Positions 1 to 64,000 of a DNA stretch of 64,000 nt are shown piece after piece. The position numbers and the translations under genes were made by a program. The stretch comes from Atopobiaceae bacterium (lineage in GTDB: Bacteria > Actinomycetota > Coriobacteriia > Coriobacteriales > Atopobiaceae). Each line of letters starts with the position of its first letter. The first letter of the stretch is position 1. Below the pieces are notes generated by a model. That model was not told the origin of the DNA and ran no database searches. It worked only from the letters and a program-made list of their open reading frames with translations. The DNA lies in NCBI GenBank assembly GCA_030525685.1, contig JAUNEG010000013.1, positions 1 through 64,000 of the forward strand. Direction: 5' to 3'.

Positions 1-1231
1 CCGCGAAGTGGCCGCGGCGCGGGAAGAGCTCCGCCGCGCGCGGGAAGAGCGCGGAACAGGTGGCCATGAAGTAGTCGTCGGTCATCGAGGAGATGAAGTC
101 CACCACGGTGCGGTCGAGGTCGCTCTCCCAGTCGTAGCTACGGCCGTAGAACGCTTGGCGCCGCTCGAGCGGCCCCACGTGGTGCGCAAAGATCGCCGCG
201 CGCTCGTCCCCTGAGCGCAGCGCCTCGAGCTCGTGGTCGTAGAGCGCCGAGAAGAGCTCGGCGATCTCGTGTGAGAAGTCCCCGTTGACCTCGCCCGCGC
301 CATAGATCTTCTCGTAGTTCTCGCGCTTGGCGCGGCGCATCTCGGCAAAGCCCTCCTCGGAGAGCGCGATGTGATCCTCGCCCACGCTGTTCTCCACGAC
401 GTCCGCCACAAAGGCGGCGAGCGCCCAGGCGTTGTAGCCGCCGCCCAGGCCGTCGTCAAAGGTCCCCTCGTCGGCAAGGCCCGCCGTGATCGCGTCCTGG
501 CGGTCTTTGCCCACGTAGGCGATGATGTCAGAGACGCGCACCACGCAGCCCTCGAGCGTCATGGGACGCAGGTGAGAGATCGTCTCGGCGCCGCGCTCCC
601 AGCAGCAGGCCACCACGCGCTCGAAGGTGTCGAACTCCGCCAGACCGCTCGTCTCAAAGCGCTGGAGCTCAAACTCCCCGTTGTGGCAGAGTGCGCCATC
701 GAGCACCTGCAGGCTCACGTTGCGCCCGGCGAGCTCGTCCATGACGCGCACGCTCTGGACGTTGTGGAAGAACCAGCGGCCCGTGCGCTCATGATAGGCG
801 TCGGAGAGGAAGCGCTCGCCGGCGTGGCCGAAGGGCGTGTGACCCAGGTCGTGACCCAGGGCGATCGCCTCGATGAGGTCCAGGTTGAGGCCGAGCGCGC
901 GGCCGATGTCACGAGCCACCCGTGCCACGAGCTGCACGTGCAGGCCACGACGGCAGAGGTCGTCGTCGGCGCGGAACGAGAAGACCTGCGTCTTTCCCGC
1001 CAGGCGATTGTAGGCCGGGAGGTGCATGACCTTCTCGGCGTCGCGCACGAAGGCGGGGCGCAGCGCGGTGTCACGGTCGCGCTCGCAGGGGTCGCGGCGG
1101 ATGGCTGAGACGTCTCGGCAGGCAAACGGCGAGAGGCTTCCGGAGGCCAGGCGCTCGGCAACCAGGGCCGAGGCGCGCTCGGAGAGCCGCCCGGTGAGGC
1201 CGGGCGCGAGCCTGTTCTGGGGTATCGACAT
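1..1231 (-). CDS. dgt: dNTP triphosphohydrolase (dGTPase-like), 3' end beyond window
   Basis: HD-domain deoxynucleoside triphosphate hydrolase that releases tripolyphosphate from dNTPs and so adjusts the dNTP pool. Reading from ATG at 1231, a conserved N-terminal start (about residues 40-65 include LPAYNRLAGKTQVF) is followed near residue 120 by the metal-binding HD signature ALGHDLGHTPFGHAGE; later conserved blocks such as DIIAYVGKDRQDA follow. At least 410 codons are open to the window edge, so the C-terminus is missing only because the window ends. The start lies 1 base after the stop of the upstream ATP-grasp-like gene, so the two are probably co-transcribed and translationally coupled. 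The substrate cannot be read from sequence; dGTP specificity is not certain. Confidence 0.9.
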   Translation of the reverse strand, partial: MSIPQNRLAPGLTGRLSERASALVAERLASGSLSPFACRDVSAIRRDPCERDRDTALRPAFVRDAEKVMHLPAYNRLAGKTQVFSFRADDDLCRRGLHVQLVARVARDIGRALGLNLDLIEAIALGHDLGHTPFGHAGERFLSDAYHERTGRWFFHNVQSVRVMDELAGRNVSLQVLDGALCHNGEFELQRFETSGLAEFDTFERVVACCWERGAETISHLRPMTLEGCVVRVSDIIAYVGKDRQDAITAGLADEGTFDDGLGGGYNAWALAAFVADVVENSVGEDHIALSEEGFAEMRRAKRENYEKIYGAGEVNGDFSHEIAELFSALYDHELEALRSGDERAAIFAHHVGPLERRQAFYGRSYDWESDLDRTVVDFISSMTDDYFMATCSALFPRAAELFPRRGHFA

Positions 1232-1232
1232 G

Positions 1233-2624
1233 CTAGTCCCTGACGACGAGGCAGCCCATGGTGGCTTGGTTGGGCCACGGGCCGTGGCTGCCCTCGTAGC
1301 CGCCGCGCGCGTAGACGCCACCAAACTGACCGCGGAAGAGGTACAGGCCGAGGATGTTCTCGACCTCCACGGTCTCGCCGGCGCGGCTCTCGTCCTCGCC
1401 GACGGCCGGCGCGCCCAGAACCGCGGGCGAGCGATAGGCGCTCGGACGCTCCTGGATCACGCCGCCCTCCTCGGCGCAGGCGAGAAGGACGCGCCACCAG
1501 TCGTCGCGGTCGTCGTAGGAGTCTCCGGCAACTGCCTCGTTGGCACGATAGGCTCCCATCGGGCGGGCAAGCCAGCGGCCGGGCTCGGCGAGATAGGGCG
1601 TGAGGTCGCTCTCTCGCGTGAGCAGGTGCGTCTCGGGCACGTGCGCACGGACGAAGGCAAGCTCCTCGTGGTCGAGCACGTCCTCGACGGCGTCGGAGGA
1701 GAGCACGGCGAGAAGCGCGTTTGTGGAGACGGGCCACGTCCTGAAGCCGCCGACCACGCAGGCGAGGCCGCGGCGGGCGGCCTCGACGAGCGCCTCGGCT
1801 CCGGCACAGGGCTTCTCGAGCATCTCGGAGAGGAGCGCGCGACGGTAGACGCAGCCGATGGGGCCCTGGGAGTCGACGAGGCGACGGTGGCCGCCGGCCT
1901 CCTCGATGCGCAGGTCGCGGATGTCAACGAAGCGCGCGAAGACGCCCTCGTCGGCGAGGCGCTCGATGATGTCCGAGAACTCGCTCGCGGAGGCGGACTC
2001 GGGATAGTCCACGATGCCCACGGCGGGGCGCTCCGGGTGACGCGTGTCGGTGTCGGCGTTTGCCCAGGACATATAGGTCTCGCGCAGGGCGTCGATGACG
2101 CCGCCGGTGACGTCGAAGGTCTCCACCTCGGGGTGGAGCTCGGCAAAGCGACGGTAGGTCTCGGTCAGCTGGGCGGCGCGCGTGACCTCGACGGAGGCCG
2201 TCATGCCGAGCGAGCTGTCCGTGGCAGCGCCCACCACGGTGAAGTCGCCCGTCTCCTCGTCGAAGAGCACGTCGATGCGTGCGAAGGGGATGAGCTGTTC
2301 GTAGCCGGTGGGGAGGAGCGAGAGGGCCTCGGCCTCCTCGGGGAGGCAGAAGCGGGCGCGGAAGTCCTTGTCGCTCAGGAAGCGCGCCGTGACGCGCTCG
2401 AGAACGCGACCCATCGTCTCGGCGGCGTCGCGCAGGATGCCCAGTTCGGCGCTGCAGAGGATCTTAGGGGTGACGGACCAGGTGGGGGTTCCCTCCCGGT
2501 TGGCAACGGGATGGGCAGAGGCAAGGTAGGACGCGGCGATCTCTCGACCCTCCACGTCTCCGCCAAGGTCGCGCATGATGCCGAGATACTCGTCCTCGAG
2601 CGCGCGACCATGAAGATTGCTCAT
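1233..2624 (-). CDS. ATP-grasp-like protein (glutathionylspermidine-synthase-like fold), function unknown
   Basis: 463-residue cytoplasmic protein. The segment around residues 113-130 (FARIDVLFDEETGDFTV) and the C-terminal region around 425-455 (LYLFRGQFGGVYARGGYEG) resemble the substrate and nucleotide regions of circularly permuted ATP-grasp proteins such as glutathionylspermidine synthases, which form amide bonds at the expense of ATP. That family call rests on pattern resemblance only. ATG 2624 has GAGGAA seven bases upstream. It is the first gene of a likely two-gene unit with the dNTP triphosphohydrolase, whose start is one base past this stop. No signal peptide or membrane segment is visible. 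Substrate unknown. Confidence 0.5.
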   Translation of the reverse strand: MSNLHGRALEDEYLGIMRDLGGDVEGREIAASYLASAHPVANREGTPTWSVTPKILCSAELGILRDAAETMGRVLERVTARFLSDKDFRARFCLPEEAEALSLLPTGYEQLIPFARIDVLFDEETGDFTVVGAATDSSLGMTASVEVTRAAQLTETYRRFAELHPEVETFDVTGGVIDALRETYMSWANADTDTRHPERPAVGIVDYPESASASEFSDIIERLADEGVFARFVDIRDLRIEEAGGHRRLVDSQGPIGCVYRRALLSEMLEKPCAGAEALVEAARRGLACVVGGFRTWPVSTNALLAVLSSDAVEDVLDHEELAFVRAHVPETHLLTRESDLTPYLAEPGRWLARPMGAYRANEAVAGDSYDDRDDWWRVLLACAEEGGVIQERPSAYRSPAVLGAPAVGEDESRAGETVEVENILGLYLFRGQFGGVYARGGYEGSHGPWPNQATMGCLVVRD

Positions 2625-2779
2625 GGGTTCCTCGATTCGTATTGGTGCCGCAGGGCGGCAGGTAACGAGACAATTTTACGTTTTACCCATCGGCGAGGCA
2701 AAAACCAGCGACTTTGAAGCCGAGATTTATGGTTCTTCGATGAAGCGACGAGGGGCTTTTGCGGGAACGCCGAGCGATG

Positions 2780-2891
2780 CGCAGGTTGTGCGCACGCTTC
2801 ATAGTTTGATGCTCTTCTCGCCAGGGCGTTTACCTGGGGCTATGCGGTTCGCTGCCTTTTATCAACATCTTAATTGTGCGCACAACCTGCG
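2780..2891. repeat. 112-bp intergenic inverted-repeat element, possible divergent relative of the 99-bp family
   Basis: Lies in the 340-base gap 2625-2964. Perfect 16-base inverted arms CGCAGGTTGTGCGCAC (2780-2795) and GTGCGCACAACCTGCG (2876-2891); a further copy of the arm tail, GTGCGCACAACCTT, follows directly at 2897-2910. The centre holds a CTTCTCGCC motif adjoining a small hairpin (CCAGG GCGTTTA CCTGG), the same arrangement seen inside the 99-bp elements. The rest of the gap (2640-2760) is AT-richer and probably holds the promoter of the ATP-grasp-like gene, but no clear -35/-10 pair was found. Confidence 0.65.
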
Positions 2892-2964
2892 AGAGAGTGC
2901 GCACAACCTTCCAGAGACTGGGCTTGGGAGCCGGCCTAGCTGCAGAGCGGGGGCGAGAAGAGCC

Positions 2965-4296
2965 TCAGCGCCGAGAGCGCCGAGACCTGCGGCCCTTCGA
3001 GGAGGGGTGCTTCTTGCGCTCGCTCTTTTTTGGACGGGACTTGGGAGCGGCGGGACGAGGTGCCGCAGTAGGCGCGCGCTCCTCGGTCTCCGGCTCGGCG
3101 GGCGCGGCGGGCTCCCCCGTCGTCTTGGGCGCCTCCGGCTCCTCGGGCGTCTCCCGCTCAGCCGATCGCCCCGACTCTTCCCGCTCCTCCGGCTGCGCCT
3201 CAACGTCCTTCTCGCCAACCAGACCCATGACGGCATACAGGCGCCCCGCGATCATCTCCTGGCCACGCGGGCCCGGGTGGTCGGAGCCGTCCGCCAGAAG
3301 CTCACCGAGGCGGTCCCCGTCGAGCAGGGTCGAGGCGTCCACGAGCGTCATGGAGGGGTGCCTTCCAGCCGCATCCGAGATGATGTCGTCCACCTCGGCA
3401 AAGCAGCTCCTCGGGTGCGTGGGGTAGACGTCCTCGGTGTGGGGCGGGACGCCGAGCACCCACGTGGGCGTCTCCGGCCAGGCGGAGGCGACCTCCGAGA
3501 GATAGGCGCGCACGTCGCGGCCTATCGCCGAGGCCGCGCACGGCTCGTATCGATAGTTCTCGCCAAGCTCCACAACGATCGCCGCGGGGTCGAGTTCCTC
3601 CATGCCCCAGAGCGAGCCCGGCTGGAACACCTGGCCGCCAACGCCCTGGTTGACGAGGTCGAGACCAGCCCTCCTTGCGAGAAGCGCCGGCCAGGTGGCG
3701 GCGGGCTGATCCGCCACGAACCCCTGTGCTATGGAGTCTCCGAGCACGAGAAGGGTCCTTCGCTCGGCAATGGGGCCGAGGTGGCCGCCGTCGAAGAAGA
3801 CGTCGCGAACCGCGCAGGTCGTGAGACAGGGAAGCCACACGCGCACGCGCCTGCGGCGACCCATCCCCGGCAGGGCGACGGGGTCGGCGGGGTCTGCACC
3901 CGGCTCCGAAAGGTCAATCTCCACGAGGTGGCGGTCATCCGGGCGCACCGCCACGGGCGGGAGGTCGTCGATCTCCACGGACACCACGCCCGGGTCAGGA
4001 GCGGACCCCGAATGGCGCTCCACGTCTCGCAGCGTCGAGACGGTACCGCGTGGGACGGCCCCCGGGGCGACCTCGACGCTCACGTGAGAGGCATCGGTCT
4101 CAAACTCGAGGCAGACTCCGGCCGTGCACGCGGCCATGCGCTTGTAGAGGCCGGGATGCCAGGCGCGCACGCTGCCGAGCGCCCGCAGCTGGGCGGTCGT
4201 GAAGCGCACGGGGCGCACCCAGCCCTCGCTCTCGGGAGCGCATCCCACGCAGCCGTGGAGCAGGTCTGCCGCACGCGACGTTGTAGACAAAGCCAT
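2965..4296 (-). CDS. SGNH/GDSL-type hydrolase with basic C-terminal tail
   Basis: 443-residue esterase/acylhydrolase-type protein. An N-terminal jelly-roll-like SGNH_N region (about 1-180) precedes the hydrolase domain: block I GDSIAQG with the nucleophile Ser near residue 188, the oxyanion Gly in NQGVGGQ, a modified block III ELGENY (Asn position altered from GxND) and the catalytic Asp/His in DGSDHPGPRG. The last about 100 residues are low-complexity, Pro/Glu-rich then very Arg/Lys-rich (RPKKSERKK), suggesting a nucleic-acid- or membrane-contacting tail. ATG 4296 was chosen; an in-frame GTG at 4329 is possible and neither has a perfect ribosome site. No signal peptide. Substrate unknown. 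Confidence 0.75.
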   Translation of the reverse strand: MALSTTSRAADLLHGCVGCAPESEGWVRPVRFTTAQLRALGSVRAWHPGLYKRMAACTAGVCLEFETDASHVSVEVAPGAVPRGTVSTLRDVERHSGSAPDPGVVSVEIDDLPPVAVRPDDRHLVEIDLSEPGADPADPVALPGMGRRRRVRVWLPCLTTCAVRDVFFDGGHLGPIAERRTLLVLGDSIAQGFVADQPAATWPALLARRAGLDLVNQGVGGQVFQPGSLWGMEELDPAAIVVELGENYRYEPCAASAIGRDVRAYLSEVASAWPETPTWVLGVPPHTEDVYPTHPRSCFAEVDDIISDAAGRHPSMTLVDASTLLDGDRLGELLADGSDHPGPRGQEMIAGRLYAVMGLVGEKDVEAQPEEREESGRSAERETPEEPEAPKTTGEPAAPAEPETEERAPTAAPRPAAPKSRPKKSERKKHPSSKGRRSRRSRR

Positions 4297-4333
4297 GGAG
4301 TACCCCGCTCTTGACGGATAGCTTCCCACCCAT

Positions 4334-4349
4334 TGTCACACATGTGACA
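4334..4349. promoter_or_regulatory. Candidate operator TGTCAC-N4-GTGACA
   Basis: A 6-bp inverted repeat spaced by ACAT, located between the stop of the upstream metallophosphoesterase and the start of the SGNH hydrolase. The symmetry resembles binding sites of dimeric helix-turn-helix regulators. No cognate regulator can be named. Confidence 0.35.
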
Positions 4350-4401
4350 CGTCAGGCGTCCGCTCAACCCAGGAGCGCGTCTTCGTTTGGGTTTCCGTGG
4401 C

Positions 4402-5178
4402 TCACTCGCCCTCGAGCACGGGCTCGTAGAACTCCTCGCCGTCCTCGAGCCTCACCATGAGCACCTGGCCAAAGCCGACACCGCCGGCGGCGCCGCAGTC
4501 GATGTCCCAGCGGTCGCGCTCCTCCCCCACGCGAACCATGCGCGCGAGACCATCGTCGGAGACGGGAGGGCGGTCGAGGGAGAACGCCATGTTCTCGAGG
4601 TAGGGCGTGGGCGTGTGCCCGGCGATCACGATGGGGCCGGAGCCGTCGGCCGCGAGGCCCTTCTCGGCACCCCAGAACTCCTCGCGAATCCACGTGAGGT
4701 CTTCGGGCTCCTGGGCGAGGAGATATGCCTGTGCCCCCTCCTCGTCCCAGACCTCCGGAACCGGGGCGTCCAGGCGCACACCGGCGTGAGCCATGAGGAA
4801 CAGCTGCTCGCCCACGCGCGCAAACGCCGAGCGCGGAAGCTCTGCCACCCAGTTGAGGAGGTCGTTGGCCTCGTCCACGTCTAGGGCCTCGAGCCCGTCG
4901 GAGGTGGACGCTCCCCCGTTGATCGCCCAGTTCATCGATGCGAGGGGGTCGTCACGGTTATCTATGCACGAGAGCATGAGGTCCTCGTGGTTCCCCATCA
5001 GGGCAACCGCACCCGGGAGCGCGCGCACCAGCTGGAGCACGCCCACGGGGTCGGGGCCGCGGTCGATCATGTCGCCCAGGCAGATGATCCGGTCGTCATC
5101 GGAGGGCGAGACGCGCATGAGCACGCGCTCGAGCGTCGCACGATGACCGTGCACGTCGGAGAAGACATACGTGGACAT
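4402..5178 (-). CDS. Metallophosphoesterase (PPP-type serine/threonine phosphatase or ApaH-like)
   Basis: 258-residue dinuclear-metal phosphoesterase. Metal and catalytic motifs appear in family order: DVHGH near the N-terminus, GDMIDRGPDP, GNHE, then HAG and GHTPT. This set defines the calcineurin-like PPP superfamily, which dephosphorylates proteins or hydrolyses diadenosine polyphosphates; which applies here is not decided. ATG 5178 is preferred over an in-frame ATG 36 bases upstream because GAGGAGG sits about 8 bases before it. The gene is separated from the Vsr gene by about 105 bases and probably has its own promoter. Confidence 0.85.
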   Translation of the reverse strand: MSTYVFSDVHGHRATLERVLMRVSPSDDDRIICLGDMIDRGPDPVGVLQLVRALPGAVALMGNHEDLMLSCIDNRDDPLASMNWAINGGASTSDGLEALDVDEANDLLNWVAELPRSAFARVGEQLFLMAHAGVRLDAPVPEVWDEEGAQAYLLAQEPEDLTWIREEFWGAEKGLAADGSGPIVIAGHTPTPYLENMAFSLDRPPVSDDGLARMVRVGEERDRWDIDCGAAGGVGFGQVLMVRLEDGEEFYEPVLEGE

Positions 5179-5283
5179 GGACGCAACCTCCTCGAAAAGC
5201 TCCCCGGGGCCCATCCGCTCAACCAGACTAGCACCTCGCGACGCCCGTGTCTGCGCCGGAAACGCCGGACGGGTGCCTTTGCC

Positions 5284-5814
5284 CTAGCGGCGCCTGCCCC
5301 GACGCCGTCCACGAGCCGTGCGCAGGCGCCATGCGGGAGACGACCCAACGTCCACCACATGCGCAGGGAGGTGCCCCTCCCCCGCCTCGCGGACCTCGGC
5401 GACGATTCTTGCCATCGTAGCGTCAAATCGCTCGCGCTTGAGCTGGCACTCCCAGACAACGAGCACCGTCCACCCAGCCTCCATCAGAAGCCGTACGTTG
5501 CGCTCGTCGCGGGCACGGTTGCGCGCGAACTTCTCCTCCCAGAACTCTGGGTGCGTCTTGGGGCGAGAAGGACCGCAGAACGGGCACCTATGCCAGAAGC
5601 ACCCATTGATCTGAATCGCCACGCGCCTGCCCGGAAAGCAGACGTCGGGCTTGCCGGGCGCCTTCTTCCAGTGGAGGCGGTAGCCGGTGAGGCCCGCCTC
5701 CCTGAGCGCAGACCTGACCCTGAGCTCGGGTCCCGTGTTCTTGGACCGGTTGGCTTGCATAACGTGGCGCGTCGCCTCGGAGGACGCCGCGGGAACGCCC
5801 GAACGAGCTACCAC
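5284..5814 (-). CDS. vsr: Very short patch repair endonuclease (Vsr)
   Basis: 176-residue T:G mismatch endonuclease that nicks 5' of a mismatched T produced by deamination of 5-methylcytosine. Family hallmarks: the N-terminal NRSKNTGPEL-type segment, the catalytic region KPDVCFPGRRVAIQINGCFWHRC with its Zn-coordinating Cys/His residues, and THPEFWEEKFARN with the following RDERN block. GTG 5814 overlaps the stop of the upstream phospholipase gene by a few bases, with GGGGAGAAGG before it. The C-terminus is Arg-rich. Vsr genes usually neighbour a cytosine methyltransferase; none lies in this window. Confidence 0.88.
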   Translation of the reverse strand: MVARSGVPAASSEATRHVMQANRSKNTGPELRVRSALREAGLTGYRLHWKKAPGKPDVCFPGRRVAIQINGCFWHRCPFCGPSRPKTHPEFWEEKFARNRARDERNVRLLMEAGWTVLVVWECQLKRERFDATMARIVAEVREAGEGHLPAHVVDVGSSPAWRLRTARGRRRGRRR

Positions 5815-6773
5815 GCGACCTTCTCCCCAGGCTCCGTGGGATTGCCCTCAAAGTTGAGGTCCGCCGTGAGCTCGCGCGAGGCGGCGAGGTCAAAGTCGGG
5901 CGAGAAGAGCTCGTCGACGGTCGGCAGCACGCGAGCGCGGGCGGCGTCGTAGAGGTCCCAGAAGCTCGCGGTGCTCTTCTCGTGCGTGAAGGGATTCTCC
6001 CACGGCCGGTGGTCGCGGTTGTCGAAGTCGGAGGTGTCCTCGGGACGCGCGCGGTGCGACATGGAGCGAACGAGCGAGAAGGGCTCGCGGGTCACCAGGC
6101 GCTCGACGGTGCCCAGGAGGTCGCGCTTGCGGCCTGACGGGGAATCGAAGACGCGCTGCACCAGGCGAAACTCCCGCACCGCCGTGGAGAAGGTCCTCGG
6201 GTCGATCGCGCGCTCGAAGATCCAGAGCGCCGCGTAGAAATAGAGCTTGTCGATGGCGGCGAGGGTGGCGCGCGAGGCGGCAAGCGTGCGCTCGTGCGGA
6301 CGCCAGCGCTCGACGGTGCGACCGGTCAGCGCGTAGAGGGCCATCTCGTCGAAGTCGCGCTCGATCTCGGCGTGGACGCGGGAGCGGGCGGACTCGTCCA
6401 GCCCCGGGACGCCCGCGGAGCAGATGCCGTTCTGCCAGAAGTAGACGAAGGGGTGGATCGTGGAGTCGAGCAGCCAGTGGCAGGCGAAGCCGGCGACGTA
6501 GGCGCGGGCGATCTGGCGCTCGCGGCCCTCCAGGCGCAGCGCCGCCTCGCGCATGGCGAGAAGGACCTCGGCGGGCGCGCTCGCGTGCAGGGCGTTGCCG
6601 AGCGGGGACCACTTGTGCATGAGCGGGTCGATCGTGAGGTAGAAGAGCGGGTCCGGGCCCTGGTTGCCCAGGAGGAACGCGTCCCGCTCGGCAGGCGTGC
6701 GCAGGTTCAGGAGGCTGGTCGCGTCCTCGAGGACGCCGCGGCCAAAGAGATCGTGCGTGAGAATAGCAGGCAT
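5808..6773 (-). CDS. Zinc-dependent phospholipase C family protein
   Basis: 321-residue protein of the zinc-dependent phospholipase C / S1-P1 nuclease-like fold. The N-terminus PAILTHDLFGRGVLE supplies His/Asp ligands, followed by LLGNQGPDPLFY and the helix GFACHWLLDSTIHPFVYF, whose His and Asp residues are the typical trinuclear zinc ligands. Bacterial cytoplasmic members of this family are mostly uncharacterised; no signal peptide is visible, so extracellular phospholipase activity is doubtful. ATG 6773 is chosen over an upstream in-frame ATG because AAGGGG lies just before it and homologues start with MPAILTH-like sequence. It overlaps the downstream vsr gene and forms a unit with it. Confidence 0.82.
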   Translation of the reverse strand: MPAILTHDLFGRGVLEDATSLLNLRTPAERDAFLLGNQGPDPLFYLTIDPLMHKWSPLGNALHASAPAEVLLAMREAALRLEGRERQIARAYVAGFACHWLLDSTIHPFVYFWQNGICSAGVPGLDESARSRVHAEIERDFDEMALYALTGRTVERWRPHERTLAASRATLAAIDKLYFYAALWIFERAIDPRTFSTAVREFRLVQRVFDSPSGRKRDLLGTVERLVTREPFSLVRSMSHRARPEDTSDFDNRDHRPWENPFTHEKSTASFWDLYDAARARVLPTVDELFSPDFDLAASRELTADLNFEGNPTEPGEKVAW

Positions 6774-6930
6774 GGGGGCCCCTTCGTCGTCGCCTGTGTC
6801 GATTATGCCCCATTCGGCAGGGCGTCGTTCTTCTCGCCGCCCTCTCACCGCCGTTACGCACTTCTTACGCGCCGCGCGTCCCCAACTCGCCTAACATAGA
6901 GGCGTTGTGGCGTCGCAGGAAAGGAAGCAC

Positions 6931-8160
6931 ATGGCGCATCAGAAGATGACCAAGGCCGAGAAGAGCTGGATCGTCTACGACGTGGGCAACTCCGCGCTCG
7001 TCCTTCTCGCCACGAGCGTGATCCCGATCTACTTCTCCTCGCTCTCCGCCGACGGCGAGGTCGTGGTGGCCTGGAGCTACGCCGAGACGGTGGCGTCGCT
7101 GATCATCGCGCTGCTCATGCCCGTGCTGGGCTCCATCGCGGACATGCAGGGCATGAAGAAGAAGTTCATCGTGGGCTGCGTGGGCACGGGCGTCGTGGCC
7201 ACGGTTGCGCTGGGCTTCGTGACCACGGCGCTCGCGTTCCTCGTGATCTACGTGATCTCCTCCGTGGCGCTCAACTCGTCGATGGTCTTCTACGACGCGC
7301 TCTTGGTGGACACCACCACCGACGAGCGCATGGACGAGATCTCGTCGGCGGGCTACGCCTGGGGCTACATCGGCAGCTGCGTGCCCTTCATCGCGTGCCT
7401 GGGCGTGGTCCTGGGCTATAAGGCCCTGGGCATCACGATGCAGACCGCCATGCAGATCGCGTTCATCATCACCGGCGTCTGGTGGGCCGCCTTCACGGTG
7501 CCCCTGCTCAAGAACGTGCAGCAGCTCCACTTCAAGCCGCGCGCCCCGCACGCCGTGAGCCGCGCCGTCCGCGGCCTGACCGGCACGCTGCGCGAGATCT
7601 GGGCGAACCAGGCGATCCGCTACTACATGATCGCGTACTTCTTCTACATCGACGGCGTACACACCATCATCAAGCTCTCCACGAGCTACGGCACCGAGCT
7701 GGGGATCGACTCCACGCAGCTCGTGCTGGCGCTTCTCGTCACGCAGTTCGTGGCATTCCCGAGCGCCATCATCTACGGGCGCCTCTCGTCCAGATACGGC
7801 ACGCGCCGCATGCTGCTGATCGCGATCGCGGCCTACTTTGGCATCACGCTCTTTGCCGCCTTCTTCCTGCGCTCCGCCACGGAGTTCTGGCTCCTGGCGG
7901 TGCTCGTGGGCATGTTCCAGGGCGGCATCCAGGCGCTCAGCCGCTCCGAGTTTGGCAAGCTCTGCCCCAAGGAACGTGCCAATGAGTACTTTGGCTTCTT
8001 CGACATCTTTGGCAAGTACGCCGCAATTCTCGGCACGTTCCTGGTGGGTACATTCACCGCGCTCACCGGCAACTCCAGCCTGGGCGTGCTCTCGATTGCC
8101 GTGCTCTTCGTGGCGGGGTTTGCCACGATGCTGCGCGTACCCGAGCGCGCGGAGGCGTAG
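6931..8160 (+). CDS. MFS transporter (UMF1-like)
   Basis: 409-residue integral membrane permease with about twelve hydrophobic segments. The start WIVYDVGNSALVLLATSVIPIY and the later AGYAWGYIGS and SRSEFGKLCP segments fit the UMF1/Atg22-like branch of the major facilitator superfamily. The transported substrate is unknown. ATG 6931 has AAAGGAAG seven bases upstream. It stands alone, divergent from the phospholipase gene and convergent with argD, and ends ahead of a perfect hairpin terminator at 8211-8260. Confidence 0.85.
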   Translation: MAHQKMTKAEKSWIVYDVGNSALVLLATSVIPIYFSSLSADGEVVVAWSYAETVASLIIALLMPVLGSIADMQGMKKKFIVGCVGTGVVATVALGFVTTALAFLVIYVISSVALNSSMVFYDALLVDTTTDERMDEISSAGYAWGYIGSCVPFIACLGVVLGYKALGITMQTAMQIAFIITGVWWAAFTVPLLKNVQQLHFKPRAPHAVSRAVRGLTGTLREIWANQAIRYYMIAYFFYIDGVHTIIKLSTSYGTELGIDSTQLVLALLVTQFVAFPSAIIYGRLSSRYGTRRMLLIAIAAYFGITLFAAFFLRSATEFWLLAVLVGMFQGGIQALSRSEFGKLCPKERANEYFGFFDIFGKYAAILGTFLVGTFTALTGNSSLGVLSIAVLFVAGFATMLRVPERAEA

Positions 8161-8210
8161 GCGCTCTTCTCGCCAAGCTCTTGTTGTCAAGCTCTTGTCG
8201 CACCTCTATC

Positions 8211-8260
8211 AAGAACCCCGACCCACGCATGCCGAGAAGGACGCGTGGGTCGGGGTTCTT
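8211..8260. terminator. Bidirectional hairpin terminator with GAGAAGGAC in its loop
   Basis: A perfect 18-bp stem (AAGAACCCCGACCCACGC and its complement) closes a 14-base loop that carries the recurring motif CCGAGAAGGAC. It lies between the convergent MFS and argD genes and can serve both; the stem ends in A/T-rich bases on both sides. Confidence 0.88.
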
Positions 8261-8330
8261 GTCCAAACGGACAGAAAAGCCGCGCGGGATTCTTGGCTAG
8301 ACCAGCCGAGAAGAACGACGGGCCGACGCC

Positions 8331-9593
8331 CTACGCCAGGCGGTTGATGAGGGCCTCGAGGCGGTCACAGGCCTCGTCGACCTCCTCGACCGTAATCGCG
8401 AGCGGCGGCAGGAAGCGCAGGATGGAGTCTCCGACGTGGTTCATGACCAGGCCCTCAGCGAGGCCCTCCCCCACGACCTGTGTGGCGATGGGCACGTCGA
8501 GCTGCGCGCCGCGCATGAGGCCGTGGCCGCGGACCTCGCTCACGTGCGGCATTGCCGTGAGACGGTGACGCAGGTGGCGCCCGACGGAGAGCACGTGCTC
8601 GCCCGTCTCGCCCTCCTCGAGCGCGTTCAAGCAGGCAAGACCCACCGCACAGGCAAGCGGGTTGCCGCCGAAGGTGGAGCCGTGGTCTCCGGGCTGCAGC
8701 AGGTCGGCCACCTCGGCGCGAGCGGCGACGGCGCCCATGGGGAAGCCGTCTGCGATGCCCTTGGCCATGGCCACCACGTCCGGCTCGATGCCGGAGCGCT
8801 GGAAGCAGAACGGCGAGCCGCAGCGGTAGAAGCCCGTCTGGACCTCGTCGATGATCAGCAGGAGGCCCTTCTCGGTGCAGAGCTCGCGCACGTCACGCAG
8901 GTAGTCGTAGTTGGCGTTCCAGACGCCGCCCTCGCCCTGGACGCACTCGAGCATAATGGCGCAGATGCCGCCGCGCTCCACGCGCTCGCGCAGGGTGTAG
9001 ATGTCGTTCAGCGGCACCGAGACAAAGCCCTCGGGCAGCGGGCGGAAGCTCTTGTGGAACTTGCCCTGGCCGGTGGCGGCGAGCGTTGCCAGCGTGCGAC
9101 CGTGGAAGCTCTTGCGCGCGGTCACGATCGTGCTGGCACCATCGAGGTTTAACTCGCCCCAGCGGCGCGCCAGCTTGATGGCGCCCTCGTTGGCCTCGGC
9201 GCCGGAGTTGGCAAAGAAGGTCTTCCAGCGCGTGCCAGTGGAGCCCATCTCGTGGCCGCCCTCGTCGGTCGTGGTGGAGAGCAGGGCCGAGAGCATCGAG
9301 GCGAGCTCGCCGCGGTTCTCGGCATAGAAGTAGTTGCCCGTCTGCCAGATCTTGCCGGCCTGCTCGCGCAGGGCCTCGACCACGGCGGGGTGTGCGTGCC
9401 CCAGACTCGCGCAGCCGATGCCACCGAGAAGGTCGATGTACTCGCGACCAGAGGCATCGACGAGCGTGGCGCCATGCCCGCTCACAAACTCGACGGGCAG
9501 GCGCCCGTAGGTGTGCATCACAAAGGTGTCGTCGAGGCGCTTCTCCTCGGCATTGACGGCGATGAGCTGGTCGTTCTTCTCGTCTTCGGACAT
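8331..9593 (-). CDS. argD: Acetylornithine aminotransferase
   Basis: 420-residue class III PLP-dependent aminotransferase converting N-acetylglutamate semialdehyde and glutamate to N2-acetylornithine and 2-oxoglutarate in arginine synthesis. Recognised by IDLLGGIGCASLGHAHP, the NSGAEANEGAIKLAR substrate/PLP loop, LLIIDEVQTGFYRCG (PLP-ring Asp) and MAKGIADGFPMGAV with the Schiff-base Lys. It is the last gene of argCJBD, 45 bases after argB. The N-terminal 20 residues are charged and extend beyond the typical start. GGAGAG precedes ATG 9593. Some family members also act on succinyldiaminopimelate. Confidence 0.95.
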   Translation of the reverse strand: MSEDEKNDQLIAVNAEEKRLDDTFVMHTYGRLPVEFVSGHGATLVDASGREYIDLLGGIGCASLGHAHPAVVEALREQAGKIWQTGNYFYAENRGELASMLSALLSTTTDEGGHEMGSTGTRWKTFFANSGAEANEGAIKLARRWGELNLDGASTIVTARKSFHGRTLATLAATGQGKFHKSFRPLPEGFVSVPLNDIYTLRERVERGGICAIMLECVQGEGGVWNANYDYLRDVRELCTEKGLLLIIDEVQTGFYRCGSPFCFQRSGIEPDVVAMAKGIADGFPMGAVAARAEVADLLQPGDHGSTFGGNPLACAVGLACLNALEEGETGEHVLSVGRHLRHRLTAMPHVSEVRGHGLMRGAQLDVPIATQVVGEGLAEGLVMNHVGDSILRFLPPLAITVEEVDEACDRLEALINRLA

Positions 9594-9638
9594 GGGTGTC
9601 TCTCCCTTCGCCTGGGCGAGCCACGCGGGGATGCGCGG

Positions 9639-10514
9639 CTAGTCTCTGGTGAACATGGTACCGCAGCCTGCGTCGGTGAAGATCTCCAGAAGCAGCGAGT
9701 GCGGGAAGGTTCCGTTGAGGATGACCACCTCGGAGACGCCCCCGTCGAGCGCCTCCGCGATCGAGCGGATCTTGGGCAGCATGCCGCCGTCCAGCTCGCC
9801 GGAGTCCAGCAGCATGTGGGTCTCGTCGCGCGTGAGGGTCTGGATGAGGGTGTCCTCGTCGTTGACGTCTCCGTAGAGGCCGTCGACGTCGGTCAGGTAG
9901 ATGAGCTTGTCGACGCCCAGGGCCTCGGCGATCTTGCCGGCGGCCACGTCCGCGTTGATGTTGAAGAAGCCGTCCGCGGCGCAGCCCACCGTGGCGACCA
10001 CGGGGATGTAGCCGTCCTCGAGGATGGTCTCGATGAGGCTCGGATCCACCTCGCGGATGCGGCCCACGCGGCCGAGCTCGGGGTCGATCTGCTCGGCCTT
10101 GAGGGTCTTGCCGTCGGCGCCGGAGATGCCCACGGCGTTGTGCCCGTACTCGTTGAGCGCCCAGACGAGATCCTGGTTGACCTTGCCCACGAGCACCTCG
10201 CGCACGGCCTCCATCGTGGCGTCGTCGGTCACGCGCAGGCCGCCCTTGAACTGCACGGGCAGGTCGAGCGCCTTGACGTGCGCGCTGATGGCCTTGCCGC
10301 CGCCGTGAACGAGCACGATGCGAATGCCCAGCAGCTTGAGCATCTCGATGTCGGCAACCACCTGGCGGCAGAGCTCGGGGTTCTCCATGGCCGAGCCGCC
10401 GTACTTGATCACGAAGGTCTTGCCCGCGCTGCGGTGGATCCACGGCAGGGCCTCGTTCAGGACGTCGACCTTCGAGGCCGCCGCCTCCCTCTCCTGCTTG
10501 TCGCGCTGCTTCAT
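9639..10514 (-). CDS. argB: Acetylglutamate kinase
   Basis: 291-residue amino-acid kinase phosphorylating N-acetylglutamate, step two of arginine synthesis. Motifs: FVIKYGGSAM with the ATP-binding Lys, VLVHGGGKAIS, a GSADGKT-type region (GISGADGKTLKAEQ) and the C-terminal DGGMLPKI segment. The N-terminal extension (about 25 residues, charged) could bear on arginine feedback, but that is inference. AAGGAG precedes ATG 10514. A 154-base intergenic spacer upstream, between argJ and argB, contains a structured repeat element. Confidence 0.96.
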   Translation of the reverse strand: MKQRDKQEREAAASKVDVLNEALPWIHRSAGKTFVIKYGGSAMENPELCRQVVADIEMLKLLGIRIVLVHGGGKAISAHVKALDLPVQFKGGLRVTDDATMEAVREVLVGKVNQDLVWALNEYGHNAVGISGADGKTLKAEQIDPELGRVGRIREVDPSLIETILEDGYIPVVATVGCAADGFFNINADVAAGKIAEALGVDKLIYLTDVDGLYGDVNDEDTLIQTLTRDETHMLLDSGELDGGMLPKIRSIAEALDGGVSEVVILNGTFPHSLLLEIFTDAGCGTMFTRD

Positions 10515-10564
10515 GGCTGCTCCTTACCTACGCTGGCGAGAAGAACGATGAGGTCGTCCGGGCT

Positions 10565-10657
10565 GCGGAGGGCGCGGGGAGTGTCCGGCGCTCAGACAGC
10601 TTCGCCGCAAAGAGCGCGGCTGCAGAACTCGCGGCGGACGTTCCCCGCGCCCTCCGC
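10565..10657. repeat. Structured intergenic hairpin element, copy A (argJ-argB)
   Basis: Outer 16-bp stem GCGGAGGGCGCGGGGA / TCCCCGCGCCCTCCGC encloses a second stem (GTCCG/CGGAC) and a core at 10591-10630. The core contains the inner hairpin GCCGC-AAAGAGC-GCGGC. 35 of 40 core positions match copy B at 17293-17332, and the inner stem bases have changed in a paired way between the two. Confidence 0.75.
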
Positions 10658-10668
10658 GACCCTGCCGG

Positions 10669-11955
10669 CTACGTGCGGTAGTCGCCGTTAATCGTAACGT
10701 AGTCGTGGGTGAGGTCGCAGGTCCAGACGCGCGTGGACGCCTCGCCCATCCCCAGGCTGACGGTGATGGTGACCTCCGGCTCCTCGAAGCGCCGGAGCAT
10801 GTCGTCCTCGTCCATGGGCACGGTGAGGCCGGCGCGGCACACGGGAACGCCGAGGAAGTCGATGTCCACGCGGTCCTGGTCGAAGGGCACGCCGCACTTG
10901 CCGGCGGCCGCCGCCACGCGGCCCCAGTTGGCGTCGTGGCCGAAGATCGCGGTCTTGACCAGGGGCGAGTTGGCGATCGCGCGGGCGACGACGTCCGCGT
11001 CGGAGGCGCTCGCGGCGCCCGTGACGGTCACGGTGACGAGCTTCGTGGAGCCCTCCCCGTCCGCGGCGATCTTGCGCGCGAGGTCGACGCACGCGGCGCG
11101 GACCGCCGCCGCCACGGCGGGGTATGCCGGGTGCGAGCAGTCGATCTTCTCGCCCCCGGCGGCACCGGTGGCGAGCAGGAACGCCGAGTCGTTGGTGGAG
11201 GTGTCGGAGTCCACCGTCACCTTGTTGAACGAGACGCCCACGGCGGAGCGCAGGGCCTCGCGGGCCGCGTCGGCCGTGAGCGGGGCGTCCGTCGCCAGGA
11301 CGGCGAGCATCGTCGCCATGTTTGGCTGGATCATGCCCGAGCCCTTGACGAAGCCGCCCACGTGCACGGTCACGGTGCCGCCGTCGGCCTGCGGGACCTC
11401 GCCGGCGAGCGAGACCTCCTTCGGCACGGTGTCCGTGGTCATGACGGCGCAGGCCGCGTCGTGCGCGCCCGCGGAGGTCGGCGCGAGGGCGGCGACGCAC
11501 GCGGGCACGCCGGCGTCGTAGGGTGCGAGCGGTAGCAGCACGCCGATCACGCCCGTCGAGGCGACGAGCACGTCGTCCTCGGCGCAGCCGAGCTCGGCGG
11601 CCACGCGCGCGCAGGCCTCCCGCGCGGCGGCGAGGCCCGGCTCGCCCGTGGCGGCGTTGGCGTTGCCGGAGTTCAGGACGATCGCCCGGGCGCGCCCGTC
11701 GGCGACGTGGGCGCGACTCACGGTGACGGGCGCCGCGCAGAAGCGGTTGGTCGTGAACGTGGCGGCGGCGACGCACGCCTCGTCGGCGGCTACCAGGGCG
11801 AGGTCCAGACGGTTGGGGTTCTTGCGGAAGCCGGCCGAGACGCCTGCGGCGCGCACCCCGGCGGCCGCGCAGACGCCCCCCTCGCAGGGGACGAAGCCGC
11901 AGGCCTCGGGCGTGTCGGGCGCCGCGGGGACCGCGAGCGGTGAAAAGTCAGTCAT
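10669..11955 (-). CDS. argJ: Bifunctional ornithine acetyltransferase / N-acetylglutamate synthase
   Basis: 428-residue enzyme transferring the acetyl group from N-acetylornithine to glutamate, recycling acetate in the arginine pathway; many homologues also use acetyl-CoA. Recognised by GVSAGFRKNPNRLDLALV at the N-terminus, the autoproteolysis site GSGMIQPNMATMLAVLATD with the nucleophilic Thr, SFNKVTVDSDTSTND, and the C-terminal HDYVTINGDYRT. ATG 11955 follows GGGAGAAG. Second gene in argCJBD. Presence of argJ with no argA/argE here fits the cyclic pathway. Confidence 0.95.
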   Translation of the reverse strand: MTDFSPLAVPAAPDTPEACGFVPCEGGVCAAAGVRAAGVSAGFRKNPNRLDLALVAADEACVAAATFTTNRFCAAPVTVSRAHVADGRARAIVLNSGNANAATGEPGLAAAREACARVAAELGCAEDDVLVASTGVIGVLLPLAPYDAGVPACVAALAPTSAGAHDAACAVMTTDTVPKEVSLAGEVPQADGGTVTVHVGGFVKGSGMIQPNMATMLAVLATDAPLTADAAREALRSAVGVSFNKVTVDSDTSTNDSAFLLATGAAGGEKIDCSHPAYPAVAAAVRAACVDLARKIAADGEGSTKLVTVTVTGAASASDADVVARAIANSPLVKTAIFGHDANWGRVAAAAGKCGVPFDQDRVDIDFLGVPVCRAGLTVPMDEDDMLRRFEEPEVTITVSLGMGEASTRVWTCDLTHDYVTINGDYRT

Positions 11956-11998
11956 GAGTTCTTCTCCCTTGGAGGCCCGGGAGCACAGTTTCCGGGCG

Positions 11999-13075
11999 CT
12001 AGACGAGGGGCGCCGGGGCGAGAAGCCCCGTTGTCTCGGGAAGCCCCAGCACGACGTTGGCACACTGGACGGCCTGGGCCGCCGCTCCCTTCCCGAGGTT
12101 GTCGATCGCGCAGGACGCGACGATCGTGCGTCGTCGTCGGTCATCCAGCGCCACGCCGACCTGGGCGCGCGCGGTGCCGAAGACGGAGGAGGTGGCCGGC
12201 ATGGAGCCGGCAGGAAGCACCGTGACCAGCGGCTCGTCGGCGTAGGCGCGCTCGTAGGCCGCCTGGACGTCCTCGGCCGTCACGCCGGGGGCCGCCTCGA
12301 GGTAGACCGTGGAGAGCAGGCCGCGTGTGAGCGGGGCCAGGTGCGGCGTGAAGATGACGGACATCTCGCGGCCCGCCACCTCGGAGAGCGTCTGCTCGAT
12401 CTCCGGCGTGTGGCGGTGCTTGGCCACGCCGTAGGCCTCGACGGACTCGTTGGCGTGGCAGAAGTGGGTGCGCGCGTTGCAGCCGCGACCGGCTCCGGAG
12501 ACGCCGGAGATGGCGTCCGCAATCACGAGGTCGCCGGTCGCGAGACCCGACGCGAGGGCGGGTGCGGCGGCGAGCGCCGTCGCCGTGGGATAGCACCCCG
12601 GCACGGCCACGAGCACGGCCTCGCCGGCGGCGCGCCGTGCCGCAAGCTCGGCGACGCCGGCGCGGAAGAGCTCCGGCAGGCCGTAGACCGTCTGGGAGAG
12701 CAGCTCGGGCGAGGTGTGCGGGGTCGCGTACCAGGCCTCGTAGACCGCGGGGTCGTGGAGGCGGTAGTCCGCGGAGAGGTCGATCACGTTGACGCCGTGG
12801 GCGAGCAGCTCGGGGGTGAGCGCCAGGCTCGCGGTGTGGGGCACGGCGAGGAAGGCCACGTCGGCCGCCGCGGCGATGGCGTCGGGCCCGGGCAGCGAGA
12901 GCACGGTCTCGCAGGAGCCCGCGAGCGAGGGGTACACGGCGTCCAGGCGCGTGCCGGCCTCCTTGCGGTCCGTTGCCATGGTCAGCTCGAGCGCGGGGTG
13001 CGCCAGCACGAGGCGGCACACCTCGACCCCGGCGTATCCCGTGGCCCCCACCACACATGCCCGCACGCGCTCCAT
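11999..13075 (-). CDS. argC: N-acetyl-gamma-glutamyl-phosphate reductase
   Basis: 358-residue NADPH-dependent reductase, first gene of the operon. Rossmann motif VVGATGYAGVEVCRL at the N-terminus, catalytic Cys in AVPGCYPTATAL, then HRHTPEIEQTL and TPHLAPLTRGLLSTVY. ATG 13075 is fixed by GAGGAGG six bases upstream; a longer reading frame upstream is out of keeping with the family length. A candidate promoter with 17-base spacing lies at 13111-13139. No argR gene or clear ARG box was found in the window. Confidence 0.95.
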   Translation of the reverse strand: MERVRACVVGATGYAGVEVCRLVLAHPALELTMATDRKEAGTRLDAVYPSLAGSCETVLSLPGPDAIAAAADVAFLAVPHTASLALTPELLAHGVNVIDLSADYRLHDPAVYEAWYATPHTSPELLSQTVYGLPELFRAGVAELAARRAAGEAVLVAVPGCYPTATALAAAPALASGLATGDLVIADAISGVSGAGRGCNARTHFCHANESVEAYGVAKHRHTPEIEQTLSEVAGREMSVIFTPHLAPLTRGLLSTVYLEAAPGVTAEDVQAAYERAYADEPLVTVLPAGSMPATSSVFGTARAQVGVALDDRRRRTIVASCAIDNLGKGAAAQAVQCANVVLGLPETTGLLAPAPLV

Positions 13076-13110
13076 TGAAAGACCTCCTCGGGGAAGAAAC
13101 GGCTCCGCAC

Positions 13111-13139
13111 AACATGGCACGCGCCCCGACGCCCGTCAA
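13111..13139 (-). promoter_or_regulatory. Candidate sigma-70 promoter of argCJBD
   Basis: Reading on the minus strand: TTGACG (13139-13134), 17 bases, CATGTT (13116-13111), placing the transcript start about 30 bases before the argC ATG. The -35 hexamer is good, the -10 weak. Confidence 0.45.
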
Positions 13140-13182
13140 GGCGGCGTCACCTGCTTGTCACATGCGAGGCGCGGGCGGGAGT

Positions 13183-13303
13183 CCTTCTCGCCGCGCGCCC
13201 TTCTCGCCGGCCCCTTGCGCCCCCGGTGCGATTTGTGCACGAGTTAGCGCGTCGACCGGCCTCTCCCGTCGAACACCAACTGGGAAAACGTGGCACCAAG
13301 ACA
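13183..13303. repeat. Left direct repeat flanking the nuclease-like gene
   Basis: About 120 bases nearly identical to 14543-14663 in the same orientation (differences seen at 13272 and in GGCACC/GGCGCC). It comprises two CTTCTCGCC motifs and the first two-thirds of a 99-bp element. The two repeats are 1,360 bases apart and bracket one gene. Confidence 0.85.
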
Positions 13304-13331
13304 ATTCTTCCACCCCCTAACTCGTGCACAA
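13233..13331. repeat. 99-bp inverted-repeat element, copy 1
   Basis: Ends TTGTGCACGAGTTAG (13233-13247) and CTAACTCGTGCACAA (13317-13331), a perfect 15-bp inverted repeat. On the complementary strand the inner segment CGTTTTCCCAGTTGG lies at the same offset as the core of copies 3 and 4. Located just past the 3' end of the nuclease-like gene. Confidence 0.9.
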
Positions 13332-13344
13332 CCCGTGCGCCACG

Positions 13345-14517
13345 TCAGCCGAGAAGGCCGTGGAAGTCGACAAGCACCTCGCGCCGCAGCTCCGCACGCC
13401 GAGCGAGAAACCCCTCGTCTCGTGGCACCACCTCGCGACCCAGCTTCTCCGCCACCGTCTGCGCCAGCGCCTCGAAGCGGCTTGCGCTCGCCACCTGCGC
13501 ATATGTGACGAACAGCACCTCGACGCCCGTGCTCTGCAGCGCCAGCGCGCGGTCCGCGTCGGAGAGCTCGCGACGCTCGCCAAGGTGAAACGTCGCGCTG
13601 TGGCACTCCACGTCAAGAGCGCGCCGGCCCTCCCCCTCCGGCCAGAACAGATCGCAGTAGCAGGCACTCTGACCAGCAAGGCGACGAGCTCGAGCGTCAA
13701 GGGCCAGGCGCTCATTGTGCACGAAGCCACCATGGCCCTCCCCGCCGAGCTCGGGCCCCAACCCGAGCAGCATTCCCGTCTGCACCTCAAAGGGCGAGGC
13801 CGCACCCGGCACCACGAGCTCGGCCGCCTGCGCCAGCGCATGGCGACCCCACCTCCCCGTCGCCCGAGCGGCCAGCGCCGCAAGCTCCTCCGGTAACGCG
13901 AGCGGCGGCCGAGACCAGACGTCCGTGAGATGCCCCTCACGGTCAAACGACGGCCGCCACCCGTCCACGACCGGCACGCCCTGCCCAGCCGCGAGCTCCT
14001 CGACAAGCGCGCGCAGCGCCGCCGGCGCCCGGTAGACGCTGAACGACCCGCAGAACTCGGATGCGACCATGACCAGGCGCGGCAGCGAGAGGCGCGGCGC
14101 CAACTGGAGCAGCGTGAGCGCCGGCGAGGTTATCAGGAGCTGCAGCCCAAGCGGCACGAGCTCGCCCTCGGCGAGCACTGGGTCCACCACATGCGGGCGC
14201 AGCAGCCGCGACGCACGCCGCTCGCCCTTTGACCAAGCGGCAACGTCAACGGGTGCCTCCAGGCTTGGCAGGAGCGTACGGAGGTTGAGCAGCACCCCAT
14301 ACGCCGCCTCGTGCGAGACTGCGGTGCCGGGCCGCTCGTGGAGCGTACCAAGGCGCCAGAGGCCACGCTCCTCCATGAGCTCTCGCCGGGCCTGAACGAG
14401 TCGCTCGATGGGAATGCCCGCGTCGGCGCCCCACCACAGCGGGTCGGCGATGAGGCGCATGAGCGGCGGGGTCCGCCAGACCGCAAAGGCGGAAGCCCCG
14501 CAGATGGTCGCGTCCAT
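13345..14517 (-). CDS. PD-(D/E)XK nuclease-like protein between direct repeats, function unknown
   Basis: 390-residue protein with no signal peptide or membrane segment. The N-terminal two-thirds are helical and unassigned. The last third looks like a restriction-endonuclease fold: an acidic helix start ASPFEVQTGMLLGLG, then a strand pair CDLFW and ALDVECHS, i.e. D...ExxH in place of the usual D...ExK, followed by a helix and VEVLFVTYAQV. This resembles DUF559/Vsr-like domains, by pattern only. ATG 14517 has a poor ribosome site. The gene is bracketed by 120-base direct repeats containing 99-bp elements and stands alone, unlike its operonic neighbours. It could be a nuclease or an inactive DNA-binding derivative. 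Confidence 0.55.
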   Translation of the reverse strand: MDATICGASAFAVWRTPPLMRLIADPLWWGADAGIPIERLVQARRELMEERGLWRLGTLHERPGTAVSHEAAYGVLLNLRTLLPSLEAPVDVAAWSKGERRASRLLRPHVVDPVLAEGELVPLGLQLLITSPALTLLQLAPRLSLPRLVMVASEFCGSFSVYRAPAALRALVEELAAGQGVPVVDGWRPSFDREGHLTDVWSRPPLALPEELAALAARATGRWGRHALAQAAELVVPGAASPFEVQTGMLLGLGPELGGEGHGGFVHNERLALDARARRLAGQSACYCDLFWPEGEGRRALDVECHSATFHLGERRELSDADRALALQSTGVEVLFVTYAQVASASRFEALAQTVAEKLGREVVPRDEGFLARRAELRREVLVDFHGLLG

Positions 14518-14542
14518 TCGTCGAACACCGCCTCTCTCGTGC

Positions 14543-14663
14543 CCTTCTCGCCGCGCGCCCTTCTCGCCGGCCCCTTGCGCCCCCGGTGCGATTTGTGCAC
14601 GAGTTAGCGCGTCGACCGGCCTCTCCCGTCGAGCACCAACTGGGAAAACGTGGCGCCAAGACA
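14543..14663. repeat. Right direct repeat flanking the nuclease-like gene
   Basis: Same-orientation partner of 13183-13303, starting 26 bases upstream of the nuclease-like ATG, so it may also carry that gene's promoter. Recombination between the pair would delete the gene cleanly. Confidence 0.85.
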
Positions 14664-14691
14664 GGCCTTCGGGCAGCCAACTCGTGCACAA
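14593..14691. repeat. 99-bp inverted-repeat element, copy 2
   Basis: TTGTGCACGAGTTAG at 14593-14607 and CCAACTCGTGCACAA at 14677-14691 (one mismatch in the right arm). Interior nearly identical to copy 1 except the last 25 bases. Confidence 0.9.
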
Positions 14692-14738
14692 ACGCAAACG
14701 ACACGCGTCGGGCGAGAAAAACCGCGCGCCCGTGGCCG

Positions 14739-15320
14739 CTAACGCAGGACGACGCCCGCACGCACGCGCTCGACGGCCTCGTCGCCGAGGAGGTGGCGCA
14801 CGATCTCAAGGCCGAAGAGCATGGCCGTGCCCGCACCCTGGCTCGTGATCAGGTTGCCGTCCACGACGACCGGCTCGTCGGCGAGGAGCTCGGCGCCGCG
14901 GGCGGCGAGCACGTGCTGGAATCCGGGGTTGGAGGTCGCCCGACGCCCCTCGAGCAGGCCAAGCTCGGCGAGGATCGACGGCGCGGCGCAGATTGCGGCG
15001 AGGGGGCGGCCGGCGGCGGAGAACTCGGCAAGCGCCGCGCAGAGCGGCTCGCAGGCGCGCAGATTGGGCGTGCCGGGGATGCCGCCGGGCAGCACGAGCA
15101 TGTCGTAGTCGTCGAACGAGAAGCCCAGATCGGCGACGGAGCGGTCGCACACGATCGTCACCTCGTGCGAGGACGTGACCGTCCGCTCGGGCGTGGTTGC
15201 CACAGTGTCGCACGGGATGCCCGCGCGGAAGAGCAGGTCCACCACCGTGAGGCCCTCGATCTCCTCCAGACCCGGCGCCACGAACACGGCCACGCGCGCG
15301 TCGCTTGCCTGCTTGAACAT
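14739..15320 (-). CDS. DJ-1/PfpI family protein
   Basis: 193-residue cytoplasmic protein of the DJ-1/ThiJ/PfpI superfamily (deglycase, chaperone or glyoxalase-like activities reported in the family). VAVFVAPGLEEIEGLTVVDLLFRAG carries the conserved Glu and AICAAPSILAE the reactive elbow Cys. ATG 15320 follows GGGAGG. Downstream of the PTS EIIA gene across a hairpin; possibly the last member of that unit. Specific role unknown. Confidence 0.88.
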   Translation of the reverse strand: MFKQASDARVAVFVAPGLEEIEGLTVVDLLFRAGIPCDTVATTPERTVTSSHEVTIVCDRSVADLGFSFDDYDMLVLPGGIPGTPNLRACEPLCAALAEFSAAGRPLAAICAAPSILAELGLLEGRRATSNPGFQHVLAARGAELLADEPVVVDGNLITSQGAGTAMLFGLEIVRHLLGDEAVERVRAGVVLR

Positions 15321-15338
15321 GATGCCTCCCTGTGACGA

Positions 15339-15366
15339 GGGCCCCGCCGGCACGCCGACGGGGCCC
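15339..15366 (-). terminator. Hairpin between EIIA and DJ-1 genes
   Basis: Stem GGGCCCCG / CGGGGCCC with a 12-base loop, just after the EIIA stop. No U-run follows, so it may only attenuate read-through. Confidence 0.5.
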
Positions 15367-15388
15367 GAAGCTTCGAGCGTGGTCCGCC

Positions 15389-15847
15389 CTACACCTCGTC
15401 GATGCCCGCGTTGATGGCGTCGGCGATGGCGGCCGCGTCGTCGGTGCCGTGGACGAGGTTCTTGAACTCGTCCTTCATGAGCAGCACCGCGGTCTTGGAG
15501 AGGAGCTTGATGTGGGTGGTGCCGGCCTCGCCGCCGGGGACGAGCAGCGCGATGGCGACGTCGACGGGCTTCTCGTCGAAGCTCGGCCACTCGAGGGCGC
15601 GCTCGTTCTTGACCACGATGACGGCGGCGTCCTTGATGTCGTCGGACTTGGCGTGCGGCACGGCGAAGCCGTCGGTCATGCCGGTCTCGCCCATGGCCTC
15701 GCGCGCCATGAAGGCGTCGTAGACGGCATCGGCGTTGTCGGTGATGCCGAACTCGGCGGCCTTGTCGGAGACGAAGCGCAGCAGCGCCTCGCGGGACTCG
15801 AGGTTCTGGTTGACGAAGACGCTCTTCTCGCTGACGAACTGGCTCAC
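15389..15847 (-). CDS. PTS sugar transporter subunit IIA (fructose/mannitol type)
   Basis: 152-residue phosphocarrier of the EIIA-2 family. The phospho-accepting His lies in GFAVPHAKSDDIK, preceded by REAMGETGMTD, both typical of this family; it takes phosphate from HPr-P and passes it to EIIB. GTG 15847 is selected because AAAGGAGATTCAC stands directly before it. It is encoded alone, some 9 kb downstream of the only EIIB and EIIC genes in the window, which lack their own EIIA, so it probably serves them (inference). Confidence 0.87.
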   Translation of the reverse strand: MSQFVSEKSVFVNQNLESREALLRFVSDKAAEFGITDNADAVYDAFMAREAMGETGMTDGFAVPHAKSDDIKDAAVIVVKNERALEWPSFDEKPVDVAIALLVPGGEAGTTHIKLLSKTAVLLMKDEFKNLVHGTDDAAAIADAINAGIDEV

Positions 15848-15959
15848 GTGAATCTCCTTTGCATCGATGAGCTCGTGGCATCGCACGGGGCGATTTTCTA
15901 GGCCCTATCATATCCCAGCCGGGGCGAAAATGGGTCGAGTGGCCGCATCGGATAGAAAG

Positions 15960-15989
15960 GCTCCCGGCCCCTCCGATGGGGCCGGGAGC
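15960..15989 (-). terminator. Rho-independent-like terminator of the alcohol dehydrogenase gene
   Basis: Perfect 12-bp stem GCTCCCGGCCCC / GGGGCCGGGAGC, 6-base loop; on the minus strand it is followed by CTTTCTATCC. Positioned 60 bases after the iron alcohol dehydrogenase stop. Confidence 0.8.
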
Positions 15990-16050
15990 ACCTGCCTGCG
16001 TGGGGCGCGCGGGGTCGAGGGCGCGCGCCCCGGGGGTGGGATGCGACAGT

Positions 16051-17241
16051 CTAGCGGGCGTTCTTGAGGATCTGCTCGATGTCCTCGACGTGCAGCTCCA
16101 TGAAGGCGCCGGCATGGTCGCCACCGCGGGCCTCCACAGCCGAGACGGCCATCTCGTGGATCTGCTCGTCAGTGGGGTTCACGCCCGCCTCGGAGAGCGA
16201 GGTCGGCATGCCGATCGAGTGGCACCACTGGTCCCATGCCTCGATGCCGCGCAGCGCCGTGGCGCGTACGTCGTCGAAGTCGTTGACCACGCCGAAGACG
16301 TTGACGCCGAACTGGGCGAATCGCTCCGGGCGCACGTCCAGGACGTACTTGGCCCACGTGGACCAGATGGCGGTGAGGCTCACGCCGTGGGCCATGTCGA
16401 ACATGGCGCCGAGCTCCTGGCCGATGGCGTGGGACGCGAAGTCGCCTACCAGGCCGGTGCCGGTGAGGCCGCAGTGCGAGAGCGAGCCGGCCCACATGAG
16501 GTTGGCGCGTGCCTCGTAGCTCGTGGGGTTGGCCAGGGCGGCCGGCACGGCGGCGCGCACGGTGCGCATGAGGCCCTCGGACATGGCGTCGATGAGCTGC
16601 GTGCCCTTCTCGCGGGTGAAGTAGCGCTCCATCGTGTGCATCATGATGTCGGCGCCGGGGGCGGCCGTCTGGAAGGCCGGCAGCGAGTAGGTGAGCTCGG
16701 GGTTCATGATCGCGAAGAGCGGACGCGCGCACTCGTGGTTGTAGGAGCGCTTGAGGACCTTCTCGCCCATCGTGTCGATGTCGATGACGGTGGAGTTGGA
16801 GGTCTCGGAGCCGGTGCCGGCGAGCGTGGAGACGGCGCCGAGCTTGGCGATCTTGTCGGTGGTCACCTTGTGGAGGAAGAGGTCCTCGAGGTCGAAGTCG
16901 TTGGCCAGGCCGTAGGCGATGGCCTTGGAGGAGTCGATGGCCGAGCCGCCGCCGACGGCGAGGACGAAGTCGGCGCCCTCGCGGCGGCAGAGCTCGACGC
17001 CCTCCTTCACGAGCGACAGGCGCGGGTTGGGGACGACGCCGTCGAACTCGACGTAGCCCACGCCGGCCTCGTCCATGCTCTTCTCGATGCGGTCGAGCAG
17101 ACCGGTGTCGCGGACGTAGTCGCCGCCCCAGTGGATGAGGGCCTTGGTGCCGCCGCACTCCTTGATCAGACGACCGGTCTCGCACTCGGTGTCCTTGCCG
17201 AAGACGACCTTGGTCGGGACGAGATACTCAAAGTTGACCAT
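16051..17241 (-). CDS. Iron-containing alcohol dehydrogenase (butanol dehydrogenase/YqhD type)
   Basis: 396-residue NAD(P)H-dependent group III alcohol dehydrogenase. Nucleotide site VGGGSAIDSSKAIAYG; metal ligands in GADIMMHTMERYF (Asp, His), SHAIGQELG (His) and MAHGVS (His). Residues GSETSNSTVI match the YqhD/BdhA branch, which reduces aldehydes of two to four carbons to alcohols. ATG 17241 follows GAGGAG. Last gene of the minus-strand catabolic block; it could reoxidise NAD(P)H using an aldehyde made by the block or elsewhere. A structured hairpin element lies in the gap before it. Confidence 0.9.
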   Translation of the reverse strand: MVNFEYLVPTKVVFGKDTECETGRLIKECGGTKALIHWGGDYVRDTGLLDRIEKSMDEAGVGYVEFDGVVPNPRLSLVKEGVELCRREGADFVLAVGGGSAIDSSKAIAYGLANDFDLEDLFLHKVTTDKIAKLGAVSTLAGTGSETSNSTVIDIDTMGEKVLKRSYNHECARPLFAIMNPELTYSLPAFQTAAPGADIMMHTMERYFTREKGTQLIDAMSEGLMRTVRAAVPAALANPTSYEARANLMWAGSLSHCGLTGTGLVGDFASHAIGQELGAMFDMAHGVSLTAIWSTWAKYVLDVRPERFAQFGVNVFGVVNDFDDVRATALRGIEAWDQWCHSIGMPTSLSEAGVNPTDEQIHEMAVSAVEARGGDHAGAFMELHVEDIEQILKNAR

Positions 17242-17272
17242 AATGACTCCTCATCGTTTCTGCCGGGGGGCG

Positions 17273-17355
17273 GCGGGTCGCAGGGCGCCGTGCTCAAACA
17301 GCTTCGGCGCAAAGAGCGCGCCTGCGGAACTGCGCGCGGCTACCCCGCGACCCGC
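17273..17355. repeat. Structured intergenic hairpin element, copy B (thiolase-alcohol dehydrogenase)
   Basis: Outer stem GCGGGTCGC / GCGACCCGC around a core at 17293-17332. Inner hairpin GGCGC-AAAGAGC-GCGCC keeps the loop of copy A while both strands of the stem have changed together. The element sits within the 144-base gap between two genes on the minus strand. Confidence 0.75.
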
Positions 17356-17385
17356 TCCCGTTGAACCGTCACTCGAACCTGGGGC

Positions 17386-18603
17386 CTACTCCGCGGTGAA
17401 GTACATCGAGATGCCCTGGCCTCCGCCGATGCACATGGAGACCATGGCGTCGCGCTTCTCGGGGTGACGGCGGGCGAGCTCGTAGGCGCACTTGATCGCG
17501 AGGACCGTGCCGGTGGCGCCGATGGGGTGACCGAGGGAGATGCCGCCGCCGTAGATGTTGACCTTCTCCTGGTCGAGGCCGAGGTCGCGGGCCACGGCGT
17601 AGGCCTGGGACGCGAAGGCCTCGTTGATCTCGAAGAAGTCGATGGCGGTGAGGTCGAGCTCGAGCTTCTCTGCCAGCTTCTTGGACGAGAAGTACGGCGC
17701 GTAGCCCATGAGCGACGCGTCGTAGCCGGCGATGGCGAAGCCGCGGATGGCGACCATCGGGGTGCAGCCGAGCTCCTCGGCCTTGGCGCGGGTCATGATG
17801 ACCACGGCGGCCGCGGCGTCGTTCAGGGAGGAGGAGTTGCCGGCCGTGACGCTGCCGGTCCCGTCGGTGACGAAGCACGGGCGGAGCTTAGCGAGGCTCT
17901 CGGCGGTCACGCCCTCGCGCGGGCCCTCGTCGGTGTCGAAGACGGTGACGGCGCCCTTGCGGCCCTTGACCTCGACGGGGACGATCTCCTGGGCGAAGAC
18001 GCCGTCGGCCACGGCCTTGCAGGCGCGCTGCTGGCTGCGGGCGGCGAAGGCGTCCTGCTCCTCGCGGCTCACGTTGAACTTCTTGGCGACGTTCTCGGCG
18101 GTGACGCCGTTGTGGGACATGTCGAGCGGCCAGGTGAGGATGTCGATCACGCCGTCCTCGAACTGCTTGTGGCCCATGCGGGCGCCCCAGCGGGCGTCGG
18201 TCACGTAGTACGGGAGCTGCGAGAGGCTCTCGGAGCCGCCGGCCACCACGACCTCGGCCTGACCGGTCTGGATCTCCATGATGCCGTCGGCGATGGACTG
18301 GAGGCCCGACCCGCACTGGCGGTTCACGGAGTAGGCGCAGGTCTCGTTGGGGAGGCCGGCCTTGAGGCTGATGGCGCGGGCGACGAAGCCGTTGGGACCC
18401 CAGGAGCCCACCTGGCCGATGATGCACTCGTCGACGGCCGCCGGGTCGATCCCGGCGCGCCTCACGGCCTCGCCCACGACGAGGGCGCCCATGTCGATGG
18501 CGGAGACGGTCTTGAGGCTGCCGCCGAACTTGGCGATCGGCGTGCGGGCGCCGGAGACGATGACGATGTCGTCGGGACGCTTGTCAAAGGTGCGGCTGCT
18601 CAT
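17386..18603 (-). CDS. thl: Acetyl-CoA C-acetyltransferase (thiolase)
   Basis: 405-residue biosynthetic-type thiolase that condenses two acetyl-CoA to acetoacetyl-CoA or runs in reverse. Active-site Cys in NRQCGSGLQ, NEAFA, the His in GHPIGATG and the second Cys in MCIGGGQG are all present. ATG 18603 has GGAAGGAAG upstream. Forms a functional pair with the 3-hydroxyacyl-CoA dehydrogenase 48 bases upstream; no crotonase or butyryl-CoA dehydrogenase is seen nearby. Confidence 0.95.
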   Translation of the reverse strand: MSSRTFDKRPDDIVIVSGARTPIAKFGGSLKTVSAIDMGALVVGEAVRRAGIDPAAVDECIIGQVGSWGPNGFVARAISLKAGLPNETCAYSVNRQCGSGLQSIADGIMEIQTGQAEVVVAGGSESLSQLPYYVTDARWGARMGHKQFEDGVIDILTWPLDMSHNGVTAENVAKKFNVSREEQDAFAARSQQRACKAVADGVFAQEIVPVEVKGRKGAVTVFDTDEGPREGVTAESLAKLRPCFVTDGTGSVTAGNSSSLNDAAAAVVIMTRAKAEELGCTPMVAIRGFAIAGYDASLMGYAPYFSSKKLAEKLELDLTAIDFFEINEAFASQAYAVARDLGLDQEKVNIYGGGISLGHPIGATGTVLAIKCAYELARRHPEKRDAMVSMCIGGGQGISMYFTAE

Positions 18604-18651
18604 GTTCTTCCTTCCTGGAGGGTTGCGGTTCGGGGTCCTTCTCGCCGGGCG

Positions 18652-19503
18652 CTACTCGTAGTCGTAGAAGCCGTGGCCGGACTTGCGGCCCAGCCTGCCG
18701 GCGTCGAGCAGCTCCTTGAAGATCGGGGCGGGACGATAGAGGTCGTCGTGGTCGTAGCCCTCGTAGAGGTTCATGAGGGAGGCGTAGACCACGTCGATGC
18801 CCGAGAAGTCCATGAGCTCGCAGGGGCCCATCGGGTGGTTGCAGGCCAGCTTCATGGCCGTGTCCACGTCCGCCGGGGAGACGCCCTCGGAGACGAGCCA
18901 GGCGCCCATGTTCTCGTAGGGGTTGATGATGCGGTTGACGATGAAGCCGGGGGTGTTGGGGGCGGACGCGGCGGTCTTGCCGATGGCCTCGGCAAGCTCG
19001 CGGGTGGCCTCGTAGGCCTCGTCGGAGGTCTTCTCGCCGCGGATGATCTCAACGAGCTTCATGACGGGCGCGGGATAGAAGAAGTGCATGCCCAGGACGG
19101 ACTCGGGACGGCTCGTGGCGGCGGCGATCTCGTCGATGTCGATGCCAGAGGTGTTGGTGAGAAGGACGGCGCCCGCATCGGCGTTGGCGTCGACCTGCTT
19201 GAAGGTGGCCTGCTTGAGGTCGAGGCGCTCGGGGACGGCCTCGATCACGAACTTGGCGCCGGCGAGCTGGGCGTAGTCGGTCGAGTAGGAGAGGTTGCCG
19301 AGCACGGCGTCGCACTCCTCCTGGGTCATCTTGCCCTTGGCGACCTTCTTCTGCACGAGGCCGGTGACGAGCGCCTGGGCCTTGTCGAGCGGCTCCCGGG
19401 CGATGTCGAGGTTGACGACGGTGAGCCCCGCCTGCGCGCACGCCTGGGCGATGCCACCTCCCATGAGGCCGGAACCGATGACCGCTACCTTGACGTTCTC
19501 CAT
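18652..19503 (-). CDS. hbd: 3-hydroxyacyl-CoA (3-hydroxybutyryl-CoA) dehydrogenase
   Basis: 283-residue single-domain dehydrogenase, NAD site VAVIGSGLMGGGIAQACAQ at the N-terminus, catalytic His in LGMHFFYPAPVMKLVEI, and PGFIVNRIINPYENMG, NHPMGPCELMDFSG downstream. Length equals clostridial Hbd proteins. Interconverts 3-hydroxybutyryl-CoA and acetoacetyl-CoA. AAGGGAG precedes ATG 19503. Lies between the CoA transferase and thiolase genes, which suits a route from 3-hydroxybutyrate or acetoacetate to acetyl-CoA, or the reverse. Confidence 0.95.
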   Translation of the reverse strand: MENVKVAVIGSGLMGGGIAQACAQAGLTVVNLDIAREPLDKAQALVTGLVQKKVAKGKMTQEECDAVLGNLSYSTDYAQLAGAKFVIEAVPERLDLKQATFKQVDANADAGAVLLTNTSGIDIDEIAAATSRPESVLGMHFFYPAPVMKLVEIIRGEKTSDEAYEATRELAEAIGKTAASAPNTPGFIVNRIINPYENMGAWLVSEGVSPADVDTAMKLACNHPMGPCELMDFSGIDVVYASLMNLYEGYDHDDLYRPAPIFKELLDAGRLGRKSGHGFYDYE

Positions 19504-19549
19504 TGCTTGCTCCCTTTCTCTTCTTGGCCAGTTGCCTCTGGGGTGTGCC

Positions 19550-21142
19550 TTACGCGCCGAGCGACTCGGCGAAGCCGCACGGGCCGTCCGTGCGGAAGAG
19601 CGCGGCGTCCATCTCGCGCAGGTCGGACGACACGATGGGCGAGAAGTCCATCATGTCGAGCACCTGCGTCTGGAGGTCGACGCCCGGGGCGATCTCGGTG
19701 AGCATGACGCCCTCGGGCACGAGCTCGAAGACCGCGCGCTCCGTGACCACCACGACCCGCTGGCCCTCCCTGCGCGCCGCGGGGCCGTTGAAGGAGAGCT
19801 GGCCCACATGGGAGACCATCTTCTTGATGGCGCCCTCCTGGAGGATGGTGAGCCTGCCGTCCGAGAAGTCGTAGCGTGCGCCCTTGGCGGTGAAGGTGCC
19901 GAGGAAGACGACCGTCTTGGCGTTCTGCGTGATGTCGACGAAGCCGCCGGCGCCGGCGCAGCGCGGGCCCATCTTGGTGGAGTTGACGTTGCCCTCGCCG
20001 TCGAGCTCGCCCATGCCCATGTAGGTCACGTCGACGCCCGCGCCGTCGTAGTAGTCGAACTGCTCGGGGTGGCTCACCATGGCGAGCAGGTTCTGGCCGA
20101 TGCCGAAGTCGATGCCGCCGAGCTGGACGCCGCCGTAGATGCCGCTCTCGACGGTGATCATCACCTGGTCGGAGAGGCCCTCCTCGGCCACGACGCGGCC
20201 CATCATGTCGTTGGGGATGCCGGTGCCGAGGTTGACCACGCAGCCCGGGTAGAGCTCCTTGCATCCGCGACGGGCGATGAGCTTGCGCTCGTTGAAGGGC
20301 GCGGGCTCCACCGCGGAGGCGGGCACGCGGAGCTTGCCCACGTAGGACGGGTCGAAGTAGATGGAGGACGTCATGCGGTGGTCCTCCTCCGGGTTGGGGC
20401 AGACCACGACCTTGTCGATGAACACGCCGGGGACGGTCACGTCCTTGGGGTTGATCGTGCCGGTCTGGGCGACTTCGCGCACCTGGGCGATGACCTGGCC
20501 CCCGTAGCGCTTGGTGGCGAGCACCGCGTTGAAGACCTCGAGCTTCATGGCCTCGTCGGTGGTGGTGAGGTTGCCCATCTCGTCGCAGGCGGTGCCGCGG
20601 ATCAGGCACACGTCGATGGGGACCTCGTGGTAGAACATGTACTCCTCGCCGTGGAGCTCGATGACCTCGGAGATGTCGGGGAGCTCCTTGGTGCACTCGT
20701 TCATCTTGCCGCCCTCGACGCGCGGGTCGATGAAGGTGCCCAGGCCGACCTTGCTCATCTTGCCCGGCAGGCCGCACGCCATGGAGCGGTAGAGCTGGGC
20801 GATCTGGCCCTGGGGCAGGCAGTAGGCCTCGACCTGGTTGTTGGCGATCATGTCCATCCAGCGCGGCTGGAGGCCCCAGTGGCTGCCGATGATGCGCGTC
20901 ACGAGACCCTCGTGCGCGAGGTGCTGGATGCCTCGGGCGCGATCGGACTGGCCGCACGAGTGCAGCAGCGTGAGGCCGCAGGGGTGGCCGGTCTCGAGGA
21001 AGCGCTGCTCGATGGCCTTGAGGTTGGACTCGGAGGCCGAGACGAGCGTCATGCCGATCGTGCAGATCGTCGCTCCGTCCGGGATGGAGGCTGCCACCTC
21101 CTCCGGGGTGACGAAGGTTGCCGCGAGCGCGTTTGCTGCCAT
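19550..21142 (-). CDS. Acyl-CoA:acetate / 3-ketoacid CoA transferase (single-chain)
   Basis: 530-residue type I CoA transferase with the alpha- and beta-like halves fused, as in YdiF and propionate CoA-transferase. The C-terminal half carries the catalytic Glu in TVESGIYGG. VNLGTGIPNDM and KMGPRCAGAGGFVDI are conserved. It moves CoA between acetyl-CoA and short acids such as butyrate, propionate or acetoacetate; chain specificity is not readable. Start at ATG 21142 with GAGAGG, 3 bases after the acyl-CoA synthetase stop, indicating tight coupling. Confidence 0.9.
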   Translation of the reverse strand: MAANALAATFVTPEEVAASIPDGATICTIGMTLVSASESNLKAIEQRFLETGHPCGLTLLHSCGQSDRARGIQHLAHEGLVTRIIGSHWGLQPRWMDMIANNQVEAYCLPQGQIAQLYRSMACGLPGKMSKVGLGTFIDPRVEGGKMNECTKELPDISEVIELHGEEYMFYHEVPIDVCLIRGTACDEMGNLTTTDEAMKLEVFNAVLATKRYGGQVIAQVREVAQTGTINPKDVTVPGVFIDKVVVCPNPEEDHRMTSSIYFDPSYVGKLRVPASAVEPAPFNERKLIARRGCKELYPGCVVNLGTGIPNDMMGRVVAEEGLSDQVMITVESGIYGGVQLGGIDFGIGQNLLAMVSHPEQFDYYDGAGVDVTYMGMGELDGEGNVNSTKMGPRCAGAGGFVDITQNAKTVVFLGTFTAKGARYDFSDGRLTILQEGAIKKMVSHVGQLSFNGPAARREGQRVVVVTERAVFELVPEGVMLTEIAPGVDLQTQVLDMMDFSPIVSSDLREMDAALFRTDGPCGFAESLGA

Positions 21143-21145
21143 GAG

Positions 21146-22765
21146 CTACCTCTCCTCTGTCGTTGGGGTCTTGAGCGAGTCGAGCACGAGGGCGCGGACC
21201 GCGCGGCGGTCGGGCTTGTCCCCGCGCGTGGTGGGGATCGCGTCCACGAAGACCACGTGGACGGGGATCTTGAAGTGGGCGATGCGGCCGCGGAGGGCGT
21301 CGGTGAGCTCGCGCTCGGTGGGCGCGGTCCCGGGGGCGGGCACCACGGCCGCCACGGGGACCTCGCCGTAGAGCTCGTCGGGGATGCCGGCGGCGCAGCA
21401 GGCCGAGACGAACGGCAGCTCGCAGATGACCTCCTCGAGCGCCGAGCACCAGACCTTCTCGCCGCCGCGGTTGATCATGTCCTTCTTGCGGTCGACGACC
21501 CAGACCATGCCCTCGGCGTTGACGCGGGCCATGTCGCCGGTGGCGAGCCAGCCCTCCGCGTCCGGGCCGGGCGCGGCGTCCCCGTAGTAGCCCTCGGTGA
21601 CGCAGGCGCCGCGGAGCATGAGCTCGCCCGTCTCGCCGGGTGCGACCTCGGCGCCGGACTCGTCCACGATCTTGGCGTCGACGCCCGGCACGGGCTTGCC
21701 CGTGGCGCCGGCGTAGACGGAGGTGGGCGAGTCGAGCGGGAAGAGCAGGGCCGGCGAGGCGGTCTCGGTCATGCCGTAGACCACCTGGAAGGTGGCCGTA
21801 GGCATCCACTCGTGGAAGGCCCGCATGGCCGGCAGCGGCTCGTAGCTCGAGCCCGAGAGCATCGCGCGGACGCTCGGCAGCTCGGGGAAATCGTCGCGCA
21901 GGGGCAGGAGCTCGGCGAAGGAGGTCGGCGAGCCGTGCAGGTAGGTGATCTCGTCGTCGCGCACGCAGGTGAGCACGCGACGGGCATCGAAGAGCCGGTG
22001 CAGGTAGGTCGTGGCGCCCACGTAGACGAACTGGACGAGAAGCGCGATGAGCCCGGTCACGTGGTAGATGGGGATCGGTATGAGGCAGCGGTCCTCGGGC
22101 GTGGTCCCCATGAGTCGCGCGTAGACCATCGCGGCGTGGCAGACGTTGTAGTTGCGCAGCACGACGCCCTTGGCGGCCGAGGTGGTGCCGCTCGTGAACA
22201 TCATGATCACGGGGTCCTCGGGCCCGCCCGCGGCGTCGACGCCCACGCCCGAGAGGCCGGCGAAGCCGTAGCCGCCCGCGACGCCGCGCGACCACACCAC
22301 GGGAACGCCCAGGCCCTCGAACGAGGGGGCCCAGGCCTCGAACTCCTCGCCCGCCACGAGCGCGGACAGGTCGGCGGCGCGTACGAGCGAGCGCGCCTCG
22401 GGCTCGCGATACTTGGTGGGGATGGGGACGCACACGGCCCCGAGCCTGGAGATCGCATAGAGCGTCACGGCGAACTCGAGGTCGGCGTGCATGAGCAGGC
22501 CCACGTTGTCCCCGCGGGAGACGCCCGTGGAGGCAAGGTGGGCAGCGAGCTCGTCGACGCGGGTGAGAAGCCCCGAGAAGCTCGTGGCGCGGTGCCAGTC
22601 GTCCACGATCGCCGTGGCGCCGGGGGTGCGGCGGGCCGTGCCGAGCAGCATGTGGTAGAGGCTGGCGGGAAGGTCGTCATAGGTGATGACGGCACGGCCG
22701 CCGAAGGACCGCGGGGACATCCCCCGCTGCAGCGCGCGGTTCCAGCACGCAGAGCCCGAGATCAC
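21146..22765 (-). CDS. AMP-forming acyl-CoA synthetase
   Basis: 539-residue ANL-superfamily ligase. P-loop MMFTSGTTSAAKGVV, the YGMTET adenylate motif, ATGDMARV with the hinge region DRKKDMINRGGEKV, but the usual C-terminal catalytic Lys region reads TTRGDKPDRRAV. It activates a carboxylic acid to acyl-CoA via an acyl-AMP. GTG 22765 is chosen because GGAGGGGAGC precedes it and it overlaps the glycerate kinase stop as GTGA; an ATG at 22720 is a weaker choice. Substrate unknown; the adjoining CoA genes suggest a short or hydroxy acid. Confidence 0.88.
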   Translation of the reverse strand: MISGSACWNRALQRGMSPRSFGGRAVITYDDLPASLYHMLLGTARRTPGATAIVDDWHRATSFSGLLTRVDELAAHLASTGVSRGDNVGLLMHADLEFAVTLYAISRLGAVCVPIPTKYREPEARSLVRAADLSALVAGEEFEAWAPSFEGLGVPVVWSRGVAGGYGFAGLSGVGVDAAGGPEDPVIMMFTSGTTSAAKGVVLRNYNVCHAAMVYARLMGTTPEDRCLIPIPIYHVTGLIALLVQFVYVGATTYLHRLFDARRVLTCVRDDEITYLHGSPTSFAELLPLRDDFPELPSVRAMLSGSSYEPLPAMRAFHEWMPTATFQVVYGMTETASPALLFPLDSPTSVYAGATGKPVPGVDAKIVDESGAEVAPGETGELMLRGACVTEGYYGDAAPGPDAEGWLATGDMARVNAEGMVWVVDRKKDMINRGGEKVWCSALEEVICELPFVSACCAAGIPDELYGEVPVAAVVPAPGTAPTERELTDALRGRIAHFKIPVHVVFVDAIPTTRGDKPDRRAVRALVLDSLKTPTTEER

Positions 22766-23916
22766 GAGCGCTCCCCTCCCAACCGTCTTCCGATCGACAG
22801 CAGCGAGAAGGTCCTTCTCGCCGCCAGGACGAAGTTCTCCTCGGCGTGCGCGAGCACGTCGGAAAGGGATGCCGCGTCGATGACCGTGGGAACGAGCGCG
22901 CCGACGCCGCAGCCGAGAAGCTCGGTGGCGTCCGCGTCCATGCCGCCGACGATCGCGACGCAGGGGACGCCCGCCGCCCGGCAGCGCGCGGCGACGCCGC
23001 TGATCACCTTGCCGTGTGCGGACTGCGCGTCGGCGTGGCCCTCCCCCGTCACGCACAGCGCGGCGCCCTCGAGGGCGTCATCGAGCCCGACGAGGTCGAG
23101 CACCCACTCGACGCCGGGGACGACCTCGGCGGAGAGGAACAGGCGAGCGGCGGCGCCGAGCCCGCCTGCCGCGCCCATGCCGCCCTCCTGGGCAACGAGC
23201 GTGCCGAAGGTCCGCTCGAGTACGGTCGCGTAGGAGCGCATGCCCGCCTCGAGGCGCTCGAGCGCCTCCGGGGAGGCGCCCTTCTGCGGGCCGAAGACGT
23301 AGGTGGCACCGCGCTCGCCGACCAGGGGGTTGTCGACGTCGCACATGACGTGGAAGCGGGTGGCACGGAGGCGCGGGTCGAGCCCGGAGAGGTCGATCGA
23401 GGCCACGCGCTGGAGGTCGGCGCCGCAGCCTCGGAGCTCCTCTCCCTCGGCGTCGAGGAAGCGCGCTCCCAGGGCACGGGCGAAGCCCATGCCGCCGTCG
23501 TTGGTGGCGGATCCGCCTATGGCGAGCGAGACGTCGGTGGCGCCGTGGTCGAGCGCGTCCAGGACGAGCTGGCCCGTGCCGTAGGTGCTCGCGCGCAGCG
23601 GGTCGAGCGCCTCGCGCGGCACGAGGGTTATCCCCGAGGCGGCCGCCATCTCGATGACGGCGCGGTCGCCGGGCAGAAGGCCGTACGTGGCACGGACGGG
23701 ATCGCCGAGCGGACCCTCGACCTCGGCCGAGACGAGGCTTCCGTCGGTTGCCGCCACGACCGCCTCGACCGTGCCCTCGCCGCCGTCGGCCACGCCGAGG
23801 CCGAGGCACTCGACGTCGCCGAACGCGGCGCGGGCCTCGGCCTCAAGCAGCTTCGCCGCACGTGTCGACGAGATCGTCCCCTTGAACGAGTCGCATGCGA
23901 AGACGAGGCGCATCAT
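22762..23916 (-). CDS. glxK: Glycerate 2-kinase (GarK/GlxK type)
   Basis: 384-residue glycerate kinase family 1 protein, making 2-phosphoglycerate (rarely 3-phosphoglycerate) from D-glycerate. Conserved N-terminus CDSFKGTISS, ADGGEGTVEA, the IGGSATNDGGMG loop and GGMGAAGGLGAAAR. Two adjacent ATGs (23916, 23913) are possible; GGAGG lies in the end of the aldolase gene. The C-terminal coding region contains a perfect palindrome of the recurring GCGAGAAGG motif at 22803-22821. It directly follows the aldolase, suggesting the sugar's three-carbon fragment enters glycolysis as phosphoglycerate. Confidence 0.9.
   Translation of the reverse strand: MMRLVFACDSFKGTISSTRAAKLLEAEARAAFGDVECLGLGVADGGEGTVEAVVAATDGSLVSAEVEGPLGDPVRATYGLLPGDRAVIEMAAASGITLVPREALDPLRASTYGTGQLVLDALDHGATDVSLAIGGSATNDGGMGFARALGARFLDAEGEELRGCGADLQRVASIDLSGLDPRLRATRFHVMCDVDNPLVGERGATYVFGPQKGASPEALERLEAGMRSYATVLERTFGTLVAQEGGMGAAGGLGAAARLFLSAEVVPGVEWVLDLVGLDDALEGAALCVTGEGHADAQSAHGKVISGVAARCRAAGVPCVAIVGGMDADATELLGCGVGALVPTVIDAASLSDVLAHAEENFVLAARRTFSLLSIGRRLGGERS
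22803..22821. repeat. Perfect palindrome of the recurring motif
   Basis: GCGAGAAGG-T-CCTTCTCGC: two inverted copies of the genome motif meeting at one central base, inside the glycerate kinase coding region. Confidence 0.8.
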
Positions 23917-23921
23917 GGCAG

Positions 23922-24812
23922 CTAGTCCGCCTCCTCCATCTTGCCCTCGCCGAACCGATAGCGGCCCGAGGAGCCGAAGAGGCGCATGTAGCGAGCGAGC
24001 CACTCGGTGGCCTTCTCCTCGGCTGCGACGGAGAGCAGGAGGTAGTCAGGACGCTCGTTCTCGGCCATGTACTCGCGCAGGGCGGCGACGTAGGCGGCCG
24101 AGTAGTCGGTCCAGAGGTTGATCTTGTTGATGCCGCCCTCGACGGCGCGACGGAAGTTGTCGTCGCCGGCGCCGGAGCCGCCGTGGAGCACGAGCGGGTA
24201 GTCCTCGCCGAGGGCCTCCTTGATCTCGGCCAGGCGGCCGAAGTCGAGCTGGGGGACGTAGTCGGCGGGGTACTTGCCGTGGGCGGTGCCGATGGCCACC
24301 GCGAGCGCGTCGCAGCCGGTGCGCTCGACGAAATCGACGGCCATGTCAACCTTGGTATACATGTCATCGGAACGACCGTCGCCGTCGGCCGCCTGGCCGA
24401 CATGGCCGAGCTCGGCCTCGACGGACGCACCGTTGGCGTGCGCGAACGCCACGACCTGCTGGACGCGGCGGATGTTTTCCTCGAAGGGCAGGCTGGAGGC
24501 GTCGCACATGACGCTCGAGAAACCAGCCTTGATGCAGCGGCAGATGTCCTCGAACTCGGCGCCGTGGTCGAGGTTCAGGGCCACGGGGACGTTCAGGGGC
24601 TCCGCCAGGGCCTCCACCATGGGGACGAAGGCCTCGGGAATCGCGTTCATGTGAATCTGACGCGGGGAGACGTCGATGATCAGCGCGGACTTCTCGGCCT
24701 CCGCCGCGGCGAGCGCGGCGCGAACCATGTTGAGGTCCGGGCAGTTGGGGGCGGGAACGGCATAGTGGTTGACGCTGGCGTGCCGAAGCATTTCTCTCAT
24801 GGAGACGTACAT
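23922..24812 (-). CDS. Class II ketose-bisphosphate aldolase (FbaA/GatY/KbaY family)
   Basis: 296-residue zinc-dependent aldolase. Catalytic Asp and Zn ligand His in NLDHGAEFE, Glu in EAELGHVG, Zn His in GTAHGKYP, and the phosphate-binding HGGSGAGDDN. Such enzymes cleave fructose- or tagatose-bisphosphate or related ketose phosphates into DHAP and an aldehyde. ATG 24812 has AGGAGG at ideal spacing. Its place after PTS genes and before glycerate kinase suggests it cleaves the imported phosphorylated sugar; the exact substrate is not determined. Confidence 0.88.
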   Translation of the reverse strand: MYVSMREMLRHASVNHYAVPAPNCPDLNMVRAALAAAEAEKSALIIDVSPRQIHMNAIPEAFVPMVEALAEPLNVPVALNLDHGAEFEDICRCIKAGFSSVMCDASSLPFEENIRRVQQVVAFAHANGASVEAELGHVGQAADGDGRSDDMYTKVDMAVDFVERTGCDALAVAIGTAHGKYPADYVPQLDFGRLAEIKEALGEDYPLVLHGGSGAGDDNFRRAVEGGINKINLWTDYSAAYVAALREYMAENERPDYLLLSVAAEEKATEWLARYMRLFGSSGRYRFGEGKMEEAD

Positions 24813-24871
24813 GGTGGGTCCTCCTCTATGCCCAATTCCCATGGGGGCCGTTCGGCCCGGTTTCTGAAAAG

Positions 24872-24898
24872 GGCGGGGGAGGTTTTCCCTCCCCCGCC
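24872..24898 (-). terminator. Hairpin terminator/attenuator after the EIIC gene
   Basis: Stem GGCGGGGGAGG / CCTCCCCCGCC with a TTTTC loop, followed on the minus strand by CTTTTC. It lies between EIIC and the aldolase gene and may lower expression of the downstream enzymes relative to the transporter. Confidence 0.8.
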
Positions 24899-24916
24899 GC
24901 ATGGCAGGTGGTGGTA

Positions 24917-26041
24917 CTAGCCGAGCAGCTTGTCGAGGACGCCGTTGTTGCCCATCTCAGCATCCTGGTCAACCGGCTTGCGAAGCAGGAAGTAGAGGAT
25001 CCCGGTGACGAGGGCGCCAGCCAACCAGAACAGGACGAACTGGAGCGGGTTGCTCATCATGCCGATGACGAACACACCGCCGTGGACGGCGACGGACTCG
25101 AGGGCGAAGTAGCCGCAGAGGCCGCCGGAGATAGCGCCGCCGATCATGCAGGGAACGAGGCAGCGCCAGGTGTCCTGCACGAGGAACGGAATGACGTACT
25201 CCTGGATGTAGCAGCAGGCCAGGACGAGGCCGGAGATCGTGGTCGAGCGCTCCTTGTCGGTGAACTTCTTCTTGCCGGTGAAGCGGTCGATGATCTGGGC
25301 GATGCAGACGCCGAGCGGGTTCTGCATGCCGCCGCACATCTTGCAGGCAGCCGGGCCGAAGACGCCGTCGGCGTTGAGGCCGTTGGCGACGAGGGCGACG
25401 GCCTTGCCGATCGGGCCGCCCTGGTCGATGGACATGCCCGCGCCGATCGCGGCGCCGAAGACGAAGCCGCCGGCACCCTGGAGGTCAGTGAGGGAGTTGA
25501 CGACGAGCGTGTTGAGCCAGCTCACCGGCACGCCCACGACGTACCACATGAGAAGGGCGGTGATGGCGGTGCCGAACACCGGGATCAGCAGAATCGGGAA
25601 CACCGAGGAGACATCCGTCGGGACCTTCTTCGAGAGCTCCTTGAGGTAGTTCACGACGTAGCCGGCGATGATGCCGCCGAGGACGGCGCCGAGGAAGCCG
25701 GCCTTGATCGTGTTGGAGATGACGCCCACGGCGAAGCCGGGAGCGAGGCCGGGCTTGTCGGCCAGGGCCCACGCGATGTAGGCGCCGATGACGGGAACGC
25801 ACACGTCGAAGATGGCCGCGCCGATGGCGTAGATAACCATGGCGAGCGTGTACTGGGTGTAGTCACCCACGGCAGCCATGTCCGCGGCGATGTTGTAGCC
25901 GCCCATGGCCTTGGCGATGCCCTCGATGACACCGCCGCCGACGATAAACGGAATCATGTAGGAAATGCCGGTCAGGACGGCATCCCAGATAATGGCGCCC
26001 TGGCTCTTCCTCTTGGCACCCTTGCGCTGAATCTCTGCCAT
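24917..26041 (-). CDS. PTS fructose-family transporter subunit IIC
   Basis: 374-residue membrane channel of a fructose-type phosphotransferase system with about eight to ten hydrophobic segments. Typical sequences are AVLTGISYMIPFIVGGGVIEGIA at the N-terminus, GAVLGGIIAGY and ACKMCGGMQNPLG. Overlaps the EIIB stop by one base, so EIIB and EIIC are translated together. No IIA domain is fused or adjacent. The sugar is unknown; downstream aldolase suggests a ketose or ketose-like substrate. Confidence 0.92.
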   Translation of the reverse strand: MAEIQRKGAKRKSQGAIIWDAVLTGISYMIPFIVGGGVIEGIAKAMGGYNIAADMAAVGDYTQYTLAMVIYAIGAAIFDVCVPVIGAYIAWALADKPGLAPGFAVGVISNTIKAGFLGAVLGGIIAGYVVNYLKELSKKVPTDVSSVFPILLIPVFGTAITALLMWYVVGVPVSWLNTLVVNSLTDLQGAGGFVFGAAIGAGMSIDQGGPIGKAVALVANGLNADGVFGPAACKMCGGMQNPLGVCIAQIIDRFTGKKKFTDKERSTTISGLVLACCYIQEYVIPFLVQDTWRCLVPCMIGGAISGGLCGYFALESVAVHGGVFVIGMMSNPLQFVLFWLAGALVTGILYFLLRKPVDQDAEMGNNGVLDKLLG

Positions 26042-26367
26042 TAGCTAATAGCCTCCAATACTTCTTCCACGACCGAAGCAGCGGTCTCGACCGTCATGAC
26101 CTCTTTCGTCTTGCAGCTGAGCGTCGGGATGGGATCAAAGCGCTCAGGGTTCTTGATCGCCACGTCCGCGGCGATGATCGCTGCGTCGGCGCGCGCGAGG
26201 TCCTCGTCGGTGATCACGTTCTCCATGCCCGTGGCGCCCTGGGTCTCGATCTTGGCCTCGCAGCCGGCGGCCTCGATTGCCTTGGTCAGGGACTCGGCGG
26301 CCATGAACGTGTGCGCGATTCCGATCATGCACGCGGTGACGCCGACGATGTACTTCTTCTCTGCCAT
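26041..26367 (-). CDS. PTS fructose-family EIIB with altered phosphorylation loop
   Basis: 108-residue EIIB that receives phosphate on Cys and gives it to the sugar during transport. The active Cys is in TACMIGIAHTFMAAE; the family norm is CPTGIAHT, so Pro-Thr is replaced by Met-Ile here. The rest (ETQGATGMEN) is normal. ATG 26367 follows AGGGGGG. First gene of the catabolic block, transcribed from the AT-rich region 26369-26668. Confidence 0.9.
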   Translation of the reverse strand: MAEKKYIVGVTACMIGIAHTFMAAESLTKAIEAAGCEAKIETQGATGMENVITDEDLARADAAIIAADVAIKNPERFDPIPTLSCKTKEVMTVETAASVVEEVLEAIS

Positions 26368-26668
26368 TTACCCCCCTCTCGATCTTCTCCGCAGCCTGCC
26401 CTGATCGATCCTCCTGGCCCCACGATCGGGCTTCTACTCGTATTGGAGGTCTCTGTGCGTCAATCATATTTCCTCCACAGTATTCGGAGAGTATAATGCG
26501 CTATTTGGGGTACTATTCATATCTTCTTCATATTATGTTCGTTTATTTGTTCGCTCATTTACAGGATTCTTGTGAAGTCTTGACAGCTATGAGGAAGTTC
26601 GACACATTTCCTACATAATTACGCTAGTCGAGAAGCGCCGTGAGGTCGCGGCGCGGGCGGGAGGGGCC
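26368..26668. promoter_or_regulatory. AT-rich divergent promoter region between EIIB and the PH-like gene
   Basis: A 301-base gap that is markedly AT-richer than its surroundings (especially 26450-26615). A perfect TATAAT is at 26492-26497 on the plus strand without a good -35; TTGACA at 26580-26585 is followed 17 bases later by CACATT (26603-26608) and could serve the plus-strand gene. No clear operator was found for the PTS operon. Confidence 0.4.
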
Positions 26669-27232
26669 GTGTCCAAGCAGACGTCCGGCGAGGCGCTCGT
26701 CATACGAGCCAAGATCATGCTGCCCGCCATATACCTGTTCATGGGCGTGTGCCTGTTCGCGGCAGGCATGCTCGCGCTCACCCAGCCGCTCCCCCACGCC
26801 GACAACCCGATGTTCCTGCGCGTCACGCTCGGAGGCCTCGGGGTTCCCTTCTCCGTCTGGCTCATCGCGTCGAACGCCCGCAAGATCCACCTCAAGCGTA
26901 ACGCGATCGTCATCGACGAGCGTGGCATCATCGACAACACCGGCAGCATGGCACCTGGGTTCATCGCCTGGGAGGAGGTCGAGGACGTCCACCTGCTCAA
27001 GCTCAAGGACGACACCTATCTCTGCGCCACCCCGACGGACTACGTCAGCTGGTCCGCGCGCCTGCGGCGTGGGCAGCGACGCCTCGCTCAGGCCAACCTC
27101 GACGCCGGCTTCGCCCCGATCAGGATCCAGTTCAAGAAGGCGACCGAGCGCTACACTGCTGCCGACGGCCTCGCCGCGGTGCGTCGGTTCCACCCCGAGA
27201 AGGTCTCGAAGGTCAGAAAGCCCAAGTATTAA
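26669..27232 (+). CDS. Membrane-anchored PH-like protein (STM3941-like), unknown function
   Basis: 187 residues. Two hydrophobic segments at about 15-35 and 50-65 precede a soluble domain with IVIDERGIIDNTGSMAPGFIAWEEVEDV, the recognisable core of STM3941-like/PH-like bacterial proteins. Function unknown in the family. GTG 26669 is preceded by GGGAGGGG. It is followed after 7 bases by the truncated permease, indicating that whatever once stood between has been lost. Confidence 0.6.
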   Translation: MSKQTSGEALVIRAKIMLPAIYLFMGVCLFAAGMLALTQPLPHADNPMFLRVTLGGLGVPFSVWLIASNARKIHLKRNAIVIDERGIIDNTGSMAPGFIAWEEVEDVHLLKLKDDTYLCATPTDYVSWSARLRRGQRRLAQANLDAGFAPIRIQFKKATERYTAADGLAAVRRFHPEKVSKVRKPKY

Positions 27233-27239
27233 ACCCTAG

Positions 27240-27956
27240 GAGAGATCCGCCGCATGCTTTGCCTCCTACGTCGTCTACCGCTCGCGCCCCCTCGAGGAGC
27301 GCATCTTCCAGCAGGCCAACGTCTGCGGGCTCAACATCGGGTGCTTCGCCCTCTCCTTCGTCCAGGCGTTCTTCCCTGCCGCCGGCGTCGTCGCCACCTG
27401 CCTGCTCGACGCCGGCAACTCCCTCATGGGAACGGGCGGCACCTGGGCGCTCATACGCTCGCTCGCGCTCGGGACCAACCACGACCGTCTCAGCGACCGC
27501 CTGAGGGTCTATACGCGCACGCTCTTCTCGTCCGTCCCGTTCGACTGCTACGTCGTGCTCATCGCCATGGGGCTCGCCGGCGCGCGCCTGCCCGAGCAGG
27601 TCATCACCCTCATCAGACCGATAGCCGACGCCAACGCGTTCCTTTCGATGTTCATGATTGGACTTATGATAAGGTTCAGCGTTGACGGGAGGAAGGCGGT
27701 CGAGCTCGCACGCCTGCTCGGATGGCGCCTGGCCTGCTCCGCTCTCCTCACCGCCGCCGCCCTGTTCGTCCTGCCCTTCGACGGCATCGTGCGCCAGGTC
27801 GTGATCGTCCTCGCCTGGGCGCCGGCCGCCTCCACCGGCCCGCTCTACACGCTCTGGGTCGGGGGCGACGAGGGACTCGCGGGCATGGACAACGCGCTGA
27901 CCGTTCTTCTCGGCGTGGTCATCATGACCGCGCTCGTCATAGTGATGGGAGTCTAG
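27240..27956 (+). pseudogene. 5'-truncated AEC-family (auxin efflux carrier-like) permease
   Basis: Continuous reading frame of about 238 codons directly after a TAG at 27237, with no start codon in frame until ATG 27426. The sequence (for instance NVCGLNIGCFALSFVQAFFP, then NSLMGTGGTWAL and LAWAPAASTGPLYTLW) is a membrane permease resembling the AEC family, which is usually about 310 residues; the first two or three membrane segments are absent. An internal start at 27426 would give a 176-residue fragment. A deletion next to 27236 is the simplest explanation. Confidence 0.65.
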
Positions 27957-28961
27957 GTGAGCATCCTCTGCTTCGGCGAGCCGCTGATGAGGCTCGCGAC
28001 CCTGAACCACGAGCGGTTGGACTCCGCGCTTAACCTCAACATCTCGTACTGCGGTGCGGAGACCGTCGTAGCCGTCACCCTCGCGCAGCAGGGCGAGAGC
28101 GCGGCCTTTGCCACCAAGCTCGCGAGCAACCGCCTTGGCACCAACGCCCTCATGACCCTCACGCGCTACGGCGTGGATACCTCCCGGGTGATCCGCTCGA
28201 ACGACCGCATGGGCATCTACTTCTCCGAGCGCGGCCTCTCGATCCGCCCCAGCATCGTCACCTACGACCGCTCCGGTACCGCCATGGCCAACGCCCTGCA
28301 CACCGACTTCGACTGGGACCACCTGCTCAACGGCATCGAGGTCCTGTTCTTCTCGGGCGTGGCGCCGGCCATCTCCGAAGAGCTCTACCTCGCCTGCAAG
28401 GAGGGCCTCACCGCCTGCAAGGGGCGTGGCATCCGCACGGTGATGGACCTCAACTACCGCGAGACAATGTGGGAGTCGCGCCAGGTCGCGCAGCGCAAGG
28501 TTGGCTCGCTGCTCTCCAACGTGGACCTGCTCGTCGCCTCCGAGGACGACATCATCGGCTACGAGGGCGCGCAGGTGGAGACCGAGGACGTCTTCGACTA
28601 CTGCCTCAGCTGGGCGAAGGGCATGCTCGCCGACTACCCGCTGCGCGGGGTCTGCGTCGTCGTGCGCAACGTCGACCGCTACGACTTCGCCGCGATCCGC
28701 GGCGCCATAGTCACACGCGAGGGATGCTGGCTCTCCGACACGCAGCAGGTCTCCGTCGCCGACATCTCGAGCTGCGGCAGCGTCTTCTCCGCCGCCATCA
28801 TCCACGGCGACCGCTGCGGCTGGGACCCCCAGTTCATCGTCGATTACGCCACGATGTCGAGCGCCTACAAGGCCACGATCTACGGCGACTACTCCTCCGC
28901 CACGGAGAGCGACATCGCCTCGCTGCTCGCCGCCGGCTTCAAGCCGCGCATCCGCCAGTAG
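27957..28961 (+). CDS. PfkB-family sugar kinase-like protein lacking the catalytic Asp motif
   Basis: 334 residues resembling 2-keto-3-deoxygluconate kinases: N-terminal FGEPLMRLATLNHERLDSAL, GAETVVAVTLAQQG, and TVMDLNYRETMW. The C-terminal signature, normally D-T-x-G-A-G-D with the catalytic Asp, reads VADISSCGSVFSAAIIHG, so the Gly-Ala-Gly-Asp anion hole/base is replaced by Ser-Cys-Gly-Ser. It may be catalytically impaired or have another role. GTG 27957 immediately follows the stop of the truncated permease, with GATGGGAG upstream, suggesting an old operon. Confidence 0.7.
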   Translation: MSILCFGEPLMRLATLNHERLDSALNLNISYCGAETVVAVTLAQQGESAAFATKLASNRLGTNALMTLTRYGVDTSRVIRSNDRMGIYFSERGLSIRPSIVTYDRSGTAMANALHTDFDWDHLLNGIEVLFFSGVAPAISEELYLACKEGLTACKGRGIRTVMDLNYRETMWESRQVAQRKVGSLLSNVDLLVASEDDIIGYEGAQVETEDVFDYCLSWAKGMLADYPLRGVCVVVRNVDRYDFAAIRGAIVTREGCWLSDTQQVSVADISSCGSVFSAAIIHGDRCGWDPQFIVDYATMSSAYKATIYGDYSSATESDIASLLAAGFKPRIRQ

Positions 28962-28987
28962 CTCCTTCGCCGCGCCTCACGTGGGCC

Positions 28988-29089
28988 AGAACCACCGGAT
29001 CGTCCCCGTTCTTCTCGGCACGCGGGTTAAAACTACCGGCTCGTCCCCGTTCTTCTCGGCACGCGGGTTAAAACTACCGGCTCGTCCCC
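28988..29089. repeat. 41-bp tandem repeat, two and a half copies, containing the GTTCTTCTCG motif
   Basis: Units at 28988-29028 and 29029-29069, then a 20-base partial unit to 29089. Each begins with an ACYACCGG(A/C)TCGTCCCC-type segment and carries GTTCTTCTCGGC. The last partial unit supplies the left arm of the terminator at 29079-29120. Confidence 0.85.
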
Positions 29090-29120
29090 CCTTCCCGAAG
29101 GGTTCGGAGGGGGACGAGCC
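29079..29120. terminator. Bidirectional terminator between the PfkB-like gene and ruvB
   Basis: 12-bp stem GGCTCGTCCCCC / GGGGGACGAGCC with a loop that itself contains a small hairpin; followed by GTCATTTCTAAC on the plus strand and GGTAGTTTTAAC on the minus strand. Confidence 0.75.
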
Positions 29121-29161
29121 GTCATTTCTAACTCGTCTGACGCCGAGAAGGACGCGCCCCC

Positions 29162-30223
29162 CTAACGTGCGACCGGGGGCTCGATGCCCAGGTGGTCGAA
29201 GGCCGCGAGCGTGGCCTGGCGCCCCTGCGGGGTGCGCACGATGAGGCCGCACTGCAGGAGATACGGCTCGTAGACGTCCTCGAGCGTGGCGGGGTCCTCG
29301 GAGACGGCGCTCGCCACGGTGGTGAGCCCGACCGGGCGCCCGCGGAAGGTCGAGCAGAGCGCGGTGAGGATCCGCACGTCCATGGTGTCCAGGCCCAGGG
29401 CGTCGATCTCGAAGAACTCGAGCGCCTCGGCCGCCACCTCGCCGGTGATGGTCCCCTCGCGCTTGACCTGGGCGTAGTCGCGGACGCGCTTGAGCAGGCG
29501 GTTGGCGAGGCGCGGGGTGCCGCGGGAGCGCGACGCGATCTCCGCCGCGCCCTGGGCGTCTATCCCCACGCCGAGGATGCCCGCAGAGCGGCTCACGATG
29601 ACCGAGAGCTCGGCGGGCGTGTAGTAGTCCAGGCGATACGAGATGCCGAAGCGGTCGCGCAGGGGGCCGGTGAGCAGGCCAGTGCGCGTGGTGGCGCCGA
29701 CGAGGGTGAAGCGCGGCACGTCGATGCGGATGGAGCGCGCCGCGGGGCCCTTGCCGATGACGATGTCCAGGAAGAAGTCCTCCATCGCCGGGTAGAGGAT
29801 CTCCTCGATCTGATGGTTGAGACGGTGAATCTCGTCCACGAAGAGGACGTCGCCCTCCTCGAGGTTGGTGAGGATGGCCGCGAGGTCGCCGGCGCGCTCG
29901 ATGGCAGGGCCGGAGGTGGTGTGCATCTTGGCACCCATCTCGTTGGCGACGATGCCCGCGAGCGTGGTCTTGCCCAGGCCCGGGGGGCCCGAGAAGATCA
30001 CGTGGTCGAGGGACTCCCCGCGGTCGCGCGCGGCCTGGATGAGCACGCGCAGGTTCTCGCGGACGCGCTCCTGGCCGATGTACTCGTCGAGGGTGCGCGG
30101 GCGCAGCGTGCGGTCCTGGTCGAGGTCGTCTGCCGTGAGCTCGCCGGTGACGTCGCGCGGGCCCGCCGTGCGCGCGACGGGCGCGGGCGTGGCGAAGAGG
30201 TCCTTCTCGTCTGCCTCCCACAT
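29162..30223 (-). CDS. ruvB: Holliday junction branch migration ATPase RuvB
   Basis: 353-residue AAA+ motor. Walker [10 protein letters not shown], Walker [10 protein letters not shown], sensor 1 GATTRTG, arginine finger region GPLRDRFG and the C-terminal winged helix ([13 protein letters not shown]). Works as hexameric rings with RuvA and the RuvC resolvase. ATG 30223 overlaps the ruvA stop (TGATG). Last gene of ruvCAB. Confidence 0.98.
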
Positions 30224-30858
30224 CAGCGACCACTCCCCAGGCGGCGCAGCGCGTAGGCGAGCACCTGCTCGATCGTGACGGCGCCGGCATCCTCATGTCC
30301 CTCGAGGGCGAGCTCGGCCTCCTGGGAGGTGAAGCCCATGGAGAGCAGCGCCTCGGCGGCCTCGGCCTCAACGCCGGCGGGGACAGGCGAGGCCGAGGGC
30401 GGAAGCCCGGCGTCCGGGCCGGAGAGGCCGACCAGCCCGCGCAGCTCGGCGTTCTTGGAGAAGACGTCCGAGAGCTCGACGAGCAGGCGGCTGGCCTTCT
30501 TGCGGCCCACGCCGGGCACCTGTGCCATGCGCGCCGCGTCCTGCGCCAGCACCACCTGGGCGAGCGCGGCGGGCGAGAACGTGGAGAGGACCGAGAGCGC
30601 GAGCTTGGGTCCCACGCCGGAGATGGCGCGCAGCTGGTCGAAGAGGGCACGCTCCTCCCGCGTGGCGAAGCCGTAGAGCTCCATCGCGTCCTCGCGCACG
30701 ATCATGCGCACGAGCACGGTCACGCCGGCCTCCCCCGCGTGCGGGAGCGAGGCGGCGGTCGTCGACGAGACGCCGAGCTCGAACCCCACGCCGCCTGCGT
30801 CGAGCACGACGCGCGACGGCGTGGCCTCCAGAAGCGTGCCGGTCAGCTGGACTATCAC
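30223..30858 (-). CDS. ruvA: Holliday junction DNA-binding protein RuvA
   Basis: 211 residues. N-terminal OB-fold ([27 protein letters not shown]), double helix-hairpin-helix ([14 protein letters not shown] and [16 protein letters not shown]) and a C-terminal RuvB-contacting domain ([16 protein letters not shown]). GTG 30858 is fixed by AGGAGG and by its GTGA overlap with the ruvC stop. Confidence 0.97.
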
Positions 30859-31361
30859 GTGAGGACCCTCCTTGCCTGGCCCAGATTCCTCGTGCGCGTG
30901 ACGTTGGCGTGGCAGACCGCCGCGGCGAGCGCGTCCGCGGCGTGGTCGGGACGCGGGTCGTGGTCCAGCGCGAGTATGCTGCGGACCATGTAGGTGACCT
31001 GGTGCTTGTCCGCGGCTCCCGTGCCCACGACCGCCTGTTTGATCTGCATGGGCGTGTACTCCCCCACCGAGAGGCCAGCCGTGGAGCACGCCACGATCGC
31101 CGCGCCGCGCGCCTGCGCCGTGGCGATGGCGGACTTGGTGTTCTCGCCGAAGTAGATGCTCTCTATGGCGAGCTCCGTGGGGCCGTACTTCTCGATCACC
31201 TCGGAGAGCGTGCGACATATGCGCCCGAGGCGCACGTCGATGGGCTCGCCCGCCGTGGTGGTCACGCAGCCGTAGGCGCGCGCCCGGCACGCGGACCCGC
31301 GCGTCTCCACGACGCCCCAGCCCGTGTGGGCCAGACCCGGGTCTATGCCGAGAATAACCAT
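30855..31361 (-). CDS. ruvC: Crossover junction endodeoxyribonuclease RuvC
   Basis: 168-residue Holliday junction resolvase. Catalytic acids in GIDPGLAHTGWG (Asp), AIESIYFGEN (Glu) and PDHAADALAAAVCH (Asp/Asp). First gene of ruvCAB; promoter with extended -10 TGCTAGGAT and a LexA-like box lies just upstream, indicating damage-inducible control. Confidence 0.97.
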   Translation of the reverse strand: MVILGIDPGLAHTGWGVVETRGSACRARAYGCVTTTAGEPIDVRLGRICRTLSEVIEKYGPTELAIESIYFGENTKSAIATAQARGAAIVACSTAGLSVGEYTPMQIKQAVVGTGAADKHQVTYMVRSILALDHDPRPDHAADALAAAVCHANVTRTRNLGQARRVLT

Positions 31362-31389
31362 GCTTCCCCTTGCCGCCGTGCGTGCCGTT

Positions 31390-31409
31390 CGAACGTCCGT
31401 TCTATCCTA
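31390..31409 (-). promoter_or_regulatory. ruvC promoter -10 and LexA-like SOS box
   Basis: On the minus strand, TGC-TAGGAT (-10 at 31409-31404) is followed at once by GAAC-GGAC-GTTC (31402-31391), matching the Gram-positive LexA consensus GAAC-N4-GTTC. A box at the transcription start would block RNA polymerase. SOS control of ruv genes is established elsewhere; here it is inferred. Confidence 0.65.
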
Positions 31410-31448
31410 GCACAAGCGCCGGGCGGCGTCCTCCCGGGAGCCGACGCG

Positions 31449-33269
31449 CTAGTTCTCCGAGAAGGGCCCGTCCCAGGGGTCCGCCGCCGGGGGCTGTCCC
31501 TGGCCACCGTGACGGCCGGACGCACCCTTCCCCGCTCCCGCGTCGAGGGACGAGAACCCGCCGCCCGCCGAGAAGTCGCGCAGGTAGCCGAGAAGGTCGA
31601 GGATGTCGCCCTCGTGCGCGCCCTCCCGCTCGGACGCGGGCTCGGGCGCCTCGGTAGCGTCGGGCGCGTCCGCGGAGAACTCCTCGAGGCGGGCCACCAG
31701 GCGCTCGGCGTCCGGGCGCGGGCGGTCGCGCCAGGCCAGCGAGACCGGGCCGCGGGCCTCGTCGAGCGTCCGGGACGAGACCGTGGGCGCCAGCACGCGG
31801 GCCGGCCGGGCCGTCTCGAGGTCCCTCAGGCGACCGACGACAGCACGCACGACGTCGGCGTGCCCGCGCTCTGCCACGATGTCGGACAGGGACAGCTCCC
31901 ACTCTACGCAGCCCGAGAGCACGAGGTCGGCGAACTCGATGCGGGACTCGGGGGAGCCCAGGCCCCCCTCGCCGGCGACGACGTCGGGCACGCGGACCTC
32001 CGCGAGCGCCTCGACCGGCAGGACCGGGGAGATCGCGTTGCGCATGCGCGCCAGGGCGAGAAGGTCGGAGCGGTAGAGGTCCGCGAACGGCTGGAGGGCC
32101 GCCGCGGAGAGGGTCGCCGGCTCGAGGGCGCGGCCCGTCTTGTCCAGCGAGCCGAGGGCGACGGCGCCGTTCTCGCGCGCGACGGCCGCCAGGCGGAGCT
32201 GCAGGAGGTCGGAGGCGGAGTCGGCGTCGGGCGCGGACGCGACGTCCGCGATGGTGACGTTCTCGTCGGGAAGGCGCAGCGCGCGCACCACGTCGCCCGC
32301 ACGGCCCGCGGCGGCGGGGCCGCCCTGCGCGACGACGGCGCGCACGTTGGTCGGCCCGAGGGCGTCGACGGCGAGCACCGCCGCGAGCAGGGAGGGCAGG
32401 GAGCCGTCCAGCGCGACGCAGGCCGAGGAGGAGCCGAGCTCCCCCACGAGCGAGGAGAGCCCCATCCCGAGGGCACCCCAGGTCAGAAGCGACGGGTCGT
32501 AGACCTCGGGCGTGACCGGATCAGACAGGGGGCCCTCCGCCGAGGGGTCGACGTCGCAGACGAGCAGCGCCTCCTCGAGCGAGGGGGCGCTCGCGGCGAG
32601 CTCCCCCCACGGCGCCAGCACGAAGCTCGAGCCGCAGCAGAGCTGCGTGTCGTAGCAGCCGAGCGAGCCCACGCCCACGACCCACGCCCTGGTCGCGCGC
32701 GCGTCGGCGGGGAAGCGACCCTCCGCGAGCGAGCTCCCGAGGGCGCTCGACGGGTCGTCCACGGCAAACCCGTACGGCGAGAGGAACACGATCACGTCCA
32801 CGTCGTAGGCATAGTCATCGTAGACGTCGAGGTCGTCGTAGGTGAACGCGACGCCGAGGCGGGCGCCGCGGAAGGGGATCTCCGGGAGGGCGTCGGAGGG
32901 GGCCTCCTCCCCCGCCGGCGACCCCGAGGCGAGCGACTCGAGGCGGGCGGCGAGGCGGACCGGGCGGACCTCGCCGCCGTCAATCAGCAGCGCGTCGGGG
33001 AGCGGCTCCCCGTCGAGGTCCACGAGGACCGGCACGAGGCAGGGGCAGGCGAGCTCGTCCATGAGGCCGGAGAGGCACTCGATGAGGTCGAGCAGGAGGC
33101 CCTCGCGCTCCGCGCCCAGGACGGGCGTGACGCCGCAGAGCGTCGCGGCGGGATACACCAGCAGGTCGACGCCCTGCTCGGCCGCCCGGCGCGAATAGTC
33201 GGCCATGCTTCGCGCGGTGGCCTCGAAGTCGCCCGCCCGCGTGGAGAGCTGCGCGATGCCGATTCTCAT
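31449..33269 (-). CDS. NAD+ synthetase-like protein with altered glutaminase and synthetase active sites
   Basis: 606 residues with the two-domain plan of glutamine-dependent NAD synthetase. The nitrilase-like N-terminal domain begins RIGIAQLSTRAGDFEATARS, but the catalytic Glu segment (usually FPEL) reads YPAATLCG and the Cys segment (usually ICEDIW) reads FTYDDLDVY; SPYGF remains. In the C-terminal synthetase domain the pyrophosphate loop SGGxDS is replaced near residue 305 by ALDGSLPS, though SLLAAVLAVDALGPTNVRAVV is otherwise typical. The tail is Gly/Pro-rich. Both active sites appear lost, so a non-catalytic or new role is likely. ATG 33269 follows GAGGGGG. Confidence 0.7.
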   Translation of the reverse strand: MRIGIAQLSTRAGDFEATARSMADYSRRAAEQGVDLLVYPAATLCGVTPVLGAEREGLLLDLIECLSGLMDELACPCLVPVLVDLDGEPLPDALLIDGGEVRPVRLAARLESLASGSPAGEEAPSDALPEIPFRGARLGVAFTYDDLDVYDDYAYDVDVIVFLSPYGFAVDDPSSALGSSLAEGRFPADARATRAWVVGVGSLGCYDTQLCCGSSFVLAPWGELAASAPSLEEALLVCDVDPSAEGPLSDPVTPEVYDPSLLTWGALGMGLSSLVGELGSSSACVALDGSLPSLLAAVLAVDALGPTNVRAVVAQGGPAAAGRAGDVVRALRLPDENVTIADVASAPDADSASDLLQLRLAAVARENGAVALGSLDKTGRALEPATLSAAALQPFADLYRSDLLALARMRNAISPVLPVEALAEVRVPDVVAGEGGLGSPESRIEFADLVLSGCVEWELSLSDIVAERGHADVVRAVVGRLRDLETARPARVLAPTVSSRTLDEARGPVSLAWRDRPRPDAERLVARLEEFSADAPDATEAPEPASEREGAHEGDILDLLGYLRDFSAGGGFSSLDAGAGKGASGRHGGQGQPPAADPWDGPFSEN

Positions 33270-33377
33270 ATGGTCCCCCTCGTTCTTCTCGCCTGCGCCC
33301 ATTGTCTCACAGCGGCGCGGGCCCACGTCCTTCTCGCTTGGCCCCGCACAGGCCGGCCACCCCACGCCCTCTTCACG

Positions 33378-33477
33378 TTGTGCACGAGTTAGCCATGCTC
33401 CCAGTCCCCATCGATTTGCGTTTGCGCAGGTGGCGAGAAGGTCCACGGGGCCGTGCGTCTCCCTAACTCGTGCACAA
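33378..33477. repeat. 100-bp inverted-repeat element, copy 3
   Basis: Perfect 15-bp ends TTGTGCACGAGTTAG (33378-33392) and CTAACTCGTGCACAA (33463-33477). The core TGCGTTTGCGCAGGTGG is followed by CGAGAAGG, and aligns base for base in position with the reverse complement of copy 4. Located between the NadE-like start and the superoxide reductase stop. Confidence 0.92.
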
Positions 33478-33531
33478 ATGAAAGGGCGGGCGGAAGACGG
33501 GATGGAGGGCCGAGCACCGCCGCGCACGAAA

Positions 33532-33553
33532 GGGGCCCCGTCGCCGGGGCCCC
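33532..33553 (-). terminator. Hairpin terminator after the superoxide reductase gene
   Basis: 9-bp stem GGGGCCCCG / CGGGGCCCC, 4-base loop TCGC, followed on the minus strand by TTTCG. Confidence 0.75.
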
Positions 33554-33576
33554 GCCGAGTCCGATGGTCGCCGAGC

Positions 33577-33957
33577 CTAGACGTCGGCCTTCCAGAGGCC
33601 GTGCAGGTTGCAGTAGGCGTAGACCGTGCCGCCCTCGGAGCAGCAGGCGCCGAACCTGGTCTTGGGCTCGTCGCCGGGCGTCAGGTGCTTGAGGCAGAGC
33701 TTTCCGTCCGTCACGAGCGCGATCCACTCGATGTAGTGCTCCTCGGTCATGGGGTGGGCAACCTCGCCCACGGAGACCACGATGTGGCTGCCGTCCTTGG
33801 CGACGACGGGCACGTGCTTCTCGGTGGCGGCGTCGGTGGAGCCGGCGACGAGCAGCTCCATGGGCTCGCCGCAGCAACTCGGCGTGACGCCCCCGTCCCT
33901 CACGACGGCCACGATGTTGCCGCAGTGGTTGCAGCGGTAGAACTTGACCTCGGCCAT
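33577..33957 (-). CDS. dfx: Superoxide reductase (desulfoferrodoxin)
   Basis: 126-residue 2Fe-type desulfoferrodoxin reducing superoxide to peroxide in anaerobes. The N-terminal desulforedoxin domain has CNHCGN and PSCCGEPM (four Cys for centre I); the catalytic centre II ligands are the His in EKHVPVV, HPMTEEHYIEWI and the Cys/His pair in CNLHGLW. ATG 33957 follows AGAGGA. Single-gene unit ending in a strong hairpin. Confidence 0.95.
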   Translation of the reverse strand: MAEVKFYRCNHCGNIVAVVRDGGVTPSCCGEPMELLVAGSTDAATEKHVPVVAKDGSHIVVSVGEVAHPMTEEHYIEWIALVTDGKLCLKHLTPGDEPKTRFGACCSEGGTVYAYCNLHGLWKADV

Positions 33958-34104
33958 GATGGGTCCTCTCTCATGGGTCGGGCGCCGTCTGCGCCCGTTG
34001 CCTCTCTCGTACCCGTCCGGAGGCGACCCTAAGCCGAGAAGGGCGGGCGGGACCCGGAGGTGGTAAAACGATACCGAACGCCCACACGCCCCCGAGGAGG
34101 ACCC

Positions 34105-34686
34105 ATGACCGCAGACCCGCGCACGCTCGTGATCGTAGCCCACCCCGACCTCTCCGGCTCGAGCCGCGTGAACCGCCGCTGGGCCCGTGAGCTCGCCGCC
34201 CACCCGGACGAGTTCGTCGTGCGCGACCTCTACGCGCTCTACCCCTCCGGCACGCTCGGCGAGAAGGACGTGGAGGCCGAACGCGCCGTTCTCGCCGCCC
34301 ACGGAACGATCGTCTTCCAGTTCCCGGTCTACTGGTACAGCGCGCCGGCACTGCTGCGCACCTGGACCGACGAGGTCTACGGCCTCGGCTGGGCCTACGG
34401 CGGGGAGAAGGCGGAGCCCGGCGAGCCCGGGCGCATGCTCGCGGGCAAGCGCTTTGCGGTGGCCATGTGCGCGGGCGACGTCGAGGCCAACTACCGCCGC
34501 GAGGGCACCGTGGGCTTCACGCCCGCCGAGGTGATCACCCCCTTCCGCGCGACGGCCAACTACGTGGGCGCGACCTGCGTGGCCGAGCCGTTCACGCTCT
34601 TCGGCACCGAGGCCGCCCTCGCCGACGACGAGCTCGAGGCCAGCGCCGCCGCCTACCTCGCCTGGCTGCGCGGTCTAGGCGCGTAG
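34105..34686 (+). CDS. NAD(P)H-dependent flavodoxin-fold oxidoreductase (NQO1/KefF/MdaB-like)
   Basis: 193 residues of the NAD(P)H dehydrogenase (quinone) flavodoxin-like fold. TLVIVAHPDLSGSSRVNR forms the FMN-phosphate region, and FQFPVYWYSAPALLRTWTDEVYGLGWAYG is the signature of the family (FPxYWYSxPAxLKxWxD). These enzymes reduce quinones or nitro compounds with two electrons. ATG 34105 follows GAGGAGG. Monocistronic, divergent from superoxide reductase. Confidence 0.88.
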   Translation: MTADPRTLVIVAHPDLSGSSRVNRRWARELAAHPDEFVVRDLYALYPSGTLGEKDVEAERAVLAAHGTIVFQFPVYWYSAPALLRTWTDEVYGLGWAYGGEKAEPGEPGRMLAGKRFAVAMCAGDVEANYRREGTVGFTPAEVITPFRATANYVGATCVAEPFTLFGTEAALADDELEASAAAYLAWLRGLGA

Positions 34687-34715
34687 CCCCGTCGCGGCCG
34701 CCCCGGCTTACCCGA

Positions 34716-34775
34716 GTGACAGGATTTACGTTCCGTGCGGACGTCGCAGGGGCCGCGGGGCGCAAAACCTGTCAC
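34716..34775. repeat. 60-bp inverted-repeat element, copy 1 (TGACAG family)
   Basis: Ends GTGACAGG (34716-34723) and CCTGTCAC (34768-34775), inside the gap between the oxidoreductase and dnaE. Its reverse complement shares TGACAG, TGC and CCCGCGGCCC with copy 2 at identical offsets. Confidence 0.75.
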
Positions 34776-34806
34776 CCGACGAGACGGCGCGGGCCCCGGC
34801 AGCCGC

Positions 34807-37800
34807 CTACGCCACGAGCACCTTGCCCTGGCGACCCACGAGGTCGGTCATCTCGGCGATGAGGACCATGTTGCGCGCGTCGATCCGGCAGGGCAGCTCC
34901 ATGCGCATGACGTCTCCCGAGGTGGCCTCCACGCGCAGCTCCACGTGGTCGAGGCCGGGATAGCGGCCGAGCACCTCGCCCAGGCTGTCCATGTAGGGTC
35001 GCGTGAGCATGGAGGCGGGGATGTTCACCTCCATGACCTTGGGCCGGTTGGTCTTCTCGTCTAGGACGAGCGGCTCGACGGACCTGCAGATCACCTGGTT
35101 GCCGCGGTCGGAGCGCTCGAGCTTGCCCTCCACGCGCACGAACACGTTGCCCACGCTCGCGCCCGTCTCGGCGTCCACCTCGCCGGCGAGCGTGGCGGCG
35201 CACTTCTTGTAGAGCTTGGGGAACACGACGAGCGTGACCTCGCCCTCCATGTCCTCGAGCGTGACGATGGCCATGGAGTCGCCGTTCTTGGTTGTCTTCT
35301 TCTGCAGGGCCGAGACCATGCCGGCAAGACGGATCACCTTGCCCTCGGGCACCTTGAAGCGCTCATGGACGGCACCCGTGGCATCGGCCACCTCCTCGGC
35401 GACCTCGATGTCCGCGATCGTGTAGTCGCGACTCTTGGCGAGCGCGTACTCGTAGGGACGCAGCGGGTGGTCGGAGACGTAGAGACCGAGCACCTCGTGC
35501 TCCTTGGCGAGCTTGATCGAGCGGTCCCACTCCACGCCGTCCGAGGGCGGCACGCTGTTCTCGAAGCCGGAGCCCTCCACGCTGCCAAAGAGGTCGAAGA
35601 GGGAGGTCTGGCCCGTGGCGCGCTCCTTCTGGCGCCGGGCGGCGGCGTCGATGATGTTCTCGGGATTGGCCTTGTCCACGAAGCGCATGAGCTCCATGCG
35701 GGTGTAGCCCGTGGAGTCGAACGCGCCGGAGCAAATCAGCGCCTCGACCACGCGGCGGTTGGCCTGGGAGGAGTCCATGCGATCCACGAAGTCATGGAGG
35801 TTGGCGAAGGGGCCGTTCTTCTCGCGCTCCTCCATGATCGCCTCGCCCGCGCCCTCGCCCACGCCGCGGATGCCGGCGAAGCCGAAGTGCACGCCCTCGC
35901 CCGTGGCCGTGAAGTCGCGGCCGGACTCGTTGATGTCCGGGGGCAGAATGGCGATCCCCTCGTGGCGGTAGGCGGTGACGTAGTGCGCGATCTTCTCGGT
36001 CTTGCCCATGTAGGACGTGAGGACCGAGGCCATGTACTCCCGTGGGTAGTGGGCCTTGAGCCAGGCCGTCTGCATGACGAGGATGGCATAGCCGGCCGAG
36101 TGGGACTTGTTGAACGCGTAGGACGCGAACTCGAGGACGTCGTCCCAGATTTTCTGGGCTATCTCCTTCTTGTAGCCGTTCTTGACGGCGCCGTTCATCC
36201 AGTGGTCGTAGGTGGTCTCGTCCTTGCCGTCGTCCCAGTGGAAGACGGTCGAGGTGAGGAGCTTGATCTTCTTCTTGGCCACGGGCTTGCGGATGCGGCT
36301 GTCCGACTCGCCGGCCGAGAAGCCCGACATCTTCATGGAGATCCGCATGACCTGCTCCTGGTAGACCATCGTGCCGTAGGTCTCGGAGAGGATGTCGTCC
36401 AGGCGCGGATCGTAGGAGACGGCCTCCTCGCGCCCGTTCATGCGGTTGATGTAGCTCGTGACCATGCCGGCGCCGAGCGGGCCCGGGCGGTACAGGGCGA
36501 TAAGGGCGACGACCTGCTTGTACTCGGTCGGGCGCATGTTCTTGATCGTGGACGTCATGCCCGCGGACTCGATCTGGAAGACGCCCGCGGTGCGGCCCTC
36601 GCGCATGAGCTTGTAGATCTCAGGGTCGTCGAAGGGGATCTCGTCGACGTTGATGTCCACGCCGTGGTTGGCCTTGATGTTGGCGAGGGCCTTGGAGATG
36701 ACCGTGAGGGTACGCAGGCCCAGGAAGTCCATCTTGAGCAGACCCATGTCGGCGACGGAGTGACCCTCGTACTGGGTGATCTCGACGCCGCCCTTGGTGT
36801 CCACCTTGGTGGGCACGTGGTCGTTCACCGGCGTGGGGGTAATCAGGACCGCGCAGGCGTGGACGCCCTCGCCGCGGTGCAGGCCCTCGATCGAGAGGGC
36901 GGCGTCGATGATGCGGCGGGAGTCGGCGTCGTCCGTGTAGGCGGCCTCGAAGTCCGGCGAGTACTGGTCGGGGTGCTTCTCGCTCTTGTGCAGCGCGGCG
37001 CCGAGCGTGAGCTTGGGGTCGTTGTTGAGCATCTTGGAGAGCTTCTGGGCCTGCCACACGGGGAAGCCGAGGACGCGCGCGGCGTCGTTGATCGCCTGCT
37101 TGGCCTTGATCGTGGAGTAGGTGATGACGTGGCAGACGCGCTCGGGGCCGTAGAGCTGGCGGACGTGCTCGACGACCTCGAGGCGACGCTCATCGTCGAA
37201 GTCCATGTCGATATCCGGCATCTCCGAGCGCTCCGGCGAGAGGAAGCGCTCGAACATGAGGCCGTTGTCGAGCGGGTCGAAGGTAGTGATGTCCATGGCG
37301 TAGGCCACGATGGCGCCCGCGGCCGAGCCGCGGCCGGGGCCGACGCCGATGCCGTTGCGCTTGGCCCAGCGCACATACTCCTGCACGATGAGGAAGTAGT
37401 CCGCGAAGCCCTTCTCGCAGATGACCTTGTACTCGTACTCGAAGCGCTCCCTGACGTTCTCCCCGCCCACGGTGAGCTCGCGCCAGTTCTCGCCGTAGCG
37501 GCGCGCGAGGCCCTCCTCGCACTCCTGCCTGAAGCGCTGCTCGGAGGTCTCCCCCTCGCGCAGGTCCGGGAACTTGGGGAGATACATGTGCGACCAGTCG
37601 AGCTCGTAGTTGCACTTGTCGGCGACCTCGAGCGTGTTGTCGACGACCTCCGGGCACCACGAGAAGAGCTCGCGCATCTCCTCCTCGCTCTTGATGTAGA
37701 ACTCGGCGCCGGTCATCTGCTTGCGGTTGGTGTCGTCCAGGCGCGAGGCGGTGCCGATGCAGGAGAGGACGTCCTGGGTGGGGGCGTCTTCGCGCGTGAG

Positions 37801-38637
37801 GTAGTGGTTGTCGTTGGTGGCGACGACCTTGATGCCGAGCTCGCGGCCGAGCTTCACGATCTGCTCGGAGAGCGTGCGGTCGGTGAAGCCGCCCCAGTTG
37901 GGGTCCGAGAGGCCGTGGTCCTGGACCTCGAGGTAGAAGTCGTCCCCGAAGATCTCCTGGTAGGCGAGCGCCCAGCGGCGCGCCTCGTCCGGGCGGCCGT
38001 CGAAGTACATGCGCGGGATGATGCCCGAGACGCAGGCCGAGGTGCAGATGATGCCCTCGTGGTAGCGACGCAGCATGTCGAGGGTGGTGCGCGGGTAGTA
38101 GTAGAACATGTCGCCGGAGGCCGCCTCGCTCATCATCTTCATGAGGTTGACGTAGCCGGTCTCGTTTTTGGCGAGAAGGATCAGGTGATAGCGGTGCTGC
38201 CGCGTGCCCTTCTCGATGCAGTCATCCGTGATGAAGTAGGCCTCGCAGCCGAAGATCGGCTTGATCAGCAGGCTCGGGCGGTTGGCGCGCACGGCCTCGA
38301 GGTCGTGGGTCTCCTCCCAGATGCGCACGTCGGAGGCCCACTGCGCGTGGACGCGGTCATGCGGCGCGGCGTCCGGGGCGTCCGCCTCGGGCTCCTCGAG
38401 CTCCCAGCCCTTCTGGAAGCACTCGAGGTCATGCTTCCACTGGTGCATGTCCTTCTGGTCGTCGTTGTAGCGGCGGCACTCCATGTCGAAGTCGGGCACG
38501 CCGAACATGTAGCCGTGGTCGGTGAGGGCGAGCGCCGGCATGCCGAGGTCGACGGCGCGCCTGACCATGTCCGAGACGCGCGTGGCGGCGTCCAGAATCG
38601 AGAAGTCCGAGTGGTTGTGGAGGTGAACGAAGGCCAT
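34807..38637 (-). CDS. dnaE: DNA polymerase III subunit alpha
   Basis: 1,276-residue replicative polymerase. The PHP domain starts FVHLHNHSDFSILDAATR; the C-family palm shows GPGRGSAAGAIVAYA and the catalytic acids in PDIDMDFDDERR, later HVITYSTIKAKQAIND, and a C-terminal helix-hairpin-helix and OB-fold region (VIRLAGMVSALQKKTTKNG). ATG 38637 was preferred over one 39 bases upstream because GGAG precedes it and the family starts this way. A TATCCT -10-like hexamer lies shortly upstream. Confidence 0.97.
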   Translation of the reverse strand: MAFVHLHNHSDFSILDAATRVSDMVRRAVDLGMPALALTDHGYMFGVPDFDMECRRYNDDQKDMHQWKHDLECFQKGWELEEPEADAPDAAPHDRVHAQWASDVRIWEETHDLEAVRANRPSLLIKPIFGCEAYFITDDCIEKGTRQHRYHLILLAKNETGYVNLMKMMSEAASGDMFYYYPRTTLDMLRRYHEGIICTSACVSGIIPRMYFDGRPDEARRWALAYQEIFGDDFYLEVQDHGLSDPNWGGFTDRTLSEQIVKLGRELGIKVVATNDNHYLTREDAPTQDVLSCIGTASRLDDTNRKQMTGAEFYIKSEEEMRELFSWCPEVVDNTLEVADKCNYELDWSHMYLPKFPDLREGETSEQRFRQECEEGLARRYGENWRELTVGGENVRERFEYEYKVICEKGFADYFLIVQEYVRWAKRNGIGVGPGRGSAAGAIVAYAMDITTFDPLDNGLMFERFLSPERSEMPDIDMDFDDERRLEVVEHVRQLYGPERVCHVITYSTIKAKQAINDAARVLGFPVWQAQKLSKMLNNDPKLTLGAALHKSEKHPDQYSPDFEAAYTDDADSRRIIDAALSIEGLHRGEGVHACAVLITPTPVNDHVPTKVDTKGGVEITQYEGHSVADMGLLKMDFLGLRTLTVISKALANIKANHGVDINVDEIPFDDPEIYKLMREGRTAGVFQIESAGMTSTIKNMRPTEYKQVVALIALYRPGPLGAGMVTSYINRMNGREEAVSYDPRLDDILSETYGTMVYQEQVMRISMKMSGFSAGESDSRIRKPVAKKKIKLLTSTVFHWDDGKDETTYDHWMNGAVKNGYKKEIAQKIWDDVLEFASYAFNKSHSAGYAILVMQTAWLKAHYPREYMASVLTSYMGKTEKIAHYVTAYRHEGIAILPPDINESGRDFTATGEGVHFGFAGIRGVGEGAGEAIMEEREKNGPFANLHDFVDRMDSSQANRRVVEALICSGAFDSTGYTRMELMRFVDKANPENIIDAAARRQKERATGQTSLFDLFGSVEGSGFENSVPPSDGVEWDRSIKLAKEHEVLGLYVSDHPLRPYEYALAKSRDYTIADIEVAEEVADATGAVHERFKVPEGKVIRLAGMVSALQKKTTKNGDSMAIVTLEDMEGEVTLVVFPKLYKKCAATLAGEVDAETGASVGNVFVRVEGKLERSDRGNQVICRSVEPLVLDEKTNRPKVMEVNIPASMLTRPYMDSLGEVLGRYPGLDHVELRVEATSGDVMRMELPCRIDARNMVLIAEMTDLVGRQGKVLVA

Positions 38638-38922
38638 GGGTGCTCCGGGGTATGGGGGGCGCGTTTTTCTCGTCACCTAGGATAGCCGAAGCCGCGGACG
38701 GGATTGCGCCTCGCGCCAGACGCGCGAGCTGCGGCTCGTTTTGTTCTCGCAGCTACACGGCATGCAAAATTCTCAAGCTCGAGATGGCAGCCGCGGCGAC
38801 CCCGAGCGCGTAGACGCGTGGCGAGAAGAACCTCGGCGCCTTAGGGAAGTATTAGCAGTCGGTTCATGCGCCGTTATGGCGGGCGCCCCTAGGCTTGGGC
38901 AATCCCAGTCGAAGGAGGAAGC

Positions 38923-39597
38923 ATGAACACGATTCGCGTGGCGCCGCGCAGGTACATCAAACGCAGGAGGGCGCGGCGGGTACCGTTTGTCCTCGGGGCC
39001 GTCGGGGCGCTGGTAGTCGCGCTCGCCGTCGTCGCCTGGTTCGTTGTCGCCTCGACGGCTCATGGGACAGCGCAGCCGGCACACTCCACGCCCCGCTCGG
39101 AGTGGCGCACCGGTGAAGTCCCCTTCCTGTATCAGACCGACCCACAGTGGGCGGGCCGCCCCTATGCCGGCGGGACCGTCGAGAAGAACGGGTGCGGCCC
39201 CACGTGCCTCTCGATGGTCTACGTCGCACTCACCGGGCGCGACGACCTCGACCCCGCCGCCATGGCGGACTTCTCGGAGCGCGGCGGCCACACGACTGAC
39301 GGGATGACGGCGTGGGCACTCATGAGCGACGGCGCGGCAGAGCTGGGACTTGCCTCCGAGGAGCTGCCCGCCAGCACGGCGGCCGTGCGCGAGGCGCTTC
39401 TCGCCGGAAAGCCTGTCATCTGCAGCGTGGGGCCGGGAGACTTCACCACCACGGGCCACTTCATCGTACTCTCTGGCCTGACCGAGGACGGCGAGGTCGT
39501 CGTGCACGACCCCAACAGCGCCGAGCGCAGCGCGCGTCCCTGGGACCTCGAGCGCGTGCTCGGCCAGTGCCTGAACCTGTGGGCCTTCTCAGTGTGA
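38923..39597 (+). CDS. Membrane-anchored C39-family cysteine peptidase
   Basis: 224 residues: a basic cytoplasmic N-terminus (RRYIKRRRARR), one membrane segment at about 22-46, then an extracytoplasmic papain-like C39 domain with catalytic Cys in NGCGPTCLSM, His in TTGHFIVL and Asp in VHDPNS. Such stand-alone C39-like domains are thought to cleave Gly-rich peptides or act on cell-wall peptides; no bacteriocin gene is adjacent. ATG 38923 has GGAGG at good spacing. Its end overlaps the end of the convergent sensor kinase by 9 bases. Confidence 0.85.
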   Translation: MNTIRVAPRRYIKRRRARRVPFVLGAVGALVVALAVVAWFVVASTAHGTAQPAHSTPRSEWRTGEVPFLYQTDPQWAGRPYAGGTVEKNGCGPTCLSMVYVALTGRDDLDPAAMADFSERGGHTTDGMTAWALMSDGAAELGLASEELPASTAAVREALLAGKPVICSVGPGDFTTTGHFIVLSGLTEDGEVVVHDPNSAERSARPWDLERVLGQCLNLWAFSV

Positions 39598-40779
39598 GAG
39601 CGGCAGCTCGACGGCGAAGGTGGTGAGGCCGTTCTCGCTCGCGGCGGAGATGGTGCCGCCGTGCAGCTCGACGATCTCGCGCGCGATGGCAAGACCGAGG
39701 CCGGCGCCGCCGGTGGCGCTCCCGCGGGACTCGTCCAGCCGGAAGAAGCGGTCGAAGATCGCACGGAGCTTGTGCGAGGGGATGGTCGCGCCCGTGTCGG
39801 ACACGGTGACGACGACGCCCCCCTCCCCGGCCGTGGCCGCGATCTCCACGGGCGTCCCCTCGTCGCTGTAGGCGATCGCATTGCGCAGCAGGTTGCCAAA
39901 GACGCGCGCGAGACGGGCCGCGTCGGCCATGACCACGAGCGGCTCGCCCGGCTGCTCGACGGTCCGCACCGTGCCCGCCACCGTCACCTGCGCCACGTTG
40001 CCGTGGGCGGCAAGCACCGGGTAGAACTCGTCGACAAGCTGGACGAGGAGCCCGGCGAGGTCTACGGGCGCGAGCTCGAGCTCGATGTTCGTGAGGCTGT
40101 AACGCGTGATGTCAAAGAACTCGTTCACCAGGCGCTCGAGGCGACACGCCTTGTCCAGCGCGACGCCCGTGTAGCGGACGCGCTGCGCCTCCGGCATGTC
40201 CGGCACCTCGTCCAGAAGCGAGAGGTAACCGATCACCGAGGTCAGCGGCGTCTTGAGGTCGTGCGCAAGGTAGGTCACGAGGTCGCTCCTGCGTGCGGAC
40301 TCGTCGGCGAGCTGGCGCTCCCGCTCCGCGGCGGCGCGCTTGGCGTCGGCGGCGACGAGCTCGAGCTCCTCCCAGCCGGGTGGGAACGCCTCGTGGGCCT
40401 CCAGGTCGCGGGCGAGAAAGACGCGCAGCAACTCGGCGGCACGGGCGCGCTCCTCGCGGCGGGCACGGCGGGCGGAGAGGACGGCAGCAGCCGCACAGCC
40501 CGTGGCGAGAAGAACGATGCCGCATATGCCCAGCTGCAGGAAAAGGGACTTTACGCCGGAGGCATCCAGCACCACCTCCGGCCAGAGGCCAAATTCGTTC
40601 AGGTTGTTGATATCCAGGATCTGCGGAGTCAACCAGTCCATGAACGAGCCGTTCCAAGCCTTGTCAACAAAGCCGAAGACCATGCTGAACGCCGCAGACG
40701 CAACCAGAATCGCACCCGCCACCATCGCGACGGTCAGAACGATCGGCAACGCCCCGCCGTTCTTCTCGCTAGCGCTCAA
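39589..40779 (-). CDS. Sensor histidine kinase (VanS-like)
   Basis: About 396 residues. Two membrane segments (about 12-38 and 78-100) border an extracytoplasmic loop of 40 residues; then a HisKA domain with phospho-acceptor YLAHDLKTPLTSVIGY and an ATPase domain with the N box NLLRNAIAYS, G1 SDTGATIP and G2 GGAGLGLAIA. Resembles VanS/enterococcal-type kinases. TTG 40779, overlapping the regulator stop by 11 bases, is the best start since later ATGs would remove the first membrane segment. The start codons sit on a GCGAGAAGAACG motif. Confidence 0.85.
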   Translation of the reverse strand: MSASEKNGGALPIVLTVAMVAGAILVASAAFSMVFGFVDKAWNGSFMDWLTPQILDINNLNEFGLWPEVVLDASGVKSLFLQLGICGIVLLATGCAAAAVLSARRARREERARAAELLRVFLARDLEAHEAFPPGWEELELVAADAKRAAAERERQLADESARRSDLVTYLAHDLKTPLTSVIGYLSLLDEVPDMPEAQRVRYTGVALDKACRLERLVNEFFDITRYSLTNIELELAPVDLAGLLVQLVDEFYPVLAAHGNVAQVTVAGTVRTVEQPGEPLVVMADAARLARVFGNLLRNAIAYSDEGTPVEIAATAGEGGVVVTVSDTGATIPSHKLRAIFDRFFRLDESRGSATGGAGLGLAIAREIVELHGGTISAASENGLTTFAVELPLSH

Positions 40780-41482
40780 TCTTGTACCCCAATCCCCAGA
40801 CGGTCCTGATGTAGCGCGGGTCCTCGAAGGAGTCGCCCATCTTCTCACGCAGGTGCCGCACGTGCACCGTGATGGAGCCCGAGCCGCGCTCGTAGTACTC
40901 GTCGCCAAAGATGCGCTGGTAGAGTTCGCGCGCGGAGACGACCGCGCCGTCCGCCTCGAGCAGGATCCGCAGCAGGGAGAACTCCGTCGGTGTGAGGGCG
41001 AGCGGGCGCTCGTTGAGGGTCACCTCGTGAGCCGGCACGTCGAGCACGAGGCCGCGGCAGGCGATGACGCCGTCCTTCTCGCCATGCGCCCCACCCGCTG
41101 CGTTGTACGTGGTGTAGCGCCTGATCTGCGCCTTCACGCGCGCTACGAGCTCGAGCGGCAGAAAGGGCTTCACCACGTAGTCGTCCGCACCCAGGGTGAG
41201 GCCACAGATCTTGTCCGCCTGCTCGTCGCGGGCCGTGAGCATGATCACCGGGTAGCTGTGGCGCTCGCGGATGGCCCGGCAGACCTCGAGACCGCTCGCG
41301 CCAGGCAGCATGACGTCGAGAATAGCAAGGTCTAGCTGCGGCGCATTGACGTCCGTCACGCGGGCGACCGCCGCCGCACCGTCCCCGAGCGCCTCCACCT
41401 CAAAGCCCTCCGCCTCGAGGTAGACGCGAACGAGCTCGCAGATCTCCGGCTCGTCGTCCACCACCAGCACACGTGCGCCCAT
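40769..41482 (-). CDS. OmpR-family response regulator (VanR-like)
   Basis: 237 residues. Receiver domain with acidic pocket VLVVDDEPE, phospho-acceptor Asp in LAILDVMLPG, switch Thr in MLTARDE and Lys in DDYVVKPF; winged-helix C-terminal domain ending YIRTVWGLGYKIER. First gene of a two-gene operon with the kinase. The regulated genes are unknown; the decayed multidrug transporter nearby was perhaps a target. Confidence 0.94.
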   Translation of the reverse strand: MGARVLVVDDEPEICELVRVYLEAEGFEVEALGDGAAAVARVTDVNAPQLDLAILDVMLPGASGLEVCRAIRERHSYPVIMLTARDEQADKICGLTLGADDYVVKPFLPLELVARVKAQIRRYTTYNAAGGAHGEKDGVIACRGLVLDVPAHEVTLNERPLALTPTEFSLLRILLEADGAVVSARELYQRIFGDEYYERGSGSITVHVRHLREKMGDSFEDPRYIRTVWGLGYKIER

Positions 41483-41806
41483 GCACCCCTCCCCTCATAT
41501 CGGCCACAAGGATACGCGAGAAGAACGCGGCAGTTCCTAACGTTTGCTTAAGGGCGGGCGAGCATGCGACGAATGCCCGACATGCTCGATATCTCCTCAA
41601 GAACGTCGATGAGCTCGTCACTCTGGACGAAGCCCGGATTCAAGAATGTGTGTGCGGCGCCTCCAACCAGACGACACCTCGACAAGGCAGGCATAGGCTC
41701 GAATGGTTTTCATCTGTAGTCTTGTCTTTTCACGCGAGCTGCGCCGTGGGCTCTCGGGCGAACTGCTTGCCGCCCACCCAGTACGAAGCTGAGGACGAGA
41801 AGTCCC
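41483..41806. other. Gap with a possible C-terminal gene remnant
   Basis: No intact gene. On the minus strand an open tail ending at 41550 reads FVQSDELIDVLEEISSMSGI before RRMLARP and a stop, looking like the end of a real protein; its upstream part is broken by stops and a possible frame change near 41670. Family unknown. A GCGAGAAGAACG motif is at about 41516. Confidence 0.3.
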
Positions 41807-41985
41807 CACGTGACTCGATTCCGCGGGGCACCGACCACGCCATCTAGGTGGGCATCGGCGCCGTGCTCACGGTGGCGTGGGGCGTCGTCTCCGGCGCGGA
41901 GTCGTTCTCATGGGCAAAGGTACTGCTCATCGCGGGCCTCGTGGCGTGCGTCGTCGGCCTCAAGCTGGTGGGTGAGACGCACTAG
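41807..41985 (+). pseudogene. Remnant of a small multidrug resistance (SMR/SugE-type) transporter
   Basis: The frame ending at TAG 41983 reads IPRGTDHAI, a stop at 41845, then VGIGAVLTVAWGVVSGAESF and ends VVGLKLVGETH. This is the C-terminal half of an SMR protein (typical AYAVWVGIGAV... then GLKLV). The stop replaces the conserved Trp (TGG to TAG), and the N-terminal half is not recognisable upstream. Confidence 0.65.
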
Positions 41986-42015
41986 GCTCTCGCCGGTCGC
42001 CGTCCTGAACGCTCC

Positions 42016-42903
42016 CTACCCCTCGACGCGAAAGCGGCGAAGCAGCTCCGCAAAGGCGTCCTGCGCCGCGCGGCACGTGTCGAGCAGGTAGCCTCGCTCA
42101 CGACCCCACTGCGAGAGCCCGCGATAGTAGAACAGCTTCACCTCGTCCGTGATGATGAAGGGCGTGATGCCACTGCGCAGGCACTCCTTGAACATGACGA
42201 GCCTACCCACGCGGCCGTTCCCGTCCTGGAAGGGGTGGATGGCCTCGAACTCGGCGTGGAAGGCCACGACGTCCTCGAGCGTCCTTCTCGGCAGCGCCTC
42301 GTACTTCTCGATGAGCTCCGCCATGCGGCCCGAGACCTCCTCGGGAGCGGCCGTCTCGCGACCGCCCACCTCGTTGGGGAGGCGCTTGTAGCCGCCGACC
42401 GCGAACCACCCCTTGCGGCTGTCGGTTGTGCCCTGCTTGAGCTGGGCGTGCAGACCCTTGATGAGGCGCTCGGTCAGGCGCCGGTTGGCTGAGTCGATGA
42501 TCGTGTCCACGCACCGAAAGTGGTTGGCGGCCTCCAGGATGTCGTCCACGCGCACCGCGTCCGTGACGCCGATCGTGTTGGTCTCGAAGATGAGCCGGGT
42601 CTGCTCGTGCGTGAGCCGGCTCCCCTCGATGTGGTTGGAGTTGTAGGCAAACTCGACCTGGACGTGATGGTAGATGCCCCCGTGCGTGCCGGCGGCCCCC
42701 TCCTCGCGAAGCGCGTCGAGAAGCGCGCGCGGCCTCGTACGCGTGCGCGGCCTGCGGCCCGGGCGCTCGGCGTCCTCCGGGATTGCCCACGTCTTTCCGA
42801 TGAGCTCGGCGCCGGGGATGCGCCCCTCGGCGCAATACCCGCGCACCGTGCGCTCGGAGACGTCCCAGAGTCGAGCGGCCTCCGCGACCGTGATGTACCC
42901 CAT
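42016..42903 (-). CDS. Fic-domain protein with N-terminal helix-turn-helix
   Basis: 295 residues. An excisionase/MerR-like helix-turn-helix (ITVAEAARLWDVSERTVRGY, about 3-45) precedes a Fic domain with the complete AMP-transfer motif HPFQDGNGRVGR near residue 215. The segment SNHIEGSRLT near residue 95 fits the autoinhibitory (S/T)xxxE(G/N) helix, so this would be a class II Fic protein held off by its own N-terminal region. Fic enzymes attach AMP to target proteins. ATG 42903 is chosen since GGAGG is six bases before it. Confidence 0.88.
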   Translation of the reverse strand: MGYITVAEAARLWDVSERTVRGYCAEGRIPGAELIGKTWAIPEDAERPGRRPRTRTRPRALLDALREEGAAGTHGGIYHHVQVEFAYNSNHIEGSRLTHEQTRLIFETNTIGVTDAVRVDDILEAANHFRCVDTIIDSANRRLTERLIKGLHAQLKQGTTDSRKGWFAVGGYKRLPNEVGGRETAAPEEVSGRMAELIEKYEALPRRTLEDVVAFHAEFEAIHPFQDGNGRVGRLVMFKECLRSGITPFIITDEVKLFYYRGLSQWGRERGYLLDTCRAAQDAFAELLRRFRVEG

Positions 42904-43036
42904 CGCCATCCTCCGCTATCGGCAGATTAAACGTATCTATAGTTTACTTCTTTCCCATTTAGCTTGCCGATGGCGGCATAGGCGGCCAGCCGAGCGTCAC
43001 GAGAAAAACAGCCCGTCCCGCGCGGTCGTTCTTCTC

Positions 43037-43096
43037 ACTCCCCGCGCGGCGCCGCTCCCGCGCGATGGTGCGACCGATGTTGACGCTCTTGCCCAT
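43037..43096 (-). pseudogene. 5' remnant of an XRE-family regulator gene
   Basis: Within the 312-base gap 42904-43215. After GGGGGAGG comes ATG 43096 and MGKSVNIGRTIARERRRAG, the usual first residues of XRE-type helix-turn-helix repressors; the expected continuation (LTQEELA-like) is missing and the sequence changes at a GTGAGAAGAACGAC motif. The frame runs on for another 20-odd codons without XRE similarity. Promoter retained upstream. Confidence 0.55.
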
Positions 43097-43132
43097 GCCT
43101 CCCCCTCGACGCTGCAGCCGGCTCTCACCTCC

Positions 43133-43161
43133 AGTATGCAGTCGAGCGAGGGTGGAATCAA
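43133..43161 (-). promoter_or_regulatory. Promoter of the XRE remnant
   Basis: Minus strand TTGATT (43161-43156), 17 bases, CATACT (43138-43133). Upstream is a 7-bp inverted repeat GGTTGAC...GTCAACC near 43170-43197, a possible operator. Confidence 0.4.
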
Positions 43162-43215
43162 AGGAGTGCTGGTTGACGTTTCTTGCGAGCGGTCAACCGA
43201 GACTCGATGCCCGAA

Positions 43216-43701
43216 CTAGAGCCGCACGAACATGCGACGAGAATCGCTTTCCAGGCGCTGGAACCCAAAGTGGGCGTAGAAGCCCTCCGCGTGCTCGTCA
43301 GCCGGGTCGACGACAAGCGCACGCGATGCGACGATGCGCGACGCCGCAGCCGCGCGGCGAATGGCGTCCTGCAACAATCTGGCTCCCGCCGACTCCCCCT
43401 GGTAGCGCTCATCGACGGCAAGCTGGCCAAGCAGCGTGCAGGGGATTGGGTTCGGGGCGTTTCGGCGCAACGAGCCGGCAAGCATCCCAACGCGCGCAAC
43501 CGCATGAGTGCTCAGGGCGTAGAAGCCGCACATCTCACCAGTCGAGAGGGGCAGGATGTACACCCGTGCCGTCCCGTCGCGCATCGCGCGATGCGCGCGC
43601 TCCTTGAGCCAGGCGTCGTTGTCGACGTTGCCGGAGGAGAACCCGCTCACATCGTCCTCGTCGAGAAGCGGGCGGATGCGACGAAACGCTAGTCCTCCCA
43701 T
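43216..43701 (-). CDS. GNAT-family acetyltransferase toxin (TacT-like)
   Basis: 161 residues of the GNAT fold, similar to type II toxins that acetylate charged tRNAs and block translation. Acetyl-CoA motif LLGQLAVDERYQGESAGARLL (Q/RxxGxA variant), then FYAHFGF near the C-terminus with the usual Tyr. Its ATG overlaps the upstream small antitoxin gene by 13 bases, the classic arrangement. The N-terminus FRRIRPLLDEDDVSGFSSGN also matches this toxin group. Function inferred from family and context. Confidence 0.85.
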   Translation of the reverse strand: MGGLAFRRIRPLLDEDDVSGFSSGNVDNDAWLKERAHRAMRDGTARVYILPLSTGEMCGFYALSTHAVARVGMLAGSLRRNAPNPIPCTLLGQLAVDERYQGESAGARLLQDAIRRAAAASRIVASRALVVDPADEHAEGFYAHFGFQRLESDSRRMFVRL

Positions 43702-43979
43702 GGGAACTCGCGATCAAGCAGCTCTCGGGTAGCCGCGGGAACGGCGGAGTCAAGAGCATTCGCAAAGCGCTCGTAGTCATCTGCGGAGAGGTACGTCACG
43801 CTCTCGTCGCTCACCTGCCGGCGAACCTCAAACGGGAAGCCACCGCACTCGTTGAACATGTGAACGAAGACCTTGACGGCGGCGGACGGCGTCAGGCCCA
43901 GGGCAGCGGTGTTCCTGACGAAGGCGCCCTTCTCCTCGGCGCTCAGCTTGGTGTTGAGCGACGTCATTGTCGTTGCCAT
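43689..43979 (-). CDS. Antitoxin with RelB/DinJ-like N-terminus and TacA-like C-terminus
   Basis: 96 residues. The N-terminal half ([20 protein letters not shown] then [16 protein letters not shown]) is the ribbon-helix-helix DNA-binding domain of RelB/DinJ antitoxins. The C-terminal half, [20 protein letters not shown] followed by a PWE end, looks instead like the toxin-binding tail of TacA/DUF1778 antitoxins that pair with GNAT toxins. ATG 43979 follows AAAGGAGG. A -10 TATAAT and tandem TAGTGGTCTA/TTGTGGTATA half-sites upstream may be an autoregulatory operator. Confidence 0.78.
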
Positions 43980-44019
43980 GGGACCTCCTTTCAATCGCTC
44001 AAAATCAGCCATTTGGTTC

Positions 44020-44046
44020 ATTATATACCACAATAGACCACTATGT
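44020..44046 (-). promoter_or_regulatory. Toxin-antitoxin promoter/operator
   Basis: Perfect TATAAT at 44025-44020 on the minus strand, with overlapping repeated half-sites TAGTGGTCTA and TTGTGGTATA immediately upstream. The -35 is weak, as is common where an antitoxin controls its own promoter. Confidence 0.55.
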
Positions 44047-44164
44047 AATCCAAACAGTTCAAAATGCCACCACTCACACACCGCCCAGCAGCACGCGCGA
44101 GCACTCGCGGACGCAGAGCATCTCGCAGTATCGCGAGCGGGTCGATGCCCTCTAAGGGGATCCC

Positions 44165-44445
44165 ATGGCGCGCAAGCCCATCGCGGAGATGTCGTTCTCG
44201 CAAATCTATCCCCTGCTCGTGCAGAAGGCCGAGCGCAGGGGTCGCACGCGTGCGGAGGTCGATGCCGCGTGCTGCTCGACGAGCCGCCGGCGATGAACCC
44301 CAATCGCGCGCTCATCACCGGCAAGGTCTGCGGCGTTGACGTGACTGCCATCGAGGACCCAGTGGAGCAGAACGCCCGCTACCTGGACAAGCTCGTCGAC
44401 GAGCTCGCCCGCGGACGCGCGCAGGAGAAGGTCCTGAGGCGCTAA
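44165..44445 (+). pseudogene. DUF2200-family gene with internal deletion and frameshift
   Basis: ATG 44165 (after AAGGGG) opens [23 protein letters not shown]..., the normal start of DUF2200 proteins. After AEVDAA the frame fails; the rest, [20 protein letters not shown] through [20 protein letters not shown], resumes in another frame at about 44278 and ends at TAA 44445. The family's central WLTGYD-type segment (roughly 25 residues) is absent. DUF2200 function is unknown. Confidence 0.75.
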
Positions 44446-44491
44446 GCCATCTTCCCCGCGGATTGCCGAGAAAAAACTTTGCCCTTCTCGC

Positions 44492-44538
44492 TTGCACTGT
44501 GTATAGGTATGTATATACTGTACTTACCGGGTATACAC
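44492..44538 (+). promoter_or_regulatory. Promoter and operator of the ytrA-type operon
   Basis: TTGCAC (44492-44497), 16 bases, TATACT (44514-44519). Inverted half-sites GTGTATA (44499-44505) and TATACAC (44532-44538) flank the -10 and resemble operators of YtrA-subfamily GntR regulators, which repress their own transporter operon. Confidence 0.65.
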
Positions 44539-44588
44539 GGTCGGCCCGCAGGAGACGTCCTGGCGGGCCAGCACGGAAGGACGGCGAC

Positions 44589-44957
44589 TTGGACATCATC
44601 ATCTCAACCTCGAGCGGCAGGCCCATCTACGATCAGATAACCGACCAGATCAAGTCGGCGATCGTGACGGGCCAGCTCGCGGAGGGCGAGCAGCTCCCCT
44701 CGATCCGCGCCCTGGCCAGCAGCCTGCGCGTGAGCGCGATCACCACCAAGCGCGCCTACGCGGAACTGGAGGCGGCGGGCCTGGTCGAGACGGCGCAGGG
44801 CAAGGGCACCTACGTCGCCGGCGGAAACGCCGAGCTCATCCGCGAGGAGCAGATGAGGGAGGTCGAGGGGCTCCTCGCCAAGGCCGTTGAGCGGGGCCGG
44901 GCGATCGGCCTCACCGACGACGAGCTGTCCGAGATGTTCGCCCTGGTACTGGAGTGA
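44589..44957 (+). CDS. GntR-family regulator, YtrA subfamily
   Basis: 122 residues: winged helix IYDQITDQIKSAIVTGQLAEGEQLPSIRALASSL with recognition helix SAITTKRAYAELEAAGLVET and a short C-terminal dimerisation helix, the small size typical of YtrA proteins. These repress adjacent ABC transporter genes and respond to cell-wall antibiotics or other ligands. TTG 44589 was taken as start (GGAAGGA upstream). First gene of a three-gene operon. Confidence 0.88.
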   Translation: MDIIISTSSGRPIYDQITDQIKSAIVTGQLAEGEQLPSIRALASSLRVSAITTKRAYAELEAAGLVETAQGKGTYVAGGNAELIREEQMREVEGLLAKAVERGRAIGLTDDELSEMFALVLE

Positions 44958-44992
44958 CGCGCGAGAAGGACCTCGCGCAGAAAGGACGTCAC

Positions 44993-45883
44993 ATGAGCGG
45001 CAGTCTCATCGAGGCCCGCGGGCTCACCAAGCATTACGACGCCTTCTCGCTGGAGGGCGTGGACCTCACCGTGAACGAGGGCGAGGTCGTGGGCTTCATC
45101 GGCCAGAACGGCGCCGGCAAGTCCACCACCATCAAGGCGCTTCTCGGCCTCTTCCCCACCGACGGCGGCGCCTCGAGCGTGCTCGGCGTACCGAGCGACG
45201 AGCTCTCACGCGCGTCCGGCGCGACCACCAAGGAGCAGGTCGGCGTCGTCTTTGACGCGATCTCGCTGCCGGAGCACCTCAAGGTCGCCGACGTGGGGCG
45301 CATCTACGAGCGCGCCTACGCCACCTGGGACGCACACCGCTTCGAGCGCCTGACCGCCGAGTTTGGCCTGGACGCCATGAAGACCGTGAAGAGCCTCTCG
45401 CGCGGCATGGGGATGAAGCTCTCCCTGGCCTGCGCGCTCGCCCACGACGCGCGCCTGCTCGTCCTCGACGAGGCCACGGCAGGCCTGGACCCGATGGCGC
45501 GCGACGAGGTGCTCGACCTCCTGCGCGACTTCGTCGCCGAGCCCGGCCGCGCCATCCTCATGAGCAGCCACATCACGAGCGACCTCGAGCGCATCGCGGA
45601 TCGCATCGTCTGCATCGACGCCGGGCGCATCATCTTTGACCTGCCCAAGGACGTCATCACAGACGAGACGGGCGTCGCGCGCTGCCGCGTGGCGGACCTC
45701 GAGAAGATCGCGGACTCGGGCGTCGTCCCGGACGCCGAGCTGCGCTACCTGCGCCACGACTACGGCATCGACGTGCTCGTCCCCGACCGCTTTGCCTTTG
45801 CGGAGAGCTTCCCGGAGATTCCGGTCGACCGCATGACCATAGACGACTACATGACCCTCACCCTGAAGGGCGGTGTCCGATAA
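44993..45883 (+). CDS. ABC transporter ATP-binding protein
   Basis: 296-residue ATPase. Walker A GQNGAGKSTT, signature SLSRGMGMKLSLA, Walker B LLVLDEATAGLD, H-loop MSSHIT. It resembles YtrB/YxlF-type export ATPases. ATG 44993 has AAAGGA upstream. Its stop overlaps the permease ATG by one base. Probably drives export of, or protection from, an unidentified compound. Confidence 0.93.
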   Translation: MSGSLIEARGLTKHYDAFSLEGVDLTVNEGEVVGFIGQNGAGKSTTIKALLGLFPTDGGASSVLGVPSDELSRASGATTKEQVGVVFDAISLPEHLKVADVGRIYERAYATWDAHRFERLTAEFGLDAMKTVKSLSRGMGMKLSLACALAHDARLLVLDEATAGLDPMARDEVLDLLRDFVAEPGRAILMSSHITSDLERIADRIVCIDAGRIIFDLPKDVITDETGVARCRVADLEKIADSGVVPDAELRYLRHDYGIDVLVPDRFAFAESFPEIPVDRMTIDDYMTLTLKGGVR

Positions 45884-46608
45884 TGAAGCGCGCGTTCCTC
45901 CTTGAGATGACGATCTTCCGCGACTACGCCCGGCAGCTCGTGGGCCTGGGTCTTCTCGTGAGCCTGTGCATCGGCCTTGGCATACAGACGCCGATCGCGA
46001 TGCCGGCAACGCTCACCTGCATGTTCTTCATGATGAGCGCGATGGGACTGGCCGCCTACGACCAGCTCAACCACTGGGAGCTCTTCCGCCTCACGCTCCC
46101 GCTCTCCCGGCGCGACGTCGTGCTCGGCCGCTACGCCGCCATCGTGACGTTTGGCCTGCTCGGCATGGTCGTGGGTATCGTGGCAGCGGTCGCGGCAACG
46201 GCCGTCGTCAGCGCGGTGGGCCTGCCCGGCGAGGTCGGCGAGGCGTTCGCCTTTGACCCGGACATGCTCTCCGTCATGGCCGTCGTCACCTGCCTCACCC
46301 TGCTCATCGGCGCCGTCGTGGCGAGCATCGTGACGCCGCTCTACTTTCGCCTGGGCCAGACGCGCGCCACGCAGATCCTGCCCACGGTGATCGTGCTGCT
46401 CCTCGTGGTGCCCGTGGCCGTCCTCGGCAACAGCGGCATGCTCGACGGCGGCATCCCGGGCATGGAGCTCGTCTCCGCCGCGCTCGAGGCGCTGGACACG
46501 CCGGCCGGCATGGCCGTGGGCTGCGTGGTCCTCGTGGCCCTCTCGGCCGTGGCGCTCGCGATCTCCGCCGCGGTCTCGCTCAAGCTCTACGAGCAGCGCG
46601 AGCTCTAG
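45883..46608 (+). CDS. ABC-2 type transporter permease
   Basis: 241 residues with about six membrane segments; ATG in TAATG overlap with the ATPase stop. The MFFMMSAMGLAAYDQLNHWELFRLTLPLSRRDVV segment is typical of small ABC-2 permeases encoded in ytrA-type operons, where a short exporter is controlled by a GntR repressor. Substrate unknown. Confidence 0.85.
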   Translation: MKRAFLLEMTIFRDYARQLVGLGLLVSLCIGLGIQTPIAMPATLTCMFFMMSAMGLAAYDQLNHWELFRLTLPLSRRDVVLGRYAAIVTFGLLGMVVGIVAAVAATAVVSAVGLPGEVGEAFAFDPDMLSVMAVVTCLTLLIGAVVASIVTPLYFRLGQTRATQILPTVIVLLLVVPVAVLGNSGMLDGGIPGMELVSAALEALDTPAGMAVGCVVLVALSAVALAISAAVSLKLYEQREL

Positions 46609-46638
46609 GGGCGCCGGACGGCCGGGGCGAGAAGCACC

Positions 46639-49600
46639 TCACGCCCCGAAGGCGTAGCGGGCGACCAGCGGCTCGTCGGGCGCGGCCGGGTCCTCGCGCT
46701 CCACGCACACGAAGGCGCACTCGACCCGCTCGAAGCCCTCGGCGAGAAGGACGCCGGCGTAGAACTCCGCCTGCATCGCGTGGCGCACGCGGACCTCCTC
46801 GGGGCTGAGCCCCGCGTCTCCGGTCTTGTAGTCGACCACGAGCGCCGTGCGCGCCGCCGCGTCGGTGCACAGCAGGTCCATCGCGCCCTCCAGGTAGTCG
46901 CCGTGGGGCGAGTCCTGCTGCGGCTGGAAGAACGGCACCTCGGCCCGCACGAGCGGCCACGACAGCGCCTCGGCTCGGACGGACGAGCGCTCCCAGCGCG
47001 CGAGCGCGCCCCTCAGGCGCTCCTCGGCGCGCGGCGAGAGATGCCAGCGGCGCACCTGTGACTGCACGCGCGCCTCGTCGGCCGCACTCCCGGACTCCAC
47101 CATGGCCTGGGCGAGCTCGTGGAAGGCGGATCCGAGGTTCGTGGCGCGGTCCGCGTCCTCGGCGTCCGCCTCGCCGGCGGCCTCCGCGGCGCGCTGCTCG
47201 CGCGTGGGAGCGGGCGGGGGCGCGAGCTGGGCGTGGACGCTCGAGTAGCTGAAGACGCCCTCGCGGGCGCGCCAGTGGCCCGTGGGCGGGGCGGCGGGCG
47301 GTGCCATCTCGTAGAGCGCGAACGTCCCGACGCCCGCCTCCGCGGCACCTGCCTCCTCGCCCGCGACGCCCGGGCGCACCGCGTCCGCCGCGCGCTCGGG
47401 GAGCGGCCCGTCGAAGCCCTCGAGCGTGCCGTCGGAGCTCGCCGTGACGGCCTTGTCGGCGCCCCTGCCCTCGGTGCTCACCTCGACGCAGCGCAGGCGC
47501 GCGGGGGCGCTGCCGCCGTAGTCGAGCTCGGTCTCCCCCGCCCTCGTGGCGCACGGGTCGCCGAGAAGCGCCTCGAGCGTCCCGGCGGCGAGCGCCGACG
47601 ACGGCACGCCCTCCTTGCCGCTCGCCGCGCTGACGCCCAGGACGAGCGCCTCGCGGGCACGCGTCATGGCCACGTAGAGCAGCCGCGCCCGCTCGCGCGC
47701 GTCCGCCGCCGCGTCCTCGGCGCGCAGGGCCGCGTAGCGTGCCGCGAGCGGCATGGCCTCCCAGCCGCCCGCGCCGGGCTCCAGCTCCTCGGCGTCGATC
47801 TCGCCGAGGAGCGCGGGGAGCTTGTGCTCGTCGTCGCGGGGGCGCAGCACGAAGGAGCGCCTGCCGCCACGCAGCGGCCCGAGCGCCAGCGTGGCGTCGG
47901 ACTGCGGGCGCGACCAGCACTCTGCAACCGCGCAGACGCCGAACTCGAGGCCCTTGGAGGCATGGATCGTCATCACGCGGACCGTGCCGTCGCCCGCGGC
48001 GCCGTCGTCGCCCGCGAGCGAGGCGGGCGGCACCTTGGCCACCCGGAGCCACGCGTCGAACTCCGTCGCCGCGCGGGCGGCGCCGAGCCCGAGGCCCTCG
48101 GTGAGGTCGCGCACGTAGCGCACCGCCGCGAGCACGTTGGCCGCGCGGGCGCGGCCCTCCGTCCCCTCGGCCTCCAGGCGGGCGAGCCAGCCCGAGTCGC
48201 GCGCCACGTCCAGGCACACGTCGGCTACCGGCCGCCAGCGCACCTGCTCGAGCGCCCGCCCGAGCACCTCGTGCGCCAGGGCGAGCCTCATCGACGGCTC
48301 GTGGCCGCCGTAGAACTCCATCGTGGCCATGCCGCGGTCGATCCCGCGCTTCGTGGGTGCGTCGAGCTTCTCCTGGGTCCGCGATCCCAGCTCGCAGAAG
48401 TCGTTGGCGTCGAGCCCGAACATCTCGCTCGCCAGCAGCGGGAAGAGGCCCGACTGCGTGTCGGCGGGGTTCGCCAGGGTGTGCAGGAGGGCGCACATGA
48501 CCTTGACCTCGTCGGTCGAGGTGAACGTGGAGCCGCCCGTCACCACGCACTCCATCCCGCGCGCACGGATCGCGTCGATGTAGAGCTCGGCGTTGGTCGT
48601 CACGCCCAGCAGCAGCGCCATGTCACCGGCGCGCTCGCCGTGGGCGCGATAGGTCGCGAGGGCGTCCGCAACCTGCGCCGCCATCGTCGCGACCTGGTGC
48701 CTGCTCGGACGGCCGGCCACGCCGCGCCCGGAGCACACCTCGACGTCGATGCGCGGGAGGTCGCGCGCCCGGTACCCGTCCGTGCGCGTGGGGCAGTCGT
48801 CGAGGTGCATGAAGCCCTCGAGCACGCCGGGTGCCGTGCCGTCCCCGCCCGTGCACACGCGCTCCACGAGCGCGAGCACGTCCGCGTGGCTGCGGTAGTT
48901 GGTGTCGAGACGGACGGTCCCGGCCTCGTCGACCTTCTCGCCGTGCGCGCGGAAGACTCCGACGTCGGCGCCGCGGAAGCGGTAGATCGACTGCTGGGCG
49001 TCCCCGACCGTGCACAGGTGTGCGCCGTCGCCCCCGGCGAGAAGCCCGATGAGCTCGAGCTGCGTCTCGTCGGTGTCCTGGAACTCGTCCACCATGACGA
49101 GGCGGAACCGCCCCGCGTAGTCACGGCGCACCTCGTCGTTGTCCCGCACGGCGAGAAGCGCCTCGCGCACGAGGTCGTCGTTGTCCAGGCAGCGCTCGGC
49201 GACCTTGAGCTCGCGGTAGCGGCGCTCGACGCGGCGGGCGAGCTCGAGGAGCGCGCCCGCGTGCGGCGCGGCGGCGCAGAAGCGCGCCTCGGCGAGGGCC
49301 AGGGCCCGCGCGGCCTTGGCGGATTTGACGGCCTCCTTGAGCGCCCCGCTCGCGGTGGGCATGGCCCTGCCCTCGAGCAGGTCGCGGACCGCCTCGGGGG
49401 TGCGCTCGCGCAGCGGGAGGCGCGCGAAGTCGCGCAGCGCCTCGAGCGTGGGGTCGACCTTGCCCCGCGCGGCGGGCGTGAGCTTGCAGGCGCCGAGCTC
49501 CTCCATGCGCATGGCGAACGCGTCCAGCGCCTCGCGCAGCGAGTCCGCACCCGCTGCCTCGGGCGAGAGCGAGCCCACGCCCCCGGCGCACGAGGCACCG

Positions 49601-50157
49601 GCCCCCACCAGCGTCTCAACGAGGCCCATGGCGCCCGTGTAGCCACTCTTGCCCCTCATGCCCAGGCCGTACTCGGCGAGGGCGGGCGCGAGCGCGTCGT
49701 CGGAGCGCGCCGCGCGCATGACCTCGTCCATGGCGCGGTCGAACAGCGCCGTCTGAGCCGAGTCCGCCACCACGGCAAACGCCGGGTCCAGCCCCAGGTC
49801 GAGGGCATGGCGGCGCAGGATGCGGGAGCACATGCCGTGGATCGTGGAGATCCAGGCGTCGTCGACGGCGAGCGCCTGCTCGGCGAGGCCCGCCGAGCGC
49901 AGGGTCCTTCTCGTCCGCTCCTTGATCTCGCGCGCTGCGGCCTCGGTGAAGGTGATGACGAGCACCTGGTCCAGGCCGTCCAGGAACGGTGCCCCGCCCG
50001 GGCCGGAGCCCGGCGAGAGCGCCCAGGCGATGCGCTGCGTGAGGGTGAAGGTCTTGCCCGAGCCGGCGCCCGCCTCCACGAACAGGGGCGCGTCGAGGGT
50101 CGTGGCGATCGCGCGCTGGCGGTCGTTCAGGCTCGAGAGGTCAAGCGTTCCGCTCAC
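46639..50157 (-). CDS. addA: AddA/RexA-type helicase-nuclease subunit
   Basis: 1,172-residue UvrD-like helicase with C-terminal nuclease, handling double-strand break ends for RecA recombination. Motifs: FVEAGAGSGKTFTLTQRIAW (Walker A), VITFTEAAAREIKER, MVDEFQDTDETQ (Walker B), GDAQQSIYRFRGAD, VMTIHASKGLEF, LLYVAMTRAREAL, and the PD-(D/E)XK nuclease YLEGAMDL...LVVDYKTG near the end. GTG 50157 overlaps the addB stop and follows GAGGAGG. Ends convergent with the ABC permease gene. Confidence 0.95.
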   Translation of the reverse strand: MSGTLDLSSLNDRQRAIATTLDAPLFVEAGAGSGKTFTLTQRIAWALSPGSGPGGAPFLDGLDQVLVITFTEAAAREIKERTRRTLRSAGLAEQALAVDDAWISTIHGMCSRILRRHALDLGLDPAFAVVADSAQTALFDRAMDEVMRAARSDDALAPALAEYGLGMRGKSGYTGAMGLVETLVGAGASCAGGVGSLSPEAAGADSLREALDAFAMRMEELGACKLTPAARGKVDPTLEALRDFARLPLRERTPEAVRDLLEGRAMPTASGALKEAVKSAKAARALALAEARFCAAAPHAGALLELARRVERRYRELKVAERCLDNDDLVREALLAVRDNDEVRRDYAGRFRLVMVDEFQDTDETQLELIGLLAGGDGAHLCTVGDAQQSIYRFRGADVGVFRAHGEKVDEAGTVRLDTNYRSHADVLALVERVCTGGDGTAPGVLEGFMHLDDCPTRTDGYRARDLPRIDVEVCSGRGVAGRPSRHQVATMAAQVADALATYRAHGERAGDMALLLGVTTNAELYIDAIRARGMECVVTGGSTFTSTDEVKVMCALLHTLANPADTQSGLFPLLASEMFGLDANDFCELGSRTQEKLDAPTKRGIDRGMATMEFYGGHEPSMRLALAHEVLGRALEQVRWRPVADVCLDVARDSGWLARLEAEGTEGRARAANVLAAVRYVRDLTEGLGLGAARAATEFDAWLRVAKVPPASLAGDDGAAGDGTVRVMTIHASKGLEFGVCAVAECWSRPQSDATLALGPLRGGRRSFVLRPRDDEHKLPALLGEIDAEELEPGAGGWEAMPLAARYAALRAEDAAADARERARLLYVAMTRAREALVLGVSAASGKEGVPSSALAAGTLEALLGDPCATRAGETELDYGGSAPARLRCVEVSTEGRGADKAVTASSDGTLEGFDGPLPERAADAVRPGVAGEEAGAAEAGVGTFALYEMAPPAAPPTGHWRAREGVFSYSSVHAQLAPPPAPTREQRAAEAAGEADAEDADRATNLGSAFHELAQAMVESGSAADEARVQSQVRRWHLSPRAEERLRGALARWERSSVRAEALSWPLVRAEVPFFQPQQDSPHGDYLEGAMDLLCTDAAARTALVVDYKTGDAGLSPEEVRVRHAMQAEFYAGVLLAEGFERVECAFVCVEREDPAAPDEPLVARYAFGA

Positions 50158-53100
50158 TTCCGCAGCCTCCTCTCGCAGTTGAGCACCGGGCAGAACTGGC
50201 AGGCCTCCGCGTCGAGCGGGTCGGCCTCGATGTCGCCCGCCATGAGGCGCTCCATCTTGCGGGCGATGGCCTCCTCGCTGGCGTCGAGCAGGGCCTCGAT
50301 GCCGCCCGCCCCGTCGCGCCCGAAGGACTCGCCCCGCGGCACCGACACGGACGCGATCCTCTTGCGAGAGAGGTGCCGCTCGCCGAAGACCACGTCCGCG
50401 AGGTTCTCGTCCACGGCGCCGGCCAGGGCATGCGCCCCCTTGGTGCAGAGGTAGAGGGCCGCACGGACCGTGAGGTCCGGGAAGGCGCGCCGCACGACCT
50501 GGGCGTATATGAGCGACTGCACGCGCCGGGGCAGCGAGAAGGACCCGTCCGGGCGACCCGACGGGAAGGCGTCGTACTCCTTGGCGAAGCCGACGTCGGA
50601 CTTGTGCTTGTAGTCGATGACGGCGACCTGCCCGTGCGCGTCCACGTCGATCCGGTCGACCGTGCCCGTGAGCAGGACGCCCGCGTACTCGACCTTCGGC
50701 GCGCCGCCGCGGCCGAAGCCCCACTCGAAGAAGCGGGGCTCGAAGCCCGTGAGCATGCCCCGCTCGAAGTCGAGCAGCGATCCCAGGTCGCGGCGAAGCC
50801 CCTCGAGCTGGCCGAGCTCGCGCGCGAGGTGCGGGACGAGCGCCTGCGGCAGGGGCCTGCGGCCGCCGATGAGCTGGTACTGGTGGGCGAGGTGGGCGTA
50901 GAACTCCTCCCCGAGCACCGCGTGGGCCTCCTCCGGGTCGGCGCCGCCCTCGCCGGCGGACACCGAGGAGCCCGGCAGGCGCTCGGCCGGCTCTTCCTGG
51001 GCGCGCGCCAGCAGGCGGCCGACCTCCTCGCGGTAGTCCTCCCGCTGCATCGCGTCGGCATGCGCGGAGCGCAGGTCGGCGAGCACGCGGCCGCCCTCGA
51101 GGCGCTCCCGCGCGCGGGCGACGAGCTCGGAGCGGCTCACCTCCAGCACGCGGTGGGCGAAGGTGCCCATCTCGGCGCCCGTGAAGCCGGCGTCGGCGTC
51201 GCGCAGGCGCAGGCGGCGCAGGCTGAACCACTTGTAGGGGCACTCGAGGTAGCTCTCTATCTGGGAGGCGGAAAGCAGCGGGCGCGTGGTCTCCGGAGAC
51301 ATCCCCTCGGGCGGCGGCGAGACGAGAGCGCGCTCCCGCGCGTCGATGTGCCCCGCGGCCGACGGGGTCTCCGCGCCCGCGACTGACGCGGGCCGGCCCG
51401 TCGGCGCGGCGTTCTCGGAGAGCGGTGCCTCCGAACGCGTGAGCACGTTCCCCTCGCCCAGCGCGAGGGCGGTCTTCTCGGCCCCCGCCTCGGCGCCCAG
51501 CCCGTAGCAGGCGAGGACCTCGGAGAGCATGACGGAGGGGTAGCACTCGCGACCGTCCGCGCCGAAGAGCGTGCGCTCCAGCGCGAGCACCCGTCGGGGC
51601 ACGCGGGCAACGGCCGAGAAGCGCGCGCGCTCGAGCTCCATGGCCCCCGGCGGCTCCTCGACGCCCCAGGCGCGCAGGACGTGGGAGCGCACGTCGTCCC
51701 GCTCGGAGACGGCGGCCTCGACCGAGGTCTGCCCGAGCACGAGCAGCGCGTCCGCGGAGGCGGGGGCGAGGCGGCTCGCCGCGGTGGGGTCGCATATCCG
51801 GACCATGGCCCGCGCGCCCTCGGCCAGGCGCTCCGGGCGCAGCACGACGCCCGCGCGGCCGAGCGCGGCCTCGGCCAGCCCCACGAGCTCCGCGAGGGAC
51901 ACGGCGCCGGGCCGCTCCGGGTCCGCCGTGACGCCGAGCTCCTTCAGGGAGCGCGCGACGTCGAGCACCGCGCCCAGGGCCATGACCGCCTCGCGCGCGG
52001 CGGGAGACTCGGAGGCGTCCCCCCGCGCATAGGGCATGAGCAGCTTGGACGCGGCCGAGCCCAGCCTCCCGCGCAGTAGCTCGCGCGTGGCGGCGGCGAC
52101 CTCGGGCGAGACGACGCGCTCGGAGCGCAGCTGGCCGAGGAGCACGGGCGGCACGAGCAGGCGGTTGGCACGCCACTCGGCGTCCAGGCGCCGGGCGCGC
52201 GCGGCGTCCATGTGGGATATGTCGGAGATCAGGAAGTCGGAGAGCTCGCGCGGGGGCCACCAGGACATGTCCCGCAGCTCAACGCGGACGGTGTCGGCGC
52301 GCGGGGCGTCCGGGACCGGCTCCGCGGCTGGCCAGGTCCGGGCCAGCTCGGCGAGCCGGGCGACGCTGCGGGCGTAGCCGAGGAAGGCGCGACCCGGCTC
52401 CAGCTCCGCCATGGGGCGCGTGAGCTGGGCGCGGACGGATACGCCCCGGGCGGCGAGGCGCGGCGACAGGTCTCGCCAGGCGCGCGACACGTCCGGCGTG
52501 GCCACGACGACGTCCGTGCAGCCCTCCTCGACGAGCCCCGTCACCGCCCGGCAGACGAGCTCGGGCTCGGCGGAGGGGCCGGACGGCAGGATCACGCGCA
52601 CCGCGCCCGTGGGCTCGAGCGGGCGCTCGACCGGACGGAAGAGCCCATCGAGAAGACCGGAGATCTCCTCGGCTCGGCGCACGTCGCGCCCGGCGGCACC
52701 GGTCTCGACCACGGCGGCGTCGAAGGCCTCGGAGAGCCCCTCGGCGAGGGCCATCTCGGCGCGGGACATGTGAGGGAAGCCCGCGAAGGTCACCGGGGGG
52801 ACCGCGACGCCGGCGTCGGCGAGGACGCGCGGCAGCTCGGCCATCACCTCGCAGGTCTCGACGAGGCCCGCGGCGCGCAGGTCCTCGCCCAGGCCGGCCA
52901 CGAGCGCGACCAGCGCGCGCTCCGCCTCGGTCGTGCCCCCCGGCACGGCGTCTGCCGTCGCCGCGAGCCACGGCAGGCCCGCGCGCGCGAGGTCGGCGAG
53001 GAGCGCCGCGGTGCCGGGCGTGTCGGCGAGCGGTGTGCCCGGCCGGCGGCAGGCGCGCCCGAGCGCGCGCGCCGCCAGCAGGTCGCGCGCGAGGCCGTCG

Positions 53101-53342
53101 GCGGGGCGGCGGCCGTCCCCCCAGACCTCCCAGCGCTCGGTCGCCCAGGCGGCGGGCGTGCTCACGGTGACGCCGAGCGAGAGGCCCTGCCCAGCCAGCG
53201 CACGCTGGACGTCGAGCGCCTGCGCGAAGCTCGGCACGAGCACGACCGCCCGCCCGCACGATGCCAGCGCGTCCCGTACCCGGGACAGGAGCTCGGGTGA
53301 GGCTAGCTGCCCGTCTGTTGCTGTGAGGACGCTCGGCGGCAT
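50154..53342 (-). CDS. addB: AddB-type nuclease subunit with Fe-S cluster
   Basis: 1,062 residues. The C-terminal third shows an AddB nuclease: Cys in ESYLECPYKWFSLRRL, then TGTVDRIDVD...VAVIDYKHK, and a terminal EACQFCPVLNCE, together giving the four Cys of the structural 4Fe-4S cluster. The N-terminal helicase-like part has no readable Walker A, as inactive in AddB-like subunits of some bacteria. ATG 53342 follows CTGGAG. Co-transcribed with addA; a TAGGAT -10-like hexamer lies near 53380. Confidence 0.88.
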   Translation of the reverse strand: MPPSVLTATDGQLASPELLSRVRDALASCGRAVVLVPSFAQALDVQRALAGQGLSLGVTVSTPAAWATERWEVWGDGRRPADGLARDLLAARALGRACRRPGTPLADTPGTAALLADLARAGLPWLAATADAVPGGTTEAERALVALVAGLGEDLRAAGLVETCEVMAELPRVLADAGVAVPPVTFAGFPHMSRAEMALAEGLSEAFDAAVVETGAAGRDVRRAEEISGLLDGLFRPVERPLEPTGAVRVILPSGPSAEPELVCRAVTGLVEEGCTDVVVATPDVSRAWRDLSPRLAARGVSVRAQLTRPMAELEPGRAFLGYARSVARLAELARTWPAAEPVPDAPRADTVRVELRDMSWWPPRELSDFLISDISHMDAARARRLDAEWRANRLLVPPVLLGQLRSERVVSPEVAAATRELLRGRLGSAASKLLMPYARGDASESPAAREAVMALGAVLDVARSLKELGVTADPERPGAVSLAELVGLAEAALGRAGVVLRPERLAEGARAMVRICDPTAASRLAPASADALLVLGQTSVEAAVSERDDVRSHVLRAWGVEEPPGAMELERARFSAVARVPRRVLALERTLFGADGRECYPSVMLSEVLACYGLGAEAGAEKTALALGEGNVLTRSEAPLSENAAPTGRPASVAGAETPSAAGHIDARERALVSPPPEGMSPETTRPLLSASQIESYLECPYKWFSLRRLRLRDADAGFTGAEMGTFAHRVLEVSRSELVARARERLEGGRVLADLRSAHADAMQREDYREEVGRLLARAQEEPAERLPGSSVSAGEGGADPEEAHAVLGEEFYAHLAHQYQLIGGRRPLPQALVPHLARELGQLEGLRRDLGSLLDFERGMLTGFEPRFFEWGFGRGGAPKVEYAGVLLTGTVDRIDVDAHGQVAVIDYKHKSDVGFAKEYDAFPSGRPDGSFSLPRRVQSLIYAQVVRRAFPDLTVRAALYLCTKGAHALAGAVDENLADVVFGERHLSRKRIASVSVPRGESFGRDGAGGIEALLDASEEAIARKMERLMAGDIEADPLDAEACQFCPVLNCERRLRK

Positions 53343-53436
53343 GGGGTCTCCAGACGTGAGGTTCTTCTCGTCACATCCTACCCTACCCCGAGCACCGGAC
53401 AGAAATGTCGCATCCGGTCGGAGGCGCGGGCTCGCG

Positions 53437-53535
53437 TTGTGCACGAGTTAGGGCGCTTGCAGTCGCGCGGTCCTTCTCGCCAACTGCGTAAACGCAGGTG
53501 AGGCAAGGTCAAAAGAGTGGCTAACTCGTGCACAA
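53437..53535. repeat. 99-bp inverted-repeat element, copy 4
   Basis: TTGTGCACGAGTTAG (53437-53451) and CTAACTCGTGCACAA (53521-53535). Core in reverse orientation relative to copy 3, containing GGTCCTTCTCGCC. Lies between the addB start and the TrpR-like regulator stop. Confidence 0.92.
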
Positions 53536-53596
53536 TTTGAGCAAGGTAAGCGGGACGGGTCGGACGGCGCCCACGCGGCGAGAAGAACCGCGGACC

Positions 53597-53899
53597 TCAG
53601 CCGCGCGGGCCGTCCAGGCGCCCGAGCACCAGGCGGTAGCCGCCGGTCGGGCCGTTGAGGCATTTGGAGACGCGGCTCACCGTGGTCGAGGAGGCTCCGG
53701 TCGCGCGGGAGACGTCGACGTAGGAGGCACCGGCCGCGAGCATCGTGGCCACCTCGAGGCGCTGGGAGAGGTCCTCGATCTCGCGCGGGGTGCACAGGTC
53801 GGAGAGCAGCGCCTCCGCCTCCTCCGCGGATCCGAGCGAGCAGAGCGCCTCGAGCAGACGCCTCTTCTCGGCCTCGCCGACTCCCCCGAGCTCCGCCAT
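53597..53899 (-). CDS. TrpR/YerC-family DNA-binding regulator
   Basis: 100 residues of the Trp-repressor-like helix-turn-helix superfamily: DLCTPREIEDLSQRLEVATM and LAAGASYVDVSRATGASSTTVSRV followed by KCLN, the YerC/YecD pattern. Ligand and targets unknown. ATG 53899 follows GGGGAGGGG. Divergent from the HAD phosphatase gene over a shared spacer that contains a small inverted repeat. Confidence 0.88.
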   Translation of the reverse strand: MAELGGVGEAEKRRLLEALCSLGSAEEAEALLSDLCTPREIEDLSQRLEVATMLAAGASYVDVSRATGASSTTVSRVSKCLNGPTGGYRLVLGRLDGPRG

Positions 53900-53938
53900 G
53901 TCCCCTCCCCGCCGTCTCGCGCGATCGCCGCCCATCCA

Positions 53939-53954
53939 CTTTAGCGCATTAAAG
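53939..53954. promoter_or_regulatory. Candidate operator CTTTA-N6-TAAAG
   Basis: A 5-bp inverted repeat with GCGCAT between the arms, in the spacer between the TrpR-like regulator and the HAD gene. Autoregulation by the TrpR-like protein is a guess from position. Confidence 0.3.
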
Positions 53955-54017
53955 CGCCCGGGCGCCAGACCACGCGCTAGAATTGTGCGGGAGACACCGC
54001 GAGGGGACGGGGGGCCC

Positions 54018-54848
54018 GTGAGGAGCTACCTGGAGGACGACCTGCGCGACGTGCGCCTCGTCGCGAGCGACATGGACTACACGCTGCTCGCCGACGACGG
54101 CTCGATGCCCGAGGGGATGCCCGAGCGCATCCGCGCGCTCGAGGACTCGGGGGCGCTCTTCGCCGCGGCGAGCGGTCGGCCCCTCTACACGCTGCGCGAC
54201 ATGTTCCCCGGCCTGTGGGACCACATGGCCTTCGTCACCGACAACGGGGCCGGCGTGGTCTGCGGCGAGGACGTGGTCTTCAAGAGCATCATCGACCCCG
54301 ACATCGTCCAGCGCCTCACCGAGTTCACGCTGGGGCATGGCTACGGCATCCCCACGATCTGCGGCCTCGAGGCGTGCTACGTGCGCCGGCAGGACCGCGA
54401 GCACGACGCGTTCTTCCGCACCTTCTACCACAACATCAAGTACGTCGACTCGCTCGACCACCTTCCGGTGGAGGTCAACAAGTACACGCTCTTCTTCCCC
54501 GAGGCCAACTCCGCAGCCATGCTCGACGAGGTGTACGCGCCGGCGTTCGGCGAGGGGCTCTCGCTCACGTGCGGCGGCGACGTGTGGCTGGACATCATGA
54601 ACGAGGGCGTCACCAAGGCCACGGGCATCGAACGGCTCTGCGCGTACCTGGGAATCTCCGTGGATGACGTGATCGCGCTCGGCGACACGGACAACGACTC
54701 CGAGATGCTCTCCAGCGTGGGGCACGGCTACCTCATGGCCAACGCCGAGAAACGCATGGAGCAGTATGCCTCGTTCCGCGCCCCCTCCAACAACGACCGC
54801 GGCGTCGCCCAGGTGATCGACGCCGTCCTCTCCGCCCGCAGGGCGTAG
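54018..54848 (+). CDS. Cof-type HAD-superfamily phosphatase
   Basis: 276 residues. Motif I SDMDYTLLADD (nucleophile and acid Asp), motif II AAASGRPLYTLRDM, motif III Lys region NKYTLFF/GVTKATGI, motif IV ALGDTDNDSEML, and a C2-type cap, as in Cof/YidA phosphatases acting on sugar or nucleotide phosphates. GTG 54018 preceded by GGGGGG was taken as start. Monocistronic, convergent with fucO. Confidence 0.9.
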   Translation: MRSYLEDDLRDVRLVASDMDYTLLADDGSMPEGMPERIRALEDSGALFAAASGRPLYTLRDMFPGLWDHMAFVTDNGAGVVCGEDVVFKSIIDPDIVQRLTEFTLGHGYGIPTICGLEACYVRRQDREHDAFFRTFYHNIKYVDSLDHLPVEVNKYTLFFPEANSAAMLDEVYAPAFGEGLSLTCGGDVWLDIMNEGVTKATGIERLCAYLGISVDDVIALGDTDNDSEMLSSVGHGYLMANAEKRMEQYASFRAPSNNDRGVAQVIDAVLSARRA

Positions 54849-55056
54849 CGGCTACCGAGAAGAACGCCCCGCCGTCAGGCGCTCCCGTACAGGTCGGCGA
54901 GCTCGCCGAGGTCGCGCAGGTCGAGATGGGACGCGTCCACGGGCGTCCATGTCCTGTACGTGCGCGATTCTCACATATCGTTGGCCGGATTGTGTAAGCG
55001 CTCAGTAAGCCATCGCAGGCGGTCCGTCCTTCTCGGCAGCACAACGCCGAGACAAC
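54849..55056. other. Intergenic region with a possible gene remnant
   Basis: Holds CGAGAAGAACG near 54857 and GTCCTTCTCGG near 55027. On the minus strand an open tail ending at 54875 reads YRTWTPVDASHLDLRDLGEL before ADLYGSA and a stop, possibly the C-terminus of a lost gene; no start or family is recognisable. Confidence 0.3.
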
Positions 55057-55131
55057 GGGGCCCGGCACCTCGCCGGGCAAACTTCCTGAGCGCCAAGCGC
55101 GAGGCAGTTTGCGTGCGAGGTGCCGGGCCCC
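55057..55131. terminator. Long nested hairpin between the HAD gene and fucO
   Basis: 17-bp perfect outer stem (GGGGCCCGGCACCTCGC and its complement) around a second stem GCAAACT/AGTTTGC and a small GCGC hairpin. Lies between convergent genes and probably terminates both; the nested layout also recalls the two structured elements at 10565 and 17273. Confidence 0.8.
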
Positions 55132-55149
55132 TCCCGGTGACGATGCGTG

Positions 55150-56313
55150 TTACGCCATGACCTTGCGGAACAGCTCCACGACGGCGGCGTGGTCGGCCTC
55201 GCGCGGGTTGCCCGGGAAGCAGGCGTCGGCGATGGCGTCGTCGGCCAGCTGGTCGAGGTCGGCCTCGACAAGGCCGTCGCAGGTCGGCTTGATGTTGACG
55301 TCGGCGGAGAGCTGGCGGACGGCAGCGATGGCGGCGTCGGCGGCCTCGTCGTCGGTCATGCCGGTGGTGTCGACGCCCATGGCCACGGCGACCTCGGCCA
55401 GGCGCTTGGTCACGACGGGCTTGTTGTACTCCATCGCAACCGGGAGCAGCATCGCGCAGGCGACGCCGTGCGGGGTGTCGTAGTGCGCGGAGAGCGTGTG
55501 CGCCATGGCGTGGTCGATGCCCAGGCCCACGTTGGAGAAGCCCATGCCGGCGACGTACTGGCCCAGCGCCATGCCCTCGCGGCCGCTGCCCGGCTGGCCG
55601 CTCTTGGCCTCGGCGTAGGAGTCGCGCAGGTTCTGGGAGATGAGCTGGATGGCCTTGAAGTGGAACATGTCGGAGAGCTCCCAGGCGCCACGGGTGGTGT
55701 AGCCCTCGATGGCGTGGGTCAGCGCGTCCATGCCGGTGGCGGCGGTCAGGCCGGCGGGCATGGAGGCCATCATGTCGGGGTCGACGACGGCGACGTCGGG
55801 GATGTCGTTGACGTCAACGCAGACGAACTTGCGGACCTTCTCGGGGTCGGTGATCACGTAGTTGATCGTGACCTCGGCCGCGGTGCCGGCGGTGGTGGGC
55901 ACGGCGATGGTGAAGACGGCGTGCTTCTTGGTGGGGGCCACGCCCTCGAGGGAGACGACGTCGGCGAACTCGGGGTTGGCCACGATGATGCCGATGCCCT
56001 TGGCGGTGTCCATCGAGGAGCCGCCGCCGATGGTGACGATGCAGTCCGCGCCGGAGGCCTTGTACGCCTCGACGCCGTCCTGGACGTTCTTGATCGTGGG
56101 GTTGGGCTTGATCTCGGAGTAGAGCTCCCAGGCGATGCCCGCCTCGTCGAGAAGATCGGTCACCTTGGCCACGACGCCAAACTTCACGAGGTCGGGGTCG
56201 GAGCAGACGAAGGCCTTCTTGTGGCCGCGGCGCTCAAGCTCGCCGGGGATCTCCTTGATCGCGCCGGAGCCGTGGTAGGAGATGTTGTTCAGGACGAAGC
56301 GGTTGACTGCCAT
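55150..56313 (-). CDS. fucO: Lactaldehyde reductase (FucO-type iron alcohol dehydrogenase)
   Basis: 387-residue group III alcohol dehydrogenase closely resembling FucO: GVVAKVTDLLDEAGIAWELY, IGGGSSMDTAKGIGIIVANP, IPTTAGTAAEVTINYVITD-like block, metal ligands in GMDALTHAIEGY (Asp/His) and GIDHAMAHTLSAHYDTPHG (His/His). FucO reduces L-lactaldehyde to 1,2-propanediol during anaerobic deoxyhexose fermentation. AAGGAGG precedes ATG 56313. No fuc or rha genes adjoin it, so it may serve deoxyhexose use encoded elsewhere. Confidence 0.92.
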   Translation of the reverse strand: MAVNRFVLNNISYHGSGAIKEIPGELERRGHKKAFVCSDPDLVKFGVVAKVTDLLDEAGIAWELYSEIKPNPTIKNVQDGVEAYKASGADCIVTIGGGSSMDTAKGIGIIVANPEFADVVSLEGVAPTKKHAVFTIAVPTTAGTAAEVTINYVITDPEKVRKFVCVDVNDIPDVAVVDPDMMASMPAGLTAATGMDALTHAIEGYTTRGAWELSDMFHFKAIQLISQNLRDSYAEAKSGQPGSGREGMALGQYVAGMGFSNVGLGIDHAMAHTLSAHYDTPHGVACAMLLPVAMEYNKPVVTKRLAEVAVAMGVDTTGMTDDEAADAAIAAVRQLSADVNIKPTCDGLVEADLDQLADDAIADACFPGNPREADHAAVVELFRKVMA

Positions 56314-56471
56314 GTTGTGTTCCCTCCTTGGGAGTGTGCGTGCCGGAATGCCGGCGGTCCGGTGGGTAGTGTTCCCCTTGGGAGCTGTTGACAGGCTAAC
56401 TTCTCCGCGGGCGGCGCATCGGGTCGGCGAAGGGACGCCTGGGCCCCCGGCCGACCTGACGCCGCGCCACG

Positions 56472-56531
56472 CTGACAGAAAATGCCGCCCGCGGCCCGCC
56501 TCGGGGGCTCGCGAGCGGCAAAAGCTGTCAG
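56472..56531. repeat. 60-bp inverted-repeat element, copy 2 (TGACAG family)
   Basis: Ends CTGACAG (56472-56478) and CTGTCAG (56525-56531), with AAAATGCCGC/GCGGCAAAAG just inside. Same length as copy 1, in opposite relative orientation. Lies between the dapH stop and fucO. Confidence 0.75.
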
Positions 56532-56584
56532 TGTCCCAGCGATGACGGCGCCGGGGGGGCGAGAAGAACGTCGGACCGTGGGCG

Positions 56585-57286
56585 CTACAGCGAGCGCAGG
56601 GTGTCGACGAGCGCGGTCTTGTCGGCGGTCTTCTCGTCCTTCATCTTGATCACGCGCGCGGGGCAGCCGGCCACCACGGCGCCGGCGGGCACGTCCTCGA
56701 CGCAGACCGCGCCGGCGGCCACCACGGCGCCCGCGCCCACGCGCACGCCCTCGATGACCACGGCGTTGGCGCCGATCATGACGCCGTCCTCGATGACGAC
56801 GGGCGTGGCGCTGGCGGGCTCGACCACGCCGGCAAGCACGGCGCCCGCGCCCACGTGGCAGTGCGCGCCCACGATCGCGCGCCCGCCGAGCACGGCGCCC
56901 ATGTCAATCATGGTGCCCTCGCCCACCACGGCGCCGATGTTGATGACGGCACCCATCATGACCACGGCGTTGTCGCCGATCTCCACCTGGTCGCGGATGA
57001 TCGCGCCCGGCTCGATGCGCGCGTTCACGCCGCGCAGGTCCAGGAGCGGCACCGCGGAGTTGCGGCGGTCGCACTCGACGTCGGCGTACTCGATCGAGTC
57101 CGCGTTGGCGAGAAGGACGGGCTCGATGGCGGCCCACTCGCCGAAGACGACCTTGCCGTCGCGACCGCCGTAGACATGGGCGTCGCCCCAGTCCAGCCGC
57201 ATCCCGCACTTCTCGCGCACGTACACCTTGACCGGCGTCTTCTTGGGCGCGTTGGCGATGAAGTCGATGATCTCCTGTGCGTTCAA
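56585..57286 (-). CDS. dapH: Tetrahydrodipicolinate N-acetyltransferase
   Basis: 233 residues, left-handed beta-helix acyltransferase. N-terminal [20 protein letters not shown] and hexapeptide repeats ([20 protein letters not shown]) with the terminal [13 protein letters not shown] match the acetylating DapH/YkuQ enzyme of Bacillus-type diaminopimelate synthesis rather than the succinyl DapD. Last gene of the lysA-dapA-dapB-dapH operon, 24 bases after dapB. Confidence 0.93.
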
Positions 57287-57310
57287 ACCCGTTCCTCTCG
57301 ATCCGTGCGT

Positions 57311-58030
57311 CTAGCCGAACATCAGGGTATCAAAGTCGTAGAAGCCGGGCTCGCGCGCCAGCAGGCGCGCGGCGGCGGCCACGGCACCGGTGACGAAGAT
57401 CTGCCGGCTCGTGGCGCGGTGCGTGAGGCAGACCTCCTCGTCGCTGCCGAAGAAGTGGACCTCGTGCGTTCCCGCGACGGTGCCGCCGCGCACGGCGTGC
57501 ACGCCGATCTCGCCGGGGACGCGCGGGCCGACCATGCCCTCGCGGCCGCCCACGACCGGTCGCTCCCCCGTTGGGTCGACGGCGGCGAGCAGGGCCTTGG
57601 CGGTGCCGCTCGGCGCGTCGGCCTTCTGGTTGTGGTGCGTCTCCACGATCTCCACGTCCCAGCCGGCGAGCGTGCGGGTGACCATCGCCGTGGCGCGGCG
57701 CAGGGCCGCGACGCCGAGGGAGTAGTTGGACGCCCAGATCACGCGGTTCTTCTCGCCCAGGGCGCGAAGCTCTCCCAGCTGGTTCTCCGAGAGGCCCGTG
57801 GTGCCGGAGACCACCGCCGCGCCCGTGCGGCGCGCGTAGGCCAGCGTGTGCGGCAGCGCGGCGGGCGCGGAGAAGTCCACGGCCACGTCCGCCGCCGGCG
57901 CCGACCCGTCCAGCTCGTCGATGGTGTCCACGTCATAGGAGCCGAGCACCTCAAAGCCACGGGCGAGAAGCTCCTCGCGCACGAGGCGGCCCATGCGGCC
58001 CGCGCCGCCGACGACGATCGCGCTAGGCAA
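57311..58030 (-). CDS. dapB: 4-hydroxy-tetrahydrodipicolinate reductase
   Basis: 239 residues. NAD(P) site IVVGGAGRMGRLVREEL, catalytic His/Lys in IVETHHNQKADAPSGTA. Reduces the DapA product in lysine/cell-wall diaminopimelate synthesis. The start appears to be TTG 58030, overlapping the dapA stop by 8 bases, with GGGAG upstream. Confidence 0.95.
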   Translation of the reverse strand: MPSAIVVGGAGRMGRLVREELLARGFEVLGSYDVDTIDELDGSAPAADVAVDFSAPAALPHTLAYARRTGAAVVSGTTGLSENQLGELRALGEKNRVIWASNYSLGVAALRRATAMVTRTLAGWDVEIVETHHNQKADAPSGTAKALLAAVDPTGERPVVGGREGMVGPRVPGEIGVHAVRGGTVAGTHEVHFFGSDEEVCLTHRATSRQIFVTGAVAAAARLLAREPGFYDFDTLMFG

Positions 58031-58913
58031 GGAGACCCACTCCCCTCATGGCGGCCACGAGGCGCTCGCGGCCCGCGTCGGAGATCGTCCAGAGCGGCTG
58101 GCGGTAGTGCTCGCCGATCATGCCCATCTCGGCGAGGGCACACTTGACCGGAATCGGGTTGACCTCGCAGAAGAGGGCGTGGATGAGCTCGAGGTTCTCG
58201 AGCTGGGCGCGGCGGGCGGCCTCGACGTCGCCGGCGAGGAAGTCGGCACACATCTCATGCACCGCAGCGGGCGCGACGTCTGCCCACACGGAGATGACGC
58301 CCTTGGCACCGAGGCTCATGAGCGGCACGACGATGTCGTCGTTGCCGGAGAGCATGCGGAAGTCGTCGGAGAGGTAGCGGGCGGCCATGGTCGCGTAGCT
58401 GATCGAGCCCGAGGCCTCCTTGATGCCCCACGCGTTGGGGTGCTGCGCCAGGCGCTCGAGGTTCCTCTCGCTGATGGAGCAGCCGGTGCGGCCGGGGATG
58501 TTGTAGAGGATGCACGGCACGTCGACCTTGTCGAGGACCGCGGTGAAGTGGCGGTAGATGCCCTCCTCGTTGGACTTGTTGTAGTAGGGCGTGATGAGCA
58601 GCAGGCCGTCGATGCCGAGCTTGACGAGGCCGGCGGCCTTGCGCTCGGACTCAAACGTGGCGTTGGAGCCCGCGCCGCCGATCACGGGGACGCGGCCGGC
58701 CACGCGCTCGATGACGCAGCGGGCGACCTCGTAGTCCTCGTCGTCGGTCATCGTGGAGGACTCGCCGGTGGTGCCGAGCACGAGGATGCCGTCCGTGCCG
58801 TTCTCCAGGTGGAAGTCCACGAGGCGCTCGAGCGCGGGGAAATCGACGGCGCCGTCCTCGGTGAACGGCGTGACGAGCGCGACGATCGATCCGGTCAGGT
58901 TGGTCATGTCCAT
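58023..58913 (-). CDS. dapA: 4-hydroxy-tetrahydrodipicolinate synthase
   Basis: 296 residues, Schiff-base class I aldolase. LVTPFTEDGAVDF, GTTGESSTMTDDE, catalytic Tyr in YNIPGRTGC and Lys in WGIKEASGS. Condenses pyruvate with aspartate semialdehyde, the first committed step to lysine. ATG 58913 follows GAGAGG; 54 bases after lysA. Confidence 0.97.
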   Translation of the reverse strand: MDMTNLTGSIVALVTPFTEDGAVDFPALERLVDFHLENGTDGILVLGTTGESSTMTDDEDYEVARCVIERVAGRVPVIGGAGSNATFESERKAAGLVKLGIDGLLLITPYYNKSNEEGIYRHFTAVLDKVDVPCILYNIPGRTGCSISERNLERLAQHPNAWGIKEASGSISYATMAARYLSDDFRMLSGNDDIVVPLMSLGAKGVISVWADVAPAAVHEMCADFLAGDVEAARRAQLENLELIHALFCEVNPIPVKCALAEMGMIGEHYRQPLWTISDAGRERLVAAMRGVGLLA

Positions 58914-58967
58914 GGTTGCCTCTCTTCTGTTCAGTCCGCGCGCAAAGGGGACAGGCACTTCTGCACG

Positions 58968-60215
58968 CTACACATCCAGCGTTGCCAGGTAGTCGGCGGG
59001 CGTCTCGGCGCGGCGGATGAGCTCGACCGAGCCGTCGCAGCGCAGCAGCAGCTCCGCGGAGCGCAGAGCGCCGTTGTAGTTGTAGCCCATGGAGTGGCCG
59101 TGGGCGCCCGCGTCGTGAATGAACAGCAGGTCGCCGACGTGACACTCGGGCATGAGGCGGTCGCGGGCGAACTGGTCGTTGTTCTCGCACAGCCGGCCGA
59201 CCACGTTGTAGCGGCGCTTGCACGGCGCGTCCTCGGAGCCCATCACCGTGACGTGATGGTACGCGTCGTAGATGGCGGGTCGCATGAGGTTGGCCGCGCA
59301 GGCGTCCACGCCCAGGTAGTCGTGGTAGGTGACCTTCTCGTGGATGACGCGGGTCACGAGCGCGCCCGCCGGCGCGAGCATCCAGCGCCCGAGCTCCGAG
59401 AAGACCGCGACGTCGCCCATGCCCGCGGGCACGAGCACGTCCTCGTGCGCCTGGCGTACGCCCTCGCCAATGAGGGCCAGGTCGCAGGGGGTGTCGTCCG
59501 GATGGTAGGCGACGCCGATGCCACCGGAGAGGTCGACGAAGCCAATGCGCACGCCCAGGCGCGCGGAGAGGTCGACGGCCATCTCGAAGAGCTGGCGCGC
59601 GAGGCGCGGGTAGTAGTTGTTCACCTGCGTGTTGCTGGCGAGAAACGCGTGGATGCCGAACTCCTCCACGCCCAGGGCGGCGAGCTCCGCGAAGGCAGCC
59701 TCGAGCTGCGCCGGCGTCATGCCGAACTTGGAGTCGGCCGGCGAGCCGATGATGCCGCTCGCGCTCTCGAAGGTCCCGCCCGGGTTCACGCGGCAGCACA
59801 CTGTGCTCGGCACGCGGCCGCTGAGGGCGCGCCGGAGGCAGGCCACCATGTCCGGCCCGTCCAGGTTGATGATCGCGCCGCGCTCGTCCGCCGCGCGGAA
59901 GTCCTCGTCGGGCGTGTCGTTGGAGGAGAGCATGATGTCGCGGCCGGTCACGTCCGCGCGGTCGGCGAGCAGGAGCTCCACGCCCGTGGCGCAGTCGCAG
60001 CCGCAGCCGCACTCCGCGAGGATCCGGAGTATGGCGGGGTTGGGCGTGGCCTTGACGGCGAAGTACTCCTTGAAGCCGGGGTTCCACGAGAAGGCGGCGG
60101 AAAGCTCCGCCGCGCGGCGGCGGATCTCGGACTCGTCGTAGAGGTAGAACGGCGTCGGGTACTCGGCCGCTATGGCCTCGAGCCTCTCGCGCGTGACAAA
60201 CGGACGCTTCTGCAT
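58968..60215 (-). CDS. lysA: Diaminopimelate decarboxylase
   Basis: 415-residue fold-III PLP enzyme making L-lysine from meso-diaminopimelate. PLP Lys in EYFAVKATPNP, the Gly-rich LSGGIGVAY, and the active-site Cys/Tyr region (LCENNDQFARD, MGYNYNGALRS). The usual EHHHV-type sequence after strand 2 differs (FGIHAFLASNT) but remains in the expected place. GAGGGG precedes ATG 60215. First gene of the operon, behind a lysine-riboswitch-like leader. Confidence 0.94.
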   Translation of the reverse strand: MQKRPFVTRERLEAIAAEYPTPFYLYDESEIRRRAAELSAAFSWNPGFKEYFAVKATPNPAILRILAECGCGCDCATGVELLLADRADVTGRDIMLSSNDTPDEDFRAADERGAIINLDGPDMVACLRRALSGRVPSTVCCRVNPGGTFESASGIIGSPADSKFGMTPAQLEAAFAELAALGVEEFGIHAFLASNTQVNNYYPRLARQLFEMAVDLSARLGVRIGFVDLSGGIGVAYHPDDTPCDLALIGEGVRQAHEDVLVPAGMGDVAVFSELGRWMLAPAGALVTRVIHEKVTYHDYLGVDACAANLMRPAIYDAYHHVTVMGSEDAPCKRRYNVVGRLCENNDQFARDRLMPECHVGDLLFIHDAGAHGHSMGYNYNGALRSAELLLRCDGSVELIRRAETPADYLATLDV

Positions 60216-60299
60216 GACACCCCTCGCTCGCCGTGCAGGTGCGCGGCCCCGGGGCGGACGTGCGTCCGGCAAGGATAGCGCACCTGCGAGTTCTTCTCG

Positions 60300-60435
60300 C
60301 AGACAGTCCCGTGGGTCTTTCCCGCGGGCCCACCGCCGCGCCGCGCCCGGCCTGGCAGTTCGGCGGACCTCGCCTCGTCCCGGGATCAGCGCCCGCCGGC
60401 TCCTCCGGGACCCTTCGTGTCCGCTCCTCTATCGA
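60300..60435 (-). ncRNA. Probable lysine riboswitch (L box) in the lysA leader
   Basis: On the minus strand the leader starts GATAGAGGAGCG (60433-60422), matching the conserved AUAGAGGNGCG; then CCGCCGAACTG (about 60366) matches the GCCGAA core block, and GGGACTGTC (about 60310-60302) the closing GGCUGUC-type block. Position directly before lysA-dapA-dapB-dapH fits feedback by lysine. Downstream, CTGCGAGAAGAACTCGCAG and a long CAGGTGCGC/GCGCACCTG stem near the ribosome site may be the expression platform; I see no U-rich terminator, so translational control is likely. Confidence 0.75.
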
Positions 60436-60442
60436 TGTGGGT

Positions 60443-60471
60443 AGCCTAGCACCGCCCCGCACGACCCACAA
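60443..60471 (-). promoter_or_regulatory. Promoter of the lysA operon
   Basis: Minus strand TTGTGG (60471-60466), 17 bases, TAGGCT (60448-60443). The transcript would begin a few bases before the riboswitch. Confidence 0.65.
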
Positions 60472-60542
60472 GGCGAAAAACAAACCTGAAACATCCGGGA
60501 CCGCGCGTTCTTCTCGCCCGTCCGCGGCACGCCCCGATTAAC

Positions 60543-60607
60543 GCACAGAATCGTGCATGTGCGTTATTTCCAACTGTGGATATAGAAAGTTGTGCTTGAT
60601 TCTGTGC
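60543..60607. repeat. 65-bp AT-rich inverted repeat upstream of the M20 peptidase gene
   Basis: Arms GCACAGAATC (60543-60552) and GATTCTGTGC (60598-60607) enclose an AT-rich centre with a weaker CAACT/AGTTG pair. May be an operator or another hairpin element. The gap 60472-60701 otherwise holds a GTTCTTCTCG motif at about 60508 and presumably the peptidase promoter. Confidence 0.6.
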
Positions 60608-60701
60608 ATTGTTCCGCCGGGGCGCGCACGTGGCCCGAACGTCGGAAACGCGCGCGCCGCGGCAACGTCCTGCGCTACCCTTAAGACACGCGTAAGGGGG
60701 C

Positions 60702-61880
60702 ATGGTGGACGAGAAGATCGCGCACATCGCGCGGGCATACGCCGACGAGTGCTACGAGGAGGAGCTCGAGCTCCTGCGCACGCTCGCGCAGATCCCGGCT
60801 CCGTCCGGCCACGAGGAGCGGCGCGCGGAGTTCATCCGCGACTGGCTGCTCGCCCAAGGCGCCCCGGTGGGCGCCGTCCGGATCGACGACGCCAAGAACG
60901 TCATCCTCAGCCTGCCCGGCCCGGACGACGGCGACGACGGCATCGCGGTCTTTGCCGCCCACACCGACGTGGTCTTCCCCGACACCGAGCCGCTGCCGCT
61001 CGCCGAGAGCGCGACGCGCCTCCTGGCACCGGGTGTCGGCGACGACACCGCCAACCTCGTGGGGCTGCTCCTCGCGGCGCGCTACCTGCTGCGTCATGAG
61101 GTGCCGCTCGACCGGCGCCTGCTCGTGGTGGCAAACTCCTGCGAGGAGGGCCTCGGCAACCTTGCTGGCACGCGCGAGCTCTTCCGCCACTACGACGGGC
61201 GCGTGCGCGAGTTCACGAGCTTCGACCTCTACCTCGGCATGCACGTGGTCTCCGCCGTGGGCAGCCACCGCTGGCGCGTGAAGTGCCACACCGAGGGCGG
61301 CCACTCCTGGGAGAACTTCGGGCGCGACAACGCGATCGAGGCGCTCTGCAGCTTCATCGAGGACCTCTACGCGCTCGAGCTGCCCACGCGCGCCAAGACC
61401 ACGATCAACGTGGGACGCTTCGTGGGCGGCACCACGGTGAACTCCATCGCCGAGGACGCGAGCGTGCTCGTGGAGTACCGCTCGGCCTCCGAGGAGTGCC
61501 TCGAGGAGATGTACGGCAAGTTCGTCGTGCTCGTGGAGGAGCACCTCAAGGAGAAGACACGCATCGACGTGCAGCTCATCGGCCGCCGACCCGCCTCCGG
61601 CGAGCACGTCCCCGAGGGCCAAGCGGCGCTCGTCGCCCGCACGGACGAGGTCCTGCGCGAGCTGGGCGGCGTGGACGGGATCCACCACCAGGAGTCCTCG
61701 ACGGACGCCAACATCCCGCTCTCGCTGGGCATCCCCGCGCACACCGTGGGCACCGTCGAGGGAGACCTGCTCCACACACGCGAGGAGTGGATCGAGAAGG
61801 ACAGTCTGCGTCGCGGGCTCGCGGTCATTCTCGCCCTCATGCTGGACCACGTGAAAGAGCCAACCATACACACCCGTTGA
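60702..61880 (+). CDS. M20-family metallopeptidase
   Basis: 392 residues of the M20/M28 di-zinc peptidase superfamily. Zn ligands: His in AAHTDVVFP, Asp in GVGDDTANLVG, Glu/Glu in NSCEEGLGN, with GGHSWENFG dimerisation-domain and HHQESSTDANIPLSLGIPA near the C-terminus. Resembles PepT-like/aminoacylase enzymes that cleave small peptides or acylated amino acids. AAGGGGG precedes ATG 60702. Confidence 0.88.
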   Translation: MVDEKIAHIARAYADECYEEELELLRTLAQIPAPSGHEERRAEFIRDWLLAQGAPVGAVRIDDAKNVILSLPGPDDGDDGIAVFAAHTDVVFPDTEPLPLAESATRLLAPGVGDDTANLVGLLLAARYLLRHEVPLDRRLLVVANSCEEGLGNLAGTRELFRHYDGRVREFTSFDLYLGMHVVSAVGSHRWRVKCHTEGGHSWENFGRDNAIEALCSFIEDLYALELPTRAKTTINVGRFVGGTTVNSIAEDASVLVEYRSASEECLEEMYGKFVVLVEEHLKEKTRIDVQLIGRRPASGEHVPEGQAALVARTDEVLRELGGVDGIHHQESSTDANIPLSLGIPAHTVGTVEGDLLHTREEWIEKDSLRRGLAVILALMLDHVKEPTIHTR

Positions 61881-61935
61881 TTTAGAGCCTCCCGGCACCG
61901 ATTTCTGACGGGTATGTATGGTCGGACAATCAAGC

Positions 61936-61961
61936 CAAAGAAAAAGGAGCCCGCAGGCTCC
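61936..61961 (-). terminator. Rho-independent terminator of the small basic protein gene
   Basis: Minus strand GGGAGCC-TGC-GGGCTCC followed by TTTTTCTTTGG, 27 bases beyond the stop. A textbook terminator, which implies the small gene is strongly expressed. Confidence 0.9.
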
Positions 61962-61987
61962 CGCACGAACGCTCCCGTTCCGACGCC

Positions 61988-62215
61988 TTACGCGGCGCGG
62001 ACGCACTTAACGAGCAGGTGCGAGTCTGCGTGGTTCTGCTCGTGAGCGGAGAACCACTGGTCAACGTCGTTGAACAGGATGCTCGGGCTGTCAGCCCAGA
62101 AGCGACGCTCGTGGTTGTCGAACAGCGCGCGGTACTCGCCGCTCATGAACCAACCGTTGCGGCAGGCGTCGTGGACCTTGCGCTGACGACGTCCCATGTT
62201 CTTGACCTTGGTCAT
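61988..62215 (-). CDS. Small basic protein of unknown function
   Basis: 75 residues, not recognised. The N-terminus is very basic (TKVKNMGRRQRKVHDACRN) and the rest is aromatic and His-rich (FDNHERRFWADSP, FSAHEQNHADSH) ending CVRAA. No membrane segment. It has a strong ribosome site (AGGGGGG), an AT-rich promoter region at 62225-62330 and an excellent terminator, so it is probably a real, highly expressed gene, perhaps a nucleic-acid-binding protein (inference from charge). Confidence 0.75.
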   Translation of the reverse strand: MTKVKNMGRRQRKVHDACRNGWFMSGEYRALFDNHERRFWADSPSILFNDVDQWFSAHEQNHADSHLLVKCVRAA

Positions 62216-62436
62216 AGGTACTTCCCCCCTTCCAAAACCGTTGGACGCGTTCGTTATACCCAATAGGACCGTTCATAGAAAGTACCTTGATAAAACCGTT
62301 ACAAATCAGTACGTCCACTTAAACGTCTGGTAATCCACCGCTCACGCGGTGTCGCGGGGCGAGAAGGACCCTGCCCCGCAACACACCGCTTCATGCTATG
62401 GTCGTGCACGGGAAACCGACCCGAACGGAGCGATCC

Positions 62437-63135
62437 ATGCGACTGACCAAGCTGCTCGTGCCCGCACTCTGCCTCTCCGTCGCGCTTCTCGCCGGCTGCG
62501 CCCAGACGACGCCGGAGGGTACCGACGCCCAGACCGATCGCGCTCCCGTCCAGGACGTCATGGACGGCACGGCCACGGAGCCCGAGCAGAGCAGCTGGCA
62601 GCAGCCCGCGTTCTACGAGCGGTCCTTCTCGGAGGTCACGTCCGACCTCGGCCTGCTCGGCTTCGAGCTGGTGGACGAGTACTACGACGAGGAGAACGCC
62701 TACCTCTCCGTCGCGTTCAGGGGGACGCCCGCGGGCGTCACGCTGGAGGGCTCGGACGGCACCGTCACCGTGAGCCTCTACGCGTCCGAGCCGACTTTCC
62801 GCGACGACGCGGGGGAGCCCTCCGTCGAGACGCTCGCGGACGGGGTCGCGCCCAACGGCTTCGACGTCTTCCTCTACGTCCCCGACGCCGACCCCTCCGA
62901 GTACGAGGGCATCGCGCGCCAGGCGGCGGACGCCGCGGGCCTGGGCGAGTTCACCGACGCCTACGTGGGCGATGCGCCCTTCACCGAGGGGCAGCAGGTG
63001 GGCAACTTCACCACCGAGACGACCTTCAACGGCGAGGCGGCGGGATGTCTGTTTGTCGTGCAGCGCTACGAGGACCCCGGCGTCGCCCCCAACCCCGACG
63101 CCCCGCTCGTCGTCTCCTACGGCTGCTATATGTAA
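62437..63135 (+). CDS. Lipoprotein of unknown function
   Basis: 232 residues. Signal peptide LTKLLVPALCLSVALLAGC ends in a lipobox (LLAG-Cys), so the mature protein is lipid-anchored on the outer face of the membrane. A Thr/Gln/Glu-rich linker is followed by an acidic alpha/beta domain of about 180 residues with no recognised family. GGAG precedes ATG 62437. No partner gene is evident. Confidence 0.85.
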   Translation: MRLTKLLVPALCLSVALLAGCAQTTPEGTDAQTDRAPVQDVMDGTATEPEQSSWQQPAFYERSFSEVTSDLGLLGFELVDEYYDEENAYLSVAFRGTPAGVTLEGSDGTVTVSLYASEPTFRDDAGEPSVETLADGVAPNGFDVFLYVPDADPSEYEGIARQAADAAGLGEFTDAYVGDAPFTEGQQVGNFTTETTFNGEAAGCLFVVQRYEDPGVAPNPDAPLVVSYGCYM

Positions 63136-63199
63136 GGACGGCAGGGGAACCTCCCGCGATACAATCTGCGTATGCCGCAGCCGTCCCCGGGAGGGCCCC

Positions 63200-63631
63200 T
63201 TGAACCTCAAGCAGCTCGAGTACTTCGTTGCCATCGCCGAGGAGGGCCAGATCACGGCCGCCGCCCGGCGCCTGCACATCTCCCAGCCGCCGCTCTCCTA
63301 CGAGCTCGCCCAGCTGGAGCGGGAGCTCGGCACCCATCTCGTGCGCCGCGGCCCCCGCGGCGTGACCCCCACCGAGGCCGGCAGGCTCCTCTACGAGCGC
63401 GCCCGGCGCATCCTCGCCATGACCACGGCAACGGCGCGCGAGGTGTCGAGCGTGGGCAAGGGCCTCACCGGCACGTCGTCGGAATCCTCGCCCTCCATGC
63501 CCTCGCGGACGCTCTTGACCGTCTTGCCGAGGGCCGAGCCCAGCTTGGGCAGGTTCTTCGGCCCGAAGATGACCAGGACGACGAGCAGGATGACCGCGAG
63601 CTCCATCGGACCCATGCCAAAGATCATGTGA
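63200..63631 (+). pseudogene. Truncated LysR-family regulator (DNA-binding domain only)
   Basis: From TTG 63200 (GGGAGGG upstream) 92 codons match the LysR helix-turn-helix: NLKQLEYFVAIAEEGQITAA, RRLHISQPPLSYELAQLERE and the linker helix to VGKGLTGT. Homology stops at about 63475; the frame then runs antisense through tatA to 63631. The entire effector-binding domain (about 200 residues) is missing, so the gene was cut by a deletion that also reached tatA. Confidence 0.8.
63391..63627 (-). CDS. tatA: Twin-arginine translocase subunit TatA with replaced C-terminus
   Basis: 78 residues. The N-terminal membrane helix FGMGPMELAVILLVVLVIFG with the PKNLPKLGSALGKTVKSVRE amphipathic helix is a normal TatA/E. 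After EGEDSDD (about residue 52) the last 26 residues are encoded opposite the truncated LysR gene and look unrelated. The functional core is intact and GGGAGG precedes ATG 63627, so the protein may still work in export of folded proteins. No tatC in the window. Confidence 0.85.
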   Translation of the reverse strand: MIFGMGPMELAVILLVVLVIFGPKNLPKLGSALGKTVKSVREGMEGEDSDDVPVRPLPTLDTSRAVAVVMARMRRARS

Positions 63632-63701
63632 GACCTCCCGTGACGTTGTTCTTCTCGTCCATGGTAGGTCGCGTCAGCCTAACGGTAAAATACATATACG
63701 A

Positions 63702-63736
63702 ATGGGGTGCCATACAACGAATGTATGGCACCCCAT
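63702..63736. terminator. Perfect hairpin between tatA and the ACT-domain gene
   Basis: 15-bp stem ATGGGGTGCCATACA and its complement, loop ACGAA; on the minus strand followed by TCGTATATGTATTTTA, so it terminates the ACT-domain gene. Confidence 0.85.
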
Positions 63737-63762
63737 CAGACGAGAAGAGCCTCGCGACGCGC

Positions 63763-64000
63763 CTACTCGACCTCGTCCTGCTCGAACACGTGGAAGCCCG
63801 CCTTCTCGATAGCCCAGCTCGCCTCCGCGGCGCTCGCCGGGTCGGCGATCTTGAGCGCCAGCACCGCCATGTCGTCGGTCGTGGAGAAGCAGTAGAAGTA
63901 CTCGATGTCCACGTCGAGGTCGTCGAGCTTCTCGAGCAGGTCCGCGGCGCCGCCCGGGTGATGCGGGACGGCGATGGCCATGACCTTGGTCTTGATCGCA
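63763..64000 (-). CDS. ACT-domain protein, 5' end beyond window
   Basis: At least 79 C-terminal codons. KTKVMAIAVPHHPGGAADLL then DVDIEYFYCFSTTDDMAVLA and the end WAIEKAGFHVFEQDEVE are a single ACT domain, the second of the tandem pair found in small stand-alone ACT proteins of Firmicutes and Actinobacteria, thought to sense amino acids. The N-terminal part continues past the right window edge. Confidence 0.8.
   Translation of the reverse strand, partial: AIKTKVMAIAVPHHPGGAADLLEKLDDLDVDIEYFYCFSTTDDMAVLALKIADPASAAEASWAIEKAGFHVFEQDEVE

Follow-up and report, generated by a model that had tools for sequence, protein, structure and literature searches.

Predicted Vsr-like nucleases of the Coriobacteriales, each associated with its own short inverted-repeat elements

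What does a gene for a putative nuclease do between two nearly identical copies of a short repeat, when further copies of that repeat lie elsewhere in the genome? The question is raised by a locus in a 64 000-nucleotide stretch of DNA (hereafter the window, meaning the whole stretch that was analysed) from an Atopobiaceae bacterium close to Thermophilibacter/Olsenella. A first-pass annotation had likened this locus to gene-plus-element pairs such as RAYT/REP, and had added that the repeats might be only a recombination trace. RAYT genes sit between two REPs, which are otherwise dispersed (PMC2817692), and REPINs, made of two inverted ends and a diverse spacer, owe their duplication to RAYTs that are present in single copy and passed on vertically (PMC8049555).

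The nuclease gene and its flanking repeats

The reading frame at 13345-14517, on the minus strand, is open, and its ATG start and C-terminus are conserved among homologues, so that the gene called there by the annotation can be taken as real. Also as annotated, it has on either side an element of 99 bp, whose inverted ends are TTGTGCACGAGTTAG. The features of the locus are the following.

13345..14517, minus strand: nuclease gene, 390 aa, with an N-terminal part (residues 1-235, unassigned fold) and a predicted C-terminal Vsr/EDxHD-like nuclease domain
13435..13800, minus strand: predicted nuclease domain, residues ~240-361, with E244, D289, E304, H311, D320 and R323
13183..13356 (approximate), no strand: left repeated unit, with the 149-bp direct repeat; bounds from synteny with genome G025; overlaps the last codons of the gene
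14543..14720 (right bound approximate), no strand: right repeated unit, from the direct repeat and G025 synteny
13233..13331, no strand: left 99-bp element, inverted 15-bp ends TTGTGCACGAGTTAG / CTAACTCGTGCACAA
14593..14691, no strand: right 99-bp element, ends as in the left element with one mismatch
13279..13288, plus strand: central core ACTGGGAAAA of the left element, 1.5 bp off the element centre
14639..14648, plus strand: central core ACTGGGAAAA of the right element

The direct repeats had been described as 120 bp long. They do exist, but the copies (13183-13331 and 14543-14691) measure 149 bp, with 93% identity and a spacing of 1360 bp, and comparison with the corresponding locus of Thermophilibacter gallinarum DSM 107455 (G025) gives a repeated unit of ~178 bp. 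Within the window the gene locus is, as had been claimed, the only place where two elements lie close together.

Predicted fold, conserved residues and selection

In the AlphaFold model of the protein (pLDDT 91, pTM 0.91), the C-terminal domain has a Vsr-like, EDxHD-type nuclease fold. The best-matching solved structures for its ~120 residues are the catalytic domain of I-Bth0305I (3r3p, Z 9.7), NGO0050 (3hrl, 8.8) and Vsr (1cw0, 8.2), and the earlier guess of a 'PD-(D/E)XK-like' domain was thus right at the level of the fold. Support from sequence comparison alone is weak (E 0.12 for 3r3p). Among 24 homologues, E244, D289, E304, H311 and R323 are invariant and D320 is nearly so (at least 90%); the E-D-x-H-D pattern of the EDxHD group is thus present, E...D...H...D being conserved as in I-Bth0305I and Vsr, and a catalytic role is inferred from the positions of the residues only. 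I-Bth0305I and Vsr lack the long N-terminal part of the window protein, and for this part taken alone (~235 residues) no PDB chain reached a Z of 2 or more among 204 Foldseek candidates. Pfam returned no match for the window protein itself; DUF559 (PF04480) and REase_MTES_1575 (PF18741) were matched weakly, each by 6 of 24 members of the family (best E 0.001 and 0.0003, respectively). The NG86 dN/dS ratio was 0.26 between the window gene and its orthologue in Olsenella sp. An270 (G004), and 0.18 for a pair of paralogues, which argues that the function is maintained by purifying selection. Homing-endonuclease behaviour was rejected because the elements that flank the gene, its putative sites, are both intact; unlike EDxHD homing endonucleases, the gene has no intron, intein or intervening-sequence context, and its link is with dispersed elements and not with a single homing site.

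Association of the family with flanking elements

The 1.93-Mb genome of the source organism has 13 paralogues, 11 of them with such elements, and a loose first look at other genomes of the genus gave 10-29 candidates. That homologues should sit beside elements more often than chance was a check proposed with the annotation, and it was borne out. With 57 homologous genes, and counting inverted repeats with an arm score of at least 13 and a loop of 20-140 bp at no more than 450 bp from the gene, element-like inverted repeats were present in 62 of 107 homologue flanks vs 34 of 312 flanks of control ORFs from the same loci (odds ratio 11, p 3e-21); the shuffled-sequence control gave 1 in 535. The flanks are not all phylogenetically independent, the controls may hold elements of other families, and degenerate elements are missed at the single threshold that was used. 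At all 14 loci of this test with elements on both sides, the left and right ends match, and they are wholly different from locus to locus (GAGTGTACGAGTT, GAGTGCGCGAAAG, TCGAATGGACGAAATT, TTTCTGTACATT, TCGTTTCGTTTTTATGCAGTTA and others). Left and right ends are shared also at five loci from other families of Coriobacteriales (L240, L241, L243, L245 and L247). The similarity of the ends rises with the identity of the proteins (Mantel r 0.38, p 0.0005, 39 protein-end pairs). The excess at flanks, the possession of its own ends by each homologue and the co-variation of ends with protein support the RAYT/REP-like pairing of gene and dispersed elements which the annotation had suspected.

In the search that was made, strong homologues came from Coriobacteriales only. 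The weak Pfam matches of family members notwithstanding, DUF559-like loci from other Actinomycetota, themselves weak matches, differ in having no such flanking elements (9 loci). At one locus of an uncultured Atopobiaceae (L097, CALULC010000008.1), six elements with GACTTTTGCACGAGCG ends, of constant length and with two types of interior, lie within 11 kb around the cognate gene.

Dispersed copies

The exact 15-mer end occurs 11 times in the 1.93-Mb genome vs 0 times for a reversed-pattern control. Two dispersed elements lie in the window, with these features.

33378..33477, no strand: dispersed 100-bp element, ends as at the gene locus, inside a ~190-200-bp insertion (~33320-33519)
33421..33430, minus strand: central core CCTGCGCAAA of this element
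53437..53535, no strand: dispersed 99-bp element, ends as at the gene locus, inside a ~190-bp insertion (~53410-53608)
53483..53492, plus strand: central core ACTGCGTAAA of this element

Further window-type elements are found on contigs C8, C18 and C29 of the same genome. For the other paralogues, copies were counted in a ~427-kb sample picked around genes and elements, not in the whole genome. In this sample the gene with CGTCCCGGAATCGGCGG ends is on C6, with unlinked copies on C39, C29 and C32, and the one with GGGTTTGGGTTCG ends is on C4, with unlinked copies on C8, C18 and C25; single copies were seen for CGAGTCTGTACTTTT ends (gene on C39, copy on C8), CGTTCGTGATGAA ends (gene on C39, copy on C40) and GAGGGTATGTGCAC ends (gene on C25, copy on C4). 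Among congeners, paired GAGTGTACGA ends occur 12 times in G004, 9 times in G024 and 7 times in G006, whose orthologues carry those very ends, 1-2 times in three other genomes and nowhere else in the genus, with 0 for reversed controls; the genomes in this collection are often incomplete. In G195, a complete chromosome from another family of Coriobacteriales, the end CCCTCGACGTGAAAG and close variants are found 33 times vs 0 for the control, the 19 end pairs that were read all measure 131-132 bp, and the gene again lies between two complete units. Copy numbers are modest, at about 5-20 per element family.

Two arrangements of another kind may be mentioned. On contig C8 of G000 (L127:6238-6327), a window-type end pair is reversed, i.e. 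outward-facing, with ~60 bp between the ends. At 2780-2909 of the window there is an inverted repeat, CGCAGGTTGTGCGCAC, of 112 bp and thus element-sized, for which no cognate gene was identified.

Element geometry and the central core

The lengths of the elements go in steps of one helical turn. Although the search for GAGTGTACGA elements permitted every loop of 62-92 bp, the 27 elements of this family measure only 98-99, 108-110 or 119-120 bp, a periodicity reached in 0 of 5000 simulations, and the window-type family has lengths of 88, 99-100 and 120 bp. Of 105 interiors, 36 contain a core, [AC]CTG[CG][GCT]NAAA, vs ~1 in shuffles. The motif was defined after inspection and its count is therefore post hoc, but its position was not used in the definition: 35 of 35 cores sit no more than 12 bp from the centre of the element, where 12.4 would be expected, and almost all have an offset of +1.5/+2, -3.5/-4 or +7 bp. 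Most other elements have an ACCTGC/GCAGGT-like sequence at the centre, and in about a third or more of the GAGTGTACGA family an AT-rich centre replaces the core.

The arms might in principle be read as hairpin RNA or as a cruciform. This reading is disfavoured because the arms of G195 elements do not co-vary: their variable parts match no better within than between elements (p 0.60; for the inner end the signal is weak, p 0.05), a result that speaks for a pair of protein sites on double-stranded DNA rather than a hairpin. In the GAG family there is an excess of matches between arms of the same element (p 0.0002), confounded by genome of origin. Searches with Rfam gave no match over the gene locus up to E 1 and none at gathering thresholds at the elements of 12 other loci; over the window and the element loci the only matches were a lysine riboswitch and SRP RNAs, none of them at elements. 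The riboswitch aptamer lies at 60268-60439 of the window, on the minus strand (59 bits). A likeness to integron attC sites (GTTAG/CTAAC) was dropped, since the other element families lack GTTAG/CTAAC.

Insertions, unit termini and loss of the gene

Both dispersed elements of the window lie in insertions at sites that are empty in relatives. At the 33378 site ~190-200 bp are missing in G023, G014 and G003, and at the 53437 site ~190 bp are missing in G003, G023, G004 and G024; in each case the flanks align directly on either side. No target-site duplication was identified at these empty sites, and no recent polymorphic insertion was seen within one species. In G195, a distant relative, one ~195-bp unit is dispersed in no fewer than 19 copies, and its termini, TGCACGCGAA...TTCGCGTGCA / TGCACGCGAATCG...CGATTCGCGTGCA, are sharp and lie exactly 32 bp beyond the inner ends (unit 195-196 bp). 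The TGCA at both of these may represent a terminal repeat or else a palindromic target that was duplicated. Several intergenic slots are occupied in different species by elements whose ends differ and whose interiors are unrelated (G000b/G004_3 and G000e/G004_7/G024_2), which indicates that slots are re-used or that elements are replaced.

The main subfamily has one copy per genome, with distinct paralogues besides. Its gene occupies the slot between argC and the DJ-1 gene in G000, G004 and G006, and a flank matches in a truncated contig of G024. At this locus T. gallinarum (G025) shows just one ~178-bp unit, without any remnant of the gene, an arrangement consistent, as far as the sequence can tell, with loss of the gene via recombination between the flanking units. 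The annotation had held that elements in genomes lacking the gene would speak against the pairing. Such genomes exist, but only two were found, G025 with five elements and G023 with two, and the former, given the single unit at the locus, is simply read as gene loss. The two elements of G023 (C11:19119-19227 and C12:73567-73686) differ in end type, one having GAGTGTACGAAAC and the other TTGTGCACGAGTTA; as neither has a close cognate gene, they are apparent fossils.

Proposed mechanism and alternative explanations

The explanation which we consider probable, without regarding it as settled, is that of a family of Vsr-like nucleases in which each member has its own short, non-autonomous mobile elements, in the manner of RAYT and REPIN. 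The window gene would encode a member of this large Coriobacteriales family (EDxHD-type). The protein, probably a dimer or higher oligomer, would recognise its cognate element by both inverted ends and join these across the short loop; we propose that the ends keep helical phase because they are brought together in this way. The nuclease domain, or a host factor, may then act on the shared core at the loop centre, and the resulting DNA breaks could lead to the ~175-200-bp unit being copied or moved into new intergenic sites. The gene itself would remain between two units, vertically inherited like a domesticated transposase, and recombination of the flanking units could delete it and leave a solo unit. 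The sequences themselves establish that genes and elements are paired with specific ends, that elements are dispersed and have inserted at sites once empty, that their lengths are quantised around a central core, that the gene is under purifying selection and that a solo unit exists. Binding of the ends, looping, cleavage at core or terminus and transposition are all inferred, and so is the assumption that this protein, and not another enzyme, is the mobiliser. To our knowledge, no nuclease of the Vsr/EDxHD fold transposes DNA alone. The wider proposition, that a class of mobile-element systems exists in which a nuclease of this fold mobilises inverted ends synapsed at helical phase around a core, order-wide and with more than 10 pairs per genome, is one on which we find ourselves evenly divided. 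No published description of a nuclease-element system was found in the open-access papers that were searched.

The explanation has against it the lack of an identified target duplication and of a polymorphic insertion within one species, the modest copy numbers, the AT-rich centres of the GAGTGTACGA family and the elements of G025 and G023 that have no cognate gene. A further point against mobility is that helical phasing is expected also of a non-mobile looping or regulatory site. The main rival explanation, which we regard as unlikely but cannot neglect, starts from there: the elements would be loops bridged by protein, with paired operators and a central bending site, serving regulation or chromosome organisation. 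Each family member would bind its own sites and autoregulate, the nuclease would be secondary or serve turnover, and elements would spread rarely, via recombination. The quantised lengths, the specificity of the ends and a centre that is either a fixed core or AT-rich fit such loops, as do the arms of G195 elements, whose lack of co-variation suits two protein sites more than a hairpin, and the fact that the ends found in one intergenic slot depend on the species. What it accounts for poorly is that elements arrive as discrete ~200-bp insertions together with their flanks, that G195 units are near-identical with sharp termini, and that the residues assigned by position as catalytic are invariant; moreover, the unrelated interiors at shared slots suggest replacement or reinsertion, not co-evolving operators.

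Two further explanations seem to us quite improbable. One takes the family for defence or toxin-like nucleases, kept inactive until infection or DNA damage by chromosomal elements acting as decoys or self-markers. The many diversified paralogues per genome do resemble defence repertoires, and PADLOC run on 24 members gave weak matches to homing-endonuclease-type models only (HEase/Hhe, E 0.007, 2 and 1 members). But there is no convincing match to a defence family, the elements have no tie to phage, and inheritance of the main subfamily is vertical and tied to a single locus, from argC to the DJ-1 gene, rather than to defence islands. The other, to which we give equally little weight, makes the gene a passenger: the elements would belong to an unrelated transposase, and recombination would have bracketed the gene with them, which is the recombination trace envisaged in the annotation. 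Recombination between units does occur, as the direct-repeat layout and the solo unit of G025 show, and this part of the idea accounts for the G025 locus. It leaves unexplained why each paralogue has its own type of ends, on both sides and in dispersed copies, in three families of Coriobacteriales, and why the ends track the divergence of the proteins.

Relation to known systems and implications

Returning to the nuclease family with its own, presumably mobile, elements, the likeness to RAYT/REPIN lies in a gene between two elements, dispersed cognate elements and co-diversification, and in a window subfamily that is single-copy per genome and vertically inherited. The gene nevertheless falls outside the RAYTs, since it does not encode the HUH transposase that defines them, and Pfam gives only the weak DUF559/MTES_1575 matches. 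The predicted enzyme has a Vsr/EDxHD-type fold instead of that of a HUH Y1 transposase (Transposase_17 type domain), the ends, of 12-28 bp, lack the hairpin head of the REP type, the lengths are helically quantised around a shared central core, and there are many paralogue-element pairs per genome (13 genes here). The units also resemble MITEs in being short, non-coding, with inverted termini and in many copies (~195 bp in G195). They differ in that the related gene has a complete unit on either side instead of a single pair of terminal repeats, and in the lack of a clear target duplication, the fixed helical spacing and the core at the centre.

If the explanation holds, RAYT/REPIN would have an independent counterpart without homology to it, in which nuclease genes were domesticated along with populations of short elements, and the Vsr fold would join the enzymes that move DNA. 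More than 10 nuclease-element pairs would co-exist per genome in common gut bacteria and account for much of the repetitive intergenic DNA of Coriobacteriales. Genetic tools have been reported for some Coriobacteriia, Eggerthella lenta among them (PMC9734109). The many natural pairs of protein and site might also make a code of DNA recognition readable.

Sequences surrounding the elements

Most elements in the genus are flanked by a motif, with TTCTCGCC to their left and GGCGAGAA to their right, e.g. at 13182-13210 and 53577-53592 of the window and at L140, L144 and L165. The motif sometimes forms tandem GGCGAGAAGGNC arrays that extend outwards from the element, and coding DNA, too, commonly contains the 8-mer. 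At L262-L280 of G195, many of the 195-bp units are enclosed by a longer repeat that is itself symmetric (TCTGACTCCCC...TTTGACGCACAATCGAG, unit, CCGGATTATGCGTTAA...GGGGAGTCAGA), which looks like a nesting of elements from different families. At several chromosomal positions of G195 (L265, L266, L268 and L278), dispersed elements are adjoined by palindromes, TGTTTCACGTGAAACA, identical to the textbook parS consensus.
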